IMG/VR virus record: IMGVR_UViG_3300035698_004036
Span: 1 to 32,970 of that record
Source: a virus
Direction: 5' to 3' (one strand)
Length of the DNA: 32,970 bases
Every line of letters starts with the position of its first letter. Position 1 is the stretch's first letter. A model generated the notes under the pieces. The model saw nothing but the letters and a program-made list of their open reading frames with translations, was not told the DNA's origin and did not search any database. Below, in pieces: positions 1 to 32,970 of this stretch. Made by a program: the position numbers and the translations under genes.

Positions 1-127
1 CAGTTCCCGTTATCCCCAAAGCCTCTAAATCGTCGCTAAGAAGGTGAAAGTCGGTAAGGAAATCGTTAGCCTGCTGGACTTTGTGGCGTTTCAGGGTGGT
101 TTTGTCGCGCTCGTCTTGTATGCTCAT
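1..127 (-). CDS. hypothetical protein, N-terminal part (runs off left edge)
   Basis: The first 42 codons of a leftward gene are visible; it begins MSIQDERDKTTLKRHKVQQA and leaves the window at position 1. The ATG at 127 has an AGGAG ribosome binding site about 6 nt upstream, and the ssb stop lies 13 nt upstream, so it is probably co-transcribed with ssb. The visible part is charged and probably helical. No family is recognised. Confidence 0.6.
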   Translation of the reverse strand, partial: MSIQDERDKTTLKRHKVQQANDFLTDFHLLSDDLEALGITGT

Positions 128-139
128 GGGAATCTCCTA

Positions 140-562
140 TCAAAAAGGCACATCGTCATAGTCCATTTGCGACTCTGGTGGTGTGTCGTATGTTTGTGGT
201 GGTTTAACTGGTGTCTGTTTGTCAGCCCCAGACTTACTACCTAAGAACTGGAAGGTCTCGACAATAACGCTGTGTTTAGAACGCTTACTGCCGTCCTTAG
301 CCGTCCAGCTATCGAATTTTAGCCGTCCCTCGATTAGAACAGACTTACCCTTTTCGAGATACTTATTCAGCGTTTCAGCCATTTTTGCGAAAGCTTTACA
401 TTCTACAAAGCAGGTTTCCTCTTTCTTTGCGCCATCTTTCCCCGTCCAAGTGCGATTAACCACAAGCCCGAATTCACAGACGGGGGTTTGACTGGGTAAA
501 TATGAAAGCTGGGGGTCGCGGGTTAAATTGCCTACGAGTAAAATCTTGTTAAAATTTGCCAT
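140..562 (-). CDS. ssb: single-stranded DNA-binding protein (SSB)
   Basis: This is a 140-residue OB-fold SSB. It binds single-stranded DNA during phage replication and recombination. The N-terminus MANFNKILLVGNLTRDPQ is the standard opening of bacterial-type SSBs, the core holds FVECKAFAKMAE and the VLIEGRLKFDSW strand, and the protein ends in a linker followed by the acidic tip DYDDVPF, which in bacterial SSBs recruits partner proteins. ATG 562 was chosen because it matches the family start and has AAAGGAAAG upstream. An in-frame ATG at 655, also with an AAGGA site, would add 31 residues with no family match. It sits with NinB-like and Rad52-like genes, which suggests a recombination/replication operon. 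Confidence 0.93.
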   Translation of the reverse strand: MANFNKILLVGNLTRDPQLSYLPSQTPVCEFGLVVNRTWTGKDGAKKEETCFVECKAFAKMAETLNKYLEKGKSVLIEGRLKFDSWTAKDGSKRSKHSVIVETFQFLGSKSGADKQTPVKPPQTYDTPPESQMDYDDVPF

Positions 563-580
563 GTTACTTTCCTTTCGTTT
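560..580 (-). repeat. duplicated translation-initiation leader, copy 1 (ssb)
   Basis: The 21 bases covering the ssb start codon and its AAAGGAAAGTAAC leader are identical to those at 1098-1118 in front of the next gene upstream in the operon. In this copy the segment is intergenic; in the other it also encodes the last residues of the NinB-like protein. Confidence 0.8.
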
Positions 581-656
581 AGGTGTTTTTACATAACTGC
601 TGTGGTATCTGCCACTTTGCATTTGGTTTATTTGGTAGTCTGCACACTCACCCATG

Positions 657-1100
657 TTATTCCTTCACTGTTTTTAATTGTTTCAATCTTTCGATAACTT
701 CACTGTGATTGTATGTCTTGCCGTCTATTTTAATGGTTTCGGGCTGGTCGGGGATGTCAGAGAATCTTGGCCCCCCACGACTACCGAACGTATTGCCATT
801 ATCAAGGTTTACCTCGGCGACCTGCGACTTGCTTTTGAACCCCATTATTACATAAGGGTTAGTGGCACTGCTGTATTGCTGATTCCACTTAATATAGAAT
901 TCTGAGGAGACGGAGTAGAAGTTGTATCGTTCAAGAAAATCTAATATTGTAATAAACCCGCCGTGCTGAAATCGGATAACAGTAGCATGGTTAAATAATT
1001 GAGAAAAGACACCATATCCTTTAAAATCCCCCACTTTAGCCTCAAAACAATACTTCTTACCTTTTATCATTTCTTCTGGTTCTACTTTAGTCGTAATCAT
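657..1100 (-). CDS. hypothetical protein
   Basis: 147 residues. The ATG at 1100 follows the stop of the upstream gene by one base and has an AAAGGAAAG site; an upstream in-frame ATG at 1142 lies inside the neighbouring gene and is less likely. The protein starts MITTKVEPEEMIKGKKYCF, has an alternating hydrophobic (beta-rich) first half, a Gly/Arg-rich stretch (GSRGGPRFSDIP) and a helical C-terminus (YNHSEVIERLKQLK). No family is recognised. Its place between the ssb and NinB/Rad52-type genes suggests an accessory role in DNA metabolism, but that is inference only. Confidence 0.75.
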   Translation of the reverse strand: MITTKVEPEEMIKGKKYCFEAKVGDFKGYGVFSQLFNHATVIRFQHGGFITILDFLERYNFYSVSSEFYIKWNQQYSSATNPYVIMGFKSKSQVAEVNLDNGNTFGSRGGPRFSDIPDQPETIKIDGKTYNHSEVIERLKQLKTVKE

Positions 1101-1118
1101 GTTACTTTCCTTTCGTTT
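1098..1118 (-). repeat. duplicated translation-initiation leader, copy 2
   Basis: Identical over 21 bases to 560-580. Here the same bases also encode the last residues (KGK and stop) of the gene upstream, so the segment has a double role. Confidence 0.8.
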
Positions 1119-1569
1119 TCCAATTTTTATTTGGGTCGTCAATGGGAATAGACCATTGAGACGCTATGAAATTCCTAATATTGTCAAAAAACTTATTAGC
1201 TTCCGCTACGTCAGCCTTACTCAGCGTGATTCTAAGCCCGTCTCTGAATATAGGGCATACCGCGTAGAGATATTCTTTTAAGAGGGCTGGCGATACCTCT
1301 ATGCCCGTAGGCTTGTCTGTTTTCAAGAGGTATGAAGTATCATAGCCCCTATCGCTGAATATTTCTAAGGTCTGCTTAATTACCAGCCCGAAGATAGCAC
1401 CAAGTTGATTCTGGCTCTTATCGGGTAGTTTGCGGGCAAAAATAACCTCGTAATTACCAGCTTTTGCCTGCTCTTGGAATTTATCGAAGCATATCTGGTT
1501 GATTCGGTCGTATTGAAAAGGCTCGCCGTCTCGCTTCTGTGTTCGGAGTTTGATTTTATTCTGTGCCAT
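1102..1569 (-). CDS. NinB-like recombination-associated protein (tentative)
   Basis: 155 residues. ATG 1569 overlaps the stop of the Rad52-type gene (TGATG) and has GGAG 6 nt upstream, so translation is coupled. The pattern KSQNQLGAIFGLVIKQ in the middle and a C-terminal helix (LSKADVAEANKFFDNIRNFI) followed by ASQWSIPIDDPN resembles the layout of NinB/YbcN-type phage proteins, in which a K-S-x-x-Q core precedes a helix and a final P-x-P-like tail. NinB of lambda binds single-stranded DNA and feeds the Orf/Red recombination pathway. The match is by eye and partial; the position next to Rad52 and SSB supports a recombination role. Confidence 0.5.
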   Translation of the reverse strand: MAQNKIKLRTQKRDGEPFQYDRINQICFDKFQEQAKAGNYEVIFARKLPDKSQNQLGAIFGLVIKQTLEIFSDRGYDTSYLLKTDKPTGIEVSPALLKEYLYAVCPIFRDGLRITLSKADVAEANKFFDNIRNFIASQWSIPIDDPNKNWKTKGK

Positions 1570-2285
1570 CAATTCTCCCACGCTAAATCGTCGTGAAGCT
1601 TACTTTCCATGTCTGGCACGCTGAGTTCTTTGATACACTTTTCGCGCCCGTCGATAGTCGTGGGTAGCTTCCCGTGTAATTTAAGGATTTCAGCTTCAAC
1701 CTTTTTTATATCCACGCGCCAACCAGTAGGGCCTTCAATGCCTATTTTTACTTGGTCAAGCTGCGTCTTAGGGGGTTTTCTATCAGGCTTGGCAGCGGGC
1801 TTAGTTGTGGGCGTTTTACCGCGATGAATACTCATGCAATAAGCGTTAATCTCGTCCTTATCGAATAGCATTTTGCCGTTATTAGCAGGGTGAAAAGACT
1901 TCTTGCCAGCTTTGTTAGCATATTCCATAGAGGGTATTTCAAGTATCTTCAAGCTATAGAGGAATCTACCAACGCCCCAATGAATACAGGCACGCTTGAA
2001 AGCGTCAGAAGCCTCACCCTTTTCCTTTTCAACGTTAGACTCCGTACCGCAATCCGACTTCCAAACCCATTCCTCGCCACACTTAACGCCAACTGAACAG
2101 AATAGGTGTCCGTTGATAATCTCAAACTTAGTCTGCCAGCTATCCGCGCCAACCACCTCGTCAAGCATATCCATAACCTGACGGGCATCAACATAAGGAA
2201 CCATCGTGCATTTATAGGCGTTAGCCGTCTGTACTTTCCACTTAAACGGCATCTCTTTTTTAAGGTCTGATAGTTTGAAGTTCAT
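1569..2285 (-). CDS. Rad52/Rad22-type single-strand annealing protein
   Basis: 238 residues. This family coats single-stranded DNA and anneals complementary strands during phage recombination and replication. Visible signatures are YVDARQVMDMLDEVVG (residues 31-46), the strand region ending in a Cys/Trp-rich WVWKSDCG, and EASDAFKRACIHWGVGRFLY (91-110), the family's hallmark segment. The C-terminal third after about residue 165 is a Lys/Pro-rich linker and a helical tail, likely for contacts with SSB or other partners. TAGGAG precedes ATG 2285. The stop is coupled to the next gene. Length and motifs are normal for phage Rad52-like recombinases; no exonuclease partner is visible in the window. 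Confidence 0.85.
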   Translation of the reverse strand: MNFKLSDLKKEMPFKWKVQTANAYKCTMVPYVDARQVMDMLDEVVGADSWQTKFEIINGHLFCSVGVKCGEEWVWKSDCGTESNVEKEKGEASDAFKRACIHWGVGRFLYSLKILEIPSMEYANKAGKKSFHPANNGKMLFDKDEINAYCMSIHRGKTPTTKPAAKPDRKPPKTQLDQVKIGIEGPTGWRVDIKKVEAEILKLHGKLPTTIDGREKCIKELSVPDMESKLHDDLAWEN

Positions 2286-2445
2286 TTTTACTTCTCCTAA
2301 CTGGTAATTGTGGGTTTCGTTTCATAATACAATCAGGGCAGTCTATGTTATTAAGATTAACCCTGTCATAGTCTGCGCCCGCTATCTCTGAATAGTGCAT
2401 TACGCCGCAGGCGCATTTACATAGTTTCCAGTGAAAATTTCTCAT
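2260..2445 (-). CDS. small zinc-ribbon-like protein
   Basis: 61 residues with a possible four-Cys zinc site: CKCAC near residue 10 and CPDC near residue 37, followed by a basic C-terminus (MKRNPQLPVRRSKNE). AAGGAAT lies 8 nt before ATG 2445. Its last 26 nt overlap the start of the Rad52-type gene, which implies coupled translation. Function unknown; a nucleic-acid or protein-binding finger is plausible. Confidence 0.6.
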   Translation of the reverse strand: MRNFHWKLCKCACGVMHYSEIAGADYDRVNLNNIDCPDCIMKRNPQLPVRRSKNELQTIRP

Positions 2446-2447
2446 TT

Positions 2448-2624
2448 TTAAGATTCCTTACTAATTTTTACCACTACCTTTTCGCTACCGCTTTCAAATG
2501 TCAACTCTATGCCATTTATAATATAATCCTCACCAATAAGCAAACATTTTTCTGCGAGAACATTACAAATGAAATCAGATAAAGCGTATTTTTTAGATTT
2601 TAGTTTTATATATTGCTGGCTCAT
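2448..2624 (-). CDS. hypothetical small protein (58 aa)
   Basis: 58 codons from ATG 2624 (MSQQYIKLKSKKYALSDF...) to TAA 2448. It has a very strong AAAGGAGG site 6 nt upstream and an ATGA overlap with the preceding gene, and it stops 2 nt before the next start. It alternates hydrophobic and charged residues in its second half (LTFESGSEKVVVKISKES), which suggests a small beta fold. No family is recognised. The initiation signal and tight packing are the main evidence that it is real. Confidence 0.7.
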   Translation of the reverse strand: MSQQYIKLKSKKYALSDFICNVLAEKCLLIGEDYIINGIELTFESGSEKVVVKISKES

Positions 2625-2809
2625 TTTGCCTCCTTTAACACATCGCCCATCTTGCTAAATTCTTTTTTCACAACATCAGATAAGCCTGCCAAGCACATGC
2701 TTTTCGTGATTCGCTTTATTTCTTCATCATTGGTATTTCCCATTAGCATATCGCCACACAAACAATAAAACTCTGCTAATAGCTCATCTTTTGTTTCACA
2801 AATGCTCAT
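2621..2809 (-). CDS. hypothetical small helical protein
   Basis: 62 residues with AAAGGAG before ATG 2809. It starts on the last base of the preceding stop (TAATG) and ends with an ATGA overlap with the following gene. It appears largely helical and contains several Cys/Met residues (FYCLCGDMLM). Function unknown. Confidence 0.65.
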   Translation of the reverse strand: MSICETKDELLAEFYCLCGDMLMGNTNDEEIKRITKSMCLAGLSDVVKKEFSKMGDVLKEAK

Positions 2810-2928
2810 TATTTTTTCTCCTTTATTCGTTTCATTTCTCGTTCATAGTCCAATTCTGTAATCTTTTTCGTCCGCAAAGGACGTTTGATGCGCTGTTCTA
2901 ATTCTATCATCCATAATAGCTTTTTCAT
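2809..2928 (-). CDS. hypothetical basic micro-protein (39 aa)
   Basis: 39 codons starting MKKLLWMIELEQRIKRPLRT and ending in a run of basic residues (EMKRIKEKK). It fills the gap between its neighbours and its stop overlaps the next start by one base. The ribosome binding site is weak (AAGATAAG). It is probably helical and basic, possibly nucleic-acid binding. Less certain than its neighbours. Confidence 0.4.
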   Translation of the reverse strand: MKKLLWMIELEQRIKRPLRTKKITELDYEREMKRIKEKK

Positions 2929-2937
2929 TTCTTATCT

Positions 2938-3336
2938 TTAATCTTCATGTCGCAAGATAGTGTGGTCTTTACCGTCTATATCAATTTCTAAAATAGCATT
3001 TCTGACCATAACACCCTCACCTTTAGTCACGCTATTAAACCACTTTTTGACGGTTTCAATATCCTCTTTACTACCAAAATCTCTTAAATCACCCCAAACA
3101 GCCACCGTGTAAGCAGCTATTGAACTCATATCAGGGCTTTCGTAGAATACAAATTGGATACTACCCTCGCTCCCGCATGGCACATTACAGTCGTCCCATT
3201 TATTTTCATCATCGTCATAACAAAAAGTCTTTCCCATGTGTTCCTTAACTGCATTGAGTGTTGAAAAAGGCATACCCACCATTCCTCTAAGAGCATCAAA
3301 TCTTATACAACCGCAAATATGTGTCCATTGTGACAT
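2938..3336 (-). CDS. hypothetical protein
   Basis: 132 residues with AAAGGGAAAG before ATG 3336. It contains CGCIRFDALRGM near the N-terminus, an acidic YDDDENKWDD stretch with nearby Cys residues, hydrophobic beta segments (IQFVFYESPD, AAYTVAVWGDL) and a conserved-looking C-terminal WFNSVT...LEIDIDGK part. It looks like a soluble alpha/beta protein. I do not recognise the family with confidence. Confidence 0.75.
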   Translation of the reverse strand: MSQWTHICGCIRFDALRGMVGMPFSTLNAVKEHMGKTFCYDDDENKWDDCNVPCGSEGSIQFVFYESPDMSSIAAYTVAVWGDLRDFGSKEDIETVKKWFNSVTKGEGVMVRNAILEIDIDGKDHTILRHED

Positions 3337-3388
3337 AATCTTTCCCTTTATTTAAAGTTTTAGTTAATGTACCATAATAGCTTTTTCA

Positions 3389-3667
3389 TTACAGGCCGTC
3401 AAGGTAAGTTTTGATAGCTGCCAATTTTAGTTTCGCAGTGTAATTACTTCCCATGCAGCCATCATCAGCCCATTCCAATATAGTTTTTAATATAGCCTTA
3501 TGTCTGCGTGCGTCATTAACTACACTATCGAAACATTCCTTGCAGACCTCATAATCTACGTCCTGCATCTCGTCCTCTGGATAGCGTTTGTCGCAGAATT
3601 GGCAGTAGCAAGGTTTATCTTGCTTGGGTTCGGGGTCTTGTTCGGCGAATCTTGGGGGGTCAGTCAT
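3389..3667 (-). CDS. small zinc-finger protein
   Basis: 92 residues. CYCQFC at 20-25 and CKEC near residue 42 can form a four-Cys treble-clef or zinc-ribbon site; a long C-terminal helix follows. A near-perfect AAAGGAGG site precedes ATG 3667, which overlaps the end of the membrane-protein gene by 8 nt. Likely a small regulator or adaptor; function not known. Confidence 0.7.
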   Translation of the reverse strand: MTDPPRFAEQDPEPKQDKPCYCQFCDKRYPEDEMQDVDYEVCKECFDSVVNDARRHKAILKTILEWADDGCMGSNYTAKLKLAAIKTYLDGL

Positions 3668-3845
3668 TGTCGGCCTCCTTTGTCCAGTGTGATACAGAAC
3701 TTCCCGGCAACATTCTACGACTAAAACCAGCCTCTATGTACTTTTTATTGCAAGAATAGCTCCATACAAAAAGCATTCCCAAGCATAGAACTATTGAGGC
3801 AACCACAATAGACACGACTGTTAGTTTGTATTTTTCTTCTGCCAT
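3660..3845 (-). CDS. one-span membrane protein beside the lysozyme-like gene
   Basis: 61 residues: a short charged N-terminus (MAEEKYK), one hydrophobic span at about residues 8-29 (LTVVSIVVASIVLCLGMLFVW), then a polar tail with YIEAGFSRRMLPGSS. ATG 3845 has AAAAGGAG upstream and lies inside the last 25 nt of the lysozyme-like gene. A small membrane protein next to a peptidoglycan hydrolase could be part of a lysis cassette (holin-like or spanin-like), but there is no lipobox and only one span. The lysis role is inference. Confidence 0.65.
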   Translation of the reverse strand: MAEEKYKLTVVSIVVASIVLCLGMLFVWSYSCNKKYIEAGFSRRMLPGSSVSHWTKEADND

Positions 3846-4258
3846 GATTTCATACTCCTTTTAACTTTTATCCAATATTTCTTAGTACACTCTTTTTTAT
3901 AGCCATTCCCGCCCCCGTTATGGATTCTCGCCATATCCTGAAGCGTAGGCTCGCGTTTAAGCCTCTTTTCCGTCGCATAGTGCCGAATATACACCTTAAC
4001 CATTTCTCGGCTTAGAATGGGACTGAGGCGGTCTGAATAAGTATACCTATCCTCTCCCAGAATTCTATTAACATCATCGACGTAAATCTTCCATATCTGA
4101 AACGAGCCGACAGCGTTGCCGTTATCGCCCACAGCGTCAGCCTTACCGCCCGATTCAACCTGCTCGATAGCGTCTAAAAGGCGGCTGGGGGTATTAGCCC
4201 CAGCTACCGTACAAAGGAGGAGTGATGTGAAGATTGCTATACGTTTAATGTGTTTCAT
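3821..4258 (-). CDS. secreted lysozyme/lytic transglycosylase-like protein
   Basis: 145 residues. The N-terminus (MKHIKRIAIFTSLLLCTVAGA) is a typical Sec signal: basic, hydrophobic, then a small-residue cleavage site near residue 21. The mature part has IEQVESGG with a probable catalytic Glu at 35, DAVGDNGNAVGSFQIWKIYVDDV (40-63), which matches the G-x-x-G-x-F/M-Q-I layout of goose-type/SLT lysozyme-like folds, and ARIHNGGGNGY (110-120). It should cleave peptidoglycan in the periplasm, most likely as an endolysin exported without a holin or as a cell-wall remodelling factor. AAGGTAAC precedes ATG 4258. Confidence 0.75.
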   Translation of the reverse strand: MKHIKRIAIFTSLLLCTVAGANTPSRLLDAIEQVESGGKADAVGDNGNAVGSFQIWKIYVDDVNRILGEDRYTYSDRLSPILSREMVKVYIRHYATEKRLKREPTLQDMARIHNGGGNGYKKECTKKYWIKVKRSMKSWQKKNTN

Positions 4259-4262
4259 AGTG

Positions 4263-4622
4263 TTACCTTTTTCTATTAAGTCGCTGTATTTTTTGATAGA
4301 ATTTTCGCGGGTCGTCTTGCCAACTTACATTACCCTCACACCAATACCTTCTCAGCTTTGGATTTAATAATCTTGCAGGGCAATTTGTACAAATATGTTG
4401 GCCTACTTTATCTTTTCGGTATGAGTATTCGCAAAAGGGACAATCATTTTCAAGCCAGCTATGGGTAGCCCAGTCCTCCCATTGCTTTTTATTCTTTTCA
4501 AGCCATAGTTCCTTTAGCACATCATTTGAATCTTTAGAACCATTTTTAACTTCTTTGGCTATCCATTTCCACATTGCGAGACACAACGACCATGCTCTAT
4601 TAAGTGTTAATTTTTTGCTCAT
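4263..4622 (-). CDS. hypothetical zinc-binding protein
   Basis: 119 residues. The first half is helical and Trp-rich (AWSLCLAMWKWIAKEV, WLEKNKKQWEDWATHSW). A central four-Cys site (CPFCEYS... CTNC) looks like a zinc ribbon, and the tail is basic. AAAGGG precedes ATG 4622; the site overlaps the 3' end of the putative structured RNA/terminator just upstream. Function unknown. Confidence 0.7.
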   Translation of the reverse strand: MSKKLTLNRAWSLCLAMWKWIAKEVKNGSKDSNDVLKELWLEKNKKQWEDWATHSWLENDCPFCEYSYRKDKVGQHICTNCPARLLNPKLRRYWCEGNVSWQDDPRKFYQKIQRLNRKR

Positions 4623-4636
4623 AATTTACCCTTTCT

Positions 4637-4663
4637 AAAATGGGGTGGCTCTCTAACCACCCC
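4637..4663 (-). terminator. putative terminator of the structured RNA
   Basis: On the minus strand GGGGTGG (4657-4663) pairs with CCACCCC (4642-4648) around an 8-nt loop and is followed by ATTTT (4641-4637). The T tract is short, so it may attenuate rather than stop transcription. It lies just before the ribosome binding site of the gene starting at 4622. Confidence 0.5.
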
Positions 4664-4881
4664 GAAGGAGGATGATGACTTTTAAAAAGCGTTTAGACCA
4701 GCCTTTTGCCGTCAATTTGTCAACCCTACAAACATTTGGACATCATAGAGAGGTCTTTGTAGGTGTTTGACGGTTAGCTTTCGCTGGCTGGCCTTGCGCT
4801 CGACCGGACATTTCCAGTCCCATTATTTACTTTTTAAAGCTTTGGCGGCTCAAGCCGTCGCACGGGATAATACCGCCTTAG

Positions 4882-4906
4882 CTATTCAATTTTAAAGTGT
4901 GATAGG
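4882..4906 (-). repeat. 25-nt direct repeat, copy 1
   Basis: Perfect 25-base direct repeat of 4962-4986, offset by exactly 80 nt. It contains AGTGTGATAG, one arm of the long hairpin 4896-4963. Confidence 0.85.
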
Positions 4907-4961
4907 CATCCAGAACTTCACTCGCTCAACCGGATATCAACCGGATTCTGCTACTATCACA

Positions 4962-4986
4962 CTATTCAATTTTAAAGTGTGATAGG
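4962..4986 (-). repeat. 25-nt direct repeat, copy 2
   Basis: Second copy of the repeat at 4882-4906. Its AGTGTGATAG arm (4976-4985) can pair with CTATCACACT at 5036-5045, or alternatively with 4954-4963 across a 12-nt A/T loop. Confidence 0.85.
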
Positions 4987-5254
4987 ACTGCCTCGCTTCT
5001 GGAGGAGCAGACTCCATATCATGTTCATGTGCCATCTATCACACTTATTAACTTGTCAATATTGGGGCGGTTAGTTCGATACATTCTAACCGCCCCCTGT
5101 GTATGCAACCTACGGAACGCCCGTAGAGTAAGGTTATTGGGGGCTGAGTTCGCCCAACCCCCGAAGTTTCAACCTACCGACCACCTGTAGGATTTAAGCG
5201 GGCTAACTTTTGATTAAAAATAAATAATCCCGCTTTATTAAATTGTAAAAGAGA

Positions 5255-5605
5255 TTAAACTTTTTCTTGTTTCTGGTAATCCCAGTAGCGGGTAAAAGTA
5301 GCACTGTGTGCCAAAGTATTAAATTCATCTTGCGTTATACTGTTTGTCGCTTTAACAAGGTGACTACCACTCCACAAAGAACCGAGTTTAAGATTTGTGA
5401 GCGACACACGGACTTTATTAAGAGGGTGATATTGGACAGATAAGATATACTTTTCTCCACCGTCCTTTTTAAACCTATCCCCTACAGAATAGGTAGGCTC
5501 GGTGTCCTCAATCGCTTTCAAGAGCCTTGTGGCCTCATCCTGTAACTTCTGTCGGTCATTCTGATTCTGCTCTAATTGAGCAAGTAACATTTCTTTTTCT
5601 TTCAT
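5255..5605 (-). CDS. hypothetical protein with N-terminal coiled coil
   Basis: 116 residues. Residues 1-35 are a Glu/Gln/Leu-rich coiled coil (MLLAQLEQNQNDRQKLQDEA...), followed by a beta-rich part (YSVGDRFKKDGGEKYILSVQ, VRVSLTNLKLGSLWSG). AAAGGAGC precedes ATG 5605. It is the first gene upstream of the structured RNA block. Function unknown. Confidence 0.7.
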   Translation of the reverse strand: MKEKEMLLAQLEQNQNDRQKLQDEATRLLKAIEDTEPTYSVGDRFKKDGGEKYILSVQYHPLNKVRVSLTNLKLGSLWSGSHLVKATNSITQDEFNTLAHSATFTRYWDYQKQEKV

Positions 5606-5683
5606 GTGAAGCTCCTTTTAAAAGTTATAATTGCACGCTGGTTTTGATTTCACAGACTAGCAACTGCGTTTTTTAAGGATGGG

Positions 5684-5893
5684 TTACGTTCTAAGCATGT
5701 CGTTAACTATATTGCCTCGCTTAGTGAAAGACTTACTAAACATTCCAATAGAAAGGTCAGACCAACATTCACTATCTAACCAATAGGCATTAAGAGCTTC
5801 GCCATTTTTTAAAAAGATAACAGGTGCATCCGCCTCGTTATCAATCCCATAATCACCAAATTTAATCTTAGGTTTCGGTGTTTTTGTTTTCAC
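5684..5893 (-). CDS. hypothetical small protein, GTG start
   Basis: 69 residues starting at GTG 5893, with TAGGAG 8 nt upstream. Basic N-terminus (KTKTPKPKIKFGDYG), then APVIFLKNGEALNAYWLDSE, a small beta-rich stretch. Its leader shares 16 bases (TGCAATTATAACTTTT with neighbouring bases) with that of the gene at 5255-5605. Function unknown. Confidence 0.6.
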   Translation of the reverse strand: MKTKTPKPKIKFGDYGIDNEADAPVIFLKNGEALNAYWLDSECWSDLSIGMFSKSFTKRGNIVNDMLRT

Positions 5894-5913
5894 TTTGAAT
5901 CTCCTAAAAAAAG

Positions 5914-6120
5914 TTATAATTGCGTTTTTTCTATGAAAAAATCAGCATAGGAAAATCGGAAGTCTGCGCTGTCTACTCTCCATAGCTTAACACTCGTTGC
6001 GGTAAAAGGCCCGAATACCTGGCCTGCTTTCTCCTTGCCTAACAGGGTCTTAGAGTGGTCGCATTGTCGGAGGGTAGCGGTGAAGCTGTCGCCTTTTTTG
6101 AGCTTATCTCTGGTTTGCAT
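5914..6120 (-). CDS. hypothetical small protein
   Basis: 68 residues with AAGGATAACCGCA before ATG 6120, in the poly-T leader shared by this gene group. The composition (GDSFTATLRQ, GPFTATSVKLWRV, DFRFSYADFFIE) suggests a compact beta-barrel fold. Function unknown. Confidence 0.65.
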   Translation of the reverse strand: MQTRDKLKKGDSFTATLRQCDHSKTLLGKEKAGQVFGPFTATSVKLWRVDSADFRFSYADFFIEKTQL

Positions 6121-6149
6121 TGCGGTTATCCTTAAAAAAGTGTCGGTTA

Positions 6150-6365
6150 CTATTGTAATCCAGCAAAACAGTGTTCTTTTATTTGCTTAACAACCGCTTT
6201 AGTTGCCATATTGCCATCAGAAGCCAATTCCCACCCAATCGCCGTTTTTGCTAAATCAATACAAAAAGCTGTCATTGTAAGTGGTGGTTGGTGTGTTATC
6301 GCTTCGACAAATAACCTATTCAAAGCAATCGCGAGTGGGTCAATTTTTAATTTTGTCTTTGCCAT
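6150..6365 (-). CDS. hypothetical small helical protein, first gene of the leftward unit
   Basis: 71 residues with AAGGAAAC before ATG 6365. It is the first gene after the strong promoter at 6402-6430, so probably expressed early and highly. Predicted mostly helical (LAIALNRLFVEAITH, MATKAVVKQIKEHC). Small promoter-proximal phage genes of this kind often inhibit host functions; here that is only a guess. Confidence 0.65.
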   Translation of the reverse strand: MAKTKLKIDPLAIALNRLFVEAITHQPPLTMTAFCIDLAKTAIGWELASDGNMATKAVVKQIKEHCFAGLQ

Positions 6366-6401
6366 CTTCGTTTCCTTAAAAAAGTGTCATTCAATACCCT
6401 T

Positions 6402-6430
6402 ACTATAAGCAACTCATCGGCCATTGTCAA
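6402..6430 (-). promoter_or_regulatory. sigma70-type promoter, leftward
   Basis: Minus strand reads TTGACA (6430-6425), exactly 17 nt, TATAGT (6407-6402): a perfect -35 and a 5/6 -10. The expected start is near 6395, about 30 nt before the ATG of the 6150-6365 gene. It probably drives the leftward genes up to the structured RNA or beyond. Confidence 0.8.
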
Positions 6431-6511
6431 ACAAAAAATCAACAAAATGTAAAAATTTATCATAAATGCTATTTAAACGCAACCAAGCCCGAAATAATGT
6501 GAAAATATTTA

Positions 6512-6540
6512 TTGACTTAATTTTATCCGTCTGGTAATAT
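6512..6540 (+). promoter_or_regulatory. sigma70-type promoter, rightward
   Basis: TTGACT, 17-nt spacer, TAATAT. It would give a leader of about 225 nt before the ATG at 6774. Confidence 0.55.
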
Positions 6541-6729
6541 GGGTGAGTATGTTGATAAATAACAACACGATAAATCAAAATATCAGCGTTAAGTCTTTGC
6601 GGGTCAATGGTTTATGCGTGGTTATGGCTGACGTTGAGAAAAATAAACATGATGCAAAAAATATTCAATAAAAATTCAATAATTATTTACAGCTACCCTT
6701 GTTTTTAGCGTAAAAATGCGGGTCAAGGC

Positions 6730-6758
6730 TTAACAAAGTTCAAAAGTAACCCTATATA
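6730..6758 (+). promoter_or_regulatory. second sigma70-type promoter, rightward
   Basis: TTAACA, 17-nt spacer, TATATA. The transcript would start only about 10 nt before the ATG at 6774. Confidence 0.5.
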
Positions 6759-6773
6759 TAGAGAGACGTTTTT

Positions 6774-7064
6774 ATGGTAATAACGGCAAAACACTGGCAG
6801 GCTTTTGGGCTGATAGTTCAAAACAAGCGGGGATATATGACAGCCTCGGAGATAATGCGTGTGCCTGCTGGCGATGTCAAGAGGTTATTAAGGGAGATGA
6901 AAGAGCTTGAGCCTGATTTATTTCCTATCGACTGCGAGAAGCACAATTTAAGCAAGCAGATTCACAAGAAAGAACGCAGTAAATTTAAAATGGGCGTTTG
7001 CTCTTATGATGCCAGCAAGGAAAAGTCGGAGTTTTTAGAGGACGAGATAATATTAAAATTTTAG
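6774..7064 (+). CDS. putative helix-turn-helix regulator
   Basis: 96 residues. The N-terminal half (AKHWQAFGLIVQNKRGYMTASEIMRVPAGDVKRLLREMKE) reads as a helix, then a helix-turn-helix with T-A-S-E-I as helix 2 and V-K-R-L-L-R-E-M as recognition helix; the C-terminal half is basic then acidic. It is the only rightward gene in the left 8.5 kb, has two promoters of its own, faces a strong divergent promoter and is isolated by a terminator. That setting fits a transcription regulator. The ribosome binding site (GAGAGACG) is modest. Recognition of the HTH is by eye. Confidence 0.5.
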   Translation: MVITAKHWQAFGLIVQNKRGYMTASEIMRVPAGDVKRLLREMKELEPDLFPIDCEKHNLSKQIHKKERSKFKMGVCSYDASKEKSEFLEDEIILKF

Positions 7065-7130
7065 CACTTCATAAAGCGCGTGGACGGCGTTCCTATTGCA
7101 ATGATAAGAACAAACCGGCGCAAATATAAA

Positions 7131-7162
7131 AAAGGCGGGTAACTACCGAAAAACCCGCCTTT
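7131..7162. terminator. bidirectional rho-independent terminator
   Basis: AAAGGCGGGT (7131-7140) pairs with ACCCGCCTTT (7153-7162), a 10-bp stem with A/T tracts on both sides. It lies between convergent genes ending at 7064 (+) and 7187 (-), so it can serve both. Confidence 0.8.
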
Positions 7163-7186
7163 ATTCTTTGATAATTTAATAAGGGT

Positions 7187-7459
7187 TTAAATTGGCTTGT
7201 TTGCTTTAGCTAATACTTCTTTAACTCTCTTTGCGTCGTAATCTTCACATAATGGGTCTGCACAGCTATATAATGTTAACCGAATCATCAGCGCGTTAAG
7301 TTTGTCGTCATCAAGTTCTATTGCTCTCCCTGCCACTTCATAGAGTATGCTTAATAAAATTTGTAATGGTTGGTGCAGGATAGAACATCCTCTATTTAGA
7401 AGTATTTCCTCAAATAAACGTGGCGTATGACATCGCCAATCCAATTGTTCTACTGTCAT
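7187..7459 (-). CDS. hypothetical helical protein
   Basis: 90 residues, mostly helical and Leu-rich (LFEEILLNRGCSILHQPLQI..., DDDKLNALMIRLTLY) with several Cys. ATG 7459 overlaps the stop of the RHH-like gene by 4 nt; only a weak GGAAAGAGAG site is present. It is the last gene of the leftward unit before the terminator. No family recognised. As partner of an RHH-like protein it could be one half of a regulator pair, but no toxin motif is visible. Confidence 0.6.
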   Translation of the reverse strand: MTVEQLDWRCHTPRLFEEILLNRGCSILHQPLQILLSILYEVAGRAIELDDDKLNALMIRLTLYSCADPLCEDYDAKRVKEVLAKANKPI

Positions 7460-7623
7460 TTTATGCTCTCTTTCCGCAGGCTTTCAATACCTGCCTTAAA
7501 GATAATACTGGTTAGCTGGCTGAAATTCAGATATACCCCTGTTTGAGCGATATATTCAGCGTGAAATTTGCGGATAATCTCGCGGTTTTCACTATTTATA
7601 TTTACGGTTGTTTGTTTTGACAT
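7456..7623 (-). CDS. putative ribbon-helix-helix DNA-binding protein
   Basis: 55 residues. A short strand TTVNINSENRE is followed by helices (IIRKFHAEYIAQTG, SQLTSIIFKAGIESLRKE), the layout of small ribbon-helix-helix repressors. ATG 7623 was chosen because it has GCGAGG upstream and overlaps the preceding stop (TAATG); an upstream in-frame ATG at 7695 would lie deep in the preceding gene. Probably a transcription regulator of the phage leftward unit. Confidence 0.5.
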   Translation of the reverse strand: MSKQTTVNINSENREIIRKFHAEYIAQTGVYLNFSQLTSIIFKAGIESLRKESIK

Positions 7624-7868
7624 TATACGGCCTCGCTTTCTTTGAGTTTTAGATAATCCTGTAAACATAAGACCACATCTTCTGTCGAACAACACGCACC
7701 TTGTTCATCAACCTGCATACCAAACGACAAAAGCCCATCGTCATATACATCTTCGATTTTAGCCCACTTTTCAATCTCACTAATAAGGGTTTTTATTCTA
7801 AATTGTGCTGCCGATATTTGGCGACACTTGCTTCTGATTGTCAGCGGTATTTGTTTTAGTGTTCTCAT
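7623..7868 (-). CDS. hypothetical protein
   Basis: 81 residues: basic N-terminus (RTLKQIPLTIRSKCRQI), a helix, an acidic middle (IEDVYDDG) and a C-terminal helix (EDVVLCLQDYLKLKE). AGGT lies before ATG 7868. Its stop is coupled to the RHH-like gene. Function unknown. Confidence 0.6.
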   Translation of the reverse strand: MRTLKQIPLTIRSKCRQISAAQFRIKTLISEIEKWAKIEDVYDDGLLSFGMQVDEQGACCSTEDVVLCLQDYLKLKESEAV

Positions 7869-7895
7869 TTTTACCTGGTATCTTTAGGTTAGTGG

Positions 7896-8135
7896 TTAGT
7901 TATCTTCCTTGTAGCTATCTGTAAAACAATCTACAACATCCCAGTTTACGCCGATACTACAATCAATGCTGTGTTCAATAAGTCCCAGAATATCCTCGGC
8001 TTCTTTTTGACTTATAGCTATATCTCGGTCTTTAGCCTGAATAATAATATCTTCTGGTTGCCACATGTGAACCAAAATAACATCATCTTTGTTGTACAAC
8101 TGGCTTAATTGTTCAATAACATCTTGTACTTTCAT
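7896..8135 (-). CDS. hypothetical small protein
   Basis: 79 residues, acidic. N-terminal helix MKVQDVIEQLSQLYNKDDVIL, a strand VHMWQPEDII, then the helix SQKEAEDILGLIEH and CSIGVNWDVVDCF, similar in layout to small phage proteins of unknown function. AAGGG precedes ATG 8135 in the poly-T leader context. No family assigned. Confidence 0.65.
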   Translation of the reverse strand: MKVQDVIEQLSQLYNKDDVILVHMWQPEDIIIQAKDRDIAISQKEAEDILGLIEHSIDCSIGVNWDVVDCFTDSYKEDN

Positions 8136-8170
8136 AATAAATACCCTTAAAAAAAGTTAATAAAGTTTAA

Positions 8171-8209
8171 AGCCCGTTTACCGAGTCGAACGGCGAACCG
8201 TTACGGGCT
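8171..8209 (-). other. compact stem-loop, mini tRNA-like or attenuator
   Basis: AGCCCGT (8171-8177) pairs with ACGGGCT (8203-8209), and AACGG (8189-8193) with CCGTT (8198-8202), so the 3' strand is one continuous 12-nt arm. On the minus strand an alternative fold places TTCGACT, a T-loop consensus, between GCCG and CGGT inside the same 7-bp stem. It is followed by TTTAAACTTT and sits between two leftward genes, so a weak terminator/attenuator is the simplest reading. Confidence 0.45.
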
Positions 8210-8215
8210 GGGTGG

Positions 8216-8422
8216 TTAAGTGAGTAATTGTGTATAACATAGTGAGTCTGCTCTGTATTCATTACCAGCAAACCAAAAATACATTCTTTTCGTTTTACCA
8301 GTATCAACAACCCACCGGGCTGATTTAGGCATATTTCCTTTAATATAATACCAAAGTTGTTTGAAAGGCATGTTGACGGTTGCTACAAAACTGCCATCAA
8401 AGTATCGTGTAATAGTCTTCAT
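8216..8422 (-). CDS. hypothetical small protein, first gene after leftward promoter
   Basis: 68 residues, aromatic-rich (RYFDGSFVATVNMPFKQLWYYI, RMYFWFAGNEYRADS). AAGGG lies 11 nt before ATG 8422. First gene downstream of the promoter at 8475-8503. Function unknown. Confidence 0.65.
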   Translation of the reverse strand: MKTITRYFDGSFVATVNMPFKQLWYYIKGNMPKSARWVVDTGKTKRMYFWFAGNEYRADSLCYTQLLT

Positions 8423-8474
8423 AATCTAAACCCTTAAAAAATAGTGTTATTAACTTATAACCTTACTATCGACC

Positions 8475-8503
8475 AAACTATCACAAAGCTTTAAAGATGT
8501 CAA
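8475..8503 (-). promoter_or_regulatory. sigma70-type promoter, leftward
   Basis: Minus strand reads TTGACA (8503-8498), 17 nt, TAGTTT (8480-8475). The -35 is perfect and the -10 is weak; a GATAGT shifted two bases upstream is an alternative. It would drive the leftward genes from 8422 to the terminator at 7131-7162. Confidence 0.55.
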
Positions 8504-8539
8504 CATAAAAATAAATATAATTGTAAAATAATTAAAACA

Positions 8540-8553
8540 CCGTAGAAATACGG
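8540..8553 (+). other. GNRA-capped hairpin
   Basis: CCGTA, GAAA loop, TACGG: a perfect 5-bp hairpin in the leader of the first rightward gene, downstream of a TATAAT at 8516-8521 that lacks a good -35. Possibly a transcript-stabilising 5' hairpin. Confidence 0.4.
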
Positions 8554-8574
8554 GGATAGAAAACGGCATAATCT

Positions 8575-8709
8575 ATGAACGAGGAGCTTGACAACCTAAA
8601 GAGGCAGTTAAAAGAGAACGAGAAAATGCTTGCCAGGTTAAATATAGTAGTCTCTGATCTAAAAATAGAGATAGCTGGATTAGAAGCTGAACAGCAAAAA
8701 CAGGGGTAA
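8575..8709 (+). CDS. small coiled-coil protein (44 aa)
   Basis: 44 codons, MNEELDNLKRQLKENEKMLA... to TAA 8709, with a continuous Leu/Ile heptad pattern, so a coiled coil over nearly its full length. No good ribosome binding site is close to the ATG, which lowers confidence. First gene of the rightward block. Confidence 0.45.
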   Translation: MNEELDNLKRQLKENEKMLARLNIVVSDLKIEIAGLEAEQQKQG

Positions 8710-8783
8710 CTATACTACCTAAAAAGTATTTTGACGGCTTAGAAGCGAAACTGGGGACAAAAAATAAAGAGAAATGAGCAATA

Positions 8784-8960
8784 ATGAGCGAAAACAGGCA
8801 AATAGTTAAATTAAGTCTTGAAGACGATCTGTTACGCAAGCTAAACCGAAAAGGCTATAAAGACGTTATGAGGTATCTACGACAATGCCAGAACACACTA
8901 AATATTGAACTTAATAGCGGTTCATTCTATTGGCAGGCGGGGCAATGTTATGTTGTATAA
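8784..8960 (+). CDS. hypothetical small protein (58 aa)
   Basis: 58 codons from ATG 8784 to TAA 8960. The N-terminal strand QIVKLSLEDD is followed by helices (LLRKLNRKGYKDVMRYLRQC) and a strand-rich tail, a layout compatible with a ribbon-helix-helix or small alpha/beta fold. The Shine-Dalgarno is weak. Function unknown. Confidence 0.5.
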   Translation: MSENRQIVKLSLEDDLLRKLNRKGYKDVMRYLRQCQNTLNIELNSGSFYWQAGQCYVV

Positions 8961-8978
8961 AAGAAATAAGGCGATAAT

Positions 8979-9188
8979 ATGGGGTATTATGGACAGAATA
9001 CGGTAATGGCAAGGATAAGAGCCAAGCAGCAAAGAGAGGAGGAGGCTAAAGAGCAAATAATGAATAAGATGATAACAGGGGACTCATGTACCAAGGTGGC
9101 GAAATGCTTTTGCAAGGCGTTTGGTTGGGTTCGATTCCCAAAGTCTCCAATAGGAGTAAATAATGGCATTAAGTCAAGAAAAGGCTAA
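8979..9188 (+). CDS. hypothetical small basic protein overlapping a tRNA-like gene
   Basis: 69 codons with AAGGCG before ATG 8979. Residues 10-33 form a charged helix (ARIRAKQQREEEAKEQIMNK). From about codon 34 the frame runs through the tRNA-like sequence at 9078-9149 and into the terminase small subunit start, so that part may not be under protein selection. Either the C-terminal half is spurious or the two overlap. Function unknown. Confidence 0.4.
   Translation: MGYYGQNTVMARIRAKQQREEEAKEQIMNKMITGDSCTKVAKCFCKAFGWVRFPKSPIGVNNGIKSRKG
9078..9149 (+). tRNA. tRNA-like gene, anticodon TGC (Ala by position), atypical D-arm
   Basis: The 72-nt layout fits a tRNA exactly: acceptor GGGGACT/AGTCTCC (9078-9084/9142-9148, one G-T pair), 19 nt for positions 8-26, anticodon stem 9104-9108/9116-9120 (two G-T pairs) with loop TTTGCAA giving anticodon TGC at 9111-9113, a 4-nt variable loop, and a perfect T-arm TTGGG-TTCGATT-CCCAA (9125-9141) with discriminator A. 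Weak points are that position 8 is C instead of T, the D-stem barely pairs, and no CCA is encoded. It may be a functional phage tRNA, a decayed one, or a host tRNA fragment. Confidence 0.5.
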
Positions 9189-9573
9189 TCTAATAGCCAG
9201 TGAGTACAAAGCCAGTAAATGTGATATGACCAAAGGTCTATTAGGCGCAGGATACTCTAAGTCTTATGCTGAAACATTAGGACATAAATTATATAGCAAT
9301 ATAAAGGTAATCAATGCTATTGAGGCTATTAACAAGCACCAGAGGATAAAAACAGGAAGAACAATAGAATCCTTAGACGGCATGTACCAAGCTGCCTACG
9401 ACCTTGCTAACACCTCTAACCAGCCATCAGCCATGAACCAGAGCGTTACCGGCATAGCTCGTCTATATGGCTTAGACAAGGATACAGTCGACACTACACA
9501 GCAGCAGGCATTGACTGATAACGAGCAGGCGGAGGCTAATAGACTGGCGACAATACGACTGCGGGAGGCTTAA
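9163..9573 (+). CDS. terS: terminase small subunit
   Basis: 136 residues. It binds the packaging start on phage DNA and recruits the large subunit. The N-terminal half (KANLIASEYKASKCDMTKGLLGAGYSKSYAETLGHKLYSN) is the helix-turn-helix pattern of the Terminase_2 family, in which a G-Y-S-x-S/x-A box is followed by a second helix; a helical oligomerisation part and a Glu/Ala-rich tail follow. TAGGAG precedes ATG 9163. Its position ahead of the large subunit, separated by a few micro-proteins, supports the call. Confidence 0.8.
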   Translation: MALSQEKANLIASEYKASKCDMTKGLLGAGYSKSYAETLGHKLYSNIKVINAIEAINKHQRIKTGRTIESLDGMYQAAYDLANTSNQPSAMNQSVTGIARLYGLDKDTVDTTQQQALTDNEQAEANRLATIRLREA

Positions 9574-9652
9574 CACTCAAAACTCGTGACGTAAGTCCTT
9601 ATAATAAAACAGAGAATCGGCGTTTCTTGCCAATGCTTCGAAGGAGTACCAA

Positions 9653-9847
9653 ATGAAAACTAATGACGTAAGTGTAGTAAATAGCGCACGCAACCGCAAG
9701 GCCAAAGGGACGGCGCGAAACTGGCCTGCTGGCAATGATGGCGGGGTGTTAGGTGTTAGTAGTAGGTACGAGCCAACGCCAACCAGTGAGCCAACATACG
9801 AAGATATGATTGAATGCGTGTTTGGAATAACACCAGCGGGGGCGTGA
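9653..9847 (+). CDS. hypothetical small protein
   Basis: 64 residues with GAAGGAG before ATG 9653. Basic N-terminus (NSARNRKAKGTARNWPAGNDGG) and an acidic tail (YEDMIECVFGITPAGA); probably partly disordered. No family recognised. Its stop is followed at once by a G-rich segment. Confidence 0.55.
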   Translation: MKTNDVSVVNSARNRKAKGTARNWPAGNDGGVLGVSSRYEPTPTSEPTYEDMIECVFGITPAGA

Positions 9848-9911
9848 GGGGAAGGGGAAGACCCCCAAAGGGGCGAGGGGTGCTTATAGTACTACCCTCT
9901 CCTCAGTTTTT
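9848..9911 (+). terminator. G-rich element with possible terminator
   Basis: Four GGGG runs (9848-9851, 9854-9857, 9870-9873, 9877-9880) stand in an otherwise A+T-rich region. Local hairpins are possible: GGGG-AAGA-CCCC (9854-9865), and GAGGGGT (9875-9881) with ACCCTC (9894-9899), the latter followed by TTTTT at 9907-9911. Either a terminator or attenuator within the packaging operon, or a G-quadruplex-forming RNA. Confidence 0.4.
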
Positions 9912-9948
9912 ATAGCCCAAAGCAATTAAAGACATACCACGTCTTAAT

Positions 9949-10122
9949 ATGAAAGGAAGAATAATAAACAAGCCAACAAAGAATATATGGAAAGGCGAGT
10001 TTCCACCTGAATACATTGAAGCGGTTAATAAAAGGCTAAAGCAAGCATGCTATGAACATCCATCGGCTTTTAGGACAGCATTATTAGAGAGCAAAAGACA
10101 TGTTCGGTGTAACTCGGACTAA
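9949..10122 (+). CDS. hypothetical small protein (57 aa), uncertain start
   Basis: 57 codons from ATG 9949, or 52 from ATA 9964, to TAA 10122; contains PPEYIEAVNKRLKQACYEHP and a helical C-terminus. ATG 9949 has no Shine-Dalgarno. ATA 9964 is preceded by GGAAGAATA, the same leader that precedes the ATGs at 10288, 10482 and 10955. The 3' end shares a 28-nt segment with 11070-11097. Function unknown. Confidence 0.5.
   Translation: MKGRIINKPTKNIWKGEFPPEYIEAVNKRLKQACYEHPSAFRTALLESKRHVRCNSD
10086..10113 (+). repeat. 28-nt direct repeat, copy 1
   Basis: Identical to 11070-11097. Here it spans the end of one small gene and the start (MFGVT) of the next. Confidence 0.85.
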
Positions 10123-10288
10123 ATGCGAATCTTGCGGTTCATGGTCAGACGACTCAGAGAAGCTTTCCTGGTATAGAACGGTTCTTATGCGAATAGAGCA
10201 GATATTAAAGCATGGTCGATTTTTAACACAGCCAGAGGCTATGAAAGCTCGTGTGGACGAAATAATATTAAAGAAGATGGAAGAATAA
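10100..10288 (+). CDS. hypothetical small Cys-containing protein
   Basis: 62 residues: MFGVTRTKCESCGSW, with one CxxC, then helices rich in basic residues. Its first codons lie in the 28-nt repeat shared with the gene at 10955, where the same MFGVT occurs internally; the ATG has no clear Shine-Dalgarno. This suggests the reading frame may have arisen by a small duplication that supplied a new 5' end. The stop overlaps the next start (TAATG). Confidence 0.5.
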   Translation: MFGVTRTKCESCGSWSDDSEKLSWYRTVLMRIEQILKHGRFLTQPEAMKARVDEIILKKMEE

Positions 10289-10482
10289 TGAGTCAGACTT
10301 TTGATATAAAATGTAATGATTGCAAAGAAACTCTGTGGATTGGTCAAAGAGACTTTATTTATACTACCCCAGAGGCATTGGCTATCTTAAATAAATTTCT
10401 TTTTAGTCACATAGGTCATTCCTTAACCTTTGACGCTGATTCAGATAACGAGTATTCTGATTTTAAGGAGAAGGAAGAATAA
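10288..10482 (+). CDS. hypothetical small Cys-containing protein
   Basis: 64 residues with CNDC near the N-terminus and a His-containing segment (FSHIGHSLTF) before an acidic tail. GGAAGAATA precedes ATG 10288, and the stop is coupled to the next gene. Possibly half of a zinc site, perhaps as a dimer. Function unknown. Confidence 0.6.
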   Translation: MSQTFDIKCNDCKETLWIGQRDFIYTTPEALAILNKFLFSHIGHSLTFDADSDNEYSDFKEKEE

Positions 10483-10928
10483 TGTTATTAACAATATTAC
10501 TAATAATAGGCGTTTTTCTCGTTTTATGTTTAATGTGCGTATCTATGCTGGTCATAGGTTTAAGTGGCCTGTCTGATTTTAAGCCATCAAGGCCGTTACC
10601 ACCTCTCCCTTATAAGATACCTAAAATACGAAATTACGGCGTTGGAGGAAGCATGTTAGAATCTACCCGTTTAAATAAGTATCGCAACGAATTATGCCCT
10701 TGCGGTTCTAAGATGAAATTTAAATACTGCTGTTGGTCTAAGCTATTAGGAATATGCGAGAGTACCCGCCCGGACAACGATAAGTATTACAAGGATGGTC
10801 GCAGGAAGCCTTATCCGGTTATAAGCGAGATAGATGAAAGTATCGCTTTAAGCCCACGTGACCCATCTTATTCAGTTGATTACATTACTTTTGACGAGAT
10901 TGACTTAATGCCAGCAGAAGCCATATAG
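10482..10928 (+). CDS. membrane-anchored SEC-C motif protein
   Basis: 148 residues. Residues 1-28 form a hydrophobic membrane span (MLLTILLIIGVFLVLCLMCV...). A Pro-rich linker (SRPLPPLPYKIPKI) leads to NELCPCGSKMKFKYCC at 69-84, the SEC-C zinc-binding motif (CPCGS...YKxCC) known from the C-terminus of SecA and many small proteins. The C-terminal part is acidic. GGAAGAATA precedes ATG 10482. An inner-membrane tether presenting a SEC-C finger to the cytoplasm is the plain reading; its role beside terminase genes is unknown. Confidence 0.7.
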   Translation: MLLTILLIIGVFLVLCLMCVSMLVIGLSGLSDFKPSRPLPPLPYKIPKIRNYGVGGSMLESTRLNKYRNELCPCGSKMKFKYCCWSKLLGICESTRPDNDKYYKDGRRKPYPVISEIDESIALSPRDPSYSVDYITFDEIDLMPAEAI

Positions 10929-10954
10929 CCAGTGTATATCAGAAAGGAAGAATA

Positions 10955-11155
10955 ATGAAATGTTCTATATGTGACGTAGATTTAACAACTGTTAATAATG
11001 GTTGTTCTTTTGATATAACAACGGAAATATGTATCTCTATTGATATTGGCAAGAAGTCTAAGGATTACCAGAGAGCAAAAGACATGTTCGGTGTAACCAA
11101 GTTTAACATCTGCCATTGCTGCGTATTAAAAGCATTAGGTGTAAAGCCAATATGA
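10955..11155 (+). CDS. small zinc-binding protein
   Basis: 66 residues with CSIC at 3-6 and CHCC near 55, a likely four-Cys zinc site bridging the two ends. AAAGGAAG precedes ATG 10955, and the stop overlaps the terminase start (ATGA). The segment KDMFGVT lies in the 28-nt repeat. Similar Cys layouts occur in small proteins encoded just before phage terminases, where an HNH or finger role is known in some phages; no HNH motif is seen here. Confidence 0.6.
   Translation: MKCSICDVDLTTVNNGCSFDITTEICISIDIGKKSKDYQRAKDMFGVTKFNICHCCVLKALGVKPI
11070..11097 (+). repeat. 28-nt direct repeat, copy 2
   Basis: Identical to 10086-10113; here it is inside the small zinc-binding gene. Confidence 0.85.
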
Positions 11156-12798
11156 CAGATTTAACACCACAGCAGATTGCGTCAGTAAACCCCGGCTATT
11201 GGGCTGTACTCAAGAAGATACGCTTACAGGCAGGATTATACGCCACTAAGGGTTTCGAGTACCAGATAGAGCCTATGAGCTTTATGGGGCGTAGACTGTG
11301 CTATCTAAAGGCAAGACAGAGTTTTGGCGCTACTGAGATGGAGGTTCTAAAAGACCTTCACGGTATGATATACAAGAAGTACAAACTCGGTGTAGCGCAT
11401 ATTTTTCCTACTAACGATGAAGTAGGTGAGTTTAGCAAGAGCCGTTTTAAACCTTTAATCGCGGCTAACCCTATTTCTATCGGTAAGTACGTTAAAAACG
11501 TCTCCGGTGGAACGGATACTACTTCTCTAAAGAACGTCAACGGTGCTATGTTATATCTCCGAGGCGCACGGTTGAGTCAGAATATCGGCGAGAGTACGGA
11601 GAGTACCTCATCTAAGACATCGGCGTTTTCGTCTGATAAGGTGGTTTTTGACGAAGTTGATTTCATGAAGCCTGAGTCTATCGCTAAGTATATTGGTAGT
11701 ATGGGTATGTCTCCCCATCAGCACGAGGTATATTTAGGCAATCCTTCACATGAGGATTTTGGAATAGATTTAATCTTCAAACAATCTGACCAGCGATATT
11801 GGTTCAGAAAGTGCAGTTGCGGTCATTGGACTTGTGCCGAGAAGTCTTTCCCAGAATGTGTAAAGATTCGCTCTGACGGGACTGGTTACGTCGGTTGTGA
11901 TAAATGCGGTAAAGAAGTACCAGCATGGGCTGGCGAGGGTACTGCTGAGTGGGTAGCAGACTATCCCAGTAAGTCGGAATATATGCACGGGTATATGGCG
12001 AGTCAGTTAATGACTAAATTTAACGACCCTGCCGAGATACTTGAGGCTTTCGTTAATCCTCCGCTTGGTAATTTAGCAGACGTTTACCGACTTCGGTTAG
12101 GTAGACCATATTCAGCGAGAGAAGATAAGTTAAGAAAACAGGACGTTTTAGCTAATTGCGGTGGCGATATACCTCCTGTAAGACATTCAGGTCCTTGTGC
12201 AATGGGTGTTGACGTTGGTAAGAGATACCATGCAGTAGTAATTGGTGCTAAAACGTCCGAGGATAGATATGAGATTTTCAGAACTGTAAAGGCTGATGGT
12301 TTCCAAGAGGTTCGTAACTTAGCTAAAAGATACAATGTAAAGAGTGATGTAGTTGATATTGGCCCTTATTACGAGGCAGCGCGTGAATACCAGAAATCGT
12401 CAGGACATAAGACTTTTCTCTGTGAGTATAAAGATACCCAATCTGTTGACGAGGTATTTAACGATAAGACGGGCGAATGCAAAGTAAATAAGACCGCACT
12501 TTTCGATAGGTCGCACAGATTACTTTCAACCGGACATATACGACTTCCTATCCAATGCCCCGAAACTGAGGAATTCGCAAGGCAATGCTGTAACTGTGCT
12601 AAGTTTGAGGAAAAAGACGCTCGTAAGGGAACTATAGTCTTTAGATATAGAAAGACCGGCGATAGAATGGACGACTTTAGAAGCGGATTAAACTATTTTC
12701 TCTTAGCCGCAGGTGGTCACAGGATAGGTTATTCTAAAGACTGTATAAGAAATAGAACATTCGATGGTAAAGTAGAGAGTGATTATGAAAGAATTTAA
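11152..12798 (+). CDS. terL: terminase large subunit, GpA-like
   Basis: 548 residues from ATG 11152, coupled to the upstream stop. It powers DNA packaging and cuts the concatemer. The N-terminal ATPase has a deviant Walker A KARQSFGAT (53-61) with the lysine displaced to the front, as in lambda gpA, a Walker B VVFDEVD (164-170) and a coupling motif GNPS (196-199). A zinc ribbon (CxC at 221-223, CxxC at 249-252) separates it from the RNase H-type nuclease, whose acidic residues are likely D354 in MGVDVG, D402 in VVDIGPYYEA, and an Asp in DRMDDF near the C-terminus. The inserted zinc ribbon and Walker A form both point to the GpA family. Confidence 0.88.
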   Translation: MTDLTPQQIASVNPGYWAVLKKIRLQAGLYATKGFEYQIEPMSFMGRRLCYLKARQSFGATEMEVLKDLHGMIYKKYKLGVAHIFPTNDEVGEFSKSRFKPLIAANPISIGKYVKNVSGGTDTTSLKNVNGAMLYLRGARLSQNIGESTESTSSKTSAFSSDKVVFDEVDFMKPESIAKYIGSMGMSPHQHEVYLGNPSHEDFGIDLIFKQSDQRYWFRKCSCGHWTCAEKSFPECVKIRSDGTGYVGCDKCGKEVPAWAGEGTAEWVADYPSKSEYMHGYMASQLMTKFNDPAEILEAFVNPPLGNLADVYRLRLGRPYSAREDKLRKQDVLANCGGDIPPVRHSGPCAMGVDVGKRYHAVVIGAKTSEDRYEIFRTVKADGFQEVRNLAKRYNVKSDVVDIGPYYEAAREYQKSSGHKTFLCEYKDTQSVDEVFNDKTGECKVNKTALFDRSHRLLSTGHIRLPIQCPETEEFARQCCNCAKFEEKDARKGTIVFRYRKTGDRMDDFRSGLNYFLLAAGGHRIGYSKDCIRNRTFDGKVESDYERI

Positions 12799-12801
12799 AA
12801 T

Positions 12802-14415
12802 ATGAATGCAGAAGAAATTATCGACTTAAGGAATAGAGAGCTTGCCGCGCAGGGAAATATTAGGAATCTATGGCAACAGACCGCAAATAAACTATACCCT
12901 TACGTCCAGATAGATTCTACCTACGAGCCGGGTTCTATAAGGACTACTGAGATTTACGACCAGACCCCAATGCTTGATGCTGAGGATATGGTATCAGGAT
13001 TGAAGCAAATCTTATTCCCTACTGGACAGCCATTCTTTGCAATAAAAACTTCAGAAAATAACGATACTTCACAGCGATATATATCAATGTTAACTGAGAG
13101 GTCGCATGAGGAAATCTTTAACTCTAACTTTATAACTGAACTTGACGAGATTTTAAGGTCTTTAATCATTTTCGGCCCGTCGAGTCTTTATTCCGAATGG
13201 ACTCCAAAGACAGGACTAAACTATAGACATCAGATGTTAGGTTCATATCAGTTTTTAGAGAATAGTAAAAAATTAGTAGATGGCATAATCATAACAGTAA
13301 AATACACACCCCGTCAGGCTATAGAGGAGTTTGGGAAAGAGAATGTAGGCAAAGACGTAATGGAAGCATACGGAGAGCCTAAGAAACAAAATAACTTATT
13401 CTCATTCATCTACGTTATAAAACCAAGAGATATAGTCAATCCTAATCTATCAAGTCGATATTCAGGCAATATGGCTTGGGAAGAACAAATAGTAAATGAA
13501 AAAGAAAAACTAATCGTTTATGAGGGCGGTTATGAGGAATTCCCATACCACAACTCAAGATGGAAAAGACCAGCAAACGAAAAACATGGCAGAGGAATAG
13601 GAACAGAAATACTTCCACAGATTAAAGTCTTAGACAGGACTATGAGGAATTGGATTGACGTAGGTAACAGATGGGCGCTTCCAGCTATGGACGTACTATC
13701 TTCTTTTGATGGTCCTTATAGAGTAACTCCAGGCTCTAAGAATATAGTAGGAGAACTACCATCAGCCAAAGCGGTTGATACAGGACTTAATGGTAATATG
13801 CCAATCACGGAAGTATCATTAGATAGACAGCAGGCTTTAATAGACAGGGCTTTCTTTAAGGACGCATTTTCACCATTAGAGGGTCTTACAGGAGATAGAC
13901 GGACTACTTTAGAAATAAGGGAAAGAATTAAACAGACATGGCACAAGATAGGCCCACCAGTAGCAAGAGTATGGTATGAGCAATTAAGTAAATGTGTAAC
14001 AAGAAGTGTATTCCTCTTAATTCGTAACGGAGTCGTTGAGCCACCACCTGCTGAATTGCAAGGTGCTGATTTTGGTCTTGAATTTGTCGGGCCATTTGCT
14101 CTTGAACTTCGTAGCCAACAGGCTAAAGCATTTAGAGAATGGGCTGGCTTCGTAGGTGAAATGGAAGAAGTATTCCCAGGCGCAGTTGATAACGTAGACC
14201 CAGACGATGCTATTATGCGTGTGGGACGGACATTCGGCGTAAACACAGAGGATATGGCGAGTTCAGAGGAAAGGGGCGCTAAGAGACAACAGAGAGCAGA
14301 GGCACAAAAGGCACAAATGGAATTACAGATGGCGCAAGTCGCAGGGCAAGCAAATCAAGGACTTAGTAAAGCGCCGGAGAAAGGGTCGCCTGCAGAGGCT
14401 TTAATCAATGGATAA
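12802..14415 (+). CDS. portal protein (head-to-tail connector)
   Basis: 537 residues of the podovirus head-to-tail connecting family (T7 gp8 type). A dodecamer forms the vertex through which DNA is packaged and ejected. Matching features are the opening helix with LWQQTANKLYPYV, DQTPMLDAEDMVSGLKQILFPTGQPFFAI (about 53-81), the KYTPRQAIEEFG segment, the YHNSRWKRPANEKHGRGIGTEILPQIKVLD box (about 248-277), where G-R-G is typical, and a Gln/Ala-rich C-terminal helix (EAQKAQMELQMAQVA). It starts 3 nt after the terminase stop. Length is normal. Confidence 0.9.
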   Translation: MNAEEIIDLRNRELAAQGNIRNLWQQTANKLYPYVQIDSTYEPGSIRTTEIYDQTPMLDAEDMVSGLKQILFPTGQPFFAIKTSENNDTSQRYISMLTERSHEEIFNSNFITELDEILRSLIIFGPSSLYSEWTPKTGLNYRHQMLGSYQFLENSKKLVDGIIITVKYTPRQAIEEFGKENVGKDVMEAYGEPKKQNNLFSFIYVIKPRDIVNPNLSSRYSGNMAWEEQIVNEKEKLIVYEGGYEEFPYHNSRWKRPANEKHGRGIGTEILPQIKVLDRTMRNWIDVGNRWALPAMDVLSSFDGPYRVTPGSKNIVGELPSAKAVDTGLNGNMPITEVSLDRQQALIDRAFFKDAFSPLEGLTGDRRTTLEIRERIKQTWHKIGPPVARVWYEQLSKCVTRSVFLLIRNGVVEPPPAELQGADFGLEFVGPFALELRSQQAKAFREWAGFVGEMEEVFPGAVDNVDPDDAIMRVGRTFGVNTEDMASSEERGAKRQQRAEAQKAQMELQMAQVAGQANQGLSKAPEKGSPAEALING

Positions 14416-14665
14416 TCCAACACACGAAGAAGTTATAACACAGAGAGTACAGGACTTTACGGAATCTTTCACAGGTTCAGGGCTTAGAACATATAAATTT
14501 TTATCTGCGTTCTGTTTAGAGCATACGAATACTTACGTTCCCGACTCTGATAAGACAATATTTAATGCAGGCGCACGTTCAGTAATATTAGAAATCAGGC
14601 ATTGGCTTGATTATGACTTAACTAAATTTGGAAAGGAAACAGATGAGTACAATCGGATTAGCTGA
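14408..14665 (+). CDS. Bbp19-like small virion-region protein
   Basis: 85 residues. The pattern of an N-terminal helix with F-x-E-S-F, a G-x-x-x-x-Y-x-F-L segment, then NAGARSVILEIRHWL resembles the Bbp19-like family found next to podovirus portal genes. It overlaps the portal stop by 8 nt, so it is translationally coupled. Function in the family is unclear. Confidence 0.55.
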   Translation: MDNPTHEEVITQRVQDFTESFTGSGLRTYKFLSAFCLEHTNTYVPDSDKTIFNAGARSVILEIRHWLDYDLTKFGKETDEYNRIS

Positions 14666-15032
14666 AACCGCAGATGCGACTACTTCAGCCCCAACAATGT
14701 TTAAAGAGATTGAACAAGGTGAAAATGTAGCGCGAGGTTGTGTAGAGGTTATAGAGATTATTGCCTATGACGCAACTAAAAAACCGAGGCGATGTATTCC
14801 TGAAAAAGATGGAACTCCCGGAGAAATTAAAAAGGATAAAGATGGAAATATCCTGTATGAAGAAAAGGGCAGAGCGCCTTATTTCTGCCAAGACCACGAA
14901 GATTCAATGCTATTCAATGAGAAAAACCCAGAAGTAAGGACAGAAACATTCACTATCCAACTTAGAAAGACTACGGCTAAGAAGTATATTGACTCTCCAA
15001 GAAACATTGAAGCTTTTGAGGAGGTGAAATAA
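14643..15032 (+). CDS. hypothetical protein in head module
   Basis: 129 residues from ATG 14643, which has AAAGGAAA upstream; an in-frame ATG at 14628 is less well placed. Contains RRCIPEKDGTPGEIKKDKDG, a charged turn-rich stretch, and a C-terminal half with beta character (RTETFTIQLRKTTAKKYI). It overlaps the previous gene by 23 nt and abuts the scaffold start. Possibly a head assembly factor, by position only. Confidence 0.65.
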   Translation: MSTIGLAETADATTSAPTMFKEIEQGENVARGCVEVIEIIAYDATKKPRRCIPEKDGTPGEIKKDKDGNILYEEKGRAPYFCQDHEDSMLFNEKNPEVRTETFTIQLRKTTAKKYIDSPRNIEAFEEVK

Positions 15033-15910
15033 TGACTGACCTAATTGTAACGCCAGAAGTAACACCAGTTGAACCGGTGGCAGACCAAACCCAAGTAGTA
15101 GCTGATACAACGCAATACTTTGGTACTGACGGTGCTTTAAATGAAGGCTGGACGAGTACATTGCCAGAGGACATTAGGGACGAGAAGTCTTTAACGTCTT
15201 TTAAAACCATACAAGACCTTGCTAAGTCTAATGTTATGACAAAGAAGATGGTCGGTAAGAATACTATGGTAGTACCAAGTGAGACATCTACTGAAAGTGA
15301 ATGGGAAGAATATCACAAAGCTGGTGGTAGACCTGACACTTCTGCTGATTATGGTCTTGCCGCGCCTAAAGATTTTCCACCTGAATTTGCTGACGAGATA
15401 TTCCCAGCCGACAGAATAGCTAAATGGCAGGAGAGATTCTTTAAAGGTGGTATAAGCAAAAAAGCTGCTGATAATATTCTTTTAGAGTTTGGCAATGATA
15501 TGTTAGCTGATATACAAAGCGCTCAACAGGCGCAGGAAACTCAAAACGCTGAACTTTTAGGCGCTCTTTCTACTGAGTGGGGCGCTGCTATGGAACAAAA
15601 TAAACACCTCGGTAATATAGCGGTAGAAGAAGGGACTTTAGGGGATATAGATTTTAAGACTCGTCTTACAGAGAAGTTTGGGAATGACCCAGACTTCATA
15701 AGATACTCGTTTAATCTTGGAAATAAGTTTTCCGAGGGTAAATCTCCGAACCTTACAAATGTCCCAACTCCAGCAGACCATCAGGACGCAATATACGCTC
15801 TTATGGCTGACCCACTTTATACAAGTGGAACTGCACCTCAAAGAATGAAAATTGCCAATAAGATTATGGCGATAAGAAAACTTCAAAAGCCCGAACCGGT
15901 GACTACCTAA
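15032..15910 (+). CDS. capsid scaffold (assembly) protein
   Basis: 292 residues, acidic. It should line the inside of the procapsid and leave before DNA enters. Typical signs are a disordered Pro/Val/Thr-rich N-terminus, the block LPEDIRDEKSLTSFKTIQDLAKSNV...KKMVGKNT (about 44-78) followed by STESEWEEYHKAGGRPDTSADYGL, and long C-terminal helices ending in a basic RMKIANKIMAIRKLQK capsid-contact tail. A full AGGAGGTGA site precedes ATG 15032. Position between portal and capsid genes matches. Confidence 0.85.
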   Translation: MTDLIVTPEVTPVEPVADQTQVVADTTQYFGTDGALNEGWTSTLPEDIRDEKSLTSFKTIQDLAKSNVMTKKMVGKNTMVVPSETSTESEWEEYHKAGGRPDTSADYGLAAPKDFPPEFADEIFPADRIAKWQERFFKGGISKKAADNILLEFGNDMLADIQSAQQAQETQNAELLGALSTEWGAAMEQNKHLGNIAVEEGTLGDIDFKTRLTEKFGNDPDFIRYSFNLGNKFSEGKSPNLTNVPTPADHQDAIYALMADPLYTSGTAPQRMKIANKIMAIRKLQKPEPVTT

Positions 15911-15937
15911 CGACCACCAATAGGGATTAGTACGGAT

Positions 15938-16055
15938 TACCTTTCAAAAGAAAGGCCCAAAAAATGACAGTATATCTGTCCTCCGCCAGAGTATCGGTAG
16001 GGTTTGGCCTGAAAAGATTACCAGCCTGATAATTGAAAACTTACTTTGAAAGGTA
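15938..16055 (+). promoter_or_regulatory. structured leader of the major capsid gene
   Basis: TACCTTTCAAA (15938-15948) is an 11-base perfect complement of TTTGAAAGGTA (16045-16055), which contains the capsid gene's Shine-Dalgarno GAAAGG. Nested within are AGGCC(C)AAA (15953-15961) with TTTGGCCT (16003-16010), and GACAG/CTGTC (15966-15970/15976-15980). A competing local hairpin CCTTTC-AAAA-GAAAGG (15940-15955) would free the site. The two mutually exclusive folds look like a translation control switch. Confidence 0.6.
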
Positions 16056-16061
16056 AAAACG

Positions 16062-16985
16062 ATGTCACAACAGATACCAATCGCTTTTGTCGACCAAGTT
16101 AAGGCAAATATTCTTATGCTATCGCAGCAAAAAGCTGCGCCACTAAGAGTTGCTTGCCGAGCTGAGTCGGTAGTAGGCGACACAATGTATGTTGAGAGAT
16201 TGGGGCCGAAAGATGCTCAACCCCGTGGCGCACGTCACGGTGAGACACCAATCTCCGATGCAGACCATACACGTCGAAAACTGTCTATGTTGGACTATGT
16301 AGTTCCAGCAGACATAATTGACAAACCAGATAAGTTGAAAATGCTTATCGACCCTCAATCACCTTATGCACAGAATCAGATGTTTTCTTTACATCGTCAG
16401 ATTAGCGATGTAATAATTACAGCTTTGGGCGCTTCTGTCTACGGCGGACATGAAGGCGGAACAACCATCACAAATTACGCAGTAGGCGAATGTCGTCTTA
16501 TTGAATCTGATGGAACTGTAGTAACAGCAGGTAGCGACTGGAGTGATACAACTGAAACTCCTCTTACAATCGCAAAACTGCTTACTTGTAAACAGCTTCT
16601 TGACGATGCAAATGTAGACGAAGACAGACAGAGATATTTCCTTTGTAATCCTTACAATCTTAATCAGTTGTTAAATACGACTGAGGTTAAGAGTGCTGAT
16701 TATAATACGGTCAAAGCTCTGTCTCAGGGTTATGTTGATACCTTTATGGGTTTCAAATTCATTAAGTCTACAAGACTTTCTGCTGACGATACCGATACTG
16801 GTGCAACAAAGTGTTATGCGTTCGCACAGGACGCAATCGTGCTTGCAGTTGCCGAGGAGCCGACAGTTCATATCGACCCTCGTGTTGACTTGCTAAACAG
16901 TACTCAGATATATTCTACACTGAGTATTGGCGCAACAAGAGTAGAAGGCCCCGCAGTAGTCGGTATTACACTTGACACTGCCTAA
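16062..16985 (+). CDS. major capsid protein
   Basis: 307 residues, the expected size for an HK97-fold capsid of the P22/N4-like Phage_capsid_2 type. Visible features are the N-terminal helix QQIPIAFVDQVKANILMLSQQ, SVVGDTMYVERLG, an extended loop with RGARHGETPISDADHTRRKLSMLDYVVPADIID, a long spine-like helix region, and the C-terminal part LAVAEEPTVHIDPRVDLLNSTQIYSTLSIGATRVEGPAVVGI, which is characteristic of this capsid group. GAAAGG lies 8 nt before the ATG but can be masked by the leader fold. Confidence 0.88.
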   Translation: MSQQIPIAFVDQVKANILMLSQQKAAPLRVACRAESVVGDTMYVERLGPKDAQPRGARHGETPISDADHTRRKLSMLDYVVPADIIDKPDKLKMLIDPQSPYAQNQMFSLHRQISDVIITALGASVYGGHEGGTTITNYAVGECRLIESDGTVVTAGSDWSDTTETPLTIAKLLTCKQLLDDANVDEDRQRYFLCNPYNLNQLLNTTEVKSADYNTVKALSQGYVDTFMGFKFIKSTRLSADDTDTGATKCYAFAQDAIVLAVAEEPTVHIDPRVDLLNSTQIYSTLSIGATRVEGPAVVGITLDTA

Positions 16986-17003
16986 TCTTGAAAGGATTAT
17001 ATT

Positions 17004-17825
17004 ATGACAACACCTTATCCAAATAATCCGATTATATGGCCTGCTCTTCCGCACGACCATACGGGCGATAACCAACTTGGGTACTATACTCAAGAGACTA
17101 CACAGAGGTTTACTTCTGGTACTCGCGGTATAACTTGGGACGGTAAAGTATTTAAGTATGGCCGTTCTAAGGCTACGTTAGTTCCAGGTATGGGTTCTAT
17201 TAACAGCGCCCAGAACGATGTATCTGATTTACCAAACTCCAGTACTACTATAGCTATAGTGGCTGGCGACAGGTCTACTACCTTAACGCTTGCCTCAACT
17301 GAAGGCTATGATAGTTCCGGTGGTTTAGCTGAAAATGAACTAGTTGGCGCACAGTTTGTAATTGGACACGGCGCTACTGGTACTGGCGAAACTCGTACTA
17401 TTATGAGTAATACCTATTTAGCTGATGGTGGTGGTACAAGTATTATCACTGTTGACGCGCCTTGGGTTTTGGCCCACGCCGCAGGTTTCAGTGAAACTGT
17501 TCTTAACCCATATCACTATATGGGATTAGCAAGTACATCTAATGGCTATGGCTCAGTAATGGGTATGCCTAATGTGGCTGCTACTACGGGACAATTCTAC
17601 TGGATGCAGACTTGGGGGCCTTGTTGGGTAACTCCGGGTGGTGGTGATTCTACACCGGGCGATAGTGCTAACGATAGAACTGTTTACTTTGTTGGTGACG
17701 GCTCTGTTAATGGCGGTGCTGCTCTCACACTTGAAAGTGGTTCTCAGCAAGCAGGTTTCATTATTGATGGAACTGAAACTGGCACAGGCTGTATGCCTCT
17801 TGTTATGCTTCAGTTGTCGATTTAA
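17004..17825 (+). CDS. head decoration or minor head protein
   Basis: 273 residues, beta-rich and Gly/Ser/Thr-rich, with no coiled coil. Sits directly behind the capsid gene with GAAAGGATT before ATG 17004 and ahead of the terminator, so it is made with the capsid. The C-terminal part (TGQFYWMQTWGPCWVTPGG, then FVGDGSVNGGAALTLES) has the look of head-associated proteins of marine podoviruses. A decoration/stabilisation role is inferred from position. Confidence 0.6.
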   Translation: MTTPYPNNPIIWPALPHDHTGDNQLGYYTQETTQRFTSGTRGITWDGKVFKYGRSKATLVPGMGSINSAQNDVSDLPNSSTTIAIVAGDRSTTLTLASTEGYDSSGGLAENELVGAQFVIGHGATGTGETRTIMSNTYLADGGGTSIITVDAPWVLAHAAGFSETVLNPYHYMGLASTSNGYGSVMGMPNVAATTGQFYWMQTWGPCWVTPGGGDSTPGDSANDRTVYFVGDGSVNGGAALTLESGSQQAGFIIDGTETGTGCMPLVMLQLSI

Positions 17826-17834
17826 CTTGTATGG

Positions 17835-17861
17835 GGGTGGGTTTAATCGCCCACCCTTTTT
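17835..17861 (+). terminator. rho-independent terminator after head genes
   Basis: GGGTGGG (17835-17841), 8-nt loop, CCCACCC (17850-17856), followed by TTTTT (17857-17861). A strong intrinsic terminator that separates the capsid genes from the endonuclease and tail block. Confidence 0.85.
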
Positions 17862-17864
17862 ATT

Positions 17865-18092
17865 ATGGAAATAATAACAGAAAAACATAAAGCACCTAAC
17901 GAGATAGTTTCTGTTGGAACGAGCGAAAAAGATTTACAACAGGAAGTTAATCGTCGCTCTCATAAAGCAGGTTACACCGATAGGGATGGACAACCTAAGA
18001 AAAGTTCAGGTGCAGGGAAAGGCGATTCTTTCCGACCCTGCAATAAAGAATTATACGATATTAATTACATTCGGATTTTTGGGCACCAGTAA
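17865..18092 (+). CDS. hypothetical small protein
   Basis: 75 residues. The C-terminal part GAGKGDSFRPCNKELYDINYIRIFG matches a conserved ending (G-K-G-D-x-x-R-P...Y-x-x-N-Y-x-x-I-F-G) seen in many short phage proteins. ATG 17865 lies 3 nt after the terminator's T tract and has no Shine-Dalgarno, so expression may depend on read-through. Function unknown. Confidence 0.6.
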   Translation: MEIITEKHKAPNEIVSVGTSEKDLQQEVNRRSHKAGYTDRDGQPKKSSGAGKGDSFRPCNKELYDINYIRIFGHQ

Positions 18093-18093
18093 T

Positions 18094-18540
18094 ATGGAAA
18101 AGAAAAAATGCACAACATGCCAAAAGATTAAACCTGTCTCTAAGTTTTATAAGCGATTTTATATGACAAAAAAAAGAGGCCGTGTTAAAATTTGTCAAAG
18201 TGAATGTAAAGCGTGTTCAATAGAAAAGTCCAAGAAAAGATACGTTTATAATTGGAAGAGAAATAAAACAAGGAACTTAAACCAATCTTTTGGAATGACA
18301 TATGAAGAGTACGAATATATGGTTAATTCTCAAAATAATGTTTGTGCTATATGTGGTAATCCAGAATTATCAAAATCAAAAAAAGTATTAGCAGTAGACC
18401 ATTGCCATACAACTGGAAAGGTTCGTGGTTTATTGTGTAATAAGTGTAACACTGCTCTTGGCGCATTTGGAGATGATATAGATGTAATGGCTTCAGCTAT
18501 ATCGTATTTAATAAATAGTAGATTAAAAAAAGTTAGTTAA
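18094..18540 (+). CDS. recombination endonuclease VII-like HNH nuclease
   Basis: 148 residues. It should cut branched or specific DNA. Zinc pairs C6xxC9 and C38xxC41 precede the endonuclease VII core C84AIC87, VDHCHTTGKVRGLLCNKCN (101-119) with DHCH catalytic residues and C115xxC118, then a helical C-terminus. T4 gp49 resolves Holliday structures; free-standing relatives act as homing nucleases. The ATG is 1 nt after the previous stop, with no Shine-Dalgarno. Placed between capsid and tail genes, behind a terminator, it looks like an inserted homing-type gene. Confidence 0.8.
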   Translation: MEKKKCTTCQKIKPVSKFYKRFYMTKKRGRVKICQSECKACSIEKSKKRYVYNWKRNKTRNLNQSFGMTYEEYEYMVNSQNNVCAICGNPELSKSKKVLAVDHCHTTGKVRGLLCNKCNTALGAFGDDIDVMASAISYLINSRLKKVS

Positions 18541-18562
18541 CTAAAATTTTAGGAGTAAAATA

Positions 18563-18877
18563 ATGGCAGATTCGACACAAAATGAATCAGTGTGGGGGTT
18601 CATATCTTATGCTAAGAATAACCCATACGGAACAATAAGTGGCGCTCAGTGGGACGACATTGAAGATATGGCGTCTATGTATCTGACTGTAAACTATACA
18701 GCTATGAACGATACGCCAACAGCAGCAGACCCAGAATCTTATGGTGCAGCAGCGGCAGTTCCAGCGCCGGATAATGCTGGTGCTGGTTTAGTTGATGCTG
18801 GCGGTACTGTAACCGTTACCCCAACAGCCAATGCGTATGCAGGTGCAATGTATCCACAAAGAGGTTATGGAGGTTAA
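18563..18877 (+). CDS. hypothetical virion-region protein
   Basis: 104 residues with TTAGGAG before ATG 18563. N-terminal helical part (SVWGFISYAKNNPYGTISGAQWDDIEDMAS) then an Ala/Pro/Gly-rich, low-complexity C-terminus. Possibly a head or tail accessory; no family recognised. Confidence 0.55.
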   Translation: MADSTQNESVWGFISYAKNNPYGTISGAQWDDIEDMASMYLTVNYTAMNDTPTAADPESYGAAAAVPAPDNAGAGLVDAGGTVTVTPTANAYAGAMYPQRGYGG

Positions 18878-18879
18878 TT

Positions 18880-19260
18880 ATGGCTATTACAACGCCAACT
18901 ATAATAGATGAAACTGGACAGAACATAGTAAAATGTGGTTACTGGTGTGTAAACAACGACGAGGATGACGGAACTCCAGCAGTAGCACTTAAAACTACGC
19001 CCGGCGCAGGTAAAGCATTGTATCTTACTCATGTAACAATGAGTGGTCAGCTTACAGATGTGGCAGTTACATTAGAAGATGAAGATGCAACTGTTCTCTT
19101 TGGCCCTATAACTCTACAGGCTGATGGCGATGGATTGTTTACTAAGGACTGGGAATATCCTCTAAAGATTACCGACAATAAGGGTCTTGCTGTGAGTGCT
19201 ACTAATGGAGTTGCGTTCACAGTTTACGTTGAAGGCTTTATCGGCCAGAAACCAATTTAG
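18880..19260 (+). CDS. beta-rich virion protein, paralog 1
   Basis: 126 residues. It shares the blocks WCVNNDEDDG, TTPGAGKALYLTHV, VTLEDEDATVLFGP and a C-terminal YVEGFIGQKPI with the next gene. The repeated strand pattern suggests a small beta sandwich, likely a head-decoration or tail-tube-type structural subunit. GGAGG precedes ATG 18880. Exact role unknown. Confidence 0.6.
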   Translation: MAITTPTIIDETGQNIVKCGYWCVNNDEDDGTPAVALKTTPGAGKALYLTHVTMSGQLTDVAVTLEDEDATVLFGPITLQADGDGLFTKDWEYPLKITDNKGLAVSATNGVAFTVYVEGFIGQKPI

Positions 19261-19269
19261 GAGGTTATA

Positions 19270-19674
19270 ATGGCAGGTTCAGAAGTTGAAAGACCGTTAA
19301 CTGGCGATGAATCTATACCCATCGCAAGAACTGCGCATTGGGCTGTAAATAATGACGAAGATGATGCTAACACTGCACCTGTACTTATCAAAGCTGCCCC
19401 CGGCGCTGGTAAAGCATTGTACCTGACAAACATAGTCATTAGCAAGTCAACACTACTTGCCGACCAAAGCATTACACTTGAGGACGTTGATGGTAATGTT
19501 TATTTTGGTCCGATGTTCTTAATGGACTTAGGTGGTTCGATTTACAAAAAGGATTTTCCAAAACCATTAAAGTTTGCAGACAATCTTGGAATATATGTAA
19601 ACGAAAGCGTTGGTGGTAAGGGTAGTGCATTATTGATTTACATAGAGGGTTTTACAGGACAAAGCCCTATTTAG
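19270..19674 (+). CDS. beta-rich virion protein, paralog 2
   Basis: 134 residues, a tandem paralog of 18880-19260: WAVNNDEDDA, AAPGAGKALYLTNI, ITLEDVDGNVYFGP and YIEGFTGQSPI align without gaps at the ends. Duplication followed by divergence is clear. AGGAGG precedes ATG 19270. Confidence 0.6.
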   Translation: MAGSEVERPLTGDESIPIARTAHWAVNNDEDDANTAPVLIKAAPGAGKALYLTNIVISKSTLLADQSITLEDVDGNVYFGPMFLMDLGGSIYKKDFPKPLKFADNLGIYVNESVGGKGSALLIYIEGFTGQSPI

Positions 19675-19683
19675 GATAATATT

Positions 19684-19866
19684 ATGGAAATAAAAGATAA
19701 GTGTGTATTTAACGCTAAAGCAGACCAATGTACGTTTCGTACAAGAACTAACGGCGACCATGTAACTTTTAGTAAAGGTATTCATGTAGATGCAGAAAAT
19801 GCGGCCGCGTTTGCGTATATGATTCAAATGGGTAAAGAACTTAAAATAGTGATTAAGGAGGCGTAA
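19684..19866 (+). CDS. hypothetical small protein
   Basis: 60 residues with AGGAT before ATG 19684; stop overlaps the next start (TAATG). Basic, beta-like (CVFNAKADQCTFRTRTNGDHVTF) then helical (AAAFAYMIQMG). Function unknown. Confidence 0.55.
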   Translation: MEIKDKCVFNAKADQCTFRTRTNGDHVTFSKGIHVDAENAAAFAYMIQMGKELKIVIKEA

Positions 19867-20462
19867 TGGCTCTTAATGACACGAAAATTTGTAACATGGC
19901 ATTAGGCAGACTAAAGAGTAAGAGGATTAACGATTATAGCGATTCTTCTGAAAATACAGTTCAGGCTATTCACTGTCGATTACATTACGAAACAACGAGA
20001 GATGCTCTTATTGAGTCTTATCCTTGGCGCTTTGCTTCTGCAAGGGCTACTTTAGCTGCCGATACGGAAACGCCTGACTTTGAGTTTGATTATCAATTCC
20101 TGCTTCCAGTAGATTTTCTTGCAATGAGGTCAATTTATGAAGATAGGTTCTCTGATGAAAATCTTAGGTCTTATAGATTAGAAGAAAATTTACTTTTAAC
20201 TAACGAGTCGAGTATGGAGATTAGGTATATTAAAAAAGTCACAGACCCAACGAAGTTTGACCAGCTATTTGTTAAATTATTTGTTTTGCTTTTGTCTGAT
20301 GAACTTATAGGGCCATTAGCAGGAGGCGATAAGGTTATTCAGGATAAAATAGATAGGGATAAAGCTAACTTAATACCAACTGTAAAGGCAATGAGTGGCC
20401 AGCAGACAAACACAATCGGCCAGTATGATTTGGAAACTTGGAATGATGCGAGATATACATAG
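19866..20462 (+). CDS. tail tubular protein A (T7 gp11-like)
   Basis: 198 residues. It forms the ring joining portal to nozzle. The opening NDTKICNMALGRLKSKRINDYSD, the segment CRLHYETTRDALIESYPWRFASARATLA (about 37-64) and the late FVLLLSDELIGPLAGGD helix are typical of gp11-like adaptors, where W-x-F-A follows a long helix. AAGGAGG precedes ATG 19866. Followed after one gene by tail tubular protein B. Confidence 0.87.
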   Translation: MALNDTKICNMALGRLKSKRINDYSDSSENTVQAIHCRLHYETTRDALIESYPWRFASARATLAADTETPDFEFDYQFLLPVDFLAMRSIYEDRFSDENLRSYRLEENLLLTNESSMEIRYIKKVTDPTKFDQLFVKLFVLLLSDELIGPLAGGDKVIQDKIDRDKANLIPTVKAMSGQQTNTIGQYDLETWNDARYT

Positions 20463-20495
20463 AAGATATGTTTCAATAAGAAGGAGGGCTTAGCC
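20463..20495 (+). promoter_or_regulatory. leader with perfect Shine-Dalgarno before ATC
   Basis: AAGGAGG at 20481-20487 stands 8 nt ahead of ATC 20496 and no in-frame ATG, GTG or TTG lies between the upstream stop (20460-20462) and there. Confidence 0.7.
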
Positions 20496-20873
20496 ATCGC
20501 TAACGAAGCTAAATTCGGTTATAAAGTTAGTGAAACTCTGACATTTACGGCGCTTCAGCCTGACGGTTCAGCAAGAGGTGCTGTTGGACAAAACCTAACT
20601 GAAACGGACGTTGGTGTTAGTGGTTATTATACAGCAACTCCGTCAACCGCGTTAGTTGGTGGTGATGTTGTTATTGTTAAAAATGCCGCTGGGAAAGTTG
20701 TTGGTTTCGGTGAATATCAACCAGAAGTAGATTGCGTTCTTATAGAAGGTGCAAACTTCACAGATACTCTTATCGGCGCAGATGGCGACACACTTGAAAG
20801 TCTATCTGACCAACTCGATACCGTTTCAGAGCAGGCAGCTACAGTATTTAATACTTATGGTCCGGGAGAATAA
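20496..20873 (+). CDS. hypothetical virion-region protein with apparent ATC start
   Basis: 125 codons from ATC 20496 to TAA 20871-20873, abutting ATG 20874. The frame reads (M/I)ANEAKFGYKVSETLTFTALQ, is free of stops, has normal composition, and its first codons ATC-GCT-AAC parallel ATG-GCT-AAT of the next gene. No canonical start exists within it. The middle is beta-like (DVVIVKNAAGKVVGFGEY); the end is acidic and helical, ending YGPGE. It probably initiates at ATC, or a sequencing error hides an ATG. Role unknown, likely tail-associated by position between tail tubular A and B. Confidence 0.65.
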   Translation: MANEAKFGYKVSETLTFTALQPDGSARGAVGQNLTETDVGVSGYYTATPSTALVGGDVVIVKNAAGKVVGFGEYQPEVDCVLIEGANFTDTLIGADGDTLESLSDQLDTVSEQAATVFNTYGPGE

Positions 20874-23408
20874 ATGGCTAATCTTAGTGTAATATCTTTA
20901 AATTCCGGCAAACTCACACCTTTAATAGATGTGCGGTCTGATATAGAGAAATATGCCTCTGGCTGTAGAATACTCGATAATATGATACCATTGATTTATG
21001 GGCCAGTTACACGCAGACCGGGAACTTTATACATAGCCGATGTAGACGACCACGACGTGAAATCTCGAATAGTTTCGTTTATTTACTCCGCTGATATTGC
21101 CTATAAGTTAGAGTTCAGTGATAAGGTTATCAACATCTATTATGAGGACACTTTAATAGAGGCTGATATAGTAACACCTTATGCCGAAGCCGATTTATTT
21201 CAACTACAAGTCAAGCAGTCCGCAGATGTAATGTGGATTGTTCACCCATCTTACGCACCGAGAAAATTATCAAGGGTTTCCGCTACTGATTTCACTCTTT
21301 CAGAAATAGTATTTGAAAGTGGCCCATTCATTAGGCGTAATGATATTGAAGAAGAAGATGACGTAACAATAGCCATTACAGGTTATACGGTAGCGACAGT
21401 TACCGATGGTATAGCTGGTGCAGGAGTATTTACTATCACTATGGATAACGCCACACTTGCTACCGCCGCCGTATTACTTTTACCAGAGAATAAAACTTTT
21501 TACATTACAAGCGCTACGGCAGATACGATTGATGGTGCTTATACTGTAGATACACTTAGGGCTACAACGGCAGTTGGAACAACGCTAACCGTTTATCCAA
21601 CGGAGGCTGTAGACTCAGACCCAGCGGATAATGGTCAGATAATGTTTGATGGTGGTACTGTAACTTTAACGGCCTCATCTCCAACATTCGTAACTGGAGA
21701 TTCGGGTCACACAGACGCATTATTCAAATTAACTCATAAAAGAGAAAAGACTATAACAAAGGGTAGTGGAACTGCGGTTGGTATTATTGGTGAGGCGATA
21801 GACGTTAAAGGTACTTGGACGTTTAATACCACAGGACATTGGGCGCAGACCGTTGAAATTCAGAGAATGGAAGATGGAACTAATTGGGAGACATTCAGGA
21901 CTTATGTTTCTACTATAATAGGCGGAATAGGGTCGAGGAATGTTCAGAAATCAGATGTTGAAGAAGTTAATGGCGTTCAGTATAGAATGTACGTTTCAGC
22001 TGTTGACGCTACTGCTGGAACTTGTACCGCCGACTTTACAGTAGATGCAAGTACACAGGATAGTATCTTTAAAATAACCGCTACAGCGTCAACTACATCT
22101 GCTACCGCTACGGCAATAATTGCTTCTCCTGAACACACAGCTACAAAGAGGTGGGCTGAGGGTTCATGGTCTGAGGTACGGGGTTATCCTTCAGCTATTA
22201 CATTCTTTGAAGAACGTTCTGTTTACGGATTTTCAACTAAAGACCCTCAGGATATATGGTTAAGTTATACAGGTAGGTATGAGGACTTTGATGCTGGTGT
22301 TAATGATGCAGATTCGTTTACTTTAACTTTACCAACTGCAAATAGGGGGAGATGGTTAGGCTCACTTGGTACTTTAGCTGCTGGCACTTCAGGCGATGAA
22401 TGGCGAGTAAAAGCACCACTTGACGAGGCATTAACTCCTAAGAACTGGGATATGAAACAACAAACTGCTCATGGAAGCGCTGATATTCAGGCGATGGCAG
22501 TAAATGAAGCGGTTTTATTTGTAGATTACGTTGCTCGTAAGGTTAGGGAATTTACATTTAACGACCCGAAACAAAAATATGTATCGCCTGATTTAACTTC
22601 TCTTGCCGAGGATATTACCTCTGGCGGTATTACAAGTTTAGCGGTACAGAAGAATCCAGATTCAATTATCTGGTTTACAATTAAAAATAGTCCTTATTTA
22701 ATTTCAATGACATACGAGAGAGAACAGAATGTAGTTGCGTGGTCAAATCACCCTCTTGGCGGTGGAGGAATAGCTGAATCAGTTTGTGTAACGCCCGGAA
22801 CAACTGAAGATATTGTAACCTTAACTGCTAAATTTACGATAAATAGTAGTACGAAAAGATTTATTCTTGATATGCAACCGAGGGACTTTGGATCTGTGAC
22901 AGACCCAACTAATTGCTTCTTTGTTGATGCTGGAATTATAGATACTGAAGGTGATGTTACGATTACAGGATTAGGTCATTTAGAGGGCAAAGATGTGTCT
23001 GTTCTTGTAAATGGTGCGGTACAGGCAAGTAAGGTCGTTTCTGATGGTGAAATAACCATTGATGAGATTGGTAATAGAGTAGTAGTAGGGCTTCCATTGA
23101 CCTATAAAGTAAGTCCAATGAGAATGGATATAAATACTCAAACCGGAACGACTTTAGGTGAGGTTAAAAACATATCTAAATTATATATTAGTTTCTTTGC
23201 TACTGGTAATGCGAGATACGGAGATGATGAAGATACTTACGATATACCTTTTAGAACCGAAGAAGATTACGGTTCACCGCCAAACTTATTTACAGGATTC
23301 AAAGAAGTAGATTTCGACGGTGGATTTACTACCGATGATACAATAATAATTTCAGGCTCAGACCCTTTACCGTGTACGATTAGGGCGATTGTTGCCAGTA
23401 TAGATTAG
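20874..23408 (+). CDS. tail tubular protein B (T7 gp12-like nozzle)
   Basis: 844 residues, the size range of gp12-type nozzles. The N-terminus with LSVISLNSGKLTPLIDVRSDIEKYASGCRILDNMIPLIYGPVTRRPGT is the hallmark of this family. Inserted beta-rich domains (about 165-420) with many Thr/Asp repeats precede the conserved core that resumes at EHTATKRWAEGSWSEVRGYPSAITFFEERSVYGFS. A six-fold ring at the tail tip is expected. Preceded by GGGAG. Confidence 0.87.
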   Translation: MANLSVISLNSGKLTPLIDVRSDIEKYASGCRILDNMIPLIYGPVTRRPGTLYIADVDDHDVKSRIVSFIYSADIAYKLEFSDKVINIYYEDTLIEADIVTPYAEADLFQLQVKQSADVMWIVHPSYAPRKLSRVSATDFTLSEIVFESGPFIRRNDIEEEDDVTIAITGYTVATVTDGIAGAGVFTITMDNATLATAAVLLLPENKTFYITSATADTIDGAYTVDTLRATTAVGTTLTVYPTEAVDSDPADNGQIMFDGGTVTLTASSPTFVTGDSGHTDALFKLTHKREKTITKGSGTAVGIIGEAIDVKGTWTFNTTGHWAQTVEIQRMEDGTNWETFRTYVSTIIGGIGSRNVQKSDVEEVNGVQYRMYVSAVDATAGTCTADFTVDASTQDSIFKITATASTTSATATAIIASPEHTATKRWAEGSWSEVRGYPSAITFFEERSVYGFSTKDPQDIWLSYTGRYEDFDAGVNDADSFTLTLPTANRGRWLGSLGTLAAGTSGDEWRVKAPLDEALTPKNWDMKQQTAHGSADIQAMAVNEAVLFVDYVARKVREFTFNDPKQKYVSPDLTSLAEDITSGGITSLAVQKNPDSIIWFTIKNSPYLISMTYEREQNVVAWSNHPLGGGGIAESVCVTPGTTEDIVTLTAKFTINSSTKRFILDMQPRDFGSVTDPTNCFFVDAGIIDTEGDVTITGLGHLEGKDVSVLVNGAVQASKVVSDGEITIDEIGNRVVVGLPLTYKVSPMRMDINTQTGTTLGEVKNISKLYISFFATGNARYGDDEDTYDIPFRTEEDYGSPPNLFTGFKEVDFDGGFTTDDTIIISGSDPLPCTIRAIVASID

Positions 23409-23416
23409 GAGATAAA

Positions 23417-25297
23417 ATGGCATTTACAAATCAAACAAACAGAACATCTGCAACTGGTAGCGCAGCTGTAGGTCAGGTAATACCTTACACATTCCCAATA
23501 TCTGATACGAGCGACTTAGCTGTGTATAAGAGAATAACCGCTACTGGTGTAGAAACCTTACTTACAGAGACCACCAATTACACAGTAACAATAGATGGTG
23601 ATTCAGGTGGTAACGTAACTACTGTTACTGCTATTGCCGCTACCGAGCAGATTCACATTATAAGAGATACTCCGAACACGCAAGAATTAGACCTTGAGCA
23701 AGGTGGTTCGTTTAACGCTGAGAATATTGAAGATGCTATTGATAAGAATACTAAACTTAACATAGAAAACTTAGACCAACTCGATAGGACATTAAAGTTT
23801 TCAGATACCGACCCGTCATCTTCTTTTTCTGATATGCCAAACTCTATTGATAGGGCAAGTAAAAACCTTACGTTTGATGCCACTGGTAAGCCAACCGCTT
23901 CTTCTTCCGTTGAAACTGGTACGGTAGCTTTTACGGCTATTGGAGAGGATATTGCAGGTGCGGCCAATGCTTTAGCTGAAAGAGCTTTACTCGAATTAGA
24001 TACTACTGATGATGTAGAATTTGCCGCAATAGCAGGAACTACGGGTACTTTCAGTGGTGCTGTGTCTGGAACGACAGGTACTTTTAGTGGTGCTGGTAGT
24101 TTTAGCGGATTTGCAGATATTAAAACTAAATCACCTTGGGTTGACGTTACTCATCCAGACTTCGGCGCAGACGATACTGGCGCTACAGATGCAACAGCGG
24201 CTATACAAGCGGCAGTAGATTCATTCGGACAAGACACTACGCAAACTCCAACTGGTGGTGGTATAGTTTTACTTCCGCCCGGTACATTCAAAGTTGATTC
24301 ACAGATAAATGTATATTCTGGCGTTTATATAGTAGGCTCTGGTCAGGGTTCTACTATAATAGATGCTTCTGCCCTTGGTGCTGCCGGTAGTTGGGTATTT
24401 AAGACTATTTCCAACTGTAACTACTTTGGATTTGAGGGTATGACAATCGATGGTTCAAACCAAACGGTATCGGCCGGTGGAATTAAGATAGGTAACGATT
24501 CCGGTGATGCTGGTAAATATATTGCTCACTTTTACGTTAGGGATTTAATAGCTAAAAATTTCTGGAAAGCCGGTAGTATTGGTCTATCACTCACAAATCC
24601 GTCACATGGAGTAGTTGCTAATGTAACAACAACTGGAATGAATGGTGCTGGTGGAATTGGTTGTTTAATAAAAGCCAACAAAGACGTAACCGGAGTAATC
24701 AGTTTCAATGGTTGTAAATTTGGTTCTCCTTATGTAGGTGTAGGTACTCCTTGTAAAACTGGGTTAAAAATAGCTGCTGATACTGCTGTTGTAGATGTTG
24801 GAGAATTAACTTTTAATGGATGCTTCTTTGGTGGCGATACTTACGGAATTGATATGGATGTTGTAACTAATACTGCAATGATACCGCGAAATATTGCAAT
24901 CAGAGGATGTATGTTTGAGTCTGATTTTTCGACTGCTGCCTTAAAGATTTCTAATGCCCACAATCTTAGCGTAGAAAATTGTGGTTTTCACGGTCACGGT
25001 GTTGCTCCAGTGGGCGTTCTGTTCGATAGAACAGGCGATGCGAGAAATGTCCGTATCCAGAACAATTCATTTGTAGATATCTTAACTGATTGTGTTAAAC
25101 TCACAGCGTCAGGCGTGGGGAGATACGAAAACATAACTGTCGGAGGATTTTTTTTACAGTCAAGTACCCCAACTCATGTAAACGATACGGGTGGTTACGC
25201 TACATTACTTGATAGCATATTAACCGCAAACAACGTCTTAACGTATGATGGCGATGTTGTCACATACGATGGCGATATACTAACTTATGTAAACTAA
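23417..25297 (+). CDS. tailspike with pectate-lyase-like beta-helix
   Basis: 626 residues. Residues 1 to about 130 resemble the T7 tail-fibre N-terminal attachment domain. A repeat region (about 208-231, TTGTFSGAV-type) precedes HPDFGADDTGATDATAAIQAA (about 246-266) and GGGIVLLPPGTFKV, the signature of the pectate-lyase superfamily beta-helix. The remainder shows beta-helix spacing (IGLSLTNPSHGVV, VENCGFHGHG). Such spikes bind and often cleave surface polysaccharide of the host. The C-terminus ends in short repeats LTYDGDV-VTYDGDI-LTYVN. TTAGGAG precedes the ATG. Confidence 0.85.
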   Translation: MAFTNQTNRTSATGSAAVGQVIPYTFPISDTSDLAVYKRITATGVETLLTETTNYTVTIDGDSGGNVTTVTAIAATEQIHIIRDTPNTQELDLEQGGSFNAENIEDAIDKNTKLNIENLDQLDRTLKFSDTDPSSSFSDMPNSIDRASKNLTFDATGKPTASSSVETGTVAFTAIGEDIAGAANALAERALLELDTTDDVEFAAIAGTTGTFSGAVSGTTGTFSGAGSFSGFADIKTKSPWVDVTHPDFGADDTGATDATAAIQAAVDSFGQDTTQTPTGGGIVLLPPGTFKVDSQINVYSGVYIVGSGQGSTIIDASALGAAGSWVFKTISNCNYFGFEGMTIDGSNQTVSAGGIKIGNDSGDAGKYIAHFYVRDLIAKNFWKAGSIGLSLTNPSHGVVANVTTTGMNGAGGIGCLIKANKDVTGVISFNGCKFGSPYVGVGTPCKTGLKIAADTAVVDVGELTFNGCFFGGDTYGIDMDVVTNTAMIPRNIAIRGCMFESDFSTAALKISNAHNLSVENCGFHGHGVAPVGVLFDRTGDARNVRIQNNSFVDILTDCVKLTASGVGRYENITVGGFFLQSSTPTHVNDTGGYATLLDSILTANNVLTYDGDVVTYDGDILTYVN

Positions 25298-25307
25298 TGG
25301 AGAATCA

Positions 25308-25727
25308 ATGGCAAAGGCAAAAGAAAAAGGAATAATGTTATTAAGTAGTACCTCGGTAATTATAGGTACGGCCTCAAACGGTACAAAATTAGACCTCTAT
25401 ACTGTTCCATCTGGTAAGGATTGTATTGTGGATTTTGTTATTTTGCGTAATCCGTCCGCAACTCTGTCTGGCTGTACCGATGTGAACTTTGGAACAGGAG
25501 CGGGAACGACTGGTACTTGGCTGGATAATGAAACTGGGGTTTTTGAATTAAATGCTACAACTGAATATATGAAACTCATTGCAGATGACTCAACAAGTAA
25601 TGACCTTCCAATTATTGACGGCGATGATACTACGGCAGCAAATAGAGAGTTTGGTATTTATGTTGTTGCCGGTGCGACTGGTGCGGCATATACGGTTACT
25701 ATTGATGTATTCGGTTACCTATTCTAA
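25308..25727 (+). CDS. beta-rich virion protein
   Basis: 139 residues, beta-rich, with a late GIYVVAGATGAAYTVTIDVFGYLF ending that resembles the C-terminal strand-pairs of the two paralogs at 18880-19674. TGGAG precedes ATG 25308. Could be a spike-associated or capsid-decorating subunit. Function unassigned. Confidence 0.55.
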   Translation: MAKAKEKGIMLLSSTSVIIGTASNGTKLDLYTVPSGKDCIVDFVILRNPSATLSGCTDVNFGTGAGTTGTWLDNETGVFELNATTEYMKLIADDSTSNDLPIIDGDDTTAANREFGIYVVAGATGAAYTVTIDVFGYLF

Positions 25728-26114
25728 ATGATAACCGAAGAACCAAATATATCATTAGATTTACTATCTGAACATTTTACCGAATGTGGAGACTATACGA
25801 AAGATGTTATACTCAAGGAATTGGAATATTGGCGTGGAGTTACAGATTTTCTTGTCTTGGTATGTAGGAATAATAATAAGGTGGACGGTTTTCTTATCGG
25901 CTATCGTGATAGAAATAGGCTATGGATTAGTCAGGTTTGGCATAAAACTGGTACAGACATTAAGGAATCTCGTGAAGTGGTTAATCGTGCTAAGGCTTGG
26001 TCTAAGGAACGTGGCATGACGAGTTTAAATGCAGAGACAAAAAGAAATGAGTTTCGCGCAATGGAAAGATATGGTTGGCAAGAATTTTCTGTGAATATGA
26101 GGATAGATTTATAA
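25728..26114 (+). CDS. GNAT-fold acetyltransferase-like protein
   Basis: 128 residues. LVLVCRNNNKVDGFLIGYRDRNRLWISQVWH gives the central strands of an N-acyltransferase fold, and KAWSKERGMTSLNAETKRNEFRAMERYGWQ gives the helix and final N-x-x-x-x-R-x-x-x-x-Y-G-W block common to GNAT enzymes. No full acetyl-CoA loop (R/Q-x-x-G-x-G/A) is clear, so it may be a structural derivative. No Shine-Dalgarno; coupled to the preceding stop. Confidence 0.55.
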   Translation: MITEEPNISLDLLSEHFTECGDYTKDVILKELEYWRGVTDFLVLVCRNNNKVDGFLIGYRDRNRLWISQVWHKTGTDIKESREVVNRAKAWSKERGMTSLNAETKRNEFRAMERYGWQEFSVNMRIDL

Positions 26115-26356
26115 TGGAAACAATTAAAGTATTATACAATGATTACGAATTTCAAATCTGTCCAGCGCATTTTAATTTTCGATGGAAAGGTGGCGGTTCA
26201 CCAAAATTACCACCACCAGCACCACCTAAAGCTATACCTGATAAAGCAATAGATGTCGAAGATGAGGCACGGCGCAAGTTACCGCGTGGTAGGAGAGATA
26301 CATTCTTAACAGGCGATTTAGTACCAATAACAGAAAAGAAGAAAAAATTAGGATGA
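26114..26356 (+). CDS. hypothetical small protein of the internal-virion block
   Basis: 80 residues from ATG 26114 (coupled, with GAGGATAG upstream). Contains a Pro-rich segment (SPKLPPPAPPKAIP) and DEARRKLPRGRRDTFLTGDLVP, a pattern seen in small proteins next to podovirus ejection genes. Ends in KKKKLG. Confidence 0.6.
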   Translation: METIKVLYNDYEFQICPAHFNFRWKGGGSPKLPPPAPPKAIPDKAIDVEDEARRKLPRGRRDTFLTGDLVPITEKKKKLG

Positions 26357-26796
26357 AGCGATTGATTCAAAAACCTTTTAATCCTGAAGATGCAATGTCT
26401 CTTGTCGGTAAAAGTTCTGAAAAAACTTCTGATATAGAACTGGCATCTTTCGAGATACTTGGTCATCAGTCTATTGCTCAGACTTGGTGGTATGAAGATA
26501 CCGTTATAGGCTGTGGTGGTGTTATTCTAAGCGACCCGCCTGAAGCTTGGAGTATAGTTAATGAAAAAACTGCTAACGACTTTAAGAGAGAACTCCTCGT
26601 AGGCTCTAAGAGATTTCTCGAACAGACTGCTAAAGACAACAACATAGAGTACATGAGAGCAAGCTGGCAGGTAAATTTCAGTCCTGAAATACACTGGCTT
26701 GAACACTTGGGCTTTGAAAAAGAAGATGAGGTTATAGAGATAAACGATATGAAGTCTTATGTGTACTCAAGGAGGTTCAAATGGGAATCTTTATAG
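26353..26796 (+). CDS. internal virion protein A-like (T7 gp13 position)
   Basis: 147 residues. Strands IAQTWWYEDTVIGCGGVIL, the long helix TANDFKRELLVGSKRFLEQTAKDN and ending YMRASWQVNFSPEIHWLEHLGFEKEDE give a GNAT-like fold, as in T7 gp13-type proteins that precede gp14-16. Overlaps neighbours on both sides by 4 and 16 nt. Confidence 0.55.
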   Translation: MKRLIQKPFNPEDAMSLVGKSSEKTSDIELASFEILGHQSIAQTWWYEDTVIGCGGVILSDPPEAWSIVNEKTANDFKRELLVGSKRFLEQTAKDNNIEYMRASWQVNFSPEIHWLEHLGFEKEDEVIEINDMKSYVYSRRFKWESL

Positions 26797-27479
26797 GAAT
26801 AGCATTAGCCGCGCAAGCAGCCGCTGCCGCTGCCGTATCTTCCGTTGCTGCAATAGCTGTTGGAACCGCTGGAGTAGGTGGTGCTGCTGGAAGCGCTGGT
26901 CTATTAGGTACTGGAGGCGCTTTTACTGGGGCAGGTCTTGTAGCTGGCGGAGCAGCAGGATTGGGTGCTTATAGTTCTTATGCTTCTGGTCAAGCCGCAA
27001 AACAACAAGGCGAAAATCAAGAAAAGATGGCAGAGTACAACGCTCAGGTTGAGCAACGTAACGCTGACGCTGCCAGAATGAAATCTAAATTTGAGTCTAA
27101 AAGACAAGCAGAAGCTGCTAATCGGGCAAAGAGTAGTTTGACTGCCGGTTTAGGTAAGGCTGGTGGTTTAGGTTCTCCTGTCGCTGGCGACTTAGCCGCT
27201 GAACAAGCATCTGAACTTGAACTTGAAAATCTACTGATAGGTTACGAGGGCGAGACTTTAGCCATGAGGCACGAATCACAAGCGTCAATGGATATAATGG
27301 CAGGCAAAAACGCAGCGGCAAGGGGAAAGGCTGGCGCAACCACAGGGTATATTGGCGCTGGAACTTCATTACTTACCGGATTCGCTGCGGTTGGTACTGG
27401 CGGTACTGGCGGTACTGGAGGAAAGTGGAGAAATGACCCTAAGAATATGATGCGTGGAAGTTCTTCGAGGAACTTTTAA
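26781..27479 (+). CDS. internal virion protein B-like (T7 gp14-like)
   Basis: 232 residues. The first 65 are Ala/Gly-rich and hydrophobic (membrane-inserting type), followed by a Gln/Glu/Ala coiled coil (EKMAEYNAQVEQRNADAARM), SLTAGLGKAGGLGSPVAGDLA and a hydrophobic C-terminal segment (GYIGAGTSLLTGFAAVGTG). In T7, gp14 forms the outer-membrane pore for DNA ejection. A strong AAGGAGG precedes ATG 26781. Confidence 0.75.
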   Translation: MGIFIGIALAAQAAAAAAVSSVAAIAVGTAGVGGAAGSAGLLGTGGAFTGAGLVAGGAAGLGAYSSYASGQAAKQQGENQEKMAEYNAQVEQRNADAARMKSKFESKRQAEAANRAKSSLTAGLGKAGGLGSPVAGDLAAEQASELELENLLIGYEGETLAMRHESQASMDIMAGKNAAARGKAGATTGYIGAGTSLLTGFAAVGTGGTGGTGGKWRNDPKNMMRGSSSRNF

Positions 27480-27496
27480 TAATACAAGGATAAATA

Positions 27497-28855
27497 ATGG
27501 ATAGATTCCCAATATATAGAAGTACAAAACAATTACCCGGCGTTGGCACTTCGGTAAGGGCTAATTTTAATACCGATACTGGCGAGGGTCAGGTGTGGGG
27601 GGCGATAGGTAATGCGGCAAATACTATTGCGGACTTAGGCGTTAAGTGGGATTTAATGGACGCGAAAGCCCAGCTTAATGAAAGTAGTATCGTCGCCAAT
27701 GATGTTATTAACGGATTTTATACCGAACTATCGGGGAATAATGACCCGAATACTTATGGTGAAAGCCTTAATAAACTGTACGAAAACTTAGATAGCATAT
27801 CCCCCAAAAATCCAAGAGCTAATAGTCTATTTAAAAAAAACATATCAGACAAAAAATTAAGTATAGCGAAAGACGTTAGGGGAATTGCGGAGAAAAAACT
27901 TGAATCTAATGTTCAATCGTCAGACTTTCTATTATTGCAAAAATCAAAGGAAACTGGAGACTTCTCTGACTATAAATCATCTGTAATTACAGGACAGAAA
28001 CTTGGAGTTTATACAGCGAAAGAAGCTGAATCTCTAATTGATTCTGCAAATAAAGACGCTGAAATATTGGTTGAAAAAAGGCTTGTATACGACAAAGAAC
28101 AGTTAGAACTCAAACAAGAATCGGATAGAGATGGGCTTGGACAAGCATTAGAAGATGGAACTATAGATTACGGAATGATAAACAATACTTCTCTTGATGA
28201 AAAAGAGCAGGATTCGTATCGTATAAAAATGGAGAATGAGGTTACGAGAAGGGGAACAGAGAAACCAATAGTTACAAATCAGTTAATTGCTGGTGATTTA
28301 GAAGCCGATGCCTATAAGATATGGATGGGTGCAGTTAATGTCAAAGATTTTAACAAGTCATTATCAAGAGCAAGATATGGAGATTTAATTGACGGGAAAT
28401 TCCAGTATGAATTTAAAGGTGTTTTAAGTGATACGCCTTTTATAGATGATACTACATATTCAAGCCTTAGAAGTCTTGCAACCAAAGAACTAAAGCAGTC
28501 ACAAGCTAAGGGTCTTAGTGATGCCTCATATTACGCCAAGGGTCAGTTGGTTAAGATACCAGACGACAAAGACGTATTTGCTCTTATCGCAGATTTCACA
28601 AAACAACAAAAGGAAAACGTACTAAATGAAAGACAGATACAACTTGAGAACTGGACGCAATTCAACCGGTCTATGAAATTATGGCAGACGGAGAATCCAG
28701 ATGCTACGGAGAGCGACTATTATATCGAGTCACACAAAAAGCTGCCTCTTTATATGAATAGAGAAGAAAGTGATATAACTGGAGTTAAGGTTCTTTCTGA
28801 AAAAGAAAAAAGACGACAACGATATTTAGAGTTAAAAGCAAAGGCTTCTAAATAA
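27497..28855 (+). CDS. internal virion protein C-like (T7 gp15-like)
   Basis: 452 residues, largely helical and charged, starting DRFPIYRSTKQLPGVGTSVRANF. Its place between the gp14-like and gp16-like genes and its helical repeat character fit the gp15 ejection-tube protein. AAGGAT precedes ATG 27497. It is smaller than T7 gp15 (about 750 residues), so it may lack a domain. Confidence 0.65.
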   Translation: MDRFPIYRSTKQLPGVGTSVRANFNTDTGEGQVWGAIGNAANTIADLGVKWDLMDAKAQLNESSIVANDVINGFYTELSGNNDPNTYGESLNKLYENLDSISPKNPRANSLFKKNISDKKLSIAKDVRGIAEKKLESNVQSSDFLLLQKSKETGDFSDYKSSVITGQKLGVYTAKEAESLIDSANKDAEILVEKRLVYDKEQLELKQESDRDGLGQALEDGTIDYGMINNTSLDEKEQDSYRIKMENEVTRRGTEKPIVTNQLIAGDLEADAYKIWMGAVNVKDFNKSLSRARYGDLIDGKFQYEFKGVLSDTPFIDDTTYSSLRSLATKELKQSQAKGLSDASYYAKGQLVKIPDDKDVFALIADFTKQQKENVLNERQIQLENWTQFNRSMKLWQTENPDATESDYYIESHKKLPLYMNREESDITGVKVLSEKEKRRQRYLELKAKASK

Positions 28856-31800
28856 TGCCACTTACATTGAAGGAAAAACTTGAATTAGATTCTCTTGATT
28901 CTGAATTTGGAACGACAAAATCAGAGGACAAAGAATTATTAGAACTTGAGTCTGAATTTGGGAATATAAATAATGATAAAGACCCCGAAAAAGTTATTAA
29001 CATTGCGTCAAAATTAGACCTATCAACACAAGAGGTTGAGGATAACTACGATGAGATGTCGTATATAACCGCTGGCGATGAGCCGGGCGTTGTAAAGAAA
29101 ATCTTTGAGAAATACATACGAGAACCAATAACTGAGCATACTGGACTTTTTGCACCAGATATACATTACAGAGAATCGAGCGATAAGAAGTACAGAGAAG
29201 AAGAAATGCTTAAAACCATTGCTGGCGCAACTGCACACTACGGCGCAAAATATGCTTCCGGTAGGGGATTATATCTTCCAGATTTAGCAGCTAAGTGGAT
29301 TGGCAAAAAATACTTTGACGGTGATACGGTAGCACCTAACACACTTGCCGAACTAGTAGACGAGTTTACAGATTTTCAGCCCACTCCAAAAGAAGAAGAA
29401 GCTGGACAGGTAGTTGGTTTCATTGGCGCGGTTAAAACGCTAACATCTCCAGTAACAGCAATGATTGGTACTATACCAGCAAGAAACGCATTAAAGTTAA
29501 TCTTATCATCTGGAATAATTTTTGCAACTGAAGATACTGCAAAGCAGGTCGTAGAATCTGTAAATACTGGCAAAGAAATAAACTGGGAAGGCGTTCATTT
29601 TAAGGCTGGATTAGGGGTGTTATGGGGAACTGGGCAAGTTGCAGTTTCCGCTGTATTTAGCAAAATGTTTCCACGAATGAAAGAGGTCTATGACGTAGGA
29701 AGCGTGAATGAAAAGGCACAGGTTCGCAAGGACATATCGACAGCCAGAGAGTATTACAAAAAACATGGCGAAATGCCACAAGACTTAATGGAGAAATACG
29801 TCTACGCCAAGTCGTCTCCTAAAGCCTCAAAGACCCCAATAGTTAAAGATTTCGGCAAGAATCCAGTGGTTATCTCTGAAACAGGCAAGTTCATTAAGCC
29901 TACCACCACAGTAGCCACAATCAAACCTAAAGCCACGAAACCCGCAGAGGGCATAGTTACTGCCCCTACAACTCAAAAGGGCTTAGAAGCGAAGCAGGGC
30001 GTTGAGGGGAAGGCCGTTGTAAGTAAAAAAACTGGTATGACAAACCACAAGTCTGCTGGATTCGTAGACCTGACTCCACTATCTAAGGCTGGTATTCAGG
30101 CGAGAACGACTTTAGAGGCTACTGGAAAGTCATTAACGCGATTTACTGGGTTATCCCCCGAAGTTCATCAGACGCTAATAGAGTTTGAAGAAGAAATGAA
30201 AAACATCCCCTACGTTGCAAGGGATATTGCCATAGAGAAGTATGGTAAAATTACACCAAAAGAAGAAAAATTGGTAGAAGATTTTATTGAACTTGGTGAA
30301 AAGACACCAAACCAGTTCAAGGATATGCCAAAAGAATTAAAGAAAATAGCAGATGAAATTATAGAAATAAACCAAGCCGTATCTGGTACATTAAGTGAGA
30401 TTGGATATAACGTAGATTGGCCTAACAGCCAGATAAAATTCCTTGAGAATAAACTTGAGAAACTTGGTGAGTTGGAAGTACCAGATATTGAGCAAGAATT
30501 CGCTATTGGGAAAGCTTTAGAACAATTAGAAAATGTTCGTTATCTCCATCACACCTACAATAAGCAATCGTTTGAGGGCGTAAAGAAAGTAAAACAAGCA
30601 CTAACGCAGAAGATAACAAAACGTCCGTCAGGTTTACTTGGCAGAAAATATCCTACTTATCTTGAGGCTGAACAGCAAGGATTAAAGAGGTCGTCACTTG
30701 CTACGTCTTATGCCGATATGATGGAATCTGTGTCTCGCGCAGTAGAGTCTGATAGGCTTATTAAAGCTATAAATGAAAATCCAAACCTTTCTATGTGGTC
30801 AAAAGAAGCACCGAGCGATTGGGTTACTGTCGATGAAAATATGTTCCCAGCAAGTGTATCACGACATGTAGACGCTAAATCTGGTAAGGTAATAAAGAAG
30901 ACAAGAAAATATCCATTACCACTTGCAGAAGCGTTAAAAGAATTAACTTACACCTCAGACGACCCATCACTTGTGAGAGTGTACGACGAGATAAACTTAG
31001 TTCTAAAGCAGATTGGTTTCTATAACCCACTTATAATGTCAAAGAATGATATGTTCCAGATGTGGCGAGTTGCTGGAATTAAGGGTAGCGTTAAAATGCC
31101 ACAGGCAGTTAAGATATTTGCCGAAAAGGGTGCTGAATATAACAAGTTACGCAAGGGCGGTTTGTTCAATAACGCTGTTAATCATACCGAAACTGCAAAA
31201 GCATTAACAGAACATATGATGATGACAATAAGAGAAACATCAGGCGAAAAGGTTGCAAGAATAGCTGGTGAACACTTAAGATTAAAAACATGGGTAAAAG
31301 ATTTAACTAAATTCAACGAGGTTACAACATGGAATCTTGATCAGATAATTCGCATATCAACATACAAAGCACTTGAAAATTCCAAGATGATGAAGGGTAT
31401 GACAGACTTTGAGAAGATAGAGTTTGCTAATGACGCACTTGTGAACTATGCTAAACTTCCAAAGGCAACAAAGAAGCATTTGAACAGAGTGGTATTTACC
31501 CCGTCTTATCGAGTTGGAAACTTTAGATTCTTATGGGGTCAATTAGCAAAACACCCTTGGCGTTTTAAAGGCCCAATACTCCGTACAGTGGGTTATAAGA
31601 TGTTTATTAAATACGGATTACCCGCAATGGTATCTGCTATTGTGTATTCTAAAGCAAAAGATATGCAGGTAAAAAGTGAAATGGGTTATAAGATTTCAGT
31701 ATATAATCCCGAAACAAATACAGATACAATCTACTCTCTATCTGACCCATTACTTGAGGGTGCAAAAATAACACAAAGACCAGTAAGACAAACAGTTGAG

Positions 31801-32505
31801 AATAACCTTGCGGCATTGCCGGCAGCAGCTTTAAGATATTTCAATGGTCCGAAACGCAGGAGTACAGACGACCCAGTTGGTGAGTTCTTTAAGCTTGGCA
31901 CTCCAATTTATAGAGATATTCAATTATGGAAATCTAAGGATAAGACTACTGCACAAAAAATACTCACACAATTTGCAATAGCTTATGTCTATAAAAGACA
32001 ACACAAAGAGCCAGTAGACGATAACGCTGTTGAGGCTTTATCAAAAGCACTTTCAATATGGACTGATTGGCGTATGCAGGCAGAAGATGTTAAGAGAATG
32101 TATAAAGGTAAGTCTGCTTACTTTGGTGCTGGTGGCGAGTTTGATAGGTTGATTCGTGAGTATAAACTCGAAAATGATGAATTAGAAAATGAAGTTGATA
32201 TGCACATTGAAAAGCTTTTCAGGGCTGGCAAAGACAAAGAAGCAATCGAATATGCAATGAATAGTGATAGATATAAAACCACCGAGGGAATATCTGGCAG
32301 GTATCTCAGGTCGCATGCGCCATTGGCTTATTACTGGAAAGAATTTCCAACGGAAGATAAAGCTAAGTTTATTTTATGGCTGAAAGATAAGGGTTATAAT
32401 GTTGACCTTAAAAATTTAAAAGACGGTAAGGTTTCAGATATGAATAAAGAAATCGAGAAACAACTGTTAAACTTAGAAAAAGCCACTAAGAAAGTATTAG
32501 AATAA
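28855..32505 (+). CDS. internal virion protein D-like (T7 gp16-like)
   Basis: 1216 residues, the giant ejection protein of podoviruses. The start is coupled to the previous stop (TAATG). N-terminal acidic helices, two hydrophobic segments (about 186-235 and 251-268), a Lys/Thr/Pro-rich linker (about 325-385), then long amphipathic helices. The N-terminal lytic transglycosylase domain of T7 gp16 is not seen. Expected to line the ejection channel through the inner membrane and possibly help translocate DNA. The next gene begins immediately after the stop. Confidence 0.7.
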   Translation: MPLTLKEKLELDSLDSEFGTTKSEDKELLELESEFGNINNDKDPEKVINIASKLDLSTQEVEDNYDEMSYITAGDEPGVVKKIFEKYIREPITEHTGLFAPDIHYRESSDKKYREEEMLKTIAGATAHYGAKYASGRGLYLPDLAAKWIGKKYFDGDTVAPNTLAELVDEFTDFQPTPKEEEAGQVVGFIGAVKTLTSPVTAMIGTIPARNALKLILSSGIIFATEDTAKQVVESVNTGKEINWEGVHFKAGLGVLWGTGQVAVSAVFSKMFPRMKEVYDVGSVNEKAQVRKDISTAREYYKKHGEMPQDLMEKYVYAKSSPKASKTPIVKDFGKNPVVISETGKFIKPTTTVATIKPKATKPAEGIVTAPTTQKGLEAKQGVEGKAVVSKKTGMTNHKSAGFVDLTPLSKAGIQARTTLEATGKSLTRFTGLSPEVHQTLIEFEEEMKNIPYVARDIAIEKYGKITPKEEKLVEDFIELGEKTPNQFKDMPKELKKIADEIIEINQAVSGTLSEIGYNVDWPNSQIKFLENKLEKLGELEVPDIEQEFAIGKALEQLENVRYLHHTYNKQSFEGVKKVKQALTQKITKRPSGLLGRKYPTYLEAEQQGLKRSSLATSYADMMESVSRAVESDRLIKAINENPNLSMWSKEAPSDWVTVDENMFPASVSRHVDAKSGKVIKKTRKYPLPLAEALKELTYTSDDPSLVRVYDEINLVLKQIGFYNPLIMSKNDMFQMWRVAGIKGSVKMPQAVKIFAEKGAEYNKLRKGGLFNNAVNHTETAKALTEHMMMTIRETSGEKVARIAGEHLRLKTWVKDLTKFNEVTTWNLDQIIRISTYKALENSKMMKGMTDFEKIEFANDALVNYAKLPKATKKHLNRVVFTPSYRVGNFRFLWGQLAKHPWRFKGPILRTVGYKMFIKYGLPAMVSAIVYSKAKDMQVKSEMGYKISVYNPETNTDTIYSLSDPLLEGAKITQRPVRQTVENNLAALPAAALRYFNGPKRRSTDDPVGEFFKLGTPIYRDIQLWKSKDKTTAQKILTQFAIAYVYKRQHKEPVDDNAVEALSKALSIWTDWRMQAEDVKRMYKGKSAYFGAGGEFDRLIREYKLENDELENEVDMHIEKLFRAGKDKEAIEYAMNSDRYKTTEGISGRYLRSHAPLAYYWKEFPTEDKAKFILWLKDKGYNVDLKNLKDGKVSDMNKEIEKQLLNLEKATKKVLE

Positions 32506-32970
32506 ATGGAAATTAAAGTAATCCCCTCACATTCCGGCTTAACTGATATGCCATCGGCTACTAACACCGACCATGACGGGCGGTATTACTCCGAGGACGA
32601 GATAGACACTTTAATATCAAACCTCATAAATGGCACTACTGCTTTCACTGGTATAGATATTAACGGTGGTACAGTTGATGGTATAACTTCTCTTACAGTA
32701 GCTAATGCTGTTAATATAGGTTTGTATGATTTAACTGCTGGTAATTTTTACACTGAGGCTGGTTATTTCAGAACAAACACAGGTAATTTCTCAACAAACA
32801 CAGGCTATATGAAATCTCCTTCTTTTATTTTTGAGAAGGGAATTTATGATTTAACACTTAACGCATATGCCATTACTTTATCATCAAAGACAGCAACATT
32901 TACTAACCGAAGTGGCGATGTTATGATTACTGGTTCTAACCAAGCGTGGTCTACTTCTGGTACGGTTGGA
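32506..32970 (+). CDS. second tail fibre/spike-type protein, N-terminal part (runs off right edge)
   Basis: 155 codons visible from ATG 32506, directly behind the gp16-like stop. Begins MEIKVIPSHSGLTDMPSATN, then strand repeats: NIGLYDLTAGNFYTEAGYF, RTNTGNFSTNTGY and IYDLTLNAYAITLSSKT. The repeated N-T-G/T-x-G-N-F/Y units suggest a triple-stranded beta fibre. Likely a receptor-binding or fibre subunit; the C-terminus is missing. Confidence 0.6.
   Translation, partial: MEIKVIPSHSGLTDMPSATNTDHDGRYYSEDEIDTLISNLINGTTAFTGIDINGGTVDGITSLTVANAVNIGLYDLTAGNFYTEAGYFRTNTGNFSTNTGYMKSPSFIFEKGIYDLTLNAYAITLSSKTATFTNRSGDVMITGSNQAWSTSGTVG

Follow-up and report, generated by a model that had tools for sequence, protein, structure and literature searches.

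In a phage whose connector is of the podovirus type (PF12236), a block of about 600 nt (approximately 4636-5254) is, on good support, a structured non-coding RNA of the minus strand, and one of its modules, at 4763-4724, bears a resemblance to abiF RNA that is probably real. AbiF is a phage-defence toxin, a HEPN ribonuclease regarded as the ancestor of Cas13, which is kept inactive by a bound abiF RNA hairpin. On balance, we lean towards reading the block as a leftward chain of RNA modules whose abiF-type RNA would disarm the AbiF of the host, that is, as a mimic of its antitoxin. Coordinates throughout are those of the window, i.e. the whole stretch of viral DNA analysed (32,970 nt).

A structured non-coding block on the minus strand

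Leftward genes flank the block on either side (5255-5605 and 4263-4622), and the original prediction that some 600 nt carry no supported gene is borne out for 4623-5254, where gene evidence was checked across the block. The minus strand folds at -219 kcal/mol (z -11.3, with 0 of 20 shuffles as good) and the plus strand at -204 kcal/mol (z -5.9), which, together with the direction of both flanking genes, upholds the orientation that had been proposed. When the whole 33-kb window was scanned for folds (876 windows, both strands), three of the four best windows fell in the block on the minus strand, with 5026-5175 at rank 1 (z -5.7), and 5101-5250 and 4651-4800 at ranks 3 and 4; the runner-up, 30226-30375 on the plus strand (z -5.3), lies within a 1216-aa ORF (28855-32505). 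Tandem inverted repeats and AT-rich spacers might also be expected of a DNA element, i.e. a replication origin or recombination site in which the inverted repeats act as DNA, but this is barely credible in view of the strong strand asymmetry of the fold, in the window as in the related phage L056 described below, and of G-U pairs on the minus strand that turn into mismatches on the plus strand (5139-5162; 4786-4794/4695-4703).

Elsewhere in the window, a tRNA-Ala(TGC) at 9078-9149 (plus strand) opens the rightward gene cluster, and a match to cyano_het_sRNA at 15642-15699 (plus strand; 31.2 bits, below the cut-off of 35.7, E 0.021), which sits inside an ORF (15032-15910), is probably a chance hairpin.

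The idea of one large non-coding RNA, perhaps of the ROOL or GOLLD kind, has fared unevenly: a structured minus-strand non-coding RNA is well supported, a single RNA of these classes is not, as cmscan gave no match to ROOL, GOLLD, OLE or HEARO at E<=1 in the 33-kb window or at E<=5 in the block. Size and presence in phages are shared with ROOL and GOLLD, whereas the block looks modular and not like one fold. Searches for homologues, seeded with the proteins of the flanking genes, the terminase, an Erf-like protein and the lysozyme, returned an identical contig (L003) and one informative phage (L056). Since the sole homologue of the block that was found, in L003, is 100% identical, covariation of the whole block is uninformative. 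When phages and plasmids were searched with the block by BLAST, nothing meaningful came up.

A run of modules and linkers

The block reads best as some ten structured modules in a row, a part of them separated by A/U linkers (Table 1). The helices named in the original prediction lie where it had placed them, including the 11-bp hairpin at 5064-5096, the GCGAAAGC hairpin and the closed multi-branch domain, whose 9-nt closing arms are perfect. The two tandem 70-nt hairpins (X and Y) that it described are also present, but their four arms (10/11 nt, AGUGUGAUAG/CUAUCACACU) can pair in a nested fashion as well, and this alternative is predicted to be the more stable (-50.1 vs -45.8 kcal/mol). The terminator-like end did not survive scrutiny, since the hairpin concerned (4663-4642) has no U-run, fails the terminator scan and is not counted as an intrinsic terminator. 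No good promoter was seen at the 5' end of the block. The loop of the abiF-type hairpin, CUCUCUA (4752-4746, minus strand), is perfectly complementary to UAGAGAG (4655-4649, minus strand) in the loop region of module 10, and a 7-bp loop-loop contact would be possible from this complementarity.

Table 1. Structured modules, linkers and the abiF-type element of the block
Feature	Position	Strand	Description
Module 1	5196-5235	minus	hairpin AAGCGGG...CCCGCTT
Module 2	5173-5191	minus	CUAC-type hairpin; repeated in module 4 (repeat D3, 81%)
Module 3	5139-5162	minus	10-bp hairpin including two G-U pairs
Module 4	5109-5127	minus	CUAC-type hairpin
Module 5	5064-5097	minus	perfect 11-bp hairpin
Linker variant before X	5045-5059	minus	UUGACAAGUUAAUAA; repeat D1
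Module 6 (X)	4975-5046	minus	tandem long hairpin, 11-bp ends AAGUGUGAUAG/CUAUCACACUU
Linker between X and Y	4963-4977	minus	UUUAAAAUUGAAU; 25-nt exact repeat D2
Module 7 (Y)	4895-4964	minus	tandem long hairpin; ends as in X, inside differs
Linker after Y	4882-4897	minus	UUUAAAAUUGAAUAG; 25-nt exact repeat D2
Module 8	4839-4884	minus	hairpin GGCGGU...GCCGCC
Linker	4823-4838	minus	UUUAAAAAGUAAAUAA; common to window and L056
Module 9	4681-4838	minus	multi-branch domain; contains the abiF-type hairpin
abiF-type RNA element	4763-4724	minus	CCUACAAA-GAC-CUCUCUAUGAU-GUC-CAAAUG-UUUGUAGG
Module 10	4642-4663	minus	terminal GC hairpin without U-run

Phage L056 offers a sister block. Its lysozyme is related to that of the window (3821-4258; 59% in a pairwise alignment), and directly upstream of it there is a gap of about 420 nt, gene-free on the lysozyme strand, that folds with z -6.3 on this strand and -2.4 on the opposite one. 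The gap starts with an 11-of-12 promoter (TTGACA-16-TATATT), and its first module (7469-7555), for which Rfam gives no match, is a pseudoknot of 11 bp (7469-7479/7532-7542) and 12 bp (7494-7505/7544-7555). The modules of the two blocks are unlike each other, and a covariance-model search finds no abiF hairpin in the L056 block, but the linkers agree, since the two blocks have TTTAAAAAGTAAATA and AATAGYGTGATAGTAGC in common. The best linker match was reached in 2 of 1000 shuffles, and a pair of matches that both equal the second-best occurred in 1 of 1000, while none of the other loci examined has two or more sites for a regular expression of the linker. Apart from the lysozyme, tblastx detects no gene shared by L056 and the window.

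Other searches with pieces of the block brought up candidates that were set aside. The pattern of the X/Y arms recurs in 18 other contigs, all with one unrelated marine-phage sequence and a 41-nt spacer, and was treated as chance. These viral contigs (L061-L079 except L078) share AGTGTGATAG-41 nt-CTATCACACT within an AT-rich stretch with GCGGACACTA repeats, for which annotated phages give no match. A scan for the D3 motif gave two single-copy matches beyond the known contig, apparently within genes; the linker pattern had 20 matches in bacterial genomes, apparently in coding or AT-rich DNA and taken as chance; and a match of CUGGAAAUGUC to phage S-SRM01 was also judged to be chance.

These observations bear on two further readings. 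Many helices across 600 nt and a very low z on one strand could befit a new class of large ornate RNA that works as a single unit, in the manner supposed for ROOL/GOLLD-type RNAs, and in which the abiF likeness would be incidental (its E over all Rfam is only about 0.05). We find this rather unlikely, because the modules are self-contained and joined by repeated A/U linkers that L056 uses between other modules, because no long helix closes the block (there is weak terminal pairing only), and because the two covariance models described below, RF03085 and R1, both give the abiF site their top rank in the window. Alternatively, the structures might serve the operon in cis (processing, antitermination or attenuation) and yield no trans-acting product, which would fit a co-directional cluster of small genes and a block without a good promoter or terminator of its own; RNase III sites, too, can be long hairpins. 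Such a role is distinctly improbable, as some ten different modules over 600 nt far exceed what such sites need, an 11-of-12 promoter stands exactly at the start of the L056 block, and cis elements leave the abiF-type loop unexplained.

An abiF-type element in module 9

A permissive cmscan of 901 nt against all of Rfam matched RF03085 (abiF RNA) at 4763-4724 on the minus strand with 25.3 bits, short of the gathering cut-off of 37, and E 0.049, a corrected value (about 0.05) that reflects the choice among 4227 families; unrelated families appeared alongside at E 0.17 and 0.47. Run alone against the whole window, RF03085 places the same site first at E 4.2e-4 (the next best scores 9.9 bits), and its highest score in 28 other viral contigs is 12.7 bits. 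The layout of the consensus is reproduced in full, with a 6-bp outer stem, an unpaired A, a 3-bp inner stem, an 11-nt loop and a 6-nt 3' bulge, and insertions of 1 and 2 nt lengthen the outer stem. In manual counts on the alignment, 15 of the 18 unpaired core letters match the consensus; the nine pairs are all preserved and standard, five of them with changed letters. Of 13 positions that do not vary among 14 other abiF RNAs, ten are unchanged here; two of the three differences make up one compensated pair (inner G-C to A-U), and the third turns a loop C into U. An unconstrained fold of the block yields this hairpin, 3' bulge included, with pair probabilities of 0.95-1.0 in the outer stem.

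A second model, R1, built from the 14 other abiF RNAs, also ranks 4763-4724 above every other site of the window (16.7 bits, E 0.01; next 9.4), although it is less discriminating than RF03085, since an apparent false site in phage Bromden reaches 15.5 bits with it. Bacterial abiF matches in which the motif was read as reverse complement (L111, L115-L117 and L120) were excluded from the model. When the abiF RNAs are aligned together with the window element, covariation is strong: seven of nine pairs show double changes, a number reached in none of 500 shuffles, in an alignment that was itself fitted to the abiF structure. Because the element is divergent and stays below the Rfam cut-off, we use the name abiF-type and do not count it among the members of RF03085.

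The AbiF toxin family, PF07751 (Abi_2), is absent from the whole window, and the element thus departs from the bacterial systems in having no abiF (Abi_2) gene downstream of the RNA. A type III (ToxIN-type) toxin-antitoxin locus made of the block and the downstream 119-aa gene deserves mention, since the order of RNA, hairpin and gene resembles that of ToxIN-type loci (layout as in PMC12373285), but it is very improbable. The 119-aa product has no match in Pfam, PHROG or PADLOC and none to a toxin family, and looks like a Cys-rich zinc-binding phage protein; its gene is not conserved beside the L056 block, where the lysozyme comes next; and the window is also devoid of PF07751.

Orphan abiF RNAs in other phages

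The window phage is not alone in carrying such an RNA. A BLAST search of annotated phages with the abiF consensus brought up 74 records; near-identical mycobacteriophages and duplicates make up many of these, and some records, as in Rhizobium phages, have candidate partial matches only. Fourteen phage stretches, plus S-CREM1, were checked with Rfam: 12 records are above the RF03085 cut-off (Thibault, Acj61, CGphi29, PZL-Ah8, S-SZBM1, T7-Ah, CRP-143, S-SRM01, PT2, Bromden, MrMagoo and S-CREM1), phage Mimi reaches 33 bits, under the 37-bit cut-off, and the stretches from P818 and MT836731 have no abiF match at E<=0.05. The 13 records with an abiF RNA span T7-like, T4-like, cyano-, myco-, Arthrobacter, Roseobacter and Salicola phages, and PF07751 is absent from every one of them, as searched over whole records. 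Genomic settings recur as well: the RNA is found among tRNA genes in six phages (S-CREM1, S-SZBM1, Mimi, Bromden, MrMagoo and S-SRM01). In three Aeromonas T7-like phages (L125, L127 and L132) it occupies the same place, with the connector gene on one side and the scaffold gene on the other, and in Roseobacter phage CRP-143 it comes after the scaffold gene.

Two candidates for closer parallels were rejected. The 807-nt gap that bears the abiF RNA in Salicola phage CGphi29, considered as a parallel ornate RNA, has a fold that is ordinary for its composition (z -1.35), and phage sk1, considered as a possible known carrier of an anti-AbiF RNA, lacks the abiF motif. Going by a title cited in PMC12737573, DNA of sk1 reportedly shields phage 712 against AbiF, and the missing motif counts against the decoy reading given below. 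Two of the phage stretches hold RNAs of another kind, namely a DUF3800-IV-like RNA in Mycobacterium phage Thibault (2881-2962; 42.9 bits, below its own cut-off) and a DUF3800-VIII RNA in Bacteriophage sp. MT836731 (1549-1612; 76.7 bits). As the DUF3800 protein (PF12686) is absent from the Thibault genome and from the 16.8-kb MT836731 fragment, they may be a further case of a protein-linked RNA whose partner is missing from the phage.

A putative decoy for host AbiF

In Clostridioides difficile, abiF RNA neutralises AbiF in cis and in trans by binding it directly (PMC12373285), and a reported structure of the AbiF-RNA complex has bulge nucleotides blocking the RNase activity (PMC12737573). Since neutralisation works in trans, an orphan copy most likely acts, by analogy, as an RNA decoy against host AbiF. 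We propose that the block is transcribed leftward together with the neighbouring gene cluster, and that the transcript would string together independent structured RNA modules, some of them connected by A/U-rich linkers at which processing may occur. In this chain, 4763-4724 would be a divergent abiF-type RNA which, as the phage carries the RNA and not the toxin, would occupy host AbiF during infection and keep it silent. Abortive infection would thus be prevented, to the benefit of the phage.

Set beside the abiF RNAs themselves (RF03085; RCd22 of C. difficile, AbiFr of PbAbiF), the window element has the same outer stem, unpaired A and 3-bp inner stem, a CUCUC-x-A-x-GAU loop and a 3' CAAAU bulge, but differs by its score, its inner A-U pair, the missing abiF gene and the larger branched domain around it. 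Precedents for such mimicry have been established experimentally. Pseudo-ToxI of phage PhiTE, an RNA mimic of the ToxIN antitoxin whose activity was shown experimentally (PMC3475682), is likewise a phage-borne RNA resembling the antitoxin of a protein-RNA abortive infection system, although it mimics ToxI instead of abiF RNA and consists of tandem 36-nt repeats (PMC3475682). Racr RNA anti-CRISPRs, also tested experimentally (PMC10651486), are like the window element solitary phage copies of an RNA component of host defence, but what they mimic are CRISPR repeats. The abiF RNA of cyanophage S-CREM1 (OP535465, 10531-10567) is comparable in that it belongs to a lytic phage without PF07751 and has other structured RNAs nearby (PMC9964418), and differs in scoring 52 bits and in lying between tRNA genes. 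As far as its accessible text goes, the S-CREM1 paper lists this RNA without assigning it a counter-defence role (PMC9964418), and a literature search, mostly outside subscription journals, found no description of such a role for phage abiF RNAs.

The remaining modules may be further RNA effectors. An extension of the decoy reading, possible though doubtful, is that RNA counter-defence elements make up the block as an array of cassettes, in which every module would be a decoy for a different RNA-dependent host system. Modules would be swapped between phages and held together by a common A/U linker, and abiF mimics would be one widespread cassette, often found amid phage tRNAs.

If phages of many kinds do carry abiF RNA without the toxin for this purpose, mimicry of antitoxin RNAs would be a common counter-defence strategy, which would explain part of the content of phage tRNA arrays and of the intergenic RNAs that have so far lacked an explanation. 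The function of such phage RNAs would then become directly testable by combining a short RNA with a known toxin.
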